Shown in pieces: positions 1 to 64,000 of a DNA stretch of 64,000 bases (the stretch's first letter is position 1; each line of letters begins with the position of its first letter). The notes below the pieces were generated by a model. It made no database searches. It saw only the letters and a program-made list of their open reading frames with translations, and had not been told where the DNA came from. A program made the position numbers and the translations under genes. This DNA comes from Nostoc sp. S4. Its GTDB lineage: Bacteria; Cyanobacteriota; Cyanobacteriia; Cyanobacteriales; Nostocaceae. The DNA lies in contig JAQYWR010000041.1 in the NCBI GenBank assembly GCA_029379225.1, forward strand, positions 1-64,000, in the 5' to 3' direction.

Positions 1-711
1 CTCAAATTATTACCTAGCAAACTTTTTGGGCTTTCTTATCCGTCGAACTCACGTTAATTTATATTTATTTACAAACTTGGGCAAATAACAAAATAAGAAG
101 TAACAATTGACAGTTGGAGGCTTCATCATCAAAGAACAGGAGCGACTTAATAGATTTACAATTAAACTCAAAGTTTATCAGACATGGTTTGGTTGGATGA
201 CTAACAACCTTTTAAATCAGACATTTAGAATTTACGAATTTTCCCCAATTGACTAATAGAATAATTTAGACCATAACTATAAAAACTGATTTTAATTATT
301 CCAGAAAAGATTTAATAAGACCAGTTATTTTTAGACCTACTTTCAATAACTTTGAGACCGTCAATGTAAATCAAACCTGGTTATTGTTTGTCACAGCTAA
401 TCAAGACAATAATCGCCTGTGATGGCAAATTGAATTAGGTAAGTTTTTTACTAACATCTTAATTGCTGTTAAAGTAACTGGAATTACTTGGGTAATTTGT
501 TTCAACTACTTACGATGAAGAAGTTTGTTTATATATCAATACGCTTGGGTTAAAGATAATTGTATGTTGGATTGAACGAAATAAAACCCAACAAATGCAC
601 GACAATATTTTTCTTTCCCGAAGGTAACAAAAGAGGGATAACTCTTAACTCCTAACTCTTAATTCTTGGAAAGACTTGGGTTAATCGCATCTCTACTCCT
701 AACTCGCAGAT

Positions 712-2241
712 TTAACGCAAACAACGAATCGCTTCTAATAGACCTCTAGCTTTATTGAGGGTCTCTTCGTATTCTTTTTCAGGTTCAGAATCAGCCACCA
801 AACCTGCACCAGCTTGTACGCTGACCGTGTTATTATGCACTACCATTGTGCGAATTGCTATAGCACTATTTAATTGCCCTTCAAAATCATAATATCCGTA
901 AACACCGGAATAAACACCCCGCCGACTAGGCTCTAACTCGTGGATAATTTCCATTGCCCTAATCTTGGGCGCACCGCTGACTGTACCTGCTGGAAAACAG
1001 GCTTTGAGTAAATCCCATGCTGTTTTACCAAGTGCTAATTTACCCACGACATTGCTGACAATGTGCATGACGTGGGAGTAGCGTTCAACTACCATTAATT
1101 CATCAACTTTGACGCTACCACTTTGACAAACACGCCCTAAATCGTTTCGTCCTAAATCAACAAGCATCACATGTTCGGCAATTTCCTTAGGATCTTGGAG
1201 TAAATCCTCGGCAAGAGCTGTATCTTGTTGGGTGGTTTTACCCCGTGGACGCGTCCCTGCGATTGGACGTAGAGTTGCGATCGCTCCACCATTTGGATCG
1301 GTTTCAGCTTTCACCATCACTTCTGGACTAGAACCGATAATTTGCCAATCTTGAAAGTGGAAATAAGCCATGTAAGGCGAAGGATTTATCTGACGTAGAG
1401 AACGGTAAAGAGCAAAGGGATCGCCTGTGTATGTTGTTGATAATCGCTGGGAAATAACTACTTGGAAGATGTCACCAGCTTTGATGTATTCTTTTGCCTT
1501 TTGGACGCCAGCACAAAAATCGGGACGAGTAAAGTTACTCTGATACTCCTCTGCTCCCTTGCTCCCCTGCTCTCCTGCTCCTCTGCTTCCTGGCGGCTTC
1601 CATTCCAGCCTAGTTTTTTGCGGTGATAGGGGGAGAGATAGCTTTTCGAGCATTTGGGTGACGCGATCGCCTGCTTGTTGATATGCTGCTTGGAAATCAA
1701 CTTTCGGGTCGCGTAAATCAGCATAGGCGACTGCCCAAATTTTTCGCTTCACCTGGTCAAAAATCAACAGGTGGTCTACCTGCATCCACAATCCATCAGG
1801 GATATTACGCTCATCTGGTGGATGAATTGGTACACGCGGCTCAATCCAGCGAATTAATTCATAGCCCCAAAACCCAAATAAACCGCCAATTCCTGGTGGC
1901 AACTGTGGTAATTTTACTGGGTGATAAGGTGCTAGGCATTGGGTTAAAGCCGTAAAAGGGTCGCCTGCAAAAACCACCTGTGAGCCATCGCGGTTGATTT
2001 GAGTCGTGCGATCGCCTCTTGCTTCCAAAACCCACACCGGATCGCAGCCCACTAAACTATAGCGTCCCAGTTTTTCTCCACCTTCTATGGATTCCAACAA
2101 AAAACTATAGGGCTGACCTGCACAGACTTTATACCAAGCGGATACTGGCGTATCTAAGTCTGCTACCCATTCCTGATATACCGGAACGAAGTTGCCTTGT
2201 GCAGCTAGCACAGAAAATTCAGAAAAATCGGGGAATACCAT
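712..2241 (-). CDS. trpE: Anthranilate synthase component I
   Basis: Full-length 509-aa ORF with chorismate-binding motifs (IAGTRPRGKT, DLGRNDLGRV, FPAGTVSGAPKIRAMEII, AGAGLVADSEPEKEYEET). Contains a low-complexity insert (see findings). Confidence 0.95.
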   Translation of the reverse strand: MVFPDFSEFSVLAAQGNFVPVYQEWVADLDTPVSAWYKVCAGQPYSFLLESIEGGEKLGRYSLVGCDPVWVLEARGDRTTQINRDGSQVVFAGDPFTALTQCLAPYHPVKLPQLPPGIGGLFGFWGYELIRWIEPRVPIHPPDERNIPDGLWMQVDHLLIFDQVKRKIWAVAYADLRDPKVDFQAAYQQAGDRVTQMLEKLSLPLSPQKTRLEWKPPGSRGAGEQGSKGAEEYQSNFTRPDFCAGVQKAKEYIKAGDIFQVVISQRLSTTYTGDPFALYRSLRQINPSPYMAYFHFQDWQIIGSSPEVMVKAETDPNGGAIATLRPIAGTRPRGKTTQQDTALAEDLLQDPKEIAEHVMLVDLGRNDLGRVCQSGSVKVDELMVVERYSHVMHIVSNVVGKLALGKTAWDLLKACFPAGTVSGAPKIRAMEIIHELEPSRRGVYSGVYGYYDFEGQLNSAIAIRTMVVHNNTVSVQAGAGLVADSEPEKEYEETLNKARGLLEAIRCLR

Positions 2242-2248
2242 AAATAGC

Positions 2249-2405
2249 TAGGGGGTTGTGGATTGGGGACTGGGGATTGGCGACTGGGCAAGGAAAAGAG
2301 GCAGAGGGGAAGGGGGCAGGGTGCAGGGAAGAAGCTCCTCCCCTCTGCTCCCTGCTCCCTGCTCCCTGCTTCTTCCTAATCTCTAATCCCCAATACCTAG
2401 TAATT
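2249..2405. repeat. Intergenic low-complexity/heptamer repeat tract (GGGGACTGGGGATTGG... and GCTCCCT tandem units)
   Basis: Read directly: ggggactggggattggcgactggg and tgctccctgctccctgctccctgct (7-bp unit GCTCCCT). Confidence 0.8.
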
Positions 2406-2410
2406 AGTCC

Positions 2411-2830
2411 CTATGCATCGTAGGTAGTTTTACCACTGAACTTGAGTTGTGCTGGACTGGGGTTTTGCCCGATGCTGCGTGGCACGAAACGCACTTTCTC
2501 ACGACCTTCATTTACTTTTTCAGGGAAGACACCATCAGCTGGGTGAATATAAATAGTTTCTCCGTTGGGATAAATCCGGTAAACTTTGTAGTCTGCAATC
2601 TTGAATTTCCGGAGTTGACCGCCGAAAGCGATGCATTGTTCTTTCCGGGCGAAGTACAAGAGGTTTTCGCCTTTAAGCATAGTGGCGGCACCACCTGTAG
2701 GCAATTCAAATACTTGCTCTTTCGGGCTAGTCCAAGTGATAGCGTACTTTTCTTCGACTTCTGCTTTAGAAAGCAAGCCACCAGTATTGCCACCATATCG
2801 GGGGGTTTGTCCAGAGAGTGTTTCTGCCAT
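2411..2830 (-). CDS. psaD: Photosystem I reaction center subunit II (PsaD)
   Basis: [49 protein letters not shown]...; start placed at MAETL rather than the upstream ORF Met. Confidence 0.97.
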
Positions 2831-2966
2831 AAGTGTTCTCTCAACGTTTTTAGGGCATCCTAACACTGTAACCAGGATCGTATTGCGATCGCGTTATAGA
2901 CTGTAACAGTTTTTAGTCATTTGTGATTTGTCATTTATTAACCAGTCAACAGTCATCTCCCTATCC

Positions 2967-4976
2967 CTATTTAGTCTTGACTTTCGTCCGCTTTTCCTCT
3001 TGAGTACTCTGAACAATTGGGATGGTGAAGTGAAACTGGCTACCCTGGTCTTTGCCAGCTGACTTAGCCCAAATTTGCCCACCCCAGCCATTGACAATTT
3101 GACGACAAATTGCTAGTCCAAGTCCAGTACCGCTAGTGGTGCGTCGTAGCGCTCCTTCTTCTTGATAGAAGCGGTCAAAGACGACTTCTAACCGATTTGG
3201 TTCAATGCCGCGTCCTGTATCAGCCACAGTAACCTCGACCATTTGACGGCTGTTGCAAATCGCTTTAATGGTAATTTTTCCTTGAGATGGCGTAAATTTA
3301 CAAGCATTGTCTATCAGTTTTGCTAGTACTTCTACCAGCCAATCACCATCAGCTCTAACTAAAGGTAAATCTTGAGGAATTTGAGTCTCGATTTGTGGCG
3401 GCTTTTCTGTTGAGGAACGGGTGCGAATGCGGCTGAGTGCTAAATCTATACACTCTTGTAAAGTGAGGGATTCTGGATGCCATTCCACACGACCGCTTTC
3501 CAAATTGGAAAGTGTGAGGAAATCTTGCACTAGTTTCCGCATCCGTTCTGAGTCAGCAAGAGCAGTGTTGAGCATCACCTGTTGCAATTCCAAAGGCATA
3601 TCTGGCTCGCTAGCCAGACTTTCTAAGCACACTTGAATCGTGGATAGGGGGGTACGGAGTTCGTGTCCGGTGATGGCTATCAGGTTGCTGCGGGTGCGGT
3701 CTAGGGCTTCTAGTTGCTGATTGAGTTCTTCTAGGTTGGCATAAGCTTCGGCTTGGATGAGAGCTGCTCCCACTTGGGTGGCGATCGCTTTGACTAAATC
3801 CAATTCTCCAGGTTGGCACTCGTGCGGTGGCATTCGACAGTAGTGTAACTCAACAATGCCCAGTAATCGCCCTTGATAGAATACTGGTTCCATCAACCAA
3901 GAACAAATGGCAAATTTTTTGGCAATCAACGAAAGTCCGGCAGAATTAGTAACGCGAGGGTCAGTTTGTGTATCGCTAACACAAATACCTTCGCCTTGTT
4001 GCACAAGCTCCCGAAATAGGGAATTTTTTTCTAACTCCCAGGTTTCTCCACGAATAGATAAAACACCAGCAGTTAAAGATTCATGTTCAATGGTCGCTTG
4101 GCTATCTGTGGCTTGGGCGCGGTAAATTAGACACCGACATGCATTTAGGTGTTGTCCTAATTCTTGTGCTGCTACTTGGAGAACTTCGTGAGGATCGAGC
4201 GATCGCCGAATGGCAGTACTAATGCTGTTGACTAATCGTTCTTTGCGTGCTTGAGCAGTAATTGAGCGGTAGGCTTTATGTAATTTGTACTGACTAGCTT
4301 GCAAGTAAGTTACTAAGCGCTGCACAAACGGATCTGTGTCAATGTCACAAGCATATTCGTTGATTGTATCGGTTCCAAAGTAGGTTCTCGTTTGCCCAAT
4401 GCCAAACCTCTGACGTGCTTGCTCAATTTTGCTTGCCAGTTCTGGTCTGTAGACCAAAATTCTCTCTAATAGCAATTCGGCGGCTTTGAGGCTAACTCCC
4501 CTTTCTGATGTCCAAATTCCCTCAAATCTTCGCGCTGTATCCATATCCATACTGGGGCTTTGCTCTGGTTGTTGCTTGTTTTTGGCAATAGAACCAAGGT
4601 TTTCCCGGCAAACCAAACAAGTCGCATAACTGTCAGCAATCACAACCAAATGCCACTCTTGACTTAAGCCATCCTCTGGTTCAAAAGCTACCTTTTCGTA
4701 GTGTTCGGAACTGTTAGCAAAATCAGTTTCCGGAGCCGACAATACGTATATTTGATTACTTCGCAAGGCAAGTCGCTGGTAGCGATGAGCTTCTTGGCGA
4801 TAGAATCGCTCTCGCTGAAAACTAGCAATTACAAGGGGTTGAGCTAAAGTCGCAGCCAAAACTTGATCTTCCATCGCGTGGGAGAGCGCTGTTAGTGAAG
4901 CCTTAAAATATAGCTGGGGCCGCAAGTAGGGTAGGGACTTTAGCAGATCACTCAGCACAGAAGTCGAAATGCTCAT
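2967..4976 (-). CDS. DICT sensory domain - GAF - histidine kinase
   Basis: N-terminal DICT-like region (LLKSLPYLRPQLYFKASLTALSHAMED), GAF segment, H-box ITGHELRTPLSTI, N/G boxes [34 protein letters not shown]. Confidence 0.85.
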   Translation of the reverse strand: MSISTSVLSDLLKSLPYLRPQLYFKASLTALSHAMEDQVLAATLAQPLVIASFQRERFYRQEAHRYQRLALRSNQIYVLSAPETDFANSSEHYEKVAFEPEDGLSQEWHLVVIADSYATCLVCRENLGSIAKNKQQPEQSPSMDMDTARRFEGIWTSERGVSLKAAELLLERILVYRPELASKIEQARQRFGIGQTRTYFGTDTINEYACDIDTDPFVQRLVTYLQASQYKLHKAYRSITAQARKERLVNSISTAIRRSLDPHEVLQVAAQELGQHLNACRCLIYRAQATDSQATIEHESLTAGVLSIRGETWELEKNSLFRELVQQGEGICVSDTQTDPRVTNSAGLSLIAKKFAICSWLMEPVFYQGRLLGIVELHYCRMPPHECQPGELDLVKAIATQVGAALIQAEAYANLEELNQQLEALDRTRSNLIAITGHELRTPLSTIQVCLESLASEPDMPLELQQVMLNTALADSERMRKLVQDFLTLSNLESGRVEWHPESLTLQECIDLALSRIRTRSSTEKPPQIETQIPQDLPLVRADGDWLVEVLAKLIDNACKFTPSQGKITIKAICNSRQMVEVTVADTGRGIEPNRLEVVFDRFYQEEGALRRTTSGTGLGLAICRQIVNGWGGQIWAKSAGKDQGSQFHFTIPIVQSTQEEKRTKVKTK

Positions 4977-5651
4977 GAATTATCGTTAAACGCTCAATCT
5001 CAACAAGATCCACGTCACAGCTGCATTGTACAAATTCCAATGGACTCTCAAGTTAAATAGATAGTTTCAATATGTAAACAACGCTAAATAAGCACTTTTT
5101 GCTTGAGTAAACGCAACACTTTGTTACCAATTAGCAAAAGTAGGTGCAGGTTTATTTACAAAATGTAACTGGTCGCGGAGCGCTCTGTTACTAGGGATTG
5201 TTTTTCTAGAACATGCTTCTGATTCTTAATCCCCAATAGCTAATTGTGATGTTTTAAATAGTAGACCACTAAGCTGAATATATATTCTCGACCAGCTTTA
5301 CCATCGAACAATGGCAGTTAGCCTTGAGAAGAGTTGCTAGGGTGCGATGCCCCAAAGTTCCTCGTGTAGGTGATTGGTACAATCATACTGTTAATCAAAG
5401 TATACAGTTGAATAGGTGGAGCGATCGCTACCAAAGCAACAAAACTGACAATTGACAACTGTTAATAATGCCTCAGAACGGACTTTTAAAATCAGAGGTA
5501 GCTGTGCTGGAATACTCTTGTCAAGTATGGCTAAACCCAAGATTCTCCAGAAAAACTAACTTTCCTCTTTTAGGATATATTGCACCTAATCGATAACAGC
5601 TAGAAATAATACGATCGCAAACAGATAGACCTGTAGACGGAACTTTGGCTA

Positions 5652-7940
5652 ATGACATCAGATGCGCTCATGACCACAGAAAAAATTTTAGTGGATGGAA
5701 AAACTTTTGTTGCTGCTGAACAATTACCTATTCCGGAGTGGCCTTGTGTTGTGAGTGAAAGACCACAGCCAACACTGACGGTTAAAGATGATGATTTATT
5801 TTTCGTCACAGATACCATAGGCAACATTTCTGGCTGTTCCCTCAATGATGGTAACCCCAGCATGGGACTGTTTTGCTGTGATACGCGATTTCTCAATCGC
5901 TTGGAGTTGCAAATTGAAGGGCGATCGCCTGTACTCTTAAGTAGCACTGCCCAAAAAGGCTTTTCAGTCTCAGTTTTGTGTACCAACCCGAAAATCGACG
6001 AACGCTTGAGAGCCGAAACTGTAGGAATTCGTCGGGAAATGGTACTCAATGGCGCGTTATTTGAAGAAATAGAGGTTTCTAACTACAGCACAACCACCGT
6101 CAGTTTTGAACTCAGCATCAGCTTTGATGCCGACTTTGTTGATTTATTTGAAGTTCGAGGTTATGACAGAGAAAAACGAGGTAGGCTTTTACGCCTAGTG
6201 GAGCCAACAGCCGAAGAAGGAACATTTTCTCTTGGCAATGGGGTTTCGCCTGTAACCAAACCAGACGCCTCTAAAGAAGAATCTTTAACACTCGCCTATC
6301 AAGGTGTAGATGGCTCGGTAATGGAATCGCGCCTTCTATTCCAACATCGGCAACCAGACTATTTCAAGGGTTATACTGCGGTCTGGCAACTTGAGTTGGC
6401 TTCTCACGAAACCCAAAAGCTCGGTTACCGAGTAAACATGTTGACCAACAGCAAGTCTACTTCAACTGTCAGCGCCCCCGCCACCTTAGGACAGGCGAAA
6501 GATGCTGAGTGGATGGAAGAACAACGTTGGGTACAACAAATTACACGGATTAGCTCAGATAAGAGTATCTTCAATCGAGTGATTGAGCGAGCTGAGCAAG
6601 ATATGTATTTGTTGCGTCAGTCCTTTGGTAAGCATAAAACTGTTTCCGCCGGAGTGCCGTGGTTTTCTACATTGTTTGGGCGAGATTCGCTGATTACAGC
6701 TTCCCAAACTTTGATGTTAAACTCGCAAATCGCGAAAGAAACCCTGATACTACTTGCGACATACCAAGGTCAAATTGAGGATGAATGGCGCGAAGAAGAA
6801 CCGGGTAAGATTTTACACGAGTTACGTTTGGGGGAAATGGCTCGCTGTCAAGAAATTCCCCATACACCCTACTATGGTACAGTTGACGCTACTCCTTTGT
6901 GGTTGATGCTGTATGCCGAATATTATGCTTGGACTCACGACCAAGAACTTCTAGAGCAACTTTGGCCCAATGCTCTAGCAGCAATGGAGTGGATCGATCG
7001 CAATACCAAACAAACCAGCTACCTCAGCTACTACCGTAGATCTAAACGCGGTCTTGTTAACCAAGGTTGGAAAGATTCTGGTGATTGTATTGTTAACTAC
7101 AAGGGAGAATTAGCCAACGGTCCAATTGCCTTGTGTGAAGTCCAAGCTTACGTCTATGCTGCAAAAATGCGCTTAGCAGAAATAGCTAGAATGAAGAAGC
7201 GGCTTGATTTGGCAGACCGTTGGCAAGAAGAGGCGAGGAATCTCAAGGCGCGTTTTAATCAAGATTTTTGGATGGAAGACCAGGATTTCTGCGCTTTGGC
7301 TTTGGATGGAGATGGTAAGCGAGTAGATAGTATTACCTCAAATCCAGGTCATTGTCTGCATTTGGGCATCTTCACACATGAAAAAGCCTACAGTGTAGCA
7401 GAACGGTTACGGGCACCAGATATGTTTAACGGTTGGGGTATTCGTACCCTGAGTAGCTTGTCACCCGCTTATAATCCAATGGGCTATCACATAGGTTCAG
7501 TTTGGCCTCATGATAACGCTTTGATTGCAATGGGACTGCGATCGCTCGGTCTTATTGACCAAGCCCTGGAAATTTTCCAAGGTTTATTCGACATGACTAG
7601 TCTGCAATCTTACCAACGTCCTCCAGAACTTTTCTGTGGGTACGAACGTAACGGTGATAATGCCCCTGTGCAGTATCCAGTCGCCTGCACTCCCCAAGCT
7701 TGGGCTACTGGGAGTATCTTCCAATTACTGCAAATGATGGTCAACTTAGTGCCTGATGCTCAAAATAACTGTTTGCGAATCATCGACCCCGCTTTACCAG
7801 AATCAATTAATCGCCTGTCCTTGCATAATTTGCAAGTTGGGACTACAGTCCTCGATTTAGAATTCGAGCGTTCTGGTAGTACGACTGCTTGTCGTGTTGC
7901 CAAAAAACGCGGTAACCTGCGGGTGGTTATCGAAGCATAA
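5652..7940 (+). CDS. Amylo-alpha-1,6-glucosidase / glycogen-debranching-type protein (N-terminal GDE domain)
   Basis: 762 aa; VPWFSTLFGRDSLITASQTLML, GWKDSGD, YHIGSVWPHDNALIA, RPPELFCGYER motifs typical of the bacterial debranching-enzyme-like (GH15/GH133-type) family. Confidence 0.85.
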   Translation: MTSDALMTTEKILVDGKTFVAAEQLPIPEWPCVVSERPQPTLTVKDDDLFFVTDTIGNISGCSLNDGNPSMGLFCCDTRFLNRLELQIEGRSPVLLSSTAQKGFSVSVLCTNPKIDERLRAETVGIRREMVLNGALFEEIEVSNYSTTTVSFELSISFDADFVDLFEVRGYDREKRGRLLRLVEPTAEEGTFSLGNGVSPVTKPDASKEESLTLAYQGVDGSVMESRLLFQHRQPDYFKGYTAVWQLELASHETQKLGYRVNMLTNSKSTSTVSAPATLGQAKDAEWMEEQRWVQQITRISSDKSIFNRVIERAEQDMYLLRQSFGKHKTVSAGVPWFSTLFGRDSLITASQTLMLNSQIAKETLILLATYQGQIEDEWREEEPGKILHELRLGEMARCQEIPHTPYYGTVDATPLWLMLYAEYYAWTHDQELLEQLWPNALAAMEWIDRNTKQTSYLSYYRRSKRGLVNQGWKDSGDCIVNYKGELANGPIALCEVQAYVYAAKMRLAEIARMKKRLDLADRWQEEARNLKARFNQDFWMEDQDFCALALDGDGKRVDSITSNPGHCLHLGIFTHEKAYSVAERLRAPDMFNGWGIRTLSSLSPAYNPMGYHIGSVWPHDNALIAMGLRSLGLIDQALEIFQGLFDMTSLQSYQRPPELFCGYERNGDNAPVQYPVACTPQAWATGSIFQLLQMMVNLVPDAQNNCLRIIDPALPESINRLSLHNLQVGTTVLDLEFERSGSTTACRVAKKRGNLRVVIEA

Positions 7941-8119
7941 CAAGGGAGTAGGGAGTGGTGAATTTCTACTCCCTATTTAGCATCAAATCGAGAGTGCGAT
8001 CGCTCACCAGGATGGCGTGAAGCTCAGTAAGTAATTTAATTCCTTTTTTAGCAGTCATGTCTGTAAATACACCTGAACCCAAGCTGTTAACCTAGATTCT
8101 AATCAACAATAAATAGGCT

Positions 8120-8311
8120 TTATAAGTCAATTAAGACAAGGCTTTTAGCAATATTTTTATATTTTTTTTTTATATTCATCAACTTTTTATGCTGTATTTT
8201 TAGCATACTAGATACTGAAGAACTAAAAAAAACTTCATAACCCTTTTGACTATACTCCTCTCCTAATTGCAGCAATCGCTCTCTTTCTAAGTTTGCGGTT
8301 CGAGTTTCCAT
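8120..8311 (-). pseudogene. Short, probably truncated hypothetical ORF (METRTANLERERLLQLGEEYSQKGYEVFFSS...)
   Basis: 63-aa ORF whose N-terminus looks like a longer cyanobacterial hypothetical family and whose C-terminus degenerates to Lys/Ile-rich sequence; directly follows the RusA-like remnant. From memory only. Confidence 0.35.
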
Positions 8312-8640
8312 TAAATAGTTACCTCCTGGTTAGGAGCATCAATTACAACAACATGTAAGAACTCATTGCCACAAGCAAAGCCTTCCGCCAATGTCGGGGT
8401 AATGCTTTCTATTCTAAAGTTACCTGACAAATTTCTCTTCCTATTTTTATTCCGAAAACCAGTATTTTTCAGCTTCTTGTCGGACTGTCTTTTTCCAATC
8501 TTGAAGCCGATTGCCCTTACCGCGGTTACGAGCCTGTTGTGATACTGGTCGCCCATTTACTATGAAATCAAATCTGGTCAATGCACTTCTAAATAGTAGA
8601 TCGTAGGTTGTTTTATGTTACTATCCTCAAAACAACCAGA
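8311..8640 (-). pseudogene. Internally deleted, frameshifted remnant of a RusA-like (Holliday-junction resolvase family) gene
   Basis: Minus strand, not in the ORF track: KTTYDLLFRSALTRFDFIVNGRPVSQQARNRGKGNRLQDWKKTVRQEAEKYWFSE*. C-terminal part continues in another frame: KNRKRNLSGNFRIESITPTLAEGFACGNEFLHVVVIDAPNQEVTI. The central Asp-containing region is missing. Confidence 0.5.
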
Positions 8641-8939
8641 TAACTTCTGCTACCATAATAGAGAAATAATACCGTTACTAGCTGTTGCTGCATCCGTCAG
8701 TAGCTTCGCTGAGTGCTTTCCGAACAATCTTATCACTGACATCAAACCGTTTTAGGTTAGCAATGAATGTAGAAACAGTATCACCTTCAAGTCGCTCAAA
8801 ATCAGATCTAAGTCCTTGTCCGAGCTTATTAGAAGTATGGGGAAGCGATCGCCAATAAAAAACCTTGGTGGGTGTTTTCCACTATCGCACTCCAGCAAGG
8901 TCTGTCCTAATCTTTAACTTTTAATTCCTAAATTTATTT

Positions 8940-9269
8940 TTATGCTTCTTCAGAATTTTCACTCTTATGCCCTGGAGATGCTTCATAAAGTGCATCCAAA
9001 TGCTGGCGAGCATCTTCAACATTAACTGAACGCATTACCAATAATGGCTCTTTAATTAAGTTGCCCGCGTTATCTAATAACTCTGGATGGGGTATAAACT
9101 GTTTTCTTGATGCATAATAACCAAAGCTACCTTGATTACCCATTGGTGAAGAATTCGTTGGGTAAGTTCGCTCCCGATCAAAACTAAACATAATCAGGTT
9201 ACGAATTAAGTTACCAACAGCTATAAATGCAAGGACTGTAAAAGCAAAGATGTAAAGCAGGTGTAACAT
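8940..9269 (-). CDS. DUF2973 domain-containing protein
   Basis: MLHLLYIFAFTVLAFIAVGNLIRNLI...; start chosen at MLHLL. Confidence 0.7.
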   Translation of the reverse strand: MLHLLYIFAFTVLAFIAVGNLIRNLIMFSFDRERTYPTNSSPMGNQGSFGYYASRKQFIPHPELLDNAGNLIKEPLLVMRSVNVEDARQHLDALYEASPGHKSENSEEA

Positions 9270-9568
9270 TAGATTTTCCTCCAAGGCAGCAATTTTTAAA
9301 AGTTTATTTTGTAACGTTTGGTTAACCGACACCGTGACTCGCCATTCGGCTCACAGTTAGGACAAAGATTTAAAGCACTTTTGATGCGCTTGTATTGATA
9401 TGGAGCGATGTGTCAACCGTCATTCCACTTACGGTAACATAGGATACATAATTTTGTTAATGAAAACTGTCTTAAGAGAATGTTAAGAATTTTGTACTAT
9501 TTATTTAACAACCGAATCTGTTGTTTTGTAATTAGCTAAGCAGTCTGTAAAAACTTGGTTGATGCTGT

Positions 9569-9886
9569 TTATATTTCCGGCGCTTGACGAAAGCGCATTG
9601 CCACATTCCAGCATTCTGTTACTAATTGATGCCAAGGCATCAAAGTTGCCATATCAATTCCGACTTGTCCATCAGTAGCGTTAAACAGCATTTTTGCGGT
9701 ATTTAGTTCTTCTTGCGCTTGCTTAACCCGCGACAGCAAGTCAGATTGCTCTTGGTTGCTCATAAATGAGAGTTGCTTGGTTTCGAGTAAGTCGCGCGAT
9801 CGCGTAAACCAAAACTGAAAATCGTCCAGTAGCGGTTCTAAAACCGTTTTCAGCAACTGAGTCCCTGGTAAATCTGAGTCTGGCAT
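9569..9886 (-). CDS. DUF2605 domain-containing protein
   Basis: MPDSDLPGTQLLKTVLEPLLDDFQFWFTRSRDLLE...; small conserved cyanobacterial family adjacent to DUF2973. Confidence 0.65.
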   Translation of the reverse strand: MPDSDLPGTQLLKTVLEPLLDDFQFWFTRSRDLLETKQLSFMSNQEQSDLLSRVKQAQEELNTAKMLFNATDGQVGIDMATLMPWHQLVTECWNVAMRFRQAPEI

Positions 9887-10119
9887 AAATTAGAGGAATA
9901 TTTCCAACTTTCTTACTAATATTAACGTTATTTACGATTCTTAACAATTGTCTTATTTCTCTCACACACAATAGATTGAAAATTCGCAGTTTTTTGTAAC
10001 AAAAGTTACATTTATAATTATATAGTTTTGCTAAGGCGCTTGTACACTTCCTTTAGAAAGGTGTCTGTAGATATAGATGGGGAGTAGGGGAGGTAGGAGG
10101 TAGAAATAAACAATGCTTA

Positions 10120-12042
10120 ATGCCAATGCCGTTATATTTGAATAAGCCTACAAATTCACATCAATCGTCTTTTGTAATCACTTCGTCAATGGTTCAGCAG
10201 CCAATGTCGCTAAAATTATCATCAAATCCTTCACAAGAGTTAGAAAAACCTGAAAAAATTTATTTGCCACGTACCAGCGAATCAGAGAAGTTAAAAAAGA
10301 TTCGTCACACTGCTTCCCATGTGATGGCAATGGCAGTACAAAAGCTGTTTCCCAAGGCGCAAGTTACAATTGGCCCTTGGATTGAAAACGGATTTTATTA
10401 TGACTTCGATAACCCAGAACCATTTAGCGAAAACGATCTTAAAGCCATCAAAAAAGAGATGGTAAAGATTATCAATCGTAAATTGCCAGTTATTGAGGAA
10501 GAAGTCAGTCGAGAAGAAGCCGAACGCCGGATTCAGCAAATTAACGAACCTTACAAGCTAGAAATTTTAGCAGACATCAAAGAGCAACCAATCACAATTT
10601 ACCATTTGGGAAATGAGTGGTGGGATTTGTGTGCTGGGCCTCATCTAGAAAACACTAGTGAATTAAACCCCAAAGCTATTGAATTAGAAAGTGTTGCTGG
10701 TGCTTATTGGCGTGGGGATGAAACCAAAGCCCAACTCCAACGCATCTACGCTACCGCCTGGGAAAGTCCAGAACAACTTGCTGAGTATAAGCGACGCAAA
10801 GAAGAAGCGTTGCGGCGAGATCATAAAAAACTCGGTAAAGAACTGGGATTATTTGTATTTTCTGATTTAGTGGGACCGGGTTTACCTTTATGGACTCCTA
10901 AAGGTACTCTGTTGCGGAGTATTTTAGAAGACTTCCTCAAACAGGAGCAATTAAAACGAGGTTATTTGCCTGTGGTAACGCCTCACATAGCCAGAGTTGA
11001 TTTATTTAAAACCTCTGGACACTGGCAAAAATATAAAGAAGATATGTTTCCCTTAATGGCGGAGAATGCAGAAGCAGCCGCACATGAGGTGGGCTTCGTC
11101 ATGAAGCCGATGAATTGCCCTTTCCACATCCAAATATACAAGAGTGAGTTGCGTTCCTACAGAGAACTACCGATGCGCTTGGCAGAATTCGGTACTGTTT
11201 ATCGCTACGAACAATCTGGGGAATTGGGCGGTTTAACGCGGGTACGGGGTTTTACTGTAGATGATTCTCACTTGTTCGTCACCCCAGAACAGCTAGATAG
11301 CGAATTCCTCAGCGTGGTAGATTTGATTTTGTCGGTATTCAATAAACTACAACTGAAGAATTTTAAAGCTAGACTTAGTTTTCGCGATCCAACTAGTGAT
11401 AAGTACATCGGTGACAGTGAAGTTTGGGATAAAGCCGAAAGTGCGATTCGCCGTGCAGTTGAAACCTTGGGAATGCAACACTTTGAGGGAATCGGAGAAG
11501 CAGCATTTTACGGGCCTAAACTCGATTTTATCTTCAGTGATGCCTTAGAACGGGAGTGGCAATTAGGAACCGTACAAGTAGATTACATTTTGCCAGAACG
11601 TTTTGATTTAGAGTACGTTGCTGAAGATGGTACTCGCAAACGTCCGGTAATGATTCACCGTGCGCCTTTTGGTTCCCTGGAAAGGCTGATTGGTATTTTG
11701 ATTGAAGAGTATGCGGGTGATTTTCCCTTGTGGTTGGCACCAGTGCAAGCGAGATTACTGCCAGTAGGTGAAGCACAGTTAGATTTTACTCAAGAGGTGG
11801 CAACAAAGATGCGAGCATTAGGTATCCGTGCAGAGGTGGATACTAGTGGCGATCGCCTGGGTAAACTGATTCGCAACGCAGAGAAAGATAAAATACCAGT
11901 GATGGCAGTTGTGGGAGCCAAGGAAGTGGAAACCAACACCTTGAGTATCCGTACCCGCGCCTCTGGGGAATTAGGCGCTGTATCTGTGGATGAGGTGTTA
12001 GATAAGATGAAGAATGCGATCGCTAACTTCGACAATTTCTAA
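10120..12042 (+). CDS. thrS: Threonyl-tRNA synthetase
   Basis: HTASHVMAMAVQKLFP, class II motifs MKPMNCPFHIQIYKSELRSYRELPMRLAEFG, MIHRAPFGSLERLIGILIEEYAG. Start uncertain (alternative MVQQ at 10189). Confidence 0.95.
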   Translation: MPMPLYLNKPTNSHQSSFVITSSMVQQPMSLKLSSNPSQELEKPEKIYLPRTSESEKLKKIRHTASHVMAMAVQKLFPKAQVTIGPWIENGFYYDFDNPEPFSENDLKAIKKEMVKIINRKLPVIEEEVSREEAERRIQQINEPYKLEILADIKEQPITIYHLGNEWWDLCAGPHLENTSELNPKAIELESVAGAYWRGDETKAQLQRIYATAWESPEQLAEYKRRKEEALRRDHKKLGKELGLFVFSDLVGPGLPLWTPKGTLLRSILEDFLKQEQLKRGYLPVVTPHIARVDLFKTSGHWQKYKEDMFPLMAENAEAAAHEVGFVMKPMNCPFHIQIYKSELRSYRELPMRLAEFGTVYRYEQSGELGGLTRVRGFTVDDSHLFVTPEQLDSEFLSVVDLILSVFNKLQLKNFKARLSFRDPTSDKYIGDSEVWDKAESAIRRAVETLGMQHFEGIGEAAFYGPKLDFIFSDALEREWQLGTVQVDYILPERFDLEYVAEDGTRKRPVMIHRAPFGSLERLIGILIEEYAGDFPLWLAPVQARLLPVGEAQLDFTQEVATKMRALGIRAEVDTSGDRLGKLIRNAEKDKIPVMAVVGAKEVETNTLSIRTRASGELGAVSVDEVLDKMKNAIANFDNF

Positions 12043-12121
12043 TATAAAGTAGGGTGGGCAATGCTTATCCTAAAAAATTATATATATAGCGGTTTGCGCT
12101 CGACTAAAGTGCAAACAATTC

Positions 12122-12153
12122 GTAGGGTAGTACAGCTAACTGTGCTACCCTAC
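12122..12153. repeat. Palindromic dispersed-type repeat (gtagggtagtacag ctaa ctgtgctaccctac)
   Basis: 14-bp arms with one mismatch; a related palindrome is at 63371..63393. Confidence 0.75.
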
Positions 12154-12226
12154 TCAATTAAAAACCAGATGAGCAAATTAACCCTTTGCGTGGGATGCTG
12201 GTTGATTGATTAGGGAGTATTTGCAG

Positions 12227-13138
12227 ATGTCTGTTGTTTGTGATGTCACTGTTACCGTTCCCGCCACAACTGCTAATTTGGGGCCTGGTTTTGATTGCAT
12301 GGGTGCAGCTTTAAAGCTGTATAATCAATTCAAGTTCACTCGTGTGGAAGAGGGTGGGTTAACGATCGCTGTCACAGGTGAAGAAGCTCAACGAGTACAA
12401 ACCGATCGAAGCAATCTCCTTTACCAAGCGTTTATCAAGTTCTATCAACATTTAGAGCAGACGCCGCCAGCGGTGAAAATAGAAATTCAACTGGGTATAC
12501 CGTTAGCCAGGGGTTTGGGTAGTTCCGCCACCGCAATTGTTGGTGGGTTGGTGGCGGCGAATCAACTTGAAGGTGCGCCCATGAGTCAGTCGCAGGTAAT
12601 GGAGTTAGCAATCGCAATGGAAGGACATCCTGATAATGTAGTTCCAGCTTTGTTGGGTGGATGTCGTCTGGCTGCTTCTGGTGGTGCAGGTTGGGAAATT
12701 TGTGATGTTCCTTGGCATCAAGATATCATTCCAGTTGTAGCCATTCCTGATTTTGAACTTTCCACTTCCGAAGCGCGGCGCGTTCTGCCAACGCAAGTCA
12801 GCTGTGCAGATGCGATTTTCAATACTGCACACTTGGGTTTATTATTGCGTGGCTTGGAAACTGGGAAAGCAGAATGGTTAAAAACAGCTTTGCAAGATAA
12901 ATTGCATCAGCCATATCGCAAAACTTTAATTCCTAGTTACGATGCTGTGAATCTAGCCGCTGTAACTGCTGGTGCTTATGGGATGGTGATTAGTGGTGCT
13001 GGACCAACACTGTTGGCTTTGACAGATGAGTTACACTCACAAGCTGTAGAAGCAGCAATGTCCAACGCTTGGGAACAAGAAGGAATTACAGCCAAAGTGC
13101 GATCGCTTTCTCTAGATATCCAAGGCACAAAAAGTTAG
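12227..13138 (+). CDS. thrB: Homoserine kinase
   Basis: VPATTANLGPGFDCMGAALKLYN, GIPLARGLGSSATAIVGGLVAAN (GHMP motif), EGHPDNVVPALLGG. Confidence 0.95.
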   Translation: MSVVCDVTVTVPATTANLGPGFDCMGAALKLYNQFKFTRVEEGGLTIAVTGEEAQRVQTDRSNLLYQAFIKFYQHLEQTPPAVKIEIQLGIPLARGLGSSATAIVGGLVAANQLEGAPMSQSQVMELAIAMEGHPDNVVPALLGGCRLAASGGAGWEICDVPWHQDIIPVVAIPDFELSTSEARRVLPTQVSCADAIFNTAHLGLLLRGLETGKAEWLKTALQDKLHQPYRKTLIPSYDAVNLAAVTAGAYGMVISGAGPTLLALTDELHSQAVEAAMSNAWEQEGITAKVRSLSLDIQGTKS

Positions 13139-13140
13139 AA

Positions 13141-13215
13141 GATGGGGTATTGGGAGTGCTGAGTTAGGAGTTAAGAGTCGTTCTCCCCATCTCCCCCAGT
13201 CCCCAGTCCCCACTC
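13141..13215. repeat. Low-complexity intergenic repeat tract (ctccccatctcccccagtccccagtccccactccc)
   Basis: Same type of C/T-rich heptamer-like sequence as at 2249-2405. Confidence 0.65.
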
Positions 13216-13233
13216 CCACCCAGAACTCGATTT

Positions 13234-13740
13234 ATGGATCAAATTCAAGTTGAAATAGCTGCGCTTAAGTCTCAAATTCAGGTTCTCCTACAAGAACGCA
13301 CTGCACTCACTATTAATAATGTTATTGACGAGAATGATTCACCTCTGGCATTGGTTGAGGCTTACCGTCGCCAAGCTAGAGAAAATCCCCAATTATCTGC
13401 TGAACTCAAGGGCATAGATGATGCAGTTGCAGCACTGGAATTGCAACTACAGCAAAAACAAGCCCAATTAGCCCGTTGGGAAATTGAATCAAAACAACTT
13501 ACCCAACAGCAGCAGCTAGAAGAAGCCAAACAAGTAGCTCAGGTTCATGCTCAACGCATTAATCAACTTGCAGCAGAACTAGCTACAGAAATCCGGCTAC
13601 TCAAAGCTTGCGCCGACCGACTTAGTCCGATGTATTGGCAAGCTTATTACAAACCTTTCATTACTGGGTTCAAGACAATCTCTGTTCCCTACGTCCGCTC
13701 AGATGGTGAAGTCTGGACAATTGTCAACCGGATTGTTTGA
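13234..13740 (+). CDS. Conserved hypothetical coiled-coil protein
   Basis: 168-aa ORF rich in Q/E/A heptads; followed by a terminator-like hairpin. Confidence 0.6.
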   Translation: MDQIQVEIAALKSQIQVLLQERTALTINNVIDENDSPLALVEAYRRQARENPQLSAELKGIDDAVAALELQLQQKQAQLARWEIESKQLTQQQQLEEAKQVAQVHAQRINQLAAELATEIRLLKACADRLSPMYWQAYYKPFITGFKTISVPYVRSDGEVWTIVNRIV

Positions 13741-13791
13741 AATCTGAGCAAACACTCATCATCCCAAAATTAGATTAAACCCTAACTTAGG

Positions 13792-13817
13792 ACGGTAGCA
13801 TTAGCTGCCGTTTTTTG
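13792..13817 (+). terminator. Rho-independent terminator-like hairpin (acggtagc attag ctgccgt tttttg)
   Basis: GC-containing stem with loop followed by a T run. Confidence 0.65.
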
Positions 13818-13985
13818 TTGACGTAGTAAAACTTTACATTTAGAATTGTCTAGAGTAGCTATAGATAAGTATTTATTACTATCTAAAACAAAAATTTAAT
13901 CTTTTTGAAGGCGATTCAGTTTACAAAACTACAAACTCCTTAATATAATGTAACTAAAAGTGAAAAGTTAAACTGATTGTCATAA

Positions 13986-15602
13986 GTGATGAATGCTATA
14001 GAATTTCCTTGGCTAACAGCCATAATTATCTTGCCGTTGGTGGCTGCCTTAGCCATCCCGTTAATCCCAGATAAAGAGGGAAAAACCGTCCGTTGGTATG
14101 CTTTAGGAATTGCTTTTGCAGATTTTGCATTGATGATTTATACCTTTTGGTATAAATACGACTTTCAAAGTTCAACACTCCAACTGATAGAGAACTACCC
14201 TTGGGTACCGCAGTTGAGTTTACATTGGGCTGTGGGGGTTGATGGTTTATCGATGCCCCTGGTACTTCTGACAGGCTTAATAAATACCCTCGCAATCTTC
14301 GCGGCTTGGAAAGTTACCAACAAGCCGCGATTATTTTATGGTTTGATGCTAGCGATGTACAGCGCCCAGCTTGGCGTGTTTGTTGCTCAAGATTTGCTGT
14401 TGTTCTTCCTAATGTGGGAAATCGAATTAGTGCCGGTTTACCTGCTAATTTCCATTTGGGGAGGACAAAACCGCCGCTATGCAGCTACCAAGTTCATTCT
14501 TTACACTGCTGCTGCTTCAATATTTATCTTGGTGGCGGGTTTTGCACTTGTCTTCTCAGGAGATACCGTCAGCTTCGATATGACGACTCTGGGAATGAAA
14601 GAATATCCCAAAGCTTTTGAACTATTAGTTTACGCAGGTTTCTTGATTGCCTTCGGTGTAAAACTGCCGATTTTCCCTTTACATACTTGGCTACCTGATG
14701 CTCATGGTGAAGCATCAGCACCCGGTTCGATGATTTTAGCTGGTGTGTTGTTAAAAATGGGTGGTTATGCTCTGATCCGCTTCAACGTTGAGATGCTGCC
14801 TGATGCCCATGTTTACTTTGCTCCAGTGTTAGCGATTTTGGGTGTGGTGAACATTGTCTATGGTGCTTGCTGTGCCTTTGCCCAAACCAATCTCAAACGT
14901 CGCTTGGCTTACTCTTCAATTGCCCACATGGGGTTTGTGCTGATTGGAATTGCTTCCTATACAGAAGTTGGTATCAGCGGTGCAGTACTACAAATGGTTT
15001 CCCACGGTTTGATTGCTGCTAGCTTGTTCTTCTTATCTGGTGTCACTTACGATCGCACCCACACCTTGATGATGGACAAAATGGGTGGAATGGCGAAGGT
15101 AATGCCCAAAACTTTTGCTCTGTTTACTGTTGGTTCAATGGCTTCTCTGGCCTTACCAGGGATGAGTGGTTTTGTAGGTGAGTTGATGGTATTTCTGGGT
15201 ATCGCTACCAGTGATGTTTACAGTTCTAGCTTCAAAGTTGTAGTGGTGCTGCTATCAGCAGTTGGGGTGATTTTGACACCGATTTACTTACTATCAATGC
15301 TGCGTCAAGTGTTCTACGGTAAGCAAAATCAAGAGTTGCACTTGGATGCTGTAATATCTGATGTCAAACCTCGGGAACTGTTTATTACTGCTTCTCTGCT
15401 GCTACCAATCATTGGTATTGGCTTCTATCCTAAGTTGGCAACGCAGACTTATGATGTCAAGGCAGTCGAATTAGCTACCCATGCCCGCCAAGTTCTACCA
15501 GTTGTTGCTCATCAGCAACCGTCAAGTCTGTACTCGCGTATTTTTACAGCACCAACCTTGGCTAGTTCTCAAGTGGAAAATTTAATTAATATTTCAAAGT
15601 AA
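13986..15602 (+). CDS. ndhD: NAD(P)H-quinone oxidoreductase subunit 4 (NdhD)
   Basis: [89 protein letters not shown]. No ndhF adjacent; D1 versus D2 not assigned. Confidence 0.95.
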
Positions 15603-15655
15603 AATATAGATCCTACAAAGGGTGCTGGAATTAAATTCTAATATGAGGAGAATAA

Positions 15656-15679
15656 AGGGGTGGTTTCATAGCCACCCCT
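15656..15679. terminator. Bidirectional terminator-like hairpin between ndhD and the convergent kinase
   Basis: aggggtgg tttcatag ccacccct, perfect 8-bp stem between convergent genes. Confidence 0.6.
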
Positions 15680-15701
15680 AAAATTTGTTTATAGAGAATT
15701 G

Positions 15702-18700
15702 CTATGAGATGACTGGAAGCTCAATGAGAAATTCCGATCCTTCACCAAGAACAGAATTACAACTCAATTGCCCACCGTGAGTTTCCTCGATAATTTGACG
15801 AGCGATCGCTAACCCTAATCCTGTTCCTTTGCCAACCTCTTTAGTTGTAAACAGGTGGTCAAAAATTCGTACTTTAATTTCCTCTGGAATTCCCGGACCG
15901 TTATCTTTGATGCGAATGATTACTCTACTTTGGTCGCTAGATACTTCGGTACAAATTAATATTTGTTGATGATTTTTTGGGATTTGGGCAAAAGAAAGGG
16001 TTTCACTGTAAGAATCTAAGGCATCAATTGCATTTGCCAGAATATTCATAAATACTTGATTTAGCTGCCCCAAAAAACACTTAACAGGTGGTAATTTACC
16101 GTACTCTGTGATGACTGCAATTGCTGGACGTTTTTCGTTAGCTTTCAGGCGATACTTCAAAATCAACAGCGTACTTTCAATCCCTTCATGAAGATTACAA
16201 GCAAATTTTTCAGATGTATCGGCTCTAGAAAAAGTGCGGAGACTGGTGCTAATTTCTTTAATTCGTTCGGAAGCGACTTTCATTGAGCCTATGAGTTTGG
16301 GTAAGTCCTCAGCCAGGAATTCTAAGTCAATATCTTCTCCATGCTCAATCACTGCTGGTGCTACAGTGGGATGATGTTGTTGGTAGCATTGGATATGGGC
16401 AAATAAGTCTTGGATATATTCTTCGGCATTGCTGAGACTGCCTTTGAGAAATCCCACAGGATTATTAATTTCATGAGCCACACCTGCAACCAAATTCCCC
16501 AAGGTTGCCATTTTTTCATTTTGCACCATTTGTAATTGGGCTTGCTTGAGTTCTTGTAGCGTCACTTCCAACTCGTGGGATTTCTCAAAGATTGCTGCTT
16601 CCGCTTGTTTGCGATCGCTTATATCTCGTACAACTGCTAATGCATGAGGCTTACCGTTGTACATACACTTGGTAGCTTTGACCTCAAAGTCAAACAAAGT
16701 TCCATCTCTACGCAAACAAACACCTTGACAAAAGAATTGCCGATCTGATTTCAGAACTTCTAGATGATCTGCAAACAAATGCAGTGAGTCTGGGTGAATT
16801 AAATCAGCTGGAGTCAGACTCAGAAACTCTTCGTAGGAAGAACAGCCATACATTTGCCATAATGTTGTGTTTGCTGCGACAATTACGCCAGTTTCAAAAT
16901 CAGAAATAGATAGCCCATCACTGACAGCCTCAAAGATGCTGCGATATTGTTCTTCTTGTTGACCAATCAGTCTAGATTTTTCCTGTTCGCTGGCATAAAG
17001 ATGAGCATTTGTTAAAGAAATCGTTGCTTGGTTACAAAGTAGATTTAGCACTTGCAGGCGATCGCTGGTAAATGCGCCAATTGTCAACTTATTTTCTAGA
17101 TACAATAACCCGATTAATTGGTCTTGATGCAAAATTGGCTTACACAAGACACTTTTAGGTTGTTCCTGTATTAAATATTCGTCGAAACTAAAATCGTTTG
17201 CGGCTGTTGCATCATCTAGCACAACAGTTTTTAAACTGTGTTTGACATAGTTTACCAATGCGCTCGGAATGGTGTCATTGGTTGACAATGGTAGAGATAT
17301 GAGCTTGACTCCTTCATTAACAGTGGCTACTGCTTCAACGATTAATTTATTCTGTTTAAGTACAAGCAGGGCAGCTTTTTTCGCTCCTGCATTTTCCATC
17401 ACTACTTGCAATAAGGTAGCGAATAATTGCTCTAATTTAATTTCACTGGATAGAGTTTGTAAGGCTTTGAAGATAGTAGTCAAATCTAGAGTTTCAGAAA
17501 GACTGTTGCTAGAAAGATTTGTTTGGATAGTTTGATGTTGGAATGAGGATTTGTCGAAGTTTGAACTTTGGCGATGATGTTGCGCTTGTAAGATAGGAGC
17601 AAGAAGTTGAGGATAGCGTTTTTCTAGGTCGTTGGTTTTAGCTTCGGCGCCCCAACGAGCATAGCAGTAATAGGCTTCTTGCATATAAGCTTGAGCGATT
17701 TTTTCTTTGCCCCAATCTAAGTAGAACTTGGCTGCTAACTCATTGCTTAACGCTGCTTCTTGGATATATTCATTTTCTTTAGCAAGAGAAATAGCGCGAT
17801 CGTATAGTTCCATTGCTGCCATCTTGTCCCCTAAAATTCTATGGCGTTCTGCTTCCACCAAATCGTATTTATGCTGGAAATTCATTGGGGCAAATGTAGC
17901 TCGAAACTGCAATTTTTCCTGATTTTTACTAACTTTCAAGAGTAACTGCTTTTGTTGAGAGGACTCAGTTGTGGGATAGACAGCAAGGCGCGACAAAGAA
18001 TCATAGTAGTAGAATATTGGTACAGATAGCATTCCCGCAGCACCGTTGAGGTACTGCTCTCCTTGGTTGGCATTTTCAACTGCGACCAGAAAATTTTCAA
18101 ACAGATAACTGAGTGTTAATTTACTAAGGAAAAATATATGAAGTGTTAATTGGTCGTTTTCTTTAAGCAGTGCCGATAATAGTTGTTCTTCTTGACAATA
18201 TTCACCAATGAGGCATTCTGGATTATCGCTATATTTGATTAAATTTTTAATACTTTGACAGAGAATACTAGACCAATTTAATAAACGCTGATTTTTGGCA
18301 AAATGAGACTCATAATTTTTGATATCAGCTAGCAGACTTTCCAAAACTTCTGTGCCACTTAAATACGCATAAAATAATTGGAAAATCATTGATGCAAGCA
18401 CATGAAAAAAATCACCTGTTTCTAATCCAATAGCATGGGATTCTTGTAAGAATCTAATTGAGCTACGAACGTGTTGTTTATTAGATTGATTAAATGCAGC
18501 AACTTTAAATATAGTCATACTTTGCACAGATTTTGCTTGAAATCTGTCCACAAGCATTAAACCTAGCTTGCCAAATTCGTAGCCTAACTCTAGTTGATTA
18601 CAAGCATTAAGTACAATTCCAAAATCTGCATACCCTGGTGCAGAGAGGGGTGTATTGCCATATTTCAAGGATAAATTCACTTCTTCGCAAGCAAAAATTG

Positions 18701-21569
18701 GCAACAGATAAGAAGAAGTTTGGTGGATAGCCGGAGCGATACTAGCCATAATCCGCAAAGCAACCAGAGCTTTAGTATCATGCATCAATGGTAAATCGAC
18801 TAAGCTCTCAATACTTCTGCCTGCCAAGGCGGATAAGGTGTTGACTACATATTGCTGAATGTCTGGAGGTGTTACTGATTCAGGTAATATTATCCCAAGT
18901 TGAGCCAGAAGTTCGCATCCAGTTGCGATCGCTTGTAATGGTTGACCTTGAACTTGATAAGCTTGGAGTTTAATTTCATAGACTTTTACTTTATCAAGAA
19001 AAGTGGTTGTTTTTTGGAGTACAATCTCAATCAAAGATTCCATCTGCTGAAATTCATTGTTGAGAAAAGTTGCTTCTGCCGCTTCTTCATATAAATTTAG
19101 AGTCAGTTTGTAGGCAATTTTCCAACTATTAATTGCTAAGAGTTTAATTCCAGAATTCAGGTAATGTATCGCAGCACCATAAGCCGTAGCTTCTTTGGCT
19201 TTTCGACCAGCATTCAGATTTAATTGAGCTAATTGTTGACGTTCGTTTGGCTTGAGAATTAGTGCTATTCCCCAATTTAACTGACTGACAATCTCAAAAA
19301 TTCGCTCCTCTTGCTGAAGCTGTGGCGTATTTTCTAAAAGTAATCGGCCAATTTTTAGATGGGTAAATTGTTTCTGCTCATCTGGAATCAGCGAATAGGC
19401 TGCTTGCTGCACGCGGTCATGTAAAAATTTATAAGTAACTGTCATTTGTCCTTGGTTATCGGTCATTTGTTTTTGATTGTTTATGAATGACAAATGACCG
19501 TCACTTGCTTCAACTCTGGGAACCTCTGCAACGCAGTGGTTCTGATTGACAAATAACTCCTGTTGATAAAACTTATAAACTTCATTAGTTGGTAAAATTA
19601 AACCTTCCTGTAAGGCTTTCCACAAACACACTGCTGTTTCGGCTGCTGATTGTTGAGAAACAATTGCTAATGTTAGCAAATCAAAAGAGTTACCAATACA
19701 CGCAGCTAATTTCAATACATTCTGTGTTGTTGCTGGCAATTTCTGCAACTGTAGCGCTACAAACTCTACCACATCATCAGTCAGGGTAAGCGCTTTTACA
19801 GCGGCAATATCACATTGCCAGTACCGCTGCTCAAAATTAAAAATAATTAGTTTATCTTCATACAATGCTTTGAGAAATTGGGTTGTAAAAAATGGATTTC
19901 CCTGAGTTTTTTGGTAGATAAGTTTTGTCAATGGTTGGGCAATTTCATCCGCACAATTGAGAGTATCACCTACTAAGAGATTTAAGCTAGCTTTAGAAAG
20001 GGGAGCTAAAGTAATAGTGTGAATCTTGGCGTTGGTCTTGCGAATATCTGCTAAAGTCAACATCAACGGATGCGTAGTAGAAACTTCGCGATTGCGATAA
20101 GCTCCAATTAAGAGTAAATATCCGCTCCCTGACTGCATCAACAACTGAATTAATTTCAGTGATGTTGAATCAGCCCACTGCAAGTCATCAAGGAAAATTA
20201 CTAATGGATGTTCTTTAGTGGTGAATACTTGAATGAAGTTTTGGAAGAGTAAATTAAAACGATTTTCGGCTGCGCTTGGTGTTAGTTCTGTTGCAGGTGG
20301 TTGTTCGCCAATAATTTGTTTTAGTTCTGGAATTACTTCAAGAATTACTTGCCCATTTTCGCCTAATGCTTGTAAAATTTTATTTTTCCAAGTTGACAAT
20401 TGAGCATCACTTTCAGTCAACAATTGCCGCATCAAATCTCGAAACGCTTGCACAAATGCAGCAAAAGGAATGTTCCGATTGAATTGCTCGAATTTGCCTT
20501 TAATGAAGTAAGCTTGTTGGCGGACAATAGGTTTATAAATTTCATTGACTACAGCCGTTTTGCCAATCCCAGAAAAACCAGCTATCAGCATTAATTGTGT
20601 CTGATTATTGGTAACGTACTCAAAGGCTTTTAGGAGAGTTTCAATTTCACTCTCACGACCATAGAGTTTTTCCGGAATAATAAAGCGATCGCACACATCC
20701 CTTTGTGCTATTTGAAAATCTTTAATCTCGCCAGTTTCTTCCAATTGAGCCAAACAATTCTCTAAATCAAACTTTAGCCCTAAAGCACTTTGATAGCGGT
20801 CTTCGGCATTTTTCGCCATCAATTTCATCACAATATCTGATAGAACTTGCGGAATCTCTTCACTTTTAATTTCTTTTGGGTGTTTAGCAATATGACAATG
20901 TACTAATTCCAGCGGTTCTTTCGATTCAAATGGTAATTGCCCAGTTAATAATTCGTAAAAAGTTACACCTAAAGAGTAAAAATCAGTGCGGTAGTCAATC
21001 CCGCGATTCATGCGTCCAGTTTGCTCAGGAGAAATATAAGCAAGTGTTCCTTCTAATACATTGGCACTGATTAAGGTTTGAGTTTCTCGTGGTAGTAAAG
21101 ATGCAATACTAAAGTCAATTAATTTAACTTGTTTAGTTTCTGGACTAATTAAAATATTTGCAGGTTTGATATCTTTGTGAATAATGCGATGATGATAAAG
21201 TATATCTAATATATTGCACAAAGAAATAGCTAGTGATAAAAAATTCTTTAGAGATAGTAATATTCCTTGTTTAAGAATCCATTTTGGTAGAGAAATTCCC
21301 CCAAATTCCATTACTAATGCATAACCATTCTGATATGGTTCTAGGCTGTAGGTTTGGATAATTTCTGGTACGTTGAGATTTTTAGAAATGGTGTATTGGT
21401 TGCGAAACGACAAGAGTTCGTTAAAACTAGGATAAGGATTCTTTAGCAGCTTAATCGCTACGGATTTGCGATCGCTATCTCGAATCGCACGATAAACCAA
21501 GGTTCTCGAACCATTATAGAGTTCTTCACTAATTTGATACCCTGGAATATTAATTTGGGTAATTGCCAT
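15702..21569 (-). CDS. Multidomain Ser/Thr kinase - AAA-like ATPase - GAF - PAS - histidine kinase
   Basis: 1955 aa; kinase motifs [34 protein letters not shown]; Walker [21 protein letters not shown]-box [32 protein letters not shown]. Confidence 0.9.
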
Positions 21570-22810
21570 ATTCTTAAATTCTCACCTTGACAATTTATTA
21601 TTCCCAAATCACCAAGATTCTTGCCTTTTCTTCTTAAATCAGCAAATGGCGAACAGTTATCAGCCTTATAGAGTGGTGTTATGACACACCAGCACTTACC
21701 ACCAACTTTTTTGGAATATTTTGAGCGAAGCAAGAAAACTGATAACTGTTAACAAAGTCATTGTGTACTTTCACGGAGAATAAAATTTAATTTGGAGATT
21801 ACTATCTTTTTTGGGAAATAAAATCTCGGTAATTACAGAGGAAAATTACACCAACTCATCTTTAAAAAACATGAGACTATTTTATGTATAGTAATCAAAA
21901 AAACTGAATATCTATGAATTTAGTAATTTTACTGAAGCCACTCATTGTTTTTCCTTCATAAATTTAATTATTGATTCCTCTACCGTAGTTTTCCGGTTGA
22001 TTCATATTCAACTCAACTGGTAACAAAAAATTAATGGAGAATTCTTTGACAATCGGGTATGTGTGCTGTTCGTTCAAGAAAGCTGACTGTCTTTCTCTAT
22101 AAATGATACTGTGTTCCCTAGATAAAAGAATTTGTAAAAAATAATTCAGAAATTTAAAGTTTTTTTTATTACTAATTCTTCATTAGGGTATTTACTTAGG
22201 AAAGCATTTGTGATATTTTCATGTTGACTATCATAACTTTAAAAACACCAGACTAAATTTAGTAAACGCATCTAGATGTATTGATTTGATGATAAGTATC
22301 AATTTTGCATACTTGCAAGCGAAAATCTCGAATAAAACTTTATATAAATTATGTAACATTAACCAACTAACAATCTGTGCTTAATTAATTCAAACTATCG
22401 TGAGAATTCTCCCATCCAGAACGGCTAAATCGCTGAATTGATGAAACTTCAAGACTTCACCTTTATACTTTGTAAAAAATTAAGCAGTCATACCAATTTT
22501 GATTTTCCAGCTATTCTGACTTAGGACTTGAAGAATTATTACAAACACTCTTTGTTTTGAATAATCTAACAGCAGTAATCGTGTGAGCTAAATATAGGTT
22601 TCTAATTAGTAAACTTGTTATCTGTGGTATGACGTATTTATACACACCCAATCCCCAGTCGAAAAGTTAGGAGTTAGAAGTGAGCCAGCTTAGTCTTAAA
22701 GCTTTTCTTGATGAAGGAATGACAAACCCCGAAGGAGTTAACAACTGTATTAATTCTTCATTGCTAACTCGTAACTTGACGACTCCCTTTTACCTTCTGA
22801 CTTATTTGAC

Positions 22811-25800
22811 ATGACTTATATAAAGAACACTTTTCTGGAATTTCTCGCCACCCTAGAAGGGTTCGATCGCTTACCCGACGAAGCACTCGCCAACGTATCC
22901 CAACAACTACAAGCTTGGCGCTATCGCTTGGGTCAAAAACTGATCGGTAAAGAAAATCTGCCGCAACAGATATCGATCGTTTATGAGGGACAAGTGCGGT
23001 TGTTGGGATACGAACCCCAAACACAAATTCCAACCACCTTGAAATTACTGCAACCAGGGGAAATCATCGGCGAAATTGGTTTATTGCGCGATATTCCTTG
23101 TGAAACAGCGATCGCTTCCACCGAAGTAATATGTCTAACCTTGAGTGCAGCAGTATATTTTCAGCTTTTAGATACATACCCAGCTTTTGCACAAGCTCGA
23201 AAAAACCGCAGTAATTTAGTCGAAGTTTTTGACATTCTTGGTTCCTATTGGCAAAAGCAAGCGATCGCCACATTAAATCTTAAAGAATTGACACAAACAG
23301 CTTTACCAGAAGCGACAATTCACTATTTGCCTCTAGGGAAAAATTCATTCGAGCAACTCGATAGCAAACGCGTTTGGTTTATCAGTGGTGGGGGTACGGT
23401 AACGAATTTTTCTGTTGGCGATCGCCTAGAAGCAGAGGACGATCGCGACAAGATCCAAGTTATCGGTGAAACTCCTGTACGGTTGGTGGGTCTAAATCCC
23501 TCAAATTTAATCTTGCAAAACACTCATCAGATACAACTAGCAGTCAGTGACACCGAATCGCCTAGTCAAGACGAAATAGATATTCCCTACGCATCGGATG
23601 AAATAGTTGTACCACAAATAACCAGTCAGACCTCAAATAGTTCAGCAAAACGGATAAAATACCCATTTTTTGGCGGTAAAGGAGAATTAAATACAGCCTT
23701 CGCCTGCTTCCAAATGCTCACGAAACACTTAGAAATACCGTTTCGTCGAGAAGTGATTCGCCGCATTTTAAACGAGCAAATCAAACGCCAAGGTACTATC
23801 TCGTTTCCAGCTATTGCTTACCTAGCAGAGTTAATTGGACTCAAGGTACAACTTGTAGAGTTGCCTGTGGCTTCAGCAGGGCGCATTCCAACACCAGCGT
23901 TAATTCGCTATGCTGATAATTTTGCCGTTTTATATGCAGCCGATGCGAATACGATGGTTGTGGGTGTACCATCCCAAGGAATTGTTCGCTGCAAACCCGC
24001 TCAATTTGTCGAACAATTAGATATCGATCCGACTAACTTTCCGCCGCAAGTTAGGGTATTACTGCTAACACCCACCAAAGAAACGCCCCAAGAACGTTTT
24101 GGTTTGCGCTGGTTTCTCCCGTATTTGTCACGCTATCGTCGAGTACTAATCGAAGTATTTATTGCTTCCTTTTTCGTACAGTTAGCAGCATTGGCAAATC
24201 CCTTGGTCGTGCAGTTAATTATCGACAAAGTTATCACCCAAAATAGTATTGGTACTTTACATATTTTGGGTGTTTTACTATTAGTGGTTGGGCTATTTGA
24301 AGCAGTATTAACTACCTTACGAACCTATTTATTCGTCGATACCACAAATCGCATCGATATGGGTCTAGGTTCGCAAATTATCGACCACTTACTACGTTTA
24401 CCACTGCGCTATTTTGAAAAGCGACCAGTAGGCGAACTTTCTACTCGGATTAACGAACTAGAAAACATCCGCCAATTTCTCACCGGTACTGCTTTAACAG
24501 TGGGGTTGGATGCTCTATTTTCCTTGGTTTATATCGGTGTGATGCTGATTTATAGTTGGCAACTCACCTTGGTAGGTTTAAGCACAATTCCGGTGTTTGT
24601 GATTATTACTTTAATAGCATCTCCCACGATTAGCAGACAATTACGCTCGAAAGCCGAACGTAATGCGGAAACTCAATCTTATTTAGTGGAGGTAATGTCA
24701 GGAATTCAAACAGTAAAAGCGCAAAATATCGAATTGCGATCGCGTTTTTCCTGGCAAGAGCGTTATGCTCGTTTTGTCGCTGCTGGTTTTAAAACAGTTG
24801 TCACTTCTACCCTCGCCAACTCTACCAGTAACTTTCTCAACAAACTCAGCAGCTTACTAGTTTTATGGGTAGGAGCTTATTTAGTACTCCAACAACAATT
24901 AACCTTAGGAGAATTAATCGCCTTTAGAATTATCTCTGGTTACGTTACCAGTCCAGTATTGCGCTTAGCTCAACTTTGGCAAAGCTTCCAAGAAACTGCG
25001 TTGTCCATAGAACGTTTGAGCGATATTGTGGATACACCAGAAGAAGCAGAAACAGACCGCTACAACATACCCTTACCAGCGATTACCGGAGCAGTTAAAT
25101 ACGAGAATGTATCCTTCCGATTTGGTACCAGTGGGCCTCTGCAACTTTCTAACGTCAACCTCGAATTTCCTCCGGGAAAATTTGTCGGGATTGTCGGACA
25201 AAGTGGTTCTGGCAAAAGTACGATGATGAAATTATTGCTGAGGCTTTACGAAACCGAGTCCGGCAGAATTTTGATTGATGGTTATGATATTGCCAAAGTA
25301 GAACTTTATTCACTGCGACGACAAATTGGTGTAGTTCCCCAAGAAACATTGTTGTTTGATGGAAGCGTTCAAGAAAATATTGCTCTGACAAATCCCGATG
25401 CAACAACCGAAGAAATTATCCAAGCAGCTCAGGTAGCCTGTGCCCACGAATTTATCATGAGCTTGCCTAACGGTTATAACACGCGGGTAGGAGAACGGGG
25501 TTCTGCACTTTCTGGTGGACAACGCCAAAGAATTGCGATCGCTCGTTCGGTGTTACAACGACCGAAATTACTGGTTTTAGATGAAGCAACCAGCGCATTA
25601 GATTATCCTACAGAGCGACAAATATGTCTCAACTTAGCTAGGTCATTCAAGGGTAATACAGTATTTTTTATTACTCACCGATTGAATACGGTCAGTAATG
25701 CAGACATCATCGTTGTTATGGATAACAGCAGAGTTATAGAACAAGGTAGCCATCAAGAATTAATGGCTGCTAAAGGTCATTATTACTACTTGTATCACCA

Positions 25801-25819
25801 ACAAGAAGTAAATTTATGA
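22811..25819 (+). CDS. ABC exporter with N-terminal cNMP-binding-like domain, C39-peptidase-like domain, TM domain and ATPase
   Basis: cNMP-like region (YEGQVRLLGYEPQTQIPTTLKLLQPGEIIGEIGLLRD), C39-like segment GKGELNTAFACFQML, Walker A GQSGSGKSTMMKL, signature LSGGQRQRIAIARS, DEATSALD. Confidence 0.88.
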   Translation: MTYIKNTFLEFLATLEGFDRLPDEALANVSQQLQAWRYRLGQKLIGKENLPQQISIVYEGQVRLLGYEPQTQIPTTLKLLQPGEIIGEIGLLRDIPCETAIASTEVICLTLSAAVYFQLLDTYPAFAQARKNRSNLVEVFDILGSYWQKQAIATLNLKELTQTALPEATIHYLPLGKNSFEQLDSKRVWFISGGGTVTNFSVGDRLEAEDDRDKIQVIGETPVRLVGLNPSNLILQNTHQIQLAVSDTESPSQDEIDIPYASDEIVVPQITSQTSNSSAKRIKYPFFGGKGELNTAFACFQMLTKHLEIPFRREVIRRILNEQIKRQGTISFPAIAYLAELIGLKVQLVELPVASAGRIPTPALIRYADNFAVLYAADANTMVVGVPSQGIVRCKPAQFVEQLDIDPTNFPPQVRVLLLTPTKETPQERFGLRWFLPYLSRYRRVLIEVFIASFFVQLAALANPLVVQLIIDKVITQNSIGTLHILGVLLLVVGLFEAVLTTLRTYLFVDTTNRIDMGLGSQIIDHLLRLPLRYFEKRPVGELSTRINELENIRQFLTGTALTVGLDALFSLVYIGVMLIYSWQLTLVGLSTIPVFVIITLIASPTISRQLRSKAERNAETQSYLVEVMSGIQTVKAQNIELRSRFSWQERYARFVAAGFKTVVTSTLANSTSNFLNKLSSLLVLWVGAYLVLQQQLTLGELIAFRIISGYVTSPVLRLAQLWQSFQETALSIERLSDIVDTPEEAETDRYNIPLPAITGAVKYENVSFRFGTSGPLQLSNVNLEFPPGKFVGIVGQSGSGKSTMMKLLLRLYETESGRILIDGYDIAKVELYSLRRQIGVVPQETLLFDGSVQENIALTNPDATTEEIIQAAQVACAHEFIMSLPNGYNTRVGERGSALSGGQRQRIAIARSVLQRPKLLVLDEATSALDYPTERQICLNLARSFKGNTVFFITHRLNTVSNADIIVVMDNSRVIEQGSHQELMAAKGHYYYLYHQQEVNL

Positions 25820-25881
25820 GCAGGAATCAGAATTCCCAATCGGCTACATCCAGTTGTACTAACAGAATTCGGCAATAACCA

Positions 25882-25920
25882 TAGGGTGGACATCAGCTAT
25901 CGATGTTGGTGTCCACCCTA
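25882..25920. repeat. Palindromic dispersed-type repeat (tagggtggacatca ... ttggtgtccacccta)
   Basis: Nearly perfect 14-bp inverted arms between the ABC exporter and hlyD-like genes. Confidence 0.7.
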
Positions 25921-25964
25921 CAAAAATTTCATTTTCAATCCCAAATCCTAAATCCCAAATCAAT

Positions 25965-27533
25965 ATGACTCAACTTAATGGAAATCACACCAACGGTAAT
26001 TATAAAAACGGAGCAAAACAAGATTCACGAGTAGTTACAAAACAACAAAAAACTACCTCAGAATCTTTAATTAACTCAAATCCTCAAGAGTTTGAGCAGT
26101 CCGTTATTTTACGCCAATCTCCAGTTTGGTCGCGTACAATCATGGTGACCCTAATGGCCTTAGCTTGTTTTGGAATTGCTTGGGCTTATTTTGCCAAAAT
26201 TGAGCAAGTAGTACCAGCAACAGGACAATTAAAACCGGAAGGAACAGTTAAAGAAGTTCAGGCTCCTGTAAGTGGAGTAGTCAAAGCAGTTTATGTCAAA
26301 GATGGACAAGAAGTCAAGCAAGGAGATTTGCTACTGACTTTTGATTCCATCGCCTCTGTTGCTGAATTAAATTCTTTGAATAAAATTCGTATTGCATTAA
26401 CTAGAGAAAACCAAATTTATCGGCGACTAATGGGAGCAAGTACTGGTACTACATCAGAATTATTATTTTTACGTAGTAAGTTAGCACCAGAAACTGCTTT
26501 TTTATTAAAAAGCCGTGCAGCTTTAGTATCAGAAAATGAATTATTGCGGACTCAATTAAGAAATTCTGGTCAAGATTATGCACTGGGAATTGATGAACAG
26601 CAACGTCTACAAGTTGCCAAACAAGAATTAGATTCTCGTTCTTCAGCAGCGCGGTTAGAAGTAGAAAAAACTAAGAAACAACTTACTCAAACCCAAGTTA
26701 AATTGGAAGACAGTAAATCAAGTTTAGCTATTCAACAGAGAATTTTAGATAAACTGAAAATTCTCTCAGAAGAAGGTGGCATTTCTCAGCTTCAGTATCT
26801 CAACCAACAACAAGAAGTACAAAACCGCACCGCAGAAGTAGCGCAATTAGGCGAAGAAGTAAAACGTCTCCAGTTGGATATTGAAAAAGGACAGCAAGAG
26901 GTAAGCAATACAGTAGCTGTTACTGATAAAGACGTTTTGGATAAAATAGCTGACAACAAAAAACGTATTGCCGAAATCGATAGTCAATTCATGAAAGTTG
27001 TGCTGGATAATGAGCAGCGTTTAGCAGATATCAATAGTAAAATTTCTCAATCACAGTTAAACGTTAGATATCAAGAACTTCGCGCACCGGTAGCCGGAAC
27101 AGTTTTTGATTTACAAGCCAAAAATCCTGGATTTGTAGCAAATCCAACTACAAAAATGCTGCAAATTGTCCCAAATGAAAACTATATCGGTGAAGTTTTC
27201 ATCACAAACAAAGATATCGGTTTTGTGCGAAAAGGTATGAAAGCAGATGTCAGAATTGACTCCTTTCCTTACAGCGAGTTTGGTGATATTAAAGGAGAAG
27301 TAATGGGAGTAGGATCGGACGCATTACCCCCAGATCAAACACATCAATTTTATCGATTCCCGGCAAAAATTCATTTGGATCGACAATCCTTAGTTATTAA
27401 GGGTAAAAATGTCACTTTACAGTCAGGGATGTCTATCAGTGCCAATATAAAAGTGCGGGAAGAACGAACTGTGTTGAGTCTGTTTACTGAGTTATTTACT
27501 AAGCAAGTTGATACTCTTAAAGAGGTTCGTTAA
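25965..27533 (+). CDS. HlyD-family membrane fusion protein
   Basis: Single TM; VPATGQLKPEGTVKEVQAPVSGVVKAVYVKDGQEVKQGDLLLTFDS; long coiled coil; ELRAPVAGTVFDLQAKNPG. Confidence 0.88.
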   Translation: MTQLNGNHTNGNYKNGAKQDSRVVTKQQKTTSESLINSNPQEFEQSVILRQSPVWSRTIMVTLMALACFGIAWAYFAKIEQVVPATGQLKPEGTVKEVQAPVSGVVKAVYVKDGQEVKQGDLLLTFDSIASVAELNSLNKIRIALTRENQIYRRLMGASTGTTSELLFLRSKLAPETAFLLKSRAALVSENELLRTQLRNSGQDYALGIDEQQRLQVAKQELDSRSSAARLEVEKTKKQLTQTQVKLEDSKSSLAIQQRILDKLKILSEEGGISQLQYLNQQQEVQNRTAEVAQLGEEVKRLQLDIEKGQQEVSNTVAVTDKDVLDKIADNKKRIAEIDSQFMKVVLDNEQRLADINSKISQSQLNVRYQELRAPVAGTVFDLQAKNPGFVANPTTKMLQIVPNENYIGEVFITNKDIGFVRKGMKADVRIDSFPYSEFGDIKGEVMGVGSDALPPDQTHQFYRFPAKIHLDRQSLVIKGKNVTLQSGMSISANIKVREERTVLSLFTELFTKQVDTLKEVR

Positions 27534-27641
27534 CTTATGAAGTTGTAAAAGCAATTGCAAATTCATTAATGCTGAGATTGGATAGTGCGTTAACCTTTGG
27601 CGTCACACACCCTACTAATTAATGCATATTAAATTATCGGT

Positions 27642-27664
27642 AAGGGCGTACAGTGGTACGCCTT
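27642..27664. terminator. Hairpin (aagggcgtac agtg gtacgccttt)
   Basis: 10-bp near-perfect inverted repeat between convergent genes; could be a terminator or a dispersed repeat. Confidence 0.4.
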
Positions 27665-27710
27665 TAAAGCTGTTGTTAGAAACGTTAAACAACTTAAGAT
27701 TTTGCCACAA

Positions 27711-28694
27711 TCATTTCACTTGAAACATCAAATACGTTCCTCCTAAACCTTCTACAATGGTGCGTGTATTCGCAATCATCATTTTTTGATAAGTATCTGC
27801 TTGGCTTCCAGGTTCTCCAAGTCCCTCGGAATACAGTTCCCTGTCAGAAATTTTCACATTAGCTTGTGTGGCTACAGATTGAATCAAATTAGGATTAATT
27901 GTTACCTCTAAAAAAATGGTTGGTACTTTAGTCTGTTTAATATTTTTAGCCAAATTATTCACTCGTGCAGCTGTCAGTTTTTCTGTACTGGTAATACCTT
28001 CCATTCCTCCTGCTAATGAGATACCGTATGCTTTAGCATAATAACTTAGGGCATCAGAGATAGTAACTAACTTGCGCTGTTTAGCAGGAATACTCGCAAT
28101 TGTTGATTTAATCCAGCTATCTAGTTGAGTGAGTTCATTTGTGATTTTTTTGGTATTACTGGTATAAACTTCTGCATTACTAGATGCTAATTTTCTCAAA
28201 TTACTATTAATTACTTTTACCATCTCGATCGCATTTTTAGTATTGTGCCAAACATGAGGATCGGTTAATATCCTATCCCCTTGCTGAAATTTTTGCGGCT
28301 TAGACACTGCAACTTGCCCGACAGCTATTTTTGATGCAGAATTTTTAGTCGCTTTGATTAATTTGATTAAATTTGGTTCAAAATTGTAACCAGTATAGAA
28401 AATCAGATTAGCTTGCTCTATAGCTTTACGATCTTCCGGTTTTGGTTTATAAATTTTGGGATTAGCTGTCGGGGAAATCAAACAAGTGAGGTTAACTGTA
28501 TTCCCAGCAACTTGTCTAGTTAAGTCACAGAGTACGCTTGTAGTTGCTACAACTTTGGGAAGATTCTCATTTACTTCGGTACTAGTCTGAGTAAATGTAG
28601 TTTTTATAGCTTGATTTTGACACCCAACAAATCCAATCATTAATGCAATAAGTATACCTTGTAATAAAATACTTTTATGTGATTTTTTTGACAT
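27711..28694 (-). CDS. Metal ABC transporter substrate-binding lipoprotein (ZnuA/MntC-like)
   Basis: Lipobox GFVGCQN; KVVATTSVLCDLTRQVAGN; DPHVWHNTKNAIEMV; FLEVTINPNLI; LYSEGLGEPGSQADTYQKMM. Confidence 0.85.
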   Translation of the reverse strand: MSKKSHKSILLQGILIALMIGFVGCQNQAIKTTFTQTSTEVNENLPKVVATTSVLCDLTRQVAGNTVNLTCLISPTANPKIYKPKPEDRKAIEQANLIFYTGYNFEPNLIKLIKATKNSASKIAVGQVAVSKPQKFQQGDRILTDPHVWHNTKNAIEMVKVINSNLRKLASSNAEVYTSNTKKITNELTQLDSWIKSTIASIPAKQRKLVTISDALSYYAKAYGISLAGGMEGITSTEKLTAARVNNLAKNIKQTKVPTIFLEVTINPNLIQSVATQANVKISDRELYSEGLGEPGSQADTYQKMMIANTRTIVEGLGGTYLMFQVK

Positions 28695-29475
28695 CCTTAT
28701 CTCCTAGTGGATGCATAAAAAAAGATAATCAATATTCTTGAACAAGTCAGAATTGATGAATTCAAAATTTAGAATTCAACAAACAAGATTTTTGCAGATA
28801 AAATGTAGCTTCACGCAACGGGCTGCAAAACTGCTAAAGGTAAAAGCACCAGGATACGAGGCGATGCTAAGGTGTCTATGATAGAAGCATCAAGCAACTA
28901 TATCATTGTGTCAATCTGCCGTCAAAGTGGCAAATTGATTAAGGAAAGGAACATAGGATAATGGGGCGAGCAATCGTAGGGGTTGATAGAAGTAAACCAA
29001 GTCGTGAATCTAAGGCAATTGTAGCTGTGGTTTCGCGAGGTGTGGATATGTATTTGTTACAAAATTGATGAATTAGTGATTTTTAACCATTAGCTAATTG
29101 CTGTTATTTCTGAAAAAAAGCTATATTTAGGAAAAGCTCGCGATTGCCCATCTCAACCCTATCATTAAAAGCAATTGCTTATACTAAAGTAGCAGATGCG
29201 ATCGCTGGAATTAGCACCATACCATCCTGATTTGACATGGTTGCTTAGAGGGCGATCGCAAATAAATCAATCTCAATCGTTCGGCAGAATATTATTTAGA
29301 TGAATAAATAAAAGTCCAGTCAATCAATTTTAGATTTTCGATTCAATTAAACCTAGAAGAGGCAAGGTTTTAAAGCCAAGCAAGTCTGACTCAAATTCAT
29401 TATGACTTCTGGCTCAAGAGTTAGTGAATTATTTAGAAAACAATTTCTCCAAGCTGATATCGATTAAGATTAACA

Positions 29476-29811
29476 ATGGTAATTCTAGTTGTCATCATTA
29501 ACACCTTGATTTCGTTGCTCCTACTCTATATTGCTTGGCAGGTATGGCAACTCAAGCAGCAACTAGCATGTATAGCAGATAGATTAACCGCCTATGAAAG
29601 TTGTACCCATGCAACACTCTATAAAGCACCTGAAAATATTTATTTAAGCCAGCAGAACATTTATAACTTACGGCAGAGAAACCAAGTACTACAGATACAA
29701 ATTCAGCAAGTGCAACAAATTATCAGCCTGATTTTGTTAGGGCGGCAAATCTGGCAGCGTTATTTTCGCAGGCTAGAGTTAACACCAGCGAAAACAGCAC
29801 TCACAAAATAA
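29476..29811 (+). CDS. Conserved hypothetical membrane-anchored protein
   Basis: N-terminal TM helix; followed by YtxH and DUF948-like ORFs on the same strand. Confidence 0.6.
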   Translation: MVILVVIINTLISLLLLYIAWQVWQLKQQLACIADRLTAYESCTHATLYKAPENIYLSQQNIYNLRQRNQVLQIQIQQVQQIISLILLGRQIWQRYFRRLELTPAKTALTK

Positions 29812-30137
29812 GTTAATTAACAAAAGATAACAATTCAAGAACTCTTTAACTAGAAGTCAGAATTATCAGTGCCTAATTCTGAGGCATTGGCGAAGCTTTC
29901 CTTGCTTTGCTCTGAATTCTTAGAATAAAAGCAACATGTGTGGCTAATATTTTGTCAGGATAGTAAATACTACACTGTGAGAAAAGCTTGCCTACCTGAA
30001 ACAAGCGGCTTAAGCCCCTTGCCTGGTGAGTCGCTTGTGGTAGCTGAATTTGCGCTCTGCTACATATTGATAAATTGTTTAAGTCTTGCAAGGGGGGAAA
30101 ACCCACCTAAAATGGGTCTAAGGAGAGAAATAACAAG

Positions 30138-30485
30138 ATGTCTAATAACCGTTCTGGAATATTTGTTGGCGGTTTGATGCTGGGAGCGACAATCGGCGCC
30201 TTAGCCGGATTGCTGGTTGCTCCACGCACAGGGCGCGAAACGCGTAAAATTTTGCAAAAATCTGCCAATGCTATCCCAGAATTGGCAGAAGATATCTCAA
30301 CAAGCGTGCAAATTCAGGCAGATCGTCTTTCTGCTAGCGCACTGCGAAACTTAGATGAAACTTTAGATAGATTACGGGAAGCGATCGCCGCAGGTGTAGA
30401 TGCTAGTCAGCAAGAAAGCCAAGTTTTGAAGCGGCAATCTGTTGAAGACTCAGATTCTCTTGCCCACCAATTAGAACGCTTATAA
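30138..30485 (+). CDS. YtxH domain-containing protein
   Basis: GIFVGGLMLGATIGALAGLLVAPRTGRETRKIL signature. Confidence 0.8.
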   Translation: MSNNRSGIFVGGLMLGATIGALAGLLVAPRTGRETRKILQKSANAIPELAEDISTSVQIQADRLSASALRNLDETLDRLREAIAAGVDASQQESQVLKRQSVEDSDSLAHQLERL

Positions 30486-30496
30486 ATGACGTAACT

Positions 30497-31036
30497 GTGA
30501 TTGAACCCCTGTTTTGGTTGGGACTTTCCTTACTCTTAGTCGCTACAAGCTTGACTGCGGTTTTAGTGACAGCTATACCGGCTTTGCAGGAGTTAGCACG
30601 CGCTGCTCGGAGTGCAGAAAAGCTATTTGACACACTCTCGCGAGAGTTACCACCTACTCTAGATGCTATCCGTGTCACTGGTTTAGAAATTACTGACTTA
30701 AGCGATGATGTCAGTCAAGGTGTCAAAAGTGCTAGTCAAGTTGTCAAACAAGTCGATCAAAGCCTTGATACTGCAAGAAAACAGGCTCAAAATCTGCAAG
30801 TAGGTACACGTAGCGTCTTAGTTGGCGTCAAAGCAGCTTGGAGAAACTTTACGCGCCAAAAGCCAACAAGGCGAATCAGCGATCGCCTCACTGACAATGA
30901 AAAACCAGCACTCACGTTGCGAGAACGAGAAGTGTTCAGACAAGAAAATCACCGCATAAAAGCAGAAGCCTACCGCATCAATGACGCTTATAACGAGACT
31001 GCTAACTGGGAAACAGATTTCGATGATGAAGATTGA
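30497..31036 (+). CDS. DUF948-like membrane protein (GTG start)
   Basis: N-terminal TM, then LARAARSAEKLFDTLSRELPPTLDAIRVTGLEITDLSDDVSQGVKS; closely follows the YtxH ORF. Confidence 0.65.
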   Translation: MIEPLFWLGLSLLLVATSLTAVLVTAIPALQELARAARSAEKLFDTLSRELPPTLDAIRVTGLEITDLSDDVSQGVKSASQVVKQVDQSLDTARKQAQNLQVGTRSVLVGVKAAWRNFTRQKPTRRISDRLTDNEKPALTLREREVFRQENHRIKAEAYRINDAYNETANWETDFDDED

Positions 31037-31288
31037 ATTTGGGATTAAGGACTAGGAAATAAGATTAAAAATCTTCTAATATCCAATTTTCAGTACTCAG
31101 TCCCTATTACCCCTTATCCCCAGAGGGGGCCCCACCTTCCCCAATCCTCAATCCCTAATACCAAAAACGCTTTGCTTTGATCCCTAAGATTAGAGTAAAG
31201 TAAACAAGTGTAAAGAAGTATGATTTTTCCAGTACTCTTTTAGAACAACTTGTTTACTTTTACCTTTGATATTTCTATAAAAACGTTC

Positions 31289-32095
31289 ATGCAGTCTTGT
31301 TTTTGGCGACGAATCCTGGTATCTATTGCAGTATTTTTCCTGGCTGGGTCAATTTGGGTGATGCATTCTTCCCCAGCACTGGCTTATGACAATCCTGACT
31401 TACTTCCAAAGACCTTTACGCCAGTTGTAGACTTAGCTAAATCTCTCCCCGAACTGCAAGAAGAAAAACTAGTCAAAGATTTAGAGCAGTTTGAAGCCGA
31501 TACAGGTTGGAAATTACGAGTATTGACTCAGTACGATCGTACTCCGGGTCGGGCAGTGATTAATTATTGGGGTTTAGATGACAAAAGTATTCTCCTAGTT
31601 GCTGATTCTCGCGGCGGTAACATCCTCAGCTTTAGTGTCGGCGATGCTGTTTATCAATTTTTACCTCGGACTTTCTGGATAGAACTGCAAACCAGGTTTG
31701 GTAATTTGTACTTTGTACGCGAACAAGGTGAAGACCAAGCTATTCTGCAAGCCCTAGAATCTGTTAAAGGCTGTTTACTCAAGGGTGGTTGCAATGTAGT
31801 CCCTGGACTGCCACGAGAGCAATGGATTCTCACTTTGATTACTTCGGTTATTGGTGGGATAATTTGTGGATTTGCAGCTCAACCCCGTGAAAAAGGACAA
31901 GTGTTTGCTTGGCAATGGGCTTTAATTTTCTCTCCTTTATGGGGAATCTTATTTATTGCCTTTGGCATCGGGCCAGTAGTCACACGTACAAGCGACTGGT
32001 TACCTCTAGTTCGCAATATTTCTGGGTTTCTCATCGGCGGCTTAGTTGCTTACCTCTCTCCTGTTTTCAGTCAGCCTTTTTCTAGTAATGAATAA
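31289..32095 (+). CDS. psb32: TPM-domain protein, Psb32-like
   Basis: Signal peptide, then LLPKTFTPVVDLAKSLPELQEEKLVKDLEQFEADTGWKLRVLTQYDRTPGRAV; C-terminal TM helices; start at MQSCFWRR. Confidence 0.7.
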   Translation: MQSCFWRRILVSIAVFFLAGSIWVMHSSPALAYDNPDLLPKTFTPVVDLAKSLPELQEEKLVKDLEQFEADTGWKLRVLTQYDRTPGRAVINYWGLDDKSILLVADSRGGNILSFSVGDAVYQFLPRTFWIELQTRFGNLYFVREQGEDQAILQALESVKGCLLKGGCNVVPGLPREQWILTLITSVIGGIICGFAAQPREKGQVFAWQWALIFSPLWGILFIAFGIGPVVTRTSDWLPLVRNISGFLIGGLVAYLSPVFSQPFSSNE

Positions 32096-32207
32096 AGAGT
32101 GCCTAGTTACAAGGGCTGAAGTCAGAATCTACCAATTTACCAATTCTGACTCCTAACTCTCTGAAACTGATAAGCTGAAAGCTAAATATTTGAGAAGCTC
32201 AACAAAA

Positions 32208-32837
32208 ATGGAATGGCACGTAAGTGATGCTCAAAGTTTAGCAATCATTGATAGTGAAATTGGCGATCATGTCTTTTCACCAGCAGAGTATGAGATTGTG
32301 CGTCGGGTAATCTATGCTACGGCTGACTTTGAGTATAAGTCTTTGATTCGCTTTTCTGAGCGTGCCTTGCAAGCTGGAGCAGCAGCATTAGCTGCACGTA
32401 CCGCAATTGTAGTAGATGTACTGATGGTACAAGTAGGTATTGCCTACGATATTCAAAATACTTTTGCCAATCCACTCTATTGCAGCATGGAAGCTTTGAC
32501 ACGCCCGCAAAAAGAAAAAACGCGGGCTGCATGGGGAATAGAAACCCTTGCAAAGCGTTATCCAGAGGGTATCTTTGTGGTGGGTCAAGCCCAAACAGCA
32601 TTAACAGTACTAGTAGATTTAATTGAAGCTGAGGAAATTAGACCTGCTTTAATAATTGCGACTCCAGTGGGATTCGTAAATGTCGATCGCGCCAAAGGGC
32701 GTTTACAAGACTCTTTAGTTCCTCACATTACAATAGACAATCGCAAAGGTAATGCAGTTGTTGCAGCTGCGATCGTTGATGGATTGGTTGATTTGGCTTG
32801 GCAAGCCTATGGGCAAAACGGAAATAGGGGAAGCTAG
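32208..32837 (+). CDS. cobH: Precorrin-8X methylmutase
   Basis: MEWHVSDAQSLAIIDSEIG...YEIVRRVIYATADFEYKSLIRFSE...IATPVGFVNVDRAK. Confidence 0.9.
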   Translation: MEWHVSDAQSLAIIDSEIGDHVFSPAEYEIVRRVIYATADFEYKSLIRFSERALQAGAAALAARTAIVVDVLMVQVGIAYDIQNTFANPLYCSMEALTRPQKEKTRAAWGIETLAKRYPEGIFVVGQAQTALTVLVDLIEAEEIRPALIIATPVGFVNVDRAKGRLQDSLVPHITIDNRKGNAVVAAAIVDGLVDLAWQAYGQNGNRGS

Positions 32838-32913
32838 GAAAGTAGGCTCTGCGTTATTCTGTATCCAAAAGAGTATTCAAAATTAGTGAATATCCTGATA
32901 TTTTAATTGAATA

Positions 32914-34350
32914 ATGCCGAGCAAGGAGCGTAGTATTGTGGTAATTGAAGGTTTCAGTTTAAGCACATATATTGCAATCCCCGTAGTTTTAAGTCTTTTG
33001 CTTCAGGGAGACAACATAAAAGTACCTGTAGTTAAAAATGTTAGTCAGGAATCTATTGTTGAGGAAACAATAGCGCCTAGTCCCCAGTTAATCAGCACTA
33101 AAACGACTGGAAAAACATACTATGTTAGTGGTACTGGGAACGACAAAAATAAAGGACTTTCTTCTTCATCACCTTTTAGGACTATTCAAAAGGCAGCAAA
33201 TCTTACCAAACCCGGAGACACTGTACTTATTATGAACGGAGTCTACACAAATGCAAATCCCAAAGGAGAGGTAGTATCAATTACTCGTTCTGGAACTGCA
33301 AATGGATGGATTAAGTTTAAAGCATATCCTGGGCATTTACCAAAACTTCGGCACAATGGATGGCATGGAATTTTGATTCACAATGGAGCTTCATATATTG
33401 AAGTAAACGGGCTTGAGGTAATTGGGAATAATGCCAATGTAACTCTTGATTATGCCATGAGTCAAAAGAGTAACAAATTAAACCCGCTAACAAATGGAGG
33501 CTGCATTAGCATCGATGGAAGAAAACAAGGTCATCCTCATCATATACGTATTGTTAACAACAAGGCACATAGCTGTGGTGGAGGAGGTATTTCAGCAATT
33601 GAATCTGACTATGTAACAGTAGACAATAACGTAGTATTTGATAATGCCTGGTATGGGGTCTATGCTGGCAGCGGAATTTCAATGTTGCGTAATTGGAATT
33701 TTGATAACTACCAGGGATATAAAATGTTTGTAACCAACAACAAGGTTTATAACAATAGAGAATATATTCCTTGGATTAAGACCGGAACGATTACAGACGG
33801 GAATGGCATTATTATCGATAGTTTAAATAAACCGGAAAAATCAAACTATGTTCCATACAAAGGACGTACTTTAGTTAAAAATAATCTAACATTTCATAAC
33901 GGTGGTTCGGGGATTCATTCATTTTATAGTACCCGTGTTGATATTATCAATAATACAGCTTTTCTAAATAATCAGACTCCAGAACTGAAACTAGGACAAA
34001 TATTTACTCAGATGTCATCTGATGTAAAAATTTTAAATAATATTCTTTATGCTTTTCCTGGCAAAAATGTTAACAGTAGCAGTAAAAGCAAAAACGTTGT
34101 TTTTGATTACAATATATATCTCAATAGTTCTTCTGTAAAGGTTAAAGGTCCTCACGATATAGTTGCAGATGCAGAGTTTATCAGAGCACATCCTACTTTA
34201 AAAAAAATAGATGGTGATTGGAAATCGCAATTATCTAAGCAAAGTCGCTCTGCACCAACCTCTATCAAGCTTGATTCAGCAAGTGTTGTTTGCGAACCAG
34301 TGACTTATAGTCTTAAAGGCAAACTCATCAAGGTCGGATGTTCGCGCTAA
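32914..34350 (+). CDS. Right-handed parallel beta-helix repeat protein (pectate-lyase-like fold)
   Basis: KTYYVSGTGNDKNKGLSSSSPFRTIQKAANLTKPGDTVLIMNGVY, then repeated V.NN.V..N turns. Confidence 0.8.
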   Translation: MPSKERSIVVIEGFSLSTYIAIPVVLSLLLQGDNIKVPVVKNVSQESIVEETIAPSPQLISTKTTGKTYYVSGTGNDKNKGLSSSSPFRTIQKAANLTKPGDTVLIMNGVYTNANPKGEVVSITRSGTANGWIKFKAYPGHLPKLRHNGWHGILIHNGASYIEVNGLEVIGNNANVTLDYAMSQKSNKLNPLTNGGCISIDGRKQGHPHHIRIVNNKAHSCGGGGISAIESDYVTVDNNVVFDNAWYGVYAGSGISMLRNWNFDNYQGYKMFVTNNKVYNNREYIPWIKTGTITDGNGIIIDSLNKPEKSNYVPYKGRTLVKNNLTFHNGGSGIHSFYSTRVDIINNTAFLNNQTPELKLGQIFTQMSSDVKILNNILYAFPGKNVNSSSKSKNVVFDYNIYLNSSSVKVKGPHDIVADAEFIRAHPTLKKIDGDWKSQLSKQSRSAPTSIKLDSASVVCEPVTYSLKGKLIKVGCSR

Positions 34351-34361
34351 GGATGATAGTA

Positions 34362-34473
34362 AGGGAACTCCAAAAATAAATTATTCCACTTAAAGTTGTT
34401 GATTATTAACTCTAAACTGTCAACAGTCAACAGTGAATAATAGTAATGGAATATTTTTTACTTGGAAGTCCCT
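34362..34473. mobile_element. MITE-like element, copy 1 (112 bp, ~27-bp terminal inverted repeats)
   Basis: Left agggaactccaaaaataaattattcca; right (reverse complement) agggacttccaagtaaaaaatattcca. Second copy at 43713..43787. Confidence 0.65.
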
Positions 34474-34639
34474 AAATTAAGTAGTTGTGCAAAATTAAAT
34501 TTATTACTGAAGAGAGGGAACTATTAATAGGCAACAGAAAAACGATGTGTGTAATTAATTCTATTCAGGTACTTCCCATATCGTTAATCGCCGATTTATA
34601 TACCAGTAATTCCCTCAATTGACTGCAAATAAGAAATAT

Positions 34640-35686
<1,047 letters not shown>

Positions 35687-35689
35687 TTA

Positions 35690-35765
35690 CTCCACAGTCA
35701 GGTATTGTTCGTTGCTGACCTGTTCCATCCACTCGACGGTATTGCTGCAGCAGTCGTTTATCTCG
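35690..35765 (-). pseudogene. Remnant of a second cupin-like gene (C-terminal fragment)
   Basis: Minus-strand translation ...NTVEWMEQVSNEQYLTVE* parallels the C-terminus of the intact cupin at 37512-37922 ([21 protein letters not shown]). Confidence 0.6.
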
Positions 35766-35841
35766 CGTATGTAGTCTGCTACAGTGACCGAAATGTCAAT
35801 GAGAGAACATATTCTTCGCTAGTCAATCGCGATCATCGCCA

Positions 35842-36636
35842 TTATGTCGCCACTTCCTCAAGGCATTTCAACGCATTCAGTGTTCGGGGATATCCTACCC
35901 ACGGTAACAATTGTGTAATCAGATCCAGCAGTATATCTTTGCCGTTTCCAACATTCAGGTTGCCTTGAATGTGCCCCTTTATCTGTGATTCAACCCCGCC
36001 CAGAGCAATGAGGATAGACAATGCGATCGGCTCCCTGATTCTAATGTCTACGCCATTGCGAGTGTAATAATCGCCAAAGCAATTGGCAGACAGAAACCTT
36101 TGAATGTGCAGTTGGTCTTTGGGCGATCGCTCATACATTTGGTTGATCGCCTCGCCGAATATGGCTTTTTGTACTGCTAGCCCTTTATCGTAACGTGTTT
36201 CCGGGGTGGTGGTCGATTGCCCTGCCAAAGGTAATTGAATGCCTCTGCTAGACAGCACTTCATTCGTAGCATGAACGAAATCAAATGCTTTTGCCATCCC
36301 CACGTAGGGGACTGATTGATACAAAATCTCTTTGATTTCAATTGGCGTTACTCCAACATTGAGCGCAGCGCCCACCATGACTTTGTACTCGCTGACTGCC
36401 TGGCTGCCGATGAGCGATGCCACAATTAGCATCACCCTGGTTTTTGTATCGAACTTACTCAGCGCAATGACTTCATCAAAGGCGAAGTTGTCAAAGATTT
36501 CGATTAGTTCAGGGTCAGTTACTTTCAGAGTCGATTTGTGGTTTGGAAACAGTTCCTCATGATGTTTATGTGCTGCTTCACTGATTCTTATAGAAGATTG
36601 AGTTCTGTCCGGCTGCGGTGTATTGGTCATATGCAC
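35842..36636 (-). CDS. Carboxymuconolactone decarboxylase family protein (two CMD-like halves)
   Basis: FDEVIALSKFDTKTRVMLIVASLIGSQAVSEYKVMVGAALNVGVTPIEIKEILYQSVPYVGMAKA; second CMD-like half follows. Confidence 0.85.
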   Translation of the reverse strand: MHMTNTPQPDRTQSSIRISEAAHKHHEELFPNHKSTLKVTDPELIEIFDNFAFDEVIALSKFDTKTRVMLIVASLIGSQAVSEYKVMVGAALNVGVTPIEIKEILYQSVPYVGMAKAFDFVHATNEVLSSRGIQLPLAGQSTTTPETRYDKGLAVQKAIFGEAINQMYERSPKDQLHIQRFLSANCFGDYYTRNGVDIRIREPIALSILIALGGVESQIKGHIQGNLNVGNGKDILLDLITQLLPWVGYPRTLNALKCLEEVAT

Positions 36637-36784
36637 CTCCTTTGTGTCATCGTTGTGTGGTTGACGATTCCGTTCATAGTCCCGTTCGCTTTTCCAACTC
36701 TTCTGGATAGCGATCGCCTGCCACTTTGATTTGTCTCAATGCCTTATCGATACTCTGCAATTGTTTCGATCGATTCCGCCCTTG

Positions 36785-37435
36785 TCAGTCGCCTTCGCTG
36801 CGATCCCTGCTGATACTGGGGTCTTTGATGTGGGATGGGGCGTGCCTGTGACCCCAGCGAGGCCAGAGATAGAAAAGGTTGAGGAGGATGTAGAGTAGCA
36901 CCGCCAGCCAGGGCACGACCAGCGCGACTACAGTAGCGATCGCATAAATGATCGGACCGAGGAGAAACCGCCGACTGATCTGCCGTGCCTTTTTTACTGT
37001 GAGGTGGGTGCCGAGCAGCCGATGCCCGCGAGCCGCGTACTGCCACATGGCAGTGACAAAGATCCCAATTATGGTTAGAATTCCACCGTAGAACGCAGCG
37101 GCAACTGGCTCGTCCGTTCCCCGGTGAAACGCTTCGGCGAGTACGGCGGTTGGAAACGGCAGGAATGCGATTAGCATCAGGTGGAGGACATTAAGCAGCA
37201 ACAGCATTCCGTCCACGCGAACAATGTGGTAGAACATGGCGTGGTGGTTGATCCAGATTGCGCCGATCGCCAGAAAGCTGACCACGTAGGCAAGGTAGGA
37301 GGGCCAGAGATGGAGGAGTTCTGCCCCAAGTACCGTATCGGGTGGTGGCACTTTGATTTCGAGCACCAGCAGGGTGATTGCGATCGCAAAGACACCATCG
37401 CTGAATGCCTCCAAGCGGGTGGTCTCCACGCTCAC
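36785..37435 (-). CDS. TMEM175/DUF1211 family potassium-channel-like membrane protein
   Basis: TTRLEAFSDGVFAIAITLLVLEIKVPPP (FSDGVFAIAITLL signature), multiple TM helices. Confidence 0.88.
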   Translation of the reverse strand: MSVETTRLEAFSDGVFAIAITLLVLEIKVPPPDTVLGAELLHLWPSYLAYVVSFLAIGAIWINHHAMFYHIVRVDGMLLLLNVLHLMLIAFLPFPTAVLAEAFHRGTDEPVAAAFYGGILTIIGIFVTAMWQYAARGHRLLGTHLTVKKARQISRRFLLGPIIYAIATVVALVVPWLAVLLYILLNLFYLWPRWGHRHAPSHIKDPSISRDRSEGD

Positions 37436-37511
37436 CTCCTTTGCAAGTAGCGGTTGCTGTTGCCAATTTTGGGCTGCTGCATGGTTACTCCTTGTACATG
37501 AACTGATGCCC

Positions 37512-37922
37512 CTAGTTGTTTATGTTTAATGTCTGGTACTGCTCGTCGCTGACCTTTTCCATCCAGTCCACGGTCTTGCCGTCGAGCTGTTCCTGAATGG
37601 CGATGTGGGTCATCGCCGTGGTCGCCGTAGCGCCGTGCCAATGCTTCTCACCCGGCGAGAACCAGATCGTATCCCCCGGTCGAATTTGCTCGATCGCTCC
37701 ACCCCAGCGTTGTGCCAGACCGCAGCCAGCCGTGACGATTAGGGTCTGTCCCAACGGGTGGGTGTGCCATGCTGTCCGAGCGCCAGGCTCGAACGTGACA
37801 CTGGCACCAACAGTGCGTGCTGGATCGTGTGCCTCGAATAGAGGGTCAATGCGGACAGTGCCGGTAAAATACTCGCTCGGCCCTTTGGTGGAAGGCTGTG
37901 AGCCACTTCTTTTGATGTCCAT
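37512..37922 (-). CDS. Cupin domain-containing protein
   Basis: [34 protein letters not shown]...[17 protein letters not shown]. Confidence 0.9.
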
Positions 37923-38105
37923 TTTCTTAATTCCTTCACTTGATGCCCTGCATGATTGTCAGTAAGCAAGTCTCTTGCTCAATCAAAACAAAGTTTTCTC
38001 TTAAATAAAAATCTAGAATACCTGCAATCAGCCGGAATCACTTTTCATTGCTTTAGCTTCATTCTAAGAAAGCTGAAGAACAAGCAATAGAACGATTGTC
38101 TAAAA

Positions 38106-39116
38106 TTGTTGTACAATCCTGCAAACTTAGAAATGAACGCTGCTAAAACGAGTGAAAAGTCCGCTATGGATTTAATGAATGACCAGCAGGCAAAGCGCGA
38201 AGCAGACAGAGTGCAAGCTAATAGAGACGAACTCAAAGAGCGTATTGCACAGGCTATCCGTAATGATGGGACGATTGAGCCGCTCAAAGGTTTGCACCTC
38301 AAATGCTCCTCTTCGCCTACGGAATTTTGTCACGGTGTCTCTGTCCCTGCCTTTTGTGCGATCGCTCAGGGCAGCAAAGAAGTCCTTTTGGGCTGCGATC
38401 GCTATCAGTACGACCCGATGCATTATCTACTTGCTACGGTCGAACTGCCGATTGTGAGTCATATTCTGGAAGCCTCTAAGGCGCAACCCTATCTCAGCCT
38501 TCGTCTCGATCTCGACTCCACGCTTGTCGGTTCAGTTATGGTCGAGGCGGGCTATCCCTCGATACAAAGGGGTGCCAATGTCAAAGCGATAGACGTCAGT
38601 CCATTGGATGCGCCTCTGCTGGATGCCGTAGTCCGGCTTGTTAGGCTTCTAGATTCTCCTACTGAAGCTCATGTTCTGGCACCATTAATTAAGCGGGAAA
38701 TCATTTACCGACTTCTGATGGGAGAGCAAGGTAGTCGGCTGCGTCATATTGCAATTCTGGGTGGCTACACTCACCACATCGCTCTTGCCGTGGATAAGCT
38801 GCGTAAAGACTTTGACCAGCCGCTTCGTATTGAAAGCATCGCACGAGAACTGGGAATGAGTGTCTCAGGCTTCCACCATCACTTCAAATCTGTGACTGCA
38901 ATGAGTCCCTTGCAGTTCCAGAAGCAACTGCGGCTCCAAGAGGCTCGCCGTTTGATGCTGACGGAAAACCTTGACGCTAGCAGTGCTGCCTACCGTGTGG
39001 GTTATGATGACGCCTCACACTTCAACCGAGAGTATAAGCGACTCTTTGGTACACCACCAATACGCGATGTGGAGCAGCTGCGAGAAGCTGCTAGGGAGAC
39101 TGTTAGTTTAATATGA
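38106..39116 (+). CDS. AraC-family transcriptional regulator (AraC_N + HTH, YqhC-like)
   Basis: IARELGMSVSGFHHHFKSVTAMSPLQFQKQLRLQEARRLML...AAYRVGYDDASHFNREYKRLFGTPP; divergent from the cupin/AKR gene set. Confidence 0.88.
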   Translation: MLYNPANLEMNAAKTSEKSAMDLMNDQQAKREADRVQANRDELKERIAQAIRNDGTIEPLKGLHLKCSSSPTEFCHGVSVPAFCAIAQGSKEVLLGCDRYQYDPMHYLLATVELPIVSHILEASKAQPYLSLRLDLDSTLVGSVMVEAGYPSIQRGANVKAIDVSPLDAPLLDAVVRLVRLLDSPTEAHVLAPLIKREIIYRLLMGEQGSRLRHIAILGGYTHHIALAVDKLRKDFDQPLRIESIARELGMSVSGFHHHFKSVTAMSPLQFQKQLRLQEARRLMLTENLDASSAAYRVGYDDASHFNREYKRLFGTPPIRDVEQLREAARETVSLI

Positions 39117-39195
39117 TCTCCTCAAGGTGTCCTAATCTTCCCAGAAATCCTTTTATTCAGTAATTAATCAGACTCTAACGATTAAGAAGTTTGAA

Positions 39196-39885
39196 TTACT
39201 CTTCTACTCTACGCTGACGGCGATGCGGCCTTCTTTCCTGTCGATCTTCACGCAGGCGACGGCCGACTTCGGTAAAGAAATCGCGCCGCAGGTAAGGGTA
39301 ATCGCTAACCCACAACTCCCGACTGGGAATGTATATATCGGAGAATTCTTCGATGCTGCTCAAATCTGAGCGATTTGACATCACTACCATTTCTGCAATT
39401 TGACCGCGAGCGATCGCTTTGTGGGTAGGACGTAGTGGTGCATCAAATTCAATGCTAAATCCTGTGTCATCACCAACTTCTAAATTAATCCGTTTTTCTC
39501 GGTTTTCTACAATTACCAATTCACCTTTGTTATTGACGGTTTCTTGTTTCCCAATCAACCGATCTGTAATCCACCAATCTAAGACTCGACCACGAAAAAA
39601 GCCGCTGTATTTGTAACGTCGGCATTGTATATTCCGCATACTTGCTTGAAACACTGGATACCACAGCCAAAAAAAAGCGCTAATTACTCCCAGCACAAAT
39701 ATTATTGGACCAAACTCCAGTCCGAAAAAGGCTTTGACAAGCAAAATAACGACTAGGGCAACAACAGAAATTAACAGCCGTTGCAAAAAATTTGCAAACT
39801 TTCCCCAGTAGTGCTTGTACTGAAGACCAGTAGCAATTAAAGGGATAATTTGTTCAAATTTCTGGCGAGTCAATGGTACTAACAT
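39196..39885 (-). CDS. Conserved cyanobacterial membrane protein
   Basis: MLVPLTRQKFEQIIPLIATG..., two TM helices, Arg-rich C-terminus; start placed after the dapB stop to avoid overlap. Confidence 0.6.
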   Translation of the reverse strand: MLVPLTRQKFEQIIPLIATGLQYKHYWGKFANFLQRLLISVVALVVILLVKAFFGLEFGPIIFVLGVISAFFWLWYPVFQASMRNIQCRRYKYSGFFRGRVLDWWITDRLIGKQETVNNKGELVIVENREKRINLEVGDDTGFSIEFDAPLRPTHKAIARGQIAEMVVMSNRSDLSSIEEFSDIYIPSRELWVSDYPYLRRDFFTEVGRRLREDRQERRPHRRQRRVEE

Positions 39886-39917
39886 GAGTGCTGAGTACTG
39901 AGTGATAAGTAGTGAGT

Positions 39918-40754
39918 TTAAAGTATTTTTTCTAATCCATATATTAACGACTTTAGCGTTAAGACTTTGCGAATGGCTAATAGCACTCCTGACATATAAC
40001 AAGCGCGATCGCTCGTATCATGTCGTAAAGTATAAATCTGCCCTGGTGCGCCAAAAATAACTTCCTGATGAGCTACCAATCCTGGCAAGCGCACGCTATG
40101 AATTCTAATGCCTTCCTCTGCTTGGCTGCCCCTAGCTCCTGCTAATTTTTCAGTTTCTTCCACTAACGCAGAGTTAAAAGTTTTACCTAATTCTCCTAAT
40201 AACTGCGCCGTTTGAATGGCAGTACCACTAGGAGCATCAGCTTTTTGGTTGTGATGCAGTTCAATAATTTCTACGTGGTCAAAATATTGAGAAGCTGTGA
40301 TTGCGGCTTGTTGCAACAGTACCATGCCAATGGAAAAGTTAGGAATAATTAGACAACCAGTACTAGCTTTCTCGGCAAAGTCTGCCAGATCTTGAATTTG
40401 TTCTAGACTTAATCCAGTCGTACCGACTACAGGGCGAATACCGTAGGCGATCGCACTACGAATATTGTCATAAACTGAATCGGGATGGGTAAAGTCTACC
40501 ATCACCCCTGGCGGCCCTTGTCTCTCCCCAGCCACGTAACCCAACATCGGTTCTAATTGATTGGTAATTGGCACTTCCAAGGGTTCGCTTAAACCCGCTA
40601 GTTCTCCAGCATCTTTATCTTGATGTTGCGGGCTGCTATCAATTGCACCCACTAAGTTCAAATCGGGTGCTTGCGCTACGGCCTTAACTACTTCACGACC
40701 CATTTTACCAGCAGCGCCGTTGACAATAACCGGGATAGGAGCTTGATTCGTCAT
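39918..40754 (-). CDS. dapB: 4-hydroxy-tetrahydrodipicolinate reductase
   Basis: [57 protein letters not shown]. Confidence 0.95.
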
Positions 40755-41039
40755 ATTTTGGAGAAATACTTTTTGAGTCAACAAGGGCATTGTAAAGACT
40801 TTTGCGATGTAAAAATACCAGTCCCCAGTCCCTAGTTCTTTTTTGATGCATCAGCCGGAAAATTTTTATCGGCACTACTTTGATAAGTAGTTCTTATTAG
40901 AGCTATTAACCTTTTTTTATTAAGTTTGGTTGACTAATTGTAATAAATTTTGTTAAGTTTATTTACATAAGCTGACAAAGCAGCAAAGTAGCTATTTAGT
41001 TTTAGTTTCTTTGGATGTTAGCAAAAAATAGACTTCGGT

Positions 41040-41107
41040 AACGGTATCTTTCATCTACATTTAGACTTCTCCCATTTACCTCGGCTATCAAGTCGGGGTT
41101 TTTTGTG
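41040..41107 (+). ncRNA. Candidate intergenic sRNA ending in a terminator
   Basis: Hairpin cctcggct atca agtcgggg followed by gttttttg, facing + strand with no + strand gene upstream (dapB is divergent). 5' end is a guess. Confidence 0.35.
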
Positions 41108-41224
41108 TTCTTGATTATCCCTCCCCATCTTATGTTTTATCCGAAGCGTACCGCTTGGTGGGAAAATAAAAGCGAGAAATAATGCTTGCCTGGTATTGCC
41201 TCCAGCCCAAAGGAACCAACTCTA

Positions 41225-41770
41225 ATGTGGAAACGAATTGTATTAATTTTGCTATTGGTGTTGAGCTTCAGCCTGAGTAATTCTGGTGTCGCGGTTGCAG
41301 CCGGACTTAAAAGCTTTGTAGACACCAATGATGGCTATCAGTTTTTATATCCTAATGGCTGGCTGCAAGTTAAAGTTGCCGACGGCCCAGACGTAGTTTT
41401 TCATGATTTAATTGAGGTATCTGAAAATGTTTCTGTAGTAATTAGCCCAGTTCCAGAAAATAAAACCTTGGCACAATTGGGAACTCCTACAGAAGTAGGA
41501 TATAAATTGGGAAAAGCAGCTCTAGCACCTCCTGATTCTGGTCGTTCAGCTGAATTAGTCAATGCCGCGCAGCGAGAAGTAGACGGTAAAACATACTACC
41601 TTTTAGAGTACGAAGTTAAACTCCCCAATCAACAGCAACGACATAACATCACCAGCGTCGCTGTTAGCCGTGGTAAACTTTTTACCTTCAACGCCTCAAT
41701 TACTGAAAAACGTTGGCCAAAAGTAAAACAAACAATTGATGAAGTTGTAAATTCTTTTTCTGTTTATTAG
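41225..41770 (+). CDS. psbP: PsbP-family photosystem II protein
   Basis: Signal peptide ...GVAVAAGLKSFVDTNDGYQFLYPNGWLQVKV...VVFHDLIEVSENVSVVISPV. Confidence 0.88.
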   Translation: MWKRIVLILLLVLSFSLSNSGVAVAAGLKSFVDTNDGYQFLYPNGWLQVKVADGPDVVFHDLIEVSENVSVVISPVPENKTLAQLGTPTEVGYKLGKAALAPPDSGRSAELVNAAQREVDGKTYYLLEYEVKLPNQQQRHNITSVAVSRGKLFTFNASITEKRWPKVKQTIDEVVNSFSVY

Positions 41771-41771
41771 T

Positions 41772-41942
41772 CATTAATCATTAGTCATTGGTCATTAATC
41801 ATTAGGAGTGTTGAGTAGTAGAGACGCGATTAACCCTTGCCTGTACAAGAGTCAGGAGCGAGGAGTTATTCTCCTTGTCCCCTTGTCTCCTCTGCCTCTC
41901 TGCTCCCCTGCCCCTCATCTCCCCATCTCCCTCTCATCTCCT
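41772..41942. repeat. Short tandem (TCATTAG-type) and C/T-rich intergenic repeats
   Basis: tcattaatcattagtcattggtcattaatcatt, then ctccttgtccccttgtctcctctgcctctctgctcccctg. Confidence 0.75.
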
Positions 41943-41943
41943 T

Positions 41944-42537
41944 ATGGGCATTCCACCTTTTATATTAGCCTCAGCTTCCCCAGCGCGACGGCGTTTGCTG
42001 CAAACTGTTGGTATTGAACCAATAGTTAAACCGAGTGACTTTGATGAGTCGCAAATCCAATTAAGTGAACCTGCACAATTGGTAAAAACTCTTGCTCAGT
42101 ACAAAGCAGAAACTGTAGCCCCACAGTTTGAATCAGCTTTGATTATGGGTTGTGATTCGGTTTTATTTTTTAATGGTGAGATTCATGGTAAACCAGTGGA
42201 CGCTAGTGAAGCGATCGCTCGTTGGCAGATAATGCAAGGTAACTTTGGTGATTTATACACAGGTCACGCCTTGATTGACCATGACCAAAAGCGAACTTTA
42301 GTCAAGTCTCAAGTTACAAGAGTTTACTTTGCTCCAATGAGTGACAAGGCAATTAAAGCCTATATTGCCACGGGTGAACCCCTCAAGTGTGCTGGTGCCT
42401 TTGCCCTTGAAGGTTTTGGTAGCTTGTTCGTCGAAAAAATCGAAGGTTGTCACAGCAATGTAATTGGACTGAGTTTACCTTTGCTGCGGCAGATGTTAGC
42501 AGAACTGGGATATGATGTTACCGAATTTTGGCAATAG
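41944..42537 (+). CDS. maf: Maf-family nucleoside triphosphate pyrophosphatase
   Basis: [37 protein letters not shown]; start at MGIPPF, since the upstream ORF extension runs through repeat DNA. Confidence 0.9.
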
Positions 42538-42600
42538 TGATTTATCGTTTGTTCTTTTTCATATCTTGCAATTACCTAATCAGATACGTTATAGGTGCTT

Positions 42601-43695
42601 TTAATTTTTTCCTCCGAGGATAACTTTGACTAAAACTTGCAAGCAACTTGCCATATCCAGGTCTTGAGAGGTATTAACCTGCATAGCAATGGCAACTTTG
42701 TAGTTAGGAAAATACTTAAATATGCTTTGGTAGCCAGGAGTCCAGCCAGAATGTCCATAGGCTTTCCCAAACTCAGTCTCACTGATGGTGACACCAAGCC
42801 CGTAATCAATCTTCTCAGCTGCGTTACGGGGAATCGCCGTTAACAGGTTGTCAACATAAGCTTCCCTCATCGCCCTACCTTCATAGAGCAATTTTGCCCA
42901 GCGAACGATGTCCTTTGGATTAGTGAGCAGACCACCATCAGTCCATTCATTGGCAGGGTGAAAGATTAGTACACCATTTTTCATATTTTTCTCTGGTAGA
43001 CCTAAAGGGTTATCTGGACTGAGATAGCCCGGTGATAGGTGAGGAATATTACGGTGATTAGCTAGTTGTGTAAGATTGAGAGAGAGTGGATTGAGGAAAC
43101 GTTTTTGTAGTTCCTCGTAATATGTGTTGTTACTTACCTGCTCAATCAGCAAACCAATAAGAATATAACCAGTATTGCTGTAAGCAAAGCCTTGACCAGC
43201 TGGGAATAAAGGCTGTTGGTCTAATACGAACTCTAACAACTTTCGGGGTGAAAAGTAAAAGTCAGAATTGGGAGGGTCGGCGCTGAATGCGGCTCGTAGT
43301 GTGGTACTGAAGCGCTTGTTGTGATTATGGTTAGGTAAACCACTGCTATGGTTGAGGAGCATACGCAGTGAAATATTTTCCCCATTTGGAAGACGGCTGA
43401 ACCAATCCTCTTGTGCTAACCATCTCGCAATCGGGATATCCAAGTTTAGCTTGCCCTCTTGTACTAAATCAAGTGCAACAGCAGATGTGAATGTCTTACC
43501 CACACTACCTGAGAGCATTCGCATATCAGATGTCATTGCAATTTGATTTTCTCGATCAGCATACCCAGTTGCAAATTCGATGCATTGTCCGTCAGCAAGT
43601 ATGAAGGCTGCTGTAGCGCCAGGGAAGTTAGTCTGTTGCTGAAGGATATCTAATGACTTTTGGAAGCGTTCGACATCTTCAAAAGCATCTCTCAT
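42601..43695 (-). CDS. Serine hydrolase (beta-lactamase/class C family)
   Basis: SGSVGKTFTSAVALDL (SxxK), YSNTGYILIGLLIE (YxN), YGHSGWTPGYQS. Confidence 0.88.
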   Translation of the reverse strand: MRDAFEDVERFQKSLDILQQQTNFPGATAAFILADGQCIEFATGYADRENQIAMTSDMRMLSGSVGKTFTSAVALDLVQEGKLNLDIPIARWLAQEDWFSRLPNGENISLRMLLNHSSGLPNHNHNKRFSTTLRAAFSADPPNSDFYFSPRKLLEFVLDQQPLFPAGQGFAYSNTGYILIGLLIEQVSNNTYYEELQKRFLNPLSLNLTQLANHRNIPHLSPGYLSPDNPLGLPEKNMKNGVLIFHPANEWTDGGLLTNPKDIVRWAKLLYEGRAMREAYVDNLLTAIPRNAAEKIDYGLGVTISETEFGKAYGHSGWTPGYQSIFKYFPNYKVAIAMQVNTSQDLDMASCLQVLVKVILGGKN

Positions 43696-43712
43696 TGCTT
43701 TAACTATCGTTA

Positions 43713-43787
43713 AGGGACTTCCAAAAAATAAATTATCTCAAATTATTTGTGGATTTGTAAGGGATGTTTTTTTGATTGGAAATCCCT
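43713..43787. mobile_element. MITE-like element, copy 2 (75 bp)
   Basis: Left agggacttccaaaaaataaattatc; right (reverse complement) agggatttccaatcaaaaaaacatc. Confidence 0.6.
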
Positions 43788-43798
43788 AAGTTTAATGA

Positions 43799-44011
43799 CT
43801 AATGACTAAATTGCCTAATATTTAGTATTGCTTCCCCACAATCTGGAATCCAAGCCAGCCATTCATCTTGAGAAACTGCTTCGTCAAAACTCCAAGGGTT
43901 GGGAAGTTCTAAAAGCTTCACCCAACCAGAAACTCTTGAGTGCCCCAAACCTTCGAGACTTCGCCTTCTTGCTTGGACAGCAAAATCTGGTCTATTGAAA
44001 TCTAGTTTCAC
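43799..44011 (-). CDS. Small conserved hypothetical protein
   Basis: 70-aa ORF MKLDFNRPDFAVQARRRSLEGLGHSRVSGWVKLLELPNPWSFDEAVSQDEWLAWIPDCG; protein-like composition. Confidence 0.5.
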   Translation of the reverse strand: MKLDFNRPDFAVQARRRSLEGLGHSRVSGWVKLLELPNPWSFDEAVSQDEWLAWIPDCGEAILNIRQFSH

Positions 44012-44209
44012 ATCTTCGTCTTAGCCTTAATCGATGGGCTGATAGAAAAAATTTATGTGACCTAGACTACAAAATAGATAATACTTGTGAAAAGTAACTG
44101 TCTTATAACTTTACGTTCGCTGGTGTAAGTGTTTGCTTAATATTGCAAGCTATAACTGTGAGGCGCGGCAGGTTGTAGACTGGCTACTAGATCGCATTCC
44201 CAACTAGAT

Positions 44210-44959
44210 ATGTCATTTACTTCTATACCCTCGCTGCGTGAACAACAACATCCCCTAATTCGTCAGCTAGCTGATTGTATTGAGGCAGCTTGGCATCAGC
44301 ACCTGGATCTATCGCCCTACCATTTGCCTGCTGAGTTGGGGTATGTGGAAGGTAGACTAGAAGGGGAAAAACTGACGATTGAAAACCGTTGCTATCAAAC
44401 GCCTCAGTTCCGAAAAATGCACTTGGAACTTGCAAAAATCGGAAATATGCTCGATATTTTGCATTGTGTGATGTTTCCCCGTCCAGAATACAACCTGCCG
44501 ATGTTTGGTTGTGATTTAGTGGGTGGTAGAGGTCAAATTAGCGCGGCGATCGCAGACCTTTCTCCCGTACATGTAGAAGGTACTTTACCAGAATCTTATA
44601 CTGCTGCGCTCACACAGTTAACAGTGCTTAACTTTTCCCAACCGCGCGAATTACCTGAATGGGGAAATATTTTTTCAGATTTTTGTATCTTTGTGCGCCC
44701 CACTTCCCCACAAGAAGAAACAATGTTTCTGTCTCGCGTGCGAGAATTTTTAGAAATTCATTGTACCCAAGCGATCGCCTCTAGTCCAGTTTCACTCGAA
44801 CAAGTTACACAAAATCTTGCCGGACAACACAACTACTGCACCAAACAGCAGCAAAATGACAAAACCCGCCGCGTACTAGAAAAAGCTTTTGGCCCAGCTT
44901 GGGCAGAACATTACATGACTACAGTTCTATTCGACCTTCCACAGGAGATTGCTAAATAG
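44210..44959 (+). CDS. pcyA: Phycocyanobilin:ferredoxin oxidoreductase
   Basis: [74 protein letters not shown]. Confidence 0.96.
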
Positions 44960-45604
44960 GCACAGGAGATGGGGGGTAGGGGAGCAGAGGAAAGGGGAAA
45001 TAGAGGTAATTTTCATTTTCCCCCCTGTCCCTCTGCCTACTTAACTATGCCCCATGTCAATGCCCTGATTCCCCATCTGTAGGCTCTGTTACGTTTTCTG
45101 GCAACTGATAAATGTAGAATTCATTCAACGAGAGTTTGATGGAGTCCCAAAATAGCAGCAGGGAGAGTACTAACACCAATTAGCTTTAACTACGTTACAG
45201 ATGATGACGCAAAGAATAATGTGTAGCAAAATTTTTGATAATTGGTATCAAGTATTTGAAACAAATGATTTTTGATCTTGTTTTTTAATTTTGTGAATAA
45301 CTGTAGTCCCACTAATTATGCTGTGGTAACTCAAACAGTTATTAGCAATCAAAATTTAAGTTGGTGATTTGAAACAATTAATTAGCTATCAGAAAATGTA
45401 AGAATTAGAATTCGGAATTAATAGGCTTGGATGACCGAACTTGATAAGCATAAAATCAAGCAGGTAGACAACCATTGATTTTTCAACTCTTCTAACTCCT
45501 GAATTCTTAATATTTACTGATTAGTTAATGTTAATAACTTTATCCTTGCGGTATGTGAATGTAGCAGTACAGTACCGCATCATAGTAGTTTTGAATTTTC
45601 AATA

Positions 45605-45630
45605 CAGAGGCGATATTTCGCGTCTCTATA
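45605..45630. repeat. Palindromic dispersed-type repeat (gaggcgat attt cgcgtctc)
   Basis: Inverted arms of the Nostoc-style gagacgcg palindrome class. Confidence 0.5.
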
Positions 45631-45895
45631 TCTGAATTCATACTGCGATTAGCGCCTAAAAGAGTGGTGGATTTCAATGCTCCACTATAAAGATTGCTGA
45701 ATTCAGAATTCTGAATTCTTTTTCAAATAGCCAGCTACAAGAGGGCATGATTTTGCAAGGCTTTAGTGTGAGTGTTGAGTGTGGATCGGGCAATGGATTT
45801 TAAGCCATATCGTTGTTTGTCCTAAGCGGCTGGCTATTGATTAAAAACCCATTTTTACTTACATCAGCACAATTCAGATAAACGGGCAACATACT

Positions 45896-47320
45896 ATGTC
45901 AAGGGTGACTGAGAAGCCAAAGCCAACTGAGCAGACGTTTAATCCCGAACAACCCAAGATTTGGTGGGGTATCGCTATAGCAGTCCCAATAGTAATTGCT
46001 GCTGGAGTATTAGGTACAGCTAAAATCGAGCAGCTAAAAAAACTAACAGTATCCGCACCCGTAATGCCATCTAGCAATATCGTTAGTGCTGTGGGACGTT
46101 TGGAACCGCGAGGCGAAGTTATTAAATTGTCTGCGCCCTCCTCAGGATTAGCACCATCGTCACGAATTCAACGGCTTCTAGTCAGAGAGGGTGAAAAGGT
46201 CAAACAAGGTCAAATTGTGGCAATTTTGGACAACCGCGATACCCAAATAGCCGCACTAGAAGAAGCAAAAGCCAAAGTCCAAGAATCCCGTGCAAATTTA
46301 GCGCAAGTCAGAGCTGGATCTCCCAGAGATATTCAAGCTCAGAGATCCGTTGTTGCTCGTCTACAAGCGCAGTTAGTTGGGGAAAAGGATGCTCAACAAG
46401 CAACGATCGCTCGGATTGCAGCTCAGTTAAGTGGTGACAAAATTGTTCAACAAGCAACAGTCAATCGCTTAGAAGCTGAACTCAGCGGACAAACAGAGGC
46501 TCTTAGAGCAACCTTGGCGCGTATCAAAGCCGAACAGCGCAATGCTCAAGTCGATGCTGGACGCTATGATTTTTTATACCGAGAAGGTGCGATTTCGCAG
46601 CAAGAACGTGATAGAAGACGCCTGAATGCGATTACAGCTAATCAGCAGGTTGCTGAAAGTCAAGCTACCTTGAAGCAGACATTGGCAACTCTACGACAGC
46701 AGCTTGCCGAGGCTAGAGCTAATCAAGTACAAAATTCAGCAACTTTGCAACAGCAGTTAATTGAAGCTAAAGTTAACCGTGACAAAACTGTAGCAACTTT
46801 GCAAAGACAAATCGATGAAGAAAAAGCTAAACTCAGCAGACTTTTGGATGTTAGTCCTACTGATGTACAAGTAGCACTAGCCCAAGTGAGTAATGCGATC
46901 GCTAATGTCAGAAAAGCCGAAGCAGAACTGAAATTGAGCTACGTTCAAGCACCAATTGCTGGAGAAATTTTAAAGATTTACGCTAAGTCAGGTGAAGCTA
47001 TAGGTACAAATGGCATTGCTGAACTTGGACAAACTAATCAAATGTTTGTAGTTGCGGAAGTTCCTGAAGATAGTATTAGCAAAGTGCGTCTCGGTCAAAA
47101 CGCCACTATCACCAGCGATAACGGAGCATTTAGTGACGAATTCAAAGGAACTGTCGCTGAAATTGGCAGAAAAATTGGCAAAAAAGACGTACTCAATACA
47201 GATCCAGCAGCAGATGTGGATGCCAGAGTCATAGAAGTGAAAATTGCTCTGTCTCCGGAAGATAGTCTGAAAGTTTCTGGTTTGACTAATGCAAAAGTTC
47301 TTGTAGAAATTAATAAATAA
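45896..47320 (+). CDS. devB: DevB-type ABC exporter membrane fusion protein
   Basis: GRLEPRGEVIKLSAPSS, RIQRLLVREGEKVKQGQIVAILDNRD, coiled coil, YVQAPIAGEILKIYAKSGEAIG; followed by DevC and DevA homologs. Confidence 0.88.
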   Translation: MSRVTEKPKPTEQTFNPEQPKIWWGIAIAVPIVIAAGVLGTAKIEQLKKLTVSAPVMPSSNIVSAVGRLEPRGEVIKLSAPSSGLAPSSRIQRLLVREGEKVKQGQIVAILDNRDTQIAALEEAKAKVQESRANLAQVRAGSPRDIQAQRSVVARLQAQLVGEKDAQQATIARIAAQLSGDKIVQQATVNRLEAELSGQTEALRATLARIKAEQRNAQVDAGRYDFLYREGAISQQERDRRRLNAITANQQVAESQATLKQTLATLRQQLAEARANQVQNSATLQQQLIEAKVNRDKTVATLQRQIDEEKAKLSRLLDVSPTDVQVALAQVSNAIANVRKAEAELKLSYVQAPIAGEILKIYAKSGEAIGTNGIAELGQTNQMFVVAEVPEDSISKVRLGQNATITSDNGAFSDEFKGTVAEIGRKIGKKDVLNTDPAADVDARVIEVKIALSPEDSLKVSGLTNAKVLVEINK

Positions 47321-47344
47321 ATTTTTCCAGATTAATCCTTAATA

Positions 47345-48502
47345 ATGGCTAAAAAAATCCCTCTGTCCTGGCTACAACTAACAAGAGAAAAAACTCGCCT
47401 AGCTGTGGCTTTGGCAGGAATTGCTTTTGCTGATATTTTGATGTTTATGCAGCTCGGATTTCGGGATGCTTTGTATTATAGTAACGTTCGATTTCATAGC
47501 AGTTTGCAGGGCGATATCGTTTTAATTAACAGTCAATCTAGCGCTGTTTTGGCTATGAGGAGCTTTTCTCAACGACGATTATATAAAGCTTTAGAGTTAC
47601 CAACCGTCCAATCAGTACATCCTATATATTTAGATTATACAACCTGGAAGAATCCGATAACAGGTCGCCCTCGTAGTATCCTGATATTTGGCATGAATCC
47701 AGAAACTAACTTGCTCGATTTGCCTGGAGTTCAGGAAAATTTACACAAACTTGAACTACCAGATGTAGTTTTATTTGACCGTTCTTCTAGAGTCGAGTAT
47801 GGACCAATTGCTGCTAATTATGACCAAGGCAAGACGGTGACAGCAGAAGTACGAAGGCGGCGAATGAAAGTAGTAGGACTATTTACATTAGGTGCATCAT
47901 TTGGTGCAGATGGAAACTTAATTACTAGTGATATTAACTTTTTACGGATATTCAATAATCGTCAGAAAGGATTAATTGATATTGGGTTAATTAGATTGAA
48001 ACCGGGAGCAAATGCTAATACTGTTGCTGAGGAATTAAAAAAGTATTTACCTAAAGAAGAGGTAAATGTTTTAACTAAACAAGAATTTATTGACTTTGAG
48101 CGAAATTACTGGGCAAGTAGTACAGCTATCGGATTTATTTTCACACTGGGAACTATCATGGGTTTTATTGTCGGAACTGTAATTGTTTATCAAATCCTTT
48201 ATACAGAAGTTTCAGATCACTTAGCTGAGTACGCCACCCTCAAAGCCATAGGTTATACACATAACTATTTATTGAAAATTATTCTCCAAGAGGCTTTCCT
48301 ACTAGCAGTTTTAGGATATTTACCTGGAATAACTTTCGCTTTATTTATGTATCAAAGTGCAAGAAATGCAACACTTTTACCAGTATTTATGAGTTTTGAC
48401 CGTGCCACAAATGTGTTGATTTTGACTATAATTATGTGCTTTGTCTCTGGTGCGATCGCAGTCCGAAAATTACGTTCTGCCGATCCAGCAGATATTTTTT
48501 AA
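47345..48502 (+). CDS. devC: DevC-type ABC exporter permease
   Basis: MAKKIPLSWLQLTREKTRLAVALAGIAFADILMFMQLGFRDALY; FtsX-like C-terminus. Confidence 0.9.
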   Translation: MAKKIPLSWLQLTREKTRLAVALAGIAFADILMFMQLGFRDALYYSNVRFHSSLQGDIVLINSQSSAVLAMRSFSQRRLYKALELPTVQSVHPIYLDYTTWKNPITGRPRSILIFGMNPETNLLDLPGVQENLHKLELPDVVLFDRSSRVEYGPIAANYDQGKTVTAEVRRRRMKVVGLFTLGASFGADGNLITSDINFLRIFNNRQKGLIDIGLIRLKPGANANTVAEELKKYLPKEEVNVLTKQEFIDFERNYWASSTAIGFIFTLGTIMGFIVGTVIVYQILYTEVSDHLAEYATLKAIGYTHNYLLKIILQEAFLLAVLGYLPGITFALFMYQSARNATLLPVFMSFDRATNVLILTIIMCFVSGAIAVRKLRSADPADIF

Positions 48503-48584
48503 TCAAGTAATAATTAAGCAGCCCTAATTCTTAGCAATCAATACAGTTAAGTCTGAGAAATGTTAACTCATAGCTTACAAATTT

Positions 48585-49295
48585 ATGAAGAGACAAGAAC
48601 CTGTAATTGCCATTAAAAACCTGAATCATTACTATGGCAAAGGCGCACTGAGAAAACAAATTTTATTTGACATCAACCTAGAAATCTATCCTAGTGAAAT
48701 TGTAATTATGACCGGGCCATCAGGTTCAGGTAAAACCACATTATTGAGCTTGATTGGTGGTTTGCGATCTGTACAAGAGGGAAGTTTGAAATTTTTAGGT
48801 GAAGAACTGTATGGTGTCAGTCAGAACAAACAAGTTCAGATGCGACGTAACATTGGTTATATTTTCCAAGCTCATAATTTGCTAGGGTTTTTGACTGCCA
48901 AGCAAAACGTACAAATGGCAGTAGAATTAAACGATCGCATTTCTCAAACAGAAGCAGTAGCTAAATCAGAAATGATGTTGCGGGCTGTTGGTTTAGAAGA
49001 AAGAATTAATTATTACCCAGACAATCTTTCTGGTGGTCAAAAACAAAGAATTGCGATCGCTCGCGCCTTAGTGAATCGTCCTCCTCTAGTCCTAGCAGAT
49101 GAACCAACAGCCGCATTAGATAAACAATCAGGACGCGATGTTGTAGAAATAATGCAGAGCCTAGCTAAAAATCAGGGAACTACTATCTTATTAGTCACAC
49201 ATGACAACCGCATTTTAGACATCGCCGATCGCATCGTAGAAATGGAAGATGGTCTATTAACACGTAATTCTTCAAATACATTTATTCAGTCATAA
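48585..49295 (+). CDS. devA: DevA-type ABC exporter ATP-binding protein
   Basis: IKNLNHYYGKGALRKQILFDINLEIYPSEIVIMTGPSGSGKTTLLSLIGGLRSVQEGSL, LSGGQKQRIAIARAL. Confidence 0.92.
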   Translation: MKRQEPVIAIKNLNHYYGKGALRKQILFDINLEIYPSEIVIMTGPSGSGKTTLLSLIGGLRSVQEGSLKFLGEELYGVSQNKQVQMRRNIGYIFQAHNLLGFLTAKQNVQMAVELNDRISQTEAVAKSEMMLRAVGLEERINYYPDNLSGGQKQRIAIARALVNRPPLVLADEPTAALDKQSGRDVVEIMQSLAKNQGTTILLVTHDNRILDIADRIVEMEDGLLTRNSSNTFIQS

Positions 49296-49299
49296 TTTT

Positions 49300-49378
49300 G
49301 GTGTCATTTGTCTTTTGTTCTTTGTCATTTGTCCTTTGTCCTTTGCAAATAACTAATAACTAATAACTGATGACTAAT
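49300..49378. repeat. Heptanucleotide short tandem repeats (TTTGTC- and AATAACT-type)
   Basis: gtcatttgtcttttgttctttgtcatttgtcctttgtcctttg, then aactaataactaataactgatgactaatgac. Confidence 0.8.
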
Positions 49379-49392
49379 GACAATCACAATTA

Positions 49393-50211
49393 TTATTTAG
49401 TTGAACCTGATTTTTTTATTCCAGGTTGGTTTGGCGGAGTTAGAGCATTTGGTTGGCGACTAGTGCGAAAAGTCACATTCACGCCTTCATTTGATTGCTC
49501 TAGCACCAATAAAGGTGTAGGCTTAGCCTTTTGATCCCAATGCATAGTGGCAATCCGACCTTGAATTGTTGGTTGCCAACTATCTTCATCTTCTATAGGA
49601 CTTAAATAAGTTTCTATACAGTCAATAATTTGACTAATAGTTGCAGAAGTTGCTTGTGTTGGTAACTTCATTAAACGGACTTGAATACGAAACAGTACAC
49701 GCCTAGCAGAGTTTGATGGAGTACCAGTTTCATATTCTACATCAAAAATTTCATCCACCTGCCGACCGGCACTGTTAGCAATTCCAACTGTTCCCTGTTG
49801 GGATTGATTTGGACGCAGAGCTTGAGAAATTTTATCTTTGACTTTAATCTTTACTTGATTAAGAATTGCAAAGTGAAACACTTCCTCTGACATCCGCATT
49901 CGCAGATAATCTAGGTTAAAATCCCGTGAGTTGACTAAATCGGGATTAGTCTCCATTTTGCGAATTGTTTCTAGGGCGAGCTTAAATTTTTTTTCTAATT
50001 CTCGCGTGCGAAATTGTTCAAACTTAAGTTTTTTTTCCAGTTGATTTATCTGGAGCTTACTATACACAATCAAAGCAATCACTACTAAAGCCAGTCCTCC
50101 AGAGGTTATCACCAAAAATGGTGGTGTTTGAGGATTACTCGCTGGCACTTCTTGGGATGCCTTTTTAGTCTTTGTCCCGGAGGATTGGGCAAGAAACATC
50201 GAAGTGGGCAT
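49393..50211 (-). CDS. Conserved cyanobacterial hypothetical protein with N-terminal TM and coiled coil
   Basis: 272-aa ORF; TM PFLVITSGGLALVVIALIVYS, then charged helical region. Confidence 0.6.
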   Translation of the reverse strand: MPTSMFLAQSSGTKTKKASQEVPASNPQTPPFLVITSGGLALVVIALIVYSKLQINQLEKKLKFEQFRTRELEKKFKLALETIRKMETNPDLVNSRDFNLDYLRMRMSEEVFHFAILNQVKIKVKDKISQALRPNQSQQGTVGIANSAGRQVDEIFDVEYETGTPSNSARRVLFRIQVRLMKLPTQATSATISQIIDCIETYLSPIEDEDSWQPTIQGRIATMHWDQKAKPTPLLVLEQSNEGVNVTFRTSRQPNALTPPNQPGIKKSGSTK

Positions 50212-50316
50212 GGTTGGGAAACTGAAAAACTTGACTCCTAATGTTTAGGATGCCCAAATCTTTAAGACCATCTTGCTGTATGATTAATATTTTTTACAGC
50301 TTTTTATAAACTGCAT

Positions 50317-51114
50317 ATGTCAAAACATCTGAGCCTCACTGCCGTGTCTGAGGTTTCATCTAGTTGTCTGGCTAATATTCGTCTGATTGCCACAGATATG
50401 GATGGCACGCTGACTAGACGAGGAAAATTTACTCCTGCACTGCTGCAAGCTTTAGAGAATTTAGCAGCAGCTAACATTAAGGTACTGATTGTCACAGGAC
50501 GTTCTGCTGGGTGGGTGAGTGGATTGAGTAGTTTGATGCCAGTGGCAGGTGCTATGGCAGAAAATGGCGGTTTGTACTTTGGGACTGGGAACCAGAAACC
50601 AATAGTCTTAACACCGATTTCCGATTTAGCTGAGCATCGCCAGCACTTGGCTGCGACTTTTGAAAAGTTAAAAACTCAATTTCCCCAAATCCAAGAATCT
50701 GCTGATAACTGCTTCCGCATCACCGATTGGACTTTTGACGTAGCTACTTTGAATCAAGATGAACTCCAAACCCTAGATCGTCTCTGTCAACAAATGGGTT
50801 GGGGATTTACCTACAGTAACGTGCAGTGTCACATTAAACCCCAAGGACAAGATAAAGCCGTAGGATTATTAGAGGTATTGCGCGAATACTTGCCTGATTA
50901 CTTACCAGAACAAATTCTCACCGTAGGCGATAGTCCCAATGATGAAAGTTTATTCAATCGCCGTTATTTTCCAGTTTCTGTAGGCGTGGCAAACGTGCTG
51001 GAATATGTAGATAAGTTACAAAATCAGCCTGCTTATATTACTGCTGCTGCCGAAGTCGAAGGATTCTGTGAGTTATCTAGTTACATTTTACAAAGCTTGC
51101 CTATCCCAAATTAG
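50317..51114 (+). CDS. HAD-family hydrolase (HAD-IIB, Cof-like)
   Basis: LIATDMDGTLTRRGKFTPALLQAL, TVGDSPNDESLFN. Confidence 0.88.
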   Translation: MSKHLSLTAVSEVSSSCLANIRLIATDMDGTLTRRGKFTPALLQALENLAAANIKVLIVTGRSAGWVSGLSSLMPVAGAMAENGGLYFGTGNQKPIVLTPISDLAEHRQHLAATFEKLKTQFPQIQESADNCFRITDWTFDVATLNQDELQTLDRLCQQMGWGFTYSNVQCHIKPQGQDKAVGLLEVLREYLPDYLPEQILTVGDSPNDESLFNRRYFPVSVGVANVLEYVDKLQNQPAYITAAAEVEGFCELSSYILQSLPIPN

Positions 51115-51164
51115 AGACAATCATACTTGCTCTAAAATAATCTTGTAGCACTGATTTTACAACC

Positions 51165-51923
51165 ATGACAGCTATACCTGTTGGTGTCGAATCAGAAATT
51201 TTCTACCCCAGTGCTGATGGTCAACCGGTGGCAGAAACTTACGACCACCTTTATGCTTTGCTAACTACCCTAGAAGTACTCAAACAGTATTTGGCAGATC
51301 GTCAGGCAACAGTATTAGCAAATCAGTTTCTTTACTATGCACAAGGTTTTCCCAAGTTACGGGTAGCTCCAGATGTGATGGTGATTTTTGATGTTGCATC
51401 CGGCGGTCGGGATAACTATAAAATTTGGGAAGAGGGTCAAGTACCAACAGTGATTTTTGAAATGACATCCTTTGGTACTAAAGGACAGGACGAAATCTTC
51501 AAAAAGACGCTTTATGAGCAGTTGGGTGTTAAAGAATACTGGCTATTTGACCCGAAAGTCGAGTGGGTAGAACAACAGTTACGCGGCTATCGACTGCGGG
51601 GAGAAATCTACGAATCTATAGAAGATGGACGCAGTGAACCACTACAACTGCGTTTAGTGATTGAAGGAAAGCTAATTGCGTTTTATCGAGAGGATACAGG
51701 GGAAAAATTATTAATTGCCGATGAATTGGTAGAAGCTTTACAGCAGGAAGTTTTAGCAAGGCAACAAGCAGAAGAACGTGCAGAAGTTGAAAGCCAACGT
51801 GCAGAAGTTGAACGTCAACGCGCAGAAGTTGAACACCAACGCGCAGAACAAGCACAATTGCAGATTGAGCAATTAAAGGCAAAGTTGCGATCGCTCAATG
51901 TAGACCCTGATACTATTGAGTAA
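51165..51923 (+). CDS. Uma2-family (DUF820) putative PD-(D/E)XK nuclease
   Basis: PKLRVAPDVMVIFDV...VPTVIFEMTSFGTKGQDEIFKKTLYEQLGVKEYWLFDP; coiled-coil repeat tail. Confidence 0.88.
   Translation: MTAIPVGVESEIFYPSADGQPVAETYDHLYALLTTLEVLKQYLADRQATVLANQFLYYAQGFPKLRVAPDVMVIFDVASGGRDNYKIWEEGQVPTVIFEMTSFGTKGQDEIFKKTLYEQLGVKEYWLFDPKVEWVEQQLRGYRLRGEIYESIEDGRSEPLQLRLVIEGKLIAFYREDTGEKLLIADELVEALQQEVLARQQAEERAEVESQRAEVERQRAEVEHQRAEQAQLQIEQLKAKLRSLNVDPDTIE
51777..51854. repeat. 21-bp tandem repeat within the Uma2 coding region
   Basis: cgtgcagaagttgaaagccaa / cgtgcagaagttgaacgtcaa / cgcgcagaagttgaacaccaa / cgcgcagaa...; encodes RAEVExQ units. Confidence 0.85.
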
Positions 51924-52163
51924 ATTTTTTGTAACATTAATTACGAATTGCGAATTACGAATTATTATCAAGTCAAATTTATTACTTTAGACATATTAAA
52001 ATAAATGGATGTCTAGCATGTTTCAATCTATCACCTAGAAACGTTAAGTGAGTAACCGATACTTCAAAAAAGAGAGGTTAGGGCTTATTTCTAACTTCCA
52101 CCAGAAAGTACAAAACCAAATATAGAGTCAATAATTTACCTTTAAGTATTGAGGTATAAAACC

Positions 52164-52331
52164 ATGCAAGAAATTGAAAGATTTTTTAGTAACTTATTCA
52201 GTAGTATAGTCAACCGCTTTAAATATTCTGCAATGGACGCTACTGAGCGAAAAATTAAAGAAACCGTTGACCAACAGGTTGAACAACATCGACAAAGATC
52301 CAAGCCTAAGGATCGAGAAGACGCTCAGTAG
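52164..52331 (+). CDS. Small hypothetical protein
   Basis: MQEIERFFSNLFSSIVNRFKYSAMDATERKIKETVDQQVEQHRQRSKPKDREDAQ; terminator-like hairpin about 100 bp downstream. Confidence 0.45.
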   Translation: MQEIERFFSNLFSSIVNRFKYSAMDATERKIKETVDQQVEQHRQRSKPKDREDAQ

Positions 52332-52432
52332 AGAAATTTTTTGATGGGAAATTTAAATCAGCCAACATTGGTAACTGTTAAAATCAGTCTGTTAAACGGT
52401 AATACCATTGGTAAAAATTTTTACTAAAAGCA

Positions 52433-52473
52433 TAGCGCTTCCCAATTGTTGAGTGGGCAGCGCTATTTTTAGA
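52433..52473 (+). terminator. Terminator-like hairpin (tagcgcttccca...tgggcagcgctattttta)
   Basis: Perfect AGCGCT/AGCGCT arms with inner TCCCA/TGGG pairing, followed by a T run. Confidence 0.65.
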
Positions 52474-52694
52474 TCTTACTCTCTCACAGGTATTATATTC
52501 AGTAATCTTTATATTGCTACTAAGAAAAAATCAGATAAGTAAGCGGACATAATAAAATGTAAAATCCAAACTAACGAAACCTTATACTGTTGAGGGTTTT
52601 ACCTTCTGCCTCCAGCAAGAACTGCCTTCTACTTACAAACTAAAGTAGATAGAACAATACCGTAAAACAGCCTTATAATTACCAGTACTAATTT

Positions 52695-54359
52695 ATGCAA
52701 ACATTGCTAAACAACCGCTATCGAGTTATTCGGACTTTAGGAAGCGGTGGGTTTGGTGAGACTTTCTTAGCGGAAGATACGCAAATGCCTTCCAACCGGC
52801 GTTGTGTAATTAAGCAGCTAAGACCAATTCAAAATAACCCGCAGATTTATCAGTTGGTGCAAGAAAGATTCCAACGAGAAGCAGCAATTTTAGAAGACTT
52901 AGGCGGTATAAGTAACCAAATTCCCACCTTATATGCTTACTTCCAATCAGATGGACAATTCTACTTGGTTCAAGAGTGGATAGAAGGTGATACCTTAACA
53001 GCGAAAGTCCACGAACAAGGGTTATTGAGTGAGAGTGCCGTTAGAGAAATATTAATACATTTATTACCAGTACTAGAACAAGTACACAATCACCGGATTG
53101 TGCATCGAGATATCAAGCCAGATAACATCATTTTGCGTCATCGAGACCATAAGGCGGTACTGATTGATTTCGGTGCTGTCCGCGAATCAATGGGAACAGT
53201 GGTGAATTCCCAAGGGTTACCTACAAGTTCGATTGTGATTGGTACGCCGGGATATATGCCAAGCGAACAAGCCGCAGGTAGACCAGTTTATTCGAGTGAT
53301 TTATATAGTTTAGGAATTACAGCAATTTATCTTCTTACGGGAAAACAGCCACATGAATTGGAGACAGATTCGCGTAGTGGAGAAATTATTTGGCACAGAT
53401 ATGCTTTGAGTGTTAGTCCTACATTAGCAGGAGTCATAGATCGAGCGATCGCCTATCATCCACGCGATCGCTTTGCCACAGCCAGAGAAATGTTTGACGC
53501 TTTACAATTTGGGTCAGTTCCTCCAACAGTACCTTACAATCAACCGCTAGTTCCGCCAACAACACCTTATAACCAACCACCAGTTCCGCCAACAGCACCT
53601 TACAATCAACCGCCAGTAGTGAGGGTACAGCCTCATGCAACATTACAAAATACGGTTGCTGTTAGTCCAGGTTCTTCCAGTCAACCTAGCAATCAAAGTA
53701 GTGGACACAAGGGAATCCTTCTGGGTAGTTTAATTGCTGGTGGTTTGATTGCTACTTCTATAGTTGTTGGTTTTGCTCTCAATAGACCAAATCAATCAGT
53801 AGTACAGTCAAACGTTTCATCGGAATCTACCCCAACTCCCAACGAACAGTCAACCATCTCATCGGAATCTAGCCCAACTCCCAAAGAACCACAGAATACG
53901 CCCTCACCTACACAATCTCCAATTTTCAGTACTTCCGAACCCCAAGATAATACACCAGTGCGATCGCAATTGCCTAGCGCTACCCAATCTCCTCAAACTC
54001 CCTTATCAACCCAGCCACAAATCAATAGACCTTCACCTGAAGAAGCGGTGCAAAATTATTATGCAACTATTAATCAGGGTCAGTATCAAGCTGGATGGAA
54101 TCAGCTATCTCCTAGCTACCAAAATAATCGACGACTTCACCCAAATGGTTATCTTTCTTATATTGACTGGTGGGGCGGAAAGGTTCAAAGCGTAGATGTA
54201 GAACAAGTTAGTTTAGTAGAAGCAAATACAGAATTAGCTACGGTTGATGCTCAGTTTAAATACGTGATGAAAACTGGCAAAATAGTTCCTGGTTCTGTAC
54301 GCTTTTTTCTTTTATGGGATGCCCAAAATAACAGGTGGGTTGTTAGTGATACCAAGTAG
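52695..54359 (+). CDS. Serine/threonine protein kinase (PknB-like) with TM and C-terminal extracytoplasmic domain
   Basis: LGSGGFGETFLAED, VIKQL, HRDIKPDNIILR, DFGAVRES, GTPGYMPSEQ; TM GILLGSLIAGGLIATSIVVGFAL. Confidence 0.93.
   Translation: MQTLLNNRYRVIRTLGSGGFGETFLAEDTQMPSNRRCVIKQLRPIQNNPQIYQLVQERFQREAAILEDLGGISNQIPTLYAYFQSDGQFYLVQEWIEGDTLTAKVHEQGLLSESAVREILIHLLPVLEQVHNHRIVHRDIKPDNIILRHRDHKAVLIDFGAVRESMGTVVNSQGLPTSSIVIGTPGYMPSEQAAGRPVYSSDLYSLGITAIYLLTGKQPHELETDSRSGEIIWHRYALSVSPTLAGVIDRAIAYHPRDRFATAREMFDALQFGSVPPTVPYNQPLVPPTTPYNQPPVPPTAPYNQPPVVRVQPHATLQNTVAVSPGSSSQPSNQSSGHKGILLGSLIAGGLIATSIVVGFALNRPNQSVVQSNVSSESTPTPNEQSTISSESSPTPKEPQNTPSPTQSPIFSTSEPQDNTPVRSQLPSATQSPQTPLSTQPQINRPSPEEAVQNYYATINQGQYQAGWNQLSPSYQNNRRLHPNGYLSYIDWWGGKVQSVDVEQVSLVEANTELATVDAQFKYVMKTGKIVPGSVRFFLLWDAQNNRWVVSDTK
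53520..53618. repeat. 33-bp tandem repeat (3 units) in STPK linker
   Basis: cctccaacagtaccttacaatcaaccgctagtt / ccgccaacaacaccttataaccaaccaccagtt / ccgccaacagcaccttacaatcaaccgccagta; encodes PPTxPYNQPxV. Confidence 0.85.
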
Positions 54360-54366
54360 TTGACTT

Positions 54367-56733
54367 TTAAAAAATATCTTTTCGCTTTTGCAAATAAAAA
54401 GTCACAGTTAGATAAATGAGTGTATGCAAGCATAAAATTCCCCAATTCAAACTCAAATTCGACCATGTTGCTTCATAAACAGGTGTTGGTTCAAATGGTT
54501 GGGGCACTGTATTGCCATCAGGTAATTTAATTGCTTCTGGAACCAGTTGATTAAGATTAACTAAAGCACCATAAGCTCCTACTGACCAACGGCTCAGCAT
54601 TAACCAAGAAACTTTACTAGCAATACCTTCCATTTTGAACAAAACGCCAGAAAAGATAAACTGAGGAAGTAACAACAGGGGTAAAGCACTATTTGCTTGA
54701 CTAGTATTTTTGACAAATGCTGAGACAAATAAACCAAGACTAATACTAGTTAAAAGAGTTAAAAATGTAGTAATACTTAATCCCCATTGCCAAGAAATTA
54801 ATTCTGGTTGCGGGGATTTAAAAAATATAAAAATCACTACTATCATTAACAGTGTTTGTAATCCTGCTAATACTGAAAGAATTGCGATTTTGGAACTAAG
54901 ATAAGCAAATAAACCCAAATTTACCAGCCTTTCTCGCAGGTAAATTGCTGACTCTTTGACAATTTCTTGTAATGAGCTAGAAAGTCCCACCCATAAAGCA
55001 GCACAAGTAAAGACGAATAACACACGCAAAGCTAAAGGTGCAAGAGTTGGATCGGGTTGTTCTCCTAATACTAAAGGGTCTTTATTTCGGATAGCGAATG
55101 TCATTAAACTAATACTAATAGGCGCTGTTAAAAGTGCTAAAGCGAGATTAACACGATCGCGCTTTTGAATTTGAAAGTAGCGTTGCGTCAAAATATTAAA
55201 TTGTTTGCCAAAAGAAATGCCATGACTGTGATTATTCACACTATCCGACTGGGGCGATTGAGTTCCAGAATTGAGATGATTATCTATATAGCGTCGATAA
55301 TCATCTGATTGCCGGAATTTAGTAGCTCGATCAATGATATTTTCTGGTTTTTCTAATTGATTATAAATATCGGCAAAGTCATCTTTGACATTAAAAAACT
55401 GTAAACATTGATCGGGAGGGCCAAAATAACATAGTCGTCCTCCTCGACCGAGAAAGACAACGCGATCGCACAATTTAATATTCGTCGTTGCATGAGTTAC
55501 CAAAATCACTGTGCGTCCCTGGTCAGCTAATTTCCGCAACAGCTGCATCATTTTTTTATCCAACCCTGGATCGAGTCCTGAAGTTGGTTCGTCTAAGAAA
55601 AATAACTTTGGATCGGCTAATAATTCCACGCCAATACTTACCCGTTTGCGCTGTCCTCCACTCAGTTGGGACACCTTTGCATCTTGACGATGGGACATTT
55701 CCACATCTTGTAAAGTCTTTTCCACCACCCGCGCCACATCAATATCTGGCGGTAGTCGCAGCTTGGCGGCGTAAGTTAAAACTTCAGACACGGTGAGTTC
55801 TTGGTGAATAATATCGTCTTGAGGCACATAACCAATATGCGTGCGGTACATGTTGAAATTGTTCCGCAAATTTTCACCATTTAAATAGACTACACCTTGG
55901 GTTGTTTGCTCAACTCCTAGTAGTGTCCGCATCAAAGTTGACTTACCGGCACCACTTCCTCCCACTAAGGCGACAAACTGTCCTGGTTCAATTGGTATAG
56001 AAATATCATCCAATCGCCGCTTGTCTTTATCTTGAATTACTAAATTACAAGCATCCAAGCGAATTTGATTTCCTCGGTCGAGTATTTGTAATTCATCACC
56101 TCGCAGCACCAGCGTAAATGGCCCAATGCGAATTCTTGCTCCTGGTGACAATACAGCATTGCTATTAACTTTTTGCCCATTAATAAACACACCATTGGTA
56201 CTATAATCGCGGAGAATATAACGCCCTTGAGCATCAGTATCAATTGTGGCGTGGCGGCGAGAAACAGTAGGGGCTTCTAGAGGTAAAGTAGCATTGCGAT
56301 CGCGACCCAATAAAACTGACCGATTTTTCAAGGAAACCCTTTGCAACTCGTGTGTATTGTTAGCTGAGGGTTGGTTCTCATTATGGTATGTCAGTACTAT
56401 CTGGTCTTGAGAGTTTTGTCCAATGCGGATTTCTGTACCGTTTTTCAGGCTATAGCCAGATTTTGGAGTTACCCGAATTTGATTGATATAAAGCCCATTG
56501 GTACTGGGTTTGTCACCATTCCCGTCATAAATGCAGTAGTCTTCGCCATCTTTGCGTAAGAGGGCTTGATATCTGCCCACAAGTTGCCAATCTTGAGGGA
56601 CAACCAGATCGGCAAAAGTGCGATCGCGCCCCAATATATGTTGTTGCTCTTTTAGTTCAAAGTATAATACTGTACCCTTATTTTCTACTTTTAAATAAGA
56701 ATTTACACTTATATTATTTTTACCTGTATTCAT
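54367..56733 (-). CDS. FHA-domain ABC transporter (FHA-FHA-ATPase-ABC2/ABCG-type membrane domain)
   Basis: FHA LLGRDRNATLPLEAPTVSRRHATID...NGVFINGQKV; Walker A GGSGAGKSTLMRTLLG; LSGGQRKRVSIGVELLADPKLFFLDEPTSGLDPG; six-TM C-terminus. Confidence 0.93.
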   Translation of the reverse strand: MNTGKNNISVNSYLKVENKGTVLYFELKEQQHILGRDRTFADLVVPQDWQLVGRYQALLRKDGEDYCIYDGNGDKPSTNGLYINQIRVTPKSGYSLKNGTEIRIGQNSQDQIVLTYHNENQPSANNTHELQRVSLKNRSVLLGRDRNATLPLEAPTVSRRHATIDTDAQGRYILRDYSTNGVFINGQKVNSNAVLSPGARIRIGPFTLVLRGDELQILDRGNQIRLDACNLVIQDKDKRRLDDISIPIEPGQFVALVGGSGAGKSTLMRTLLGVEQTTQGVVYLNGENLRNNFNMYRTHIGYVPQDDIIHQELTVSEVLTYAAKLRLPPDIDVARVVEKTLQDVEMSHRQDAKVSQLSGGQRKRVSIGVELLADPKLFFLDEPTSGLDPGLDKKMMQLLRKLADQGRTVILVTHATTNIKLCDRVVFLGRGGRLCYFGPPDQCLQFFNVKDDFADIYNQLEKPENIIDRATKFRQSDDYRRYIDNHLNSGTQSPQSDSVNNHSHGISFGKQFNILTQRYFQIQKRDRVNLALALLTAPISISLMTFAIRNKDPLVLGEQPDPTLAPLALRVLFVFTCAALWVGLSSSLQEIVKESAIYLRERLVNLGLFAYLSSKIAILSVLAGLQTLLMIVVIFIFFKSPQPELISWQWGLSITTFLTLLTSISLGLFVSAFVKNTSQANSALPLLLLPQFIFSGVLFKMEGIASKVSWLMLSRWSVGAYGALVNLNQLVPEAIKLPDGNTVPQPFEPTPVYEATWSNLSLNWGILCLHTLIYLTVTFYLQKRKDIF

Positions 56734-57166
56734 AAACTTAAGTTTGTTTTAAAATTATTGACTAAAGTTAATTCTTTCTCATTAAGATAAATATTTCATT
56801 GAATCTTCAGAAATTTTCAATTTAAATTAATATCAGTATATTTGCTAAAAGTTTAGTATTTAATTATGCTTAAATAATTAAAAGTTATTAATCTAGTTAA
56901 TTTGCGAATAAACAGCTCGCAAAAACCTGAGTATTGGCTTTGAAAGCAGAAAGGTGTCGTTGTAGTTGTATATCGTTAATTATTGTTAATCTAAATTATT
57001 TTACAGACCCAAACTCAGTTTCTTCATAAACCGCAGTTTGGACAGAAGTTAATTTATCAAATTAAATTATAGATAGATACTTAGCATTATCAGATTTCAC
57101 AGGTTAAACCCAAGATAAGTGATATATCTGATGTACATTGGAAAGGGCAAAATTTTGTAACTTTTC

Positions 57167-58999
57167 ATGACAACAACGCTGCTGAACAATCGCTATCAAG
57201 TTATCGAGGTAATCGGTGTTGGTGGGTTTGGCGAAACCTTCCTTGCAGAAGACACCCACATGCCTTCTCGGCGTCGCTGTGTAATTAAGCAACTCAAACC
57301 GATAACTAATAATGACTCGCAAACTTACCAAATAATCCAAGAACGGTTTAAAAGAGAAGCAGCAACCTTAGAGTATTTGGGTGAAAGTTGTAACCAAATT
57401 CCCAAACTCTACGCTTATTTTTCTGAGAATGGGCAGTTTTACCTCGTTCAAGAATGGATTCACGGTCAAACCCTGACGAAAATTGTTGCAGCTAAAGGGT
57501 TTGAGAGTGAAACTGCCGTTCGGGAAATCCTCTTAAGCCTGCTATCAGTCTTAGATTATGTCCACAGCAAAGGCATCATTCACCGAGATATCAAACCTGA
57601 GAACATCATTATCCGTTCTATTGATGGCAAGCCAGTTTTGATTGATTTTGGTGCAGTCAAGGAAACAATTCGTTCGGTGGTGACTACCCCAGGATACGGT
57701 ACGCGATCGCTTGTTATTGGTACGCCTGGCTATATGCCTAGCGAACAAGCTGTTGGGCGTCCAGTTTACGCTACTGATATCTACAGTTTAGGCTTAACGG
57801 CAATTTATCTGCTGACTGGCAAACACCCCCAAGAACTACTAACCGATTTGCAAACAGGGGAAATACTTTGGCATCAGCACACTCCTAATATTTCTCCCCA
57901 ATTGGTGGCGGTACTCAATCAGGCAATTAAGCCTCATGCAGGCGATCGCTACAGTACTGCCAATAAAATGCTACATGCATTGCAATCTCCTACTTATATT
58001 CCCCTACAATCATCTACAACTACTAATACAGTCAGCTTGTCTCCCACTGCTAGATCAACTCGACAAGCCCAAGCGATATCTTCCCCCCAAATACCTCCAA
58101 TTACTAATAATTCTGCTACTCCTGGAAATTGGCAAAAACCTGCTGCGATCGTTGGTAGTTTGCTAATAGGTGGATTAATTGGTGCAGTCGCAATTTCTGG
58201 TATGACTCGTCAGCAAGAGCTACAGACAAACATTGCCACAAGTTCCACTCCATCGCCAGAATCTTTACCCACTCCTACATTTACCAATCCGCCTATTTCT
58301 TCCCAACCTTCTCCAGTCCGAGTTGTACCTATCTCACCACCACAACCGCGAGTAATTACCGAGCCTTTGCCAACCTATAATCCCCCAGTTGTATCCACAC
58401 CACAGCCAGAAAGCGAGCCTATAACTTTAGATACTCCAGCACCAATAACAACATCAACTCCACAACCAGAACCAGAGAAGCAAGTTGCGATTCCTATACC
58501 AGAAGTACGTTCCACACCACAGAAAAAGCCACGCACTAAATTAGCTGCAACTGCAAGCAAACAAAGCGTTCCTGCATTTCCCACAGGGACATCCAGAAAT
58601 ATTGTAGAAGCTACCCTTGGCAAACCAAGCAAAGATTTAAGAGGTGCGTGGGGTAATACCCGCGCTGTTGTTTACAAACTTGTACCAAACAAAATAGACC
58701 TTGGCTACTTATTCGATCGCAATTCTCGAATGCTGCGTCAAACCGAGGTAGCTTTTAACCAAACAGTAGAACCACAGATTATGGAAGCTACTTTAAATGG
58801 ACTTTTAAATGGGCAAGCTACTGAAGATATTAAGCAGGGACTTAAACAGGTACAACAGCGCCAGTCCGATAATTTCAGTTTTCACAACGGCTCAGTTAAA
58901 GGTCAGATTATTCGTCAAGAATGTGATTTTATTTACATTAGTATTTGGGATGAAGACTTACATGATTTTGTAAGTCCATCTACAGGTAAAAAATGTTAA
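57167..58999 (+). CDS. Serine/threonine protein kinase (PknB-like) with TM and C-terminal domain
   Basis: IGVGGFGETFLAED, HRDIKPENIIIRS, DFGAVKETI, GTPGYMPSEQ; TM AAIVGSLLIGGLIGAVAISG. Confidence 0.93.
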   Translation: MTTTLLNNRYQVIEVIGVGGFGETFLAEDTHMPSRRRCVIKQLKPITNNDSQTYQIIQERFKREAATLEYLGESCNQIPKLYAYFSENGQFYLVQEWIHGQTLTKIVAAKGFESETAVREILLSLLSVLDYVHSKGIIHRDIKPENIIIRSIDGKPVLIDFGAVKETIRSVVTTPGYGTRSLVIGTPGYMPSEQAVGRPVYATDIYSLGLTAIYLLTGKHPQELLTDLQTGEILWHQHTPNISPQLVAVLNQAIKPHAGDRYSTANKMLHALQSPTYIPLQSSTTTNTVSLSPTARSTRQAQAISSPQIPPITNNSATPGNWQKPAAIVGSLLIGGLIGAVAISGMTRQQELQTNIATSSTPSPESLPTPTFTNPPISSQPSPVRVVPISPPQPRVITEPLPTYNPPVVSTPQPESEPITLDTPAPITTSTPQPEPEKQVAIPIPEVRSTPQKKPRTKLAATASKQSVPAFPTGTSRNIVEATLGKPSKDLRGAWGNTRAVVYKLVPNKIDLGYLFDRNSRMLRQTEVAFNQTVEPQIMEATLNGLLNGQATEDIKQGLKQVQQRQSDNFSFHNGSVKGQIIRQECDFIYISIWDEDLHDFVSPSTGKKC

Positions 59000-59528
59000 T
59001 TTTTTGATAAAAATTGATTTTAAAAATTAGAGTCAGCAGTCAGAATCTAGAATATTTACCAAATCAGCCTTGGTAAGACTACTTGATTTTATTGTTGATT
59101 ATTAACCTTAAGTATAAAAATATTGCTAATTCATCAATTCTTTATTGTAGATTCTGAATTTTTCGGAGTTTTGTATTCTACAATACAAATAAACTCTTCA
59201 ACCAAAGCTTAATCAAATTGGCTTTCTAGGGTCTAAATCAACATGATTTCAGTGTTTATAAGCACAAAAATCTGATTTTAAGATTAGTAAATTTATGTTC
59301 TAGATTTTGGAACTAAATTTAGAAAATCCAGTCTTCACTATTTCCTAAACCCTATGCCCTATGCCCAATTTTCAAAACGGAGTTTTAGATTCTGAATCTT
59401 CATAAAGTTATAAATCGCATTATTAACTTTTTAATAATACTTGTCTCAGCTTCTACATTCATATAGTAAAGTGCGATCAAAATTGTGTAATCTGAAAACA
59501 GCTAAGCTAATGATTATATTGAGGTCTG

Positions 59529-59744
59529 ATGACTCCTACAATTATGCGTCAGCTTTGGTCTGTAGTCGAAACCGCCCAAGCTAAGATCCTCTTACAACTG
59601 GATGATGCTAACTTGGTGCAGTGGTTGGTAAAACAAACCGAAACGCAAGTTTTGTTAAATTCCAACGAAACTGATTTTCTGTGCCAGTACATTCAATCAC
59701 GGCTAGCACTCATACGTGATATTGCTCATGAACGTCAGTGTTAA
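59529..59744 (+). CDS. Small conserved hypothetical protein
   Basis: 71-aa ORF, MTPTIMRQLWSVVETAQAKILLQLDDANLVQWLVKQTETQVLLNSNETDFLCQYIQSRLALIRDIA. Confidence 0.55.
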   Translation: MTPTIMRQLWSVVETAQAKILLQLDDANLVQWLVKQTETQVLLNSNETDFLCQYIQSRLALIRDIAHERQC

Positions 59745-59886
59745 TCGAAGCAAAATCGCCAAGGATTATAGTAGGGAACAGGCTTGAAAGTCTCTTAATC
59801 TCCAGATTTTACCATCAGTTTATGTCCTCAGCTACCTACTAACTGGTATATGTTCATAACAAGTGTGATTACTAAATTCGCCAATT

Positions 59887-61116
59887 CTAACTCTTGATTG
59901 CTTGTGATGATTGACTGGTTTGGCGGAAATAACCTTCCACTAAGCAGTCGGAGCCTACTACACGCCAACGAACGCGTTCTAAAGACAGTGCCTGAGTCAT
60001 GCTAGTAAAACCTAAATCACCCACAGGCGTAGGAGCAATGCTACCACCAATGATTTTTGGGGCAATAAATGCTAAGACTTTTTGCACTGCTCCTTGAGCG
60101 ATCGCACTAGCAGCTAAAGTACTACCACACTCCCACAACACACTACAAAAACCCCGCTCATATAAATACGCCATTGCTTTATCTGGTGTAAGTGATGTGA
60201 ATTCCACTACCTCCACCCCAAGTTTTCGCAACAATTCTTGAAAATCGGGGTTAGCACCCTGCTGTGTTAACACCAAAGTTGGAGCATCCGCAGTTTGCCA
60301 CAAATGAGCATTTTCCGGTAGGTTAAGATAGCGGCTCATTACCACCCGCAGGGGATTATGTGACCCTGGGTGATGGCTAGTTAAATAAGGATTATCCAGT
60401 CTTACCGTATTACCACCGACAATTACAGCATCACAAGCCGCCCGCAGTTGATGTACTTCAGTGCGGGCGTCTTGGCTTGTAACCCAAGCGCTATGACCAG
60501 AGGTAGTAGCAATTTTGCCATCTAAAGTCATGGCATATTTTAAAATTCCCAAAGGTCGTTTGTAGAGAATGCGATGAACAAAACCTTCATTTAGCTGACG
60601 ACAAGCTTCCTGTTCCACTCCTACCACCACTTCGATCCCCGCTGCACGTAAACGGGCAATACCGCCTCCACCGACGAGTGGATTGGGATCGATCATACCC
60701 ACTACCACCTTTGCCACCCCTGCTTTAATCAAGGCTTCCGAACAAGGGGGAGTGCGTCCGTAATGATTGCAAGGTTCAAGGCTGACATATATTGTTGCGC
60801 CTTGGGCCCGAACCCCTGCTGCTTTTAAGGCAAACACTTCTGCATGAGGCTCACCTGCACGCGGATGAAACCCTTCCCCAACAATCTCCCTATCCTTGAC
60901 AATCACCGCTCCCACTAACGGATTTGGTGAAGTACGCCCTAAAGCGCGGCGAGCAAGTTCCAAACACCGCTGCATCATGCAAGAGTCAAAGTCAGTTCCT
61001 ACTTTTTCCTTTGGTGGTGAATCTGAGTCAGTATTAGGCTGCATGATAAGTGTATTTTCGTGAGGGAAATTGGCTAGGGATGCATCCGTTTGAGCAACCA
61101 CTGGGAAATTATCCAT
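59887..61116 (-). CDS. ribD: Bifunctional diaminohydroxyphosphoribosylaminopyrimidine deaminase / 5-amino-6-(5-phosphoribosylamino)uracil reductase
   Basis: RTSPNPLVGAVIV, GEPHAEVFAL, YVSLEPCNHYGRTPPCSEALIKAG, RPLGILKYAMTLDGKIAT; start chosen at MDNFPV. Confidence 0.95.
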   Translation of the reverse strand: MDNFPVVAQTDASLANFPHENTLIMQPNTDSDSPPKEKVGTDFDSCMMQRCLELARRALGRTSPNPLVGAVIVKDREIVGEGFHPRAGEPHAEVFALKAAGVRAQGATIYVSLEPCNHYGRTPPCSEALIKAGVAKVVVGMIDPNPLVGGGGIARLRAAGIEVVVGVEQEACRQLNEGFVHRILYKRPLGILKYAMTLDGKIATTSGHSAWVTSQDARTEVHQLRAACDAVIVGGNTVRLDNPYLTSHHPGSHNPLRVVMSRYLNLPENAHLWQTADAPTLVLTQQGANPDFQELLRKLGVEVVEFTSLTPDKAMAYLYERGFCSVLWECGSTLAASAIAQGAVQKVLAFIAPKIIGGSIAPTPVGDLGFTSMTQALSLERVRWRVVGSDCLVEGYFRQTSQSSQAIKS

Positions 61117-61492
61117 AATTTTCGGCAACACTGTAAATATTCTGCACGCATCGGCGCAGCCTCTTGGCAAAAGAATTGCACCTCGATCCTGATAATTAAA
61201 CAGAGTGATATCCAGGCGCTATTGTTTGGCTGTCTGAACTTGCATCAGCCTGTAATATTTACATTTCACTTTAGCTTGAATCTATAACAATTCTCATTTG
61301 AATGAACAATAGAAGTAGGGCAAACCAACGATCGATGTTGTGCCCCTACGACCAGCTGTACTATTTTCTCAGTACTGGGTATGAACTTTGAAGCTTCAAG
61401 CTTACTAAGATTAGAAGTTCGATGACTCAGGACTCAGTTTGGGATAGAGTATTGTGTGTGCCAACTTCGATCGCCACCTGATGGAGACTGCA

Positions 61493-61828
61493 ATGAGTAA
61501 GGCTGTAATCACCATAACTGATGCTGATTTTGAAACCGAAGTGTTAAAAGCCGAGCAGCCTGTACTAGTTTACTTTTGGGCTTCTTGGTGTGGACCTTGT
61601 CAATTAATGTCGCCCGTGATTAACTCAGCTGCTAGTGCTTATAGCGATCGCCTCAAAGTCGTTAAAATAGAAATTGACCCCAATCCAGACACAGTTAAGC
61701 GGTATCAAGTGGAAGGTGTCCCCGCCCTCAGGCTAATTCAAGGAGACAAACTACTAGAATCCACTGAGGGAGTCATTGGTAAAGAAAAATTACTCAGCCT
61801 TCTAGCTAAGCACTTAGATAGTAATTAG
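61493..61828 (+). CDS. Thioredoxin-family protein
   Basis: ITDADFETEVLKAEQPVLVYFWASWCGPCQLMSPVI (WCGPC). Confidence 0.93.
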   Translation: MSKAVITITDADFETEVLKAEQPVLVYFWASWCGPCQLMSPVINSAASAYSDRLKVVKIEIDPNPDTVKRYQVEGVPALRLIQGDKLLESTEGVIGKEKLLSLLAKHLDSN

Positions 61829-61882
61829 TTAATAGTCATTGGTCGTTGGTCATTAGTCAGTCATTGGTAACTGATGAATGAC
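61828..61882. repeat. Short tandem TCATTGG/TTAGTCA repeats
   Basis: ttagttaatagtcattggtcgttggtcattagtcagtcattggtaactgatgaatgac. Confidence 0.65.
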
Positions 61883-62091
61883 AAAACCCAAAGTCACCAG
61901 CGATGACATAAGCCAGCGCCAAGGGCGAACAGACGCCACTGAAGAAGCTAGGAAACCTATCCAATGCAGTGGCTCAACTTTATAACAGACGATAAAGGAT
62001 AAATGATAAAGCGCAAAGTCTGTAGACGCTTCTGCGGCATAAGGCAGGGTGCGCCGGCTTCCGGCAAGCAGAACTTTGTAAGAGAGGAAAA

Positions 62092-63330
62092 ATGATTAAT
62101 ATACAGTTTGCAAAACGTTTACAACCTCTACAATCGAATGTATTTGCTGATATGGACAGAGCCAAAGCGCTTGCCTTGGCAGCTGGACAACAGCTAATTG
62201 ATTTATCCTTGGGGTCTTCTGATTTACCAGCCGAGGCACATGTCATTGACGCAATCGGCCAATCTCTTGGCGATCCTACTACCCACGGCTATCTGTTATT
62301 TAATGGTACTCAAGGCTTTCGCGAAGCCGCAGCTAATTGGTACGAACAAAAATTTGGCATCAGAGTCGATCCCCAAACTGAAGTACTACCTCTAATTGGT
62401 TCTCAAGAAGGCACAGCCCATTTACCCTTAGCATTGCTCAATCCGGGAGATTTTGCTCTGTTGCTCGATCCTGGTTATCCCTCTCATGCTGGAGGAGTTT
62501 ACCTCGCTAGCGGGCAAATCTATCCAATGCCATTACGCGCAGAAAATGGATTTTTACCAGTATTTGCCGATATTCCCGCCCCAGTCTTGGCTCAGTCGCG
62601 GATGATGGTGTTGAGTTATCCTCACAATCCTACTGCTGCGATCGCTCCTTTATCTTTTTTCCAAGAAGCTGTCGCCTTTTGTCAGCAACATAATCTCGCC
62701 TTAGTTCACGATTTCCCTTACGTGGATTTGGTATTTGCACGGACTGGGGATTCGGGACTGGCGACTGGGAAAGAGTTTTCCCAATACCCAATACATAATA
62801 CTCAATCCCTAGTGCCTTCAATTTTGCAAGCCGATCCAGGAAAAAGCATCTCCATTGAATTTTTCACTCTTTCTAAGTCCTATAATATGGGCGGCTTCCG
62901 TATTGGCTACGCCATTGGCAATGCTCAATTGATTAACGCTTTACGCCAGGTTAAAGCCGCTATTGATTTTAACCAGTATCGGGGTATTTTGAATGGGGCG
63001 ATCGCTGCCTTGACTGGGCCACAAATTGGAGTCAAAACCGCTGTCGCTACCTTCCAGCAGCGCCGTGATGCTTTTATTACTGCTCTACATTGCATTGGCT
63101 GGAATGTTCCCACTCCCCACGCCACAATGTACATCTGGGCAAAGTTGCCTTCTACTTGGAGTCAAAACTCTATAGAATTTTGCACTCAGTTAGTCAAACA
63201 AACTGGTATAGCTGCTTCCCCAGGTGCAGGTTTTGGTAAATCTGGGGAAGGGTATGTCCGTTTTGCCTTGGTACATGAGCCATCTTTGTTAGAAACTGCT
63301 GTGGAAAGAATGGCAAAGTTCCTCAACTGA
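62092..63330 (+). CDS. Class I/II aminotransferase, LL-diaminopimelate aminotransferase-like
   Basis: IDLSLGSSDLPAEAHVIDAIGQSLGDPTTHGYLLFNGTQGFREAAANWYEQKFG, SYPHNPTAA, FTLSKSYNMGGFRIGYAIGN (PLP Lys). Confidence 0.9.
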   Translation: MINIQFAKRLQPLQSNVFADMDRAKALALAAGQQLIDLSLGSSDLPAEAHVIDAIGQSLGDPTTHGYLLFNGTQGFREAAANWYEQKFGIRVDPQTEVLPLIGSQEGTAHLPLALLNPGDFALLLDPGYPSHAGGVYLASGQIYPMPLRAENGFLPVFADIPAPVLAQSRMMVLSYPHNPTAAIAPLSFFQEAVAFCQQHNLALVHDFPYVDLVFARTGDSGLATGKEFSQYPIHNTQSLVPSILQADPGKSISIEFFTLSKSYNMGGFRIGYAIGNAQLINALRQVKAAIDFNQYRGILNGAIAALTGPQIGVKTAVATFQQRRDAFITALHCIGWNVPTPHATMYIWAKLPSTWSQNSIEFCTQLVKQTGIAASPGAGFGKSGEGYVRFALVHEPSLLETAVERMAKFLN

Positions 63331-63370
63331 ACTTGTTTTCAAACTGAACGCCAAGTATTTTTTCCCTACT

Positions 63371-63393
63371 GTAGTACAGCACAACTGTACTAC
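63371..63393. repeat. Palindromic dispersed-type repeat (gtagtacag cacaa ctgtactac)
   Basis: Perfect 9-bp arms; same family as 12122..12153. Confidence 0.65.
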
Positions 63394-63708
63394 CCTAAAA
63401 ATACATATATTATAATTATTTAAATTGTATTTTTAATTACTATATATTTTATTTCAATTACGTATTTTTATGTAACCAATTAGAAAAATATTTGTTATTA
63501 ATTTATTGATAATCTACAGCAACTTCACCTAATCGAGTCTCCCGGTTTCTTAAACTGGGTTTGTACGTTGAGCTACCAGAGATGACTAACAATACAAATT
63601 GTGTTTTTAAGCAGCAGTATTGCTAAAAAGCCTGTAGCCAAAACAGTCCAAGCCTAGAAACAGCAATAGTTTAAACCTTAACTTTCAAACTGACGGAGAC
63701 TTGAAAAA

Positions 63709-64000
63709 ATGAAGATGACTTTTCAAAAACTTGTGATTGGTGCATCAATGGCTATTGGTATAAGCACTCTTGCCACTGCTCCTGCACACGCTACATCTTT
63801 TAGTTTCAACAACCCTAATGAAATTAAAACTTATACTGGTGGGTCAAATGGCATATTTAAAGCAAATGATACTGTAGCTGCCTCCAAAGCCTTGAGTGAC
63901 AGTAATCCCTCTTCTAACGTTGAACTTTGGTATAGTACTGAAAATCCTACTTCTAATGTAGGTTTCACCGCCACCCAAGGAAACTACAGTGCTACCGTTA
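63709..64000 (+). CDS. Secreted protein, N-terminal part (truncated by window end); possibly PEP-CTERM-type
   Basis: MKMTFQKLVIGASMAIGISTLATAPAHATSFSFNNPNEIKTYTGGSNGIFKAND...; clear signal peptide, ORF open to the edge. PEP-CTERM cannot be verified here. Confidence 0.6.
   Translation, partial: MKMTFQKLVIGASMAIGISTLATAPAHATSFSFNNPNEIKTYTGGSNGIFKANDTVAASKALSDSNPSSNVELWYSTENPTSNVGFTATQGNYSATV

Follow-up and report, generated by a model that had tools for sequence, protein, structure and literature searches.

A hypervariable in-frame slot in an aminotransferase of Nostocaceae holds different dispersed repeats in different species

The window, i.e., the whole analysed stretch of 64,000 nucleotides of Nostoc sp. 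S4 (contig JAQYWR010000041.1), carries at 62092..63330 on the + strand a coding sequence of 412 aa for a fold-type I PLP-dependent aminotransferase. In the profile search the protein matched NCBIfam NF005613 (LL-diaminopimelate aminotransferase, PRK07366) with 730.8 bits (cut-off, 486) and covered positions 1-389 of the 391 in the profile, so that the curated cut-off was exceeded over the full profile. The LL-diaminopimelate aminotransferase activity is nevertheless an annotation from sequence, and the substrate should be regarded as uncertain because the nearest solved relatives are 2dou, 2x5d, and BacF (6l1l). The reading frame is intact in the window genome and in every ortholog examined. 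One otherwise complete genome of the same genus (G008) had no aminotransferase match at E <= 1e-120, which may reflect a putative loss or disruption of the gene.

Inside this frame lies a hypervariable slot of codons 216-241 (62737..62814, + strand), which encodes the peptide ARTGDSGLATGKEFSQYPIHNTQSLV in the context HDFPYVDLVF-ARTGDSGLATGKEFSQYPIHNTQSLV-PSILQAD (predicted tryptic form, EFSQYPIHNTQSLVPSILQADPGK). An earlier sequence-only reading of the window had reported a repeat at 62740-62812, in frame in the aminotransferase gene, and both its position and its frame were confirmed. The three solved homologs align on both sides of the slot with about 20-25 residues missing, and the paralog from the same genome (L002) also aligns on both sides and has almost no insert; the segment is thus not an ancestral loop common to all homologs. 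The slot is the only insertion relative to the solved structures in the stretch from the strand HDFPY to PSILQ. It is a loop in the catalytic (large) domain, between the strand with the PLP-contacting residues D207/Y210 and K262, and not an interdomain linker, which corrects the earlier description of a protein linker. This position rests mainly on the gaps relative to the solved homologs because the AlphaFold model is of poor to moderate quality (mean pLDDT 66; 31-35 in the slot). The slot is probably a disordered loop, and we infer that it is surface-exposed and nearly neutral.

According to our analysis, the sequence that fills the slot here is a degenerate version of an inverted-repeat element dispersed in the genome, in which GGGGAYT heptamers are followed by a GGGAAAGAGTTTTCCC centre and then by CCCAATA heptamers. 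The G-rich arm of degenerate GGGGAYT heptamers occupies 62740..62769 (+ strand; sequence, word search, and genome copies); the palindromic centre, which also occurs in other copies of the element and in trpD, lies at 62767..62782 (+ strand); and the C-rich arm of CCCAATA-type heptamers extends over 62780..62811 (+ strand; 3.9 copies with 80% matches; TRF row 62780-62806, period 7). The centre is predicted to form a hairpin, and the predicted fold of the insert (-26.6 kcal/mol) is better than that of shuffled sequences (z = -3.07). The words of the insert are far above chance in both the window and the genome: GGGGATTGGGGACTGG with up to three mismatches has 10 matches in the window versus 0.21 expected, CCCAATACCCAATAC has 9 versus 1.42, and the exact double heptamer GGGGAYTGGGGAYTGG occurs 37 times genome-wide versus 0 for its reversed control. 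A genome search with the 111-bp slot region gave about 39 additional matches, partial or full (best E 1.9e-11), some 10 of which span most of the insert, whereas a control stretch of 111 bp from the same gene (62600-62710) gave no second genome match below E 0.1. This upholds the assignment of the segment to an intergenic-type repeat.

The best genome copies show the same anatomy, with G-rich heptamers, a GGGAAAGAGTTTTCCC-like centre, and C-rich heptamers. About 55 distinct sites of the GGGGAYT type were looked at in the genome, and 7 of them lay within plausible genes. Related heptamers are indeed present at the two sites previously offered for comparison, 2249-2290 and 31090-31165: a GGGGAYT copy outside predicted genes at 2258..2288 (+ strand; word search and TRF) and an intergenic CCCCAAT-type array at 31138..31159 (+ strand; TRF). 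A further intergenic array, of GGGGACT units, is found at 13194..13217 (- strand; word search and TRF). When searched as a strict pattern, the fixed palindromic core had no matches in a 2-Mb sample from ten genomes; it was found mainly in copies picked by similarity (9 of 60).

The comparison of orthologs showed that all internal indels of this protein of about 410 aa fall within reference positions 216-240, the single internal gapped block in an alignment of 48 sequences. Across 103 distinct orthologs the slot takes 28 length values from 4 to 67 aa, and none of them has a frame break in the slot (the single stop found precedes the start codon). In the genus of the window and in the named genomes, the contents between HDFPYVDLVF and PSILQAD differ. 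GGGGAYT (read as GDWGLGT or PIPNTQS, depending on the strand), CCCAATA, CCAAAAT (NPKSKIQ), ACCAATT (NYQLPIT), GCCCCAT (MPHAPCP), and GGGAGCA (GSREQGA) units were found, together with 8-bp arrays and at least five unrelated palindromic elements, e.g., those read as VRLSEAEV and CPERSRR. Even the six nearest genomes include both GGGGAYT and CCAAAAT types, and inserts of the same length are 70% identical versus 94% in the flank. At least 24 changes of content type were counted among 68 typed rows, an estimate from the best core tree, for which the slot was left out and in which many branches are weak and 31 of 100 are open. The flanks are under purifying selection (median dN/dS about 0.08, 435 pairs). 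Consequently, the single insertion assumed in the sequence-only reading stands as far as an in-frame repeat is concerned, but the site is a hypervariable one with different repeats in different Nostocaceae species and not the product of one recent insertion. As a separate observation, the contigs of L055 (G010) and L057 (G023) end within the slot, which is consistent with assembly breaks at repeats.

The properties of the repeat units explain how the frame can be kept. None of the slot repeat units has a stop on the sense strand, and an array of 7- or 8-bp units encodes, on each strand, the same repeating peptide whatever the phase; for instance, GGGGACT gives GDWGLGT, CCCAATA gives PNTQYPI, and CCAAAAT gives NPKSKIQ in all three phases. 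Therefore, only the total length has to be a multiple of three. Since about 69% of all heptamers are stop-free in this sense on a given strand, the trait is permissive rather than rare. In 2 Mb from ten genomes, where about 75% of the bases belong to ORFs, 27 heptamer arrays lay well inside ORFs versus 460 outside, whereas arrays of 9, 12, or 15 bp were split about evenly. It follows from this strong depletion that most insertions into genes are rejected and that the in-frame arrays are survivors in tolerant loops.

The aminotransferase is not the only gene affected. Similar inserts were found in the window's genome in TrpD, MutL, HpnB, an export ABC protein, a glycosyltransferase-like protein, MutS, and TrpE, in a tally that is partial at the genome-wide level. 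In trpE (ORF 712-2241, assigned by TIGR00564), an 8-bp-type repeat, CTCCCCTG, is read in frame as GSRGAGEQGSKGAEE at 1546..1591 (- strand; TRF), and TrpE of G014 has different content in the same slot. Slots comparable to that of the aminotransferase occur in TrpD, MenD, and TrpE; in the TrpD orthologs the slot behaves in the same way, with yet other, unrelated palindromes. The repeats of MutS, MutL, HpnB, and citramalate synthase were seen in single genomes only. The earlier suggestion that repeats have entered genes in frame recurrently is thus borne out by the aminotransferase, TrpD, TrpE, MenD, MutL, MutS, HpnB, and others. The more specific claim of three repeat types in three genes holds for the aminotransferase and TrpE. 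It does not seem to extend to a Ser/Thr kinase: the repeats at 53515-53617 and 53804-53889 have units of 33 and 42 bp, both divisible by three, and resemble the usual tandem repeats of coding sequence; the comparison used these two repeats, and their identity with the kinase originally meant is not certain.

Copies of the slot contents elsewhere in the same genomes indicate their source. The insert of G001 combines several repeat types and has at least 39 near-full copies elsewhere in its genome, the closest of them matching at 93% over 97 nt; the best of these (L199-L201) have their parts in the same order as the insert, and none lies within an ORF of at least 150 aa. The insert of G024 consists of a CCAAAAT array and a 24-bp palindrome and has 14 further strong copies in that genome (E <= 1e-9); in both G024 and G032 the palindrome is embedded in the CCAAAAT array, and further copies of this composite are spread over the genome. 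Because such composites recur elsewhere in the same genome, they are beyond the reach of local slippage alone. Full elements of the slot's own type (E <= 1e-5) numbered 12, 41, 22, and 18 in G000, G025, G012, and G007, whose slots are of the GGGGAYT or CCCAATA type, and 0, 1, 2, 4, and 12 in the remaining five genomes tested. That the slot content tracks the repeats of the host genome is only suggestive, because a cruder census of heptamers (200 kb from each of ten genomes) found no clear association with slot type and did not show the pattern of the whole elements. In our comparison set, which holds one genome per species, slippage, insertion, and conversion are indistinguishable.

Based on these results, we propose that a tolerant loop has become a standing site for dispersed repeats, renewed by slippage and by copying from the repeat pool of the genome and filtered by the reading frame and by the tolerance of the loop (probability about 0.85). 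The large-domain loop after the D207/Y210 strand and before the strand of the catalytic K262 would tolerate added residues, and in Nostocaceae it would have been turned into a site for the genome's own repeats. Turnover may proceed in two ways: 7- or 8-bp units may be gained and lost within arrays, and whole composite elements (heptamer arms with a hairpin centre, or a heptamer array with a 24-bp palindrome) may be copied from elsewhere in the genome by transposition or ectopic conversion. The 7-aa steps in length that are predicted from this were seen within the CCAAAAT type (17, 24, and 31 aa), but across all unequal cherry pairs they occurred in 2 of 16 (chance, about 2.3), which counts against the proposal. 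Selection would remove frameshifts and folding defects, and the remainder would be tolerated as a probably disordered loop. The identity of the repeats, the in-frame state of all orthologs, the turnover, the confinement of indels, the purifying selection on the flanks, and the extragenic composite copies are observed directly; which copying process acts is something that we infer. It is a tentative and rather doubtful extension that the repeat pool continuously rewrites the loops of core enzymes through ectopic gene conversion or transposition, so that the slots would evolve in concert with non-coding repeats and not with their own gene.

Another history would be a single insertion in the ancestor of Nostocaceae, followed by point mutation and local slippage only, without any later arrival of elements. 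It is true that nearly all genomes of the genus have slots of at least 16 aa that share the frame motif E-x-G-[DE]-W ... S-L-V, and the CCAAAAT-type lengths of 17, 24, and 31 aa could result from three heptamers being gained or lost locally. The palindrome-bearing composites that match extragenic copies part by part, the variety of unrelated palindromes in the slot, and the entry of unrelated palindromes into TrpD at its own slot mostly refute this history, and we regard it as unlikely. It is very unlikely that the slot is selected for a function such as interaction, regulation of activity, or solubility, with repeats recruited adaptively: the maintenance of at least 16 aa across nearly the whole genus and the polar, disorder-like peptides would agree with it, but length and content differ between close relatives, the divergence of same-length inserts far exceeds that of the flank, the other families of the order have slots of 4-20 aa (mostly <12), and the paralog has almost none.

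A role of the insert as nucleic acid, with an mRNA hairpin or a G-quadruplex tuning translation, is less probable again. The predicted fold and the formation of quadruplexes in vitro by GGGGAYT oligonucleotides (PMC4692102) could be cited for it, yet many orthologs, such as those of the CCAAAAT type or with short slots, lack either the G-rich arm or an inverted repeat, and the repeats are under-represented on coding strands according to Rehm et al. (PMC4692102). As for a pseudogene or an assembly artefact, contig ends within the slot are expected of repeats in short-read assemblies, and the missing match in G008 could be read in the same sense; however, the gene is intact in assemblies of few long contigs (G025, G007, G012, G014, and G019) and in all other orthologs, which, together with the low flank dN/dS, refutes this explanation and leaves its probability close to nil.

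The GGGGA(C/T)T heptamers of Nostoc are known as single-type intergenic quadruplex repeats, few of which are able to form inverted repeats; in Nostoc PCC 7120, 68% of their arrays are intergenic, which places some of them within genes (Rehm et al., 2015; PMC4692102). These repeats and the STRR sequences of heterocystous cyanobacteria resemble those described here in being dispersed and mostly intergenic, and the heptamer word is identical. The GGGGAYT repeat of the window genome shares the dispersal mainly outside genes; against the two or more exact GGGGATT or GGGGACT units of Rehm et al., the insert has one exact GGGGATT with degenerate neighbours, and relatives such as L099 conform more fully. 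Rehm et al. (PMC4692102) described neither a conserved enzyme that carries an inverted element nor a slot swapping repeat families between species, and both are seen here. The selfish-type palindromic elements of Rickettsia (Ogata et al.; reviewed in PMC10969869) also lie in frame in unrelated metabolic genes and are apparently tolerated by the proteins. Our data share with them the in-frame presence in conserved genes (those listed above, including MenD and citramalate synthase), but the Rickettsia elements are palindromes of about 150 bp with a conserved peptide of about 50 aa per family, whereas here many unrelated non-triplet arrays and short palindromes share one site and the slot peptides come from many unrelated families. 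Intragenic REPs of the GTAG and CGTC families are palindromes of 20-40 bp wholly within ORFs, many of them in DNA-repair genes, and in recB two Xanthomonas species carry different REPs at nearly the same position (PMC3733652). They are similar in both respects; however, they have no heptamer arms, and their shared site concerns one species pair, compared with more than 100 orthologs here. In the Nostoc tRNA-Leu(UAA) intron, the P6b loop is always occupied by either of two repeat motifs, and changes from one to the other have arisen independently and repeatedly (Kaasalainen et al., 2015; PMC4476775). It is likewise a tolerant Nostoc loop filled by repeats that shift in motif, but it is RNA and has no reading frame, while in the aminotransferase the frame filters the changes.

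Thus, the Nostoc heptamers and the in-frame palindromes of the Rickettsia and REP types are already known, and what is new here is the exchange of repeat families within a slot of a protein. No such slot acting across a bacterial family was found in the literature searched, the limited coverage of which makes this weak evidence of novelty. In-frame selfish repeats have previously been treated as a curiosity of Rickettsia or REPs; here more than 100 genomes show one site of a conserved enzyme passing from one repeat family to another, with no internal indels elsewhere in the protein. This suggests that new protein sequence in Nostoc cyanobacteria keeps arising from non-coding repeat DNA, and the slot allows a direct test of the old question of whether such DNA is a seed for new protein sequence or is just tolerated. 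In addition, insertions of this type are unreliable as phylogenetic markers in Nostocaceae proteins and cause breaks in short-read assemblies.

Several further observations were made. Intergenic heptamer arrays of a different family, GTCATTG / ATTAGTC, occur in the window at 41766-41805 and 61835-61859, and one such array separates a thioredoxin-like gene from the aminotransferase gene. The TrpD orthologs (L210-L228) have a second hypervariable slot before DTCGTGGDG, in frame in 19 of the 19 genomes examined and containing GGGGAYT/CCCAGTA arrays or palindromes such as AGACGCGATTAATCGCGTCT. MenD of G011 (L309:219-1976) and of G024 (L314:14498-16279) are 93% identical and differ in length by 10 aa only around the slot, with GCCCCAT-type heptamers in the former and CCCATTC-type heptamers in the latter. 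In G000, both MutS (L332:4984-7626, contig C53) and MutL (L161, contig C91) contain in-frame repeats, and the MutS repeat sits just before the ATP-binding GPNASGKS motif; it is conceivable that gain or loss of a heptamer in either gene would inactivate mismatch repair and act as a mutator switch. Finally, putative GltB-like proteins of G011 (L304) and G024 (L317) have N-terminal in-frame repeats of the TGACCAAT family (SLVISHP, GQMTNDQGQ).
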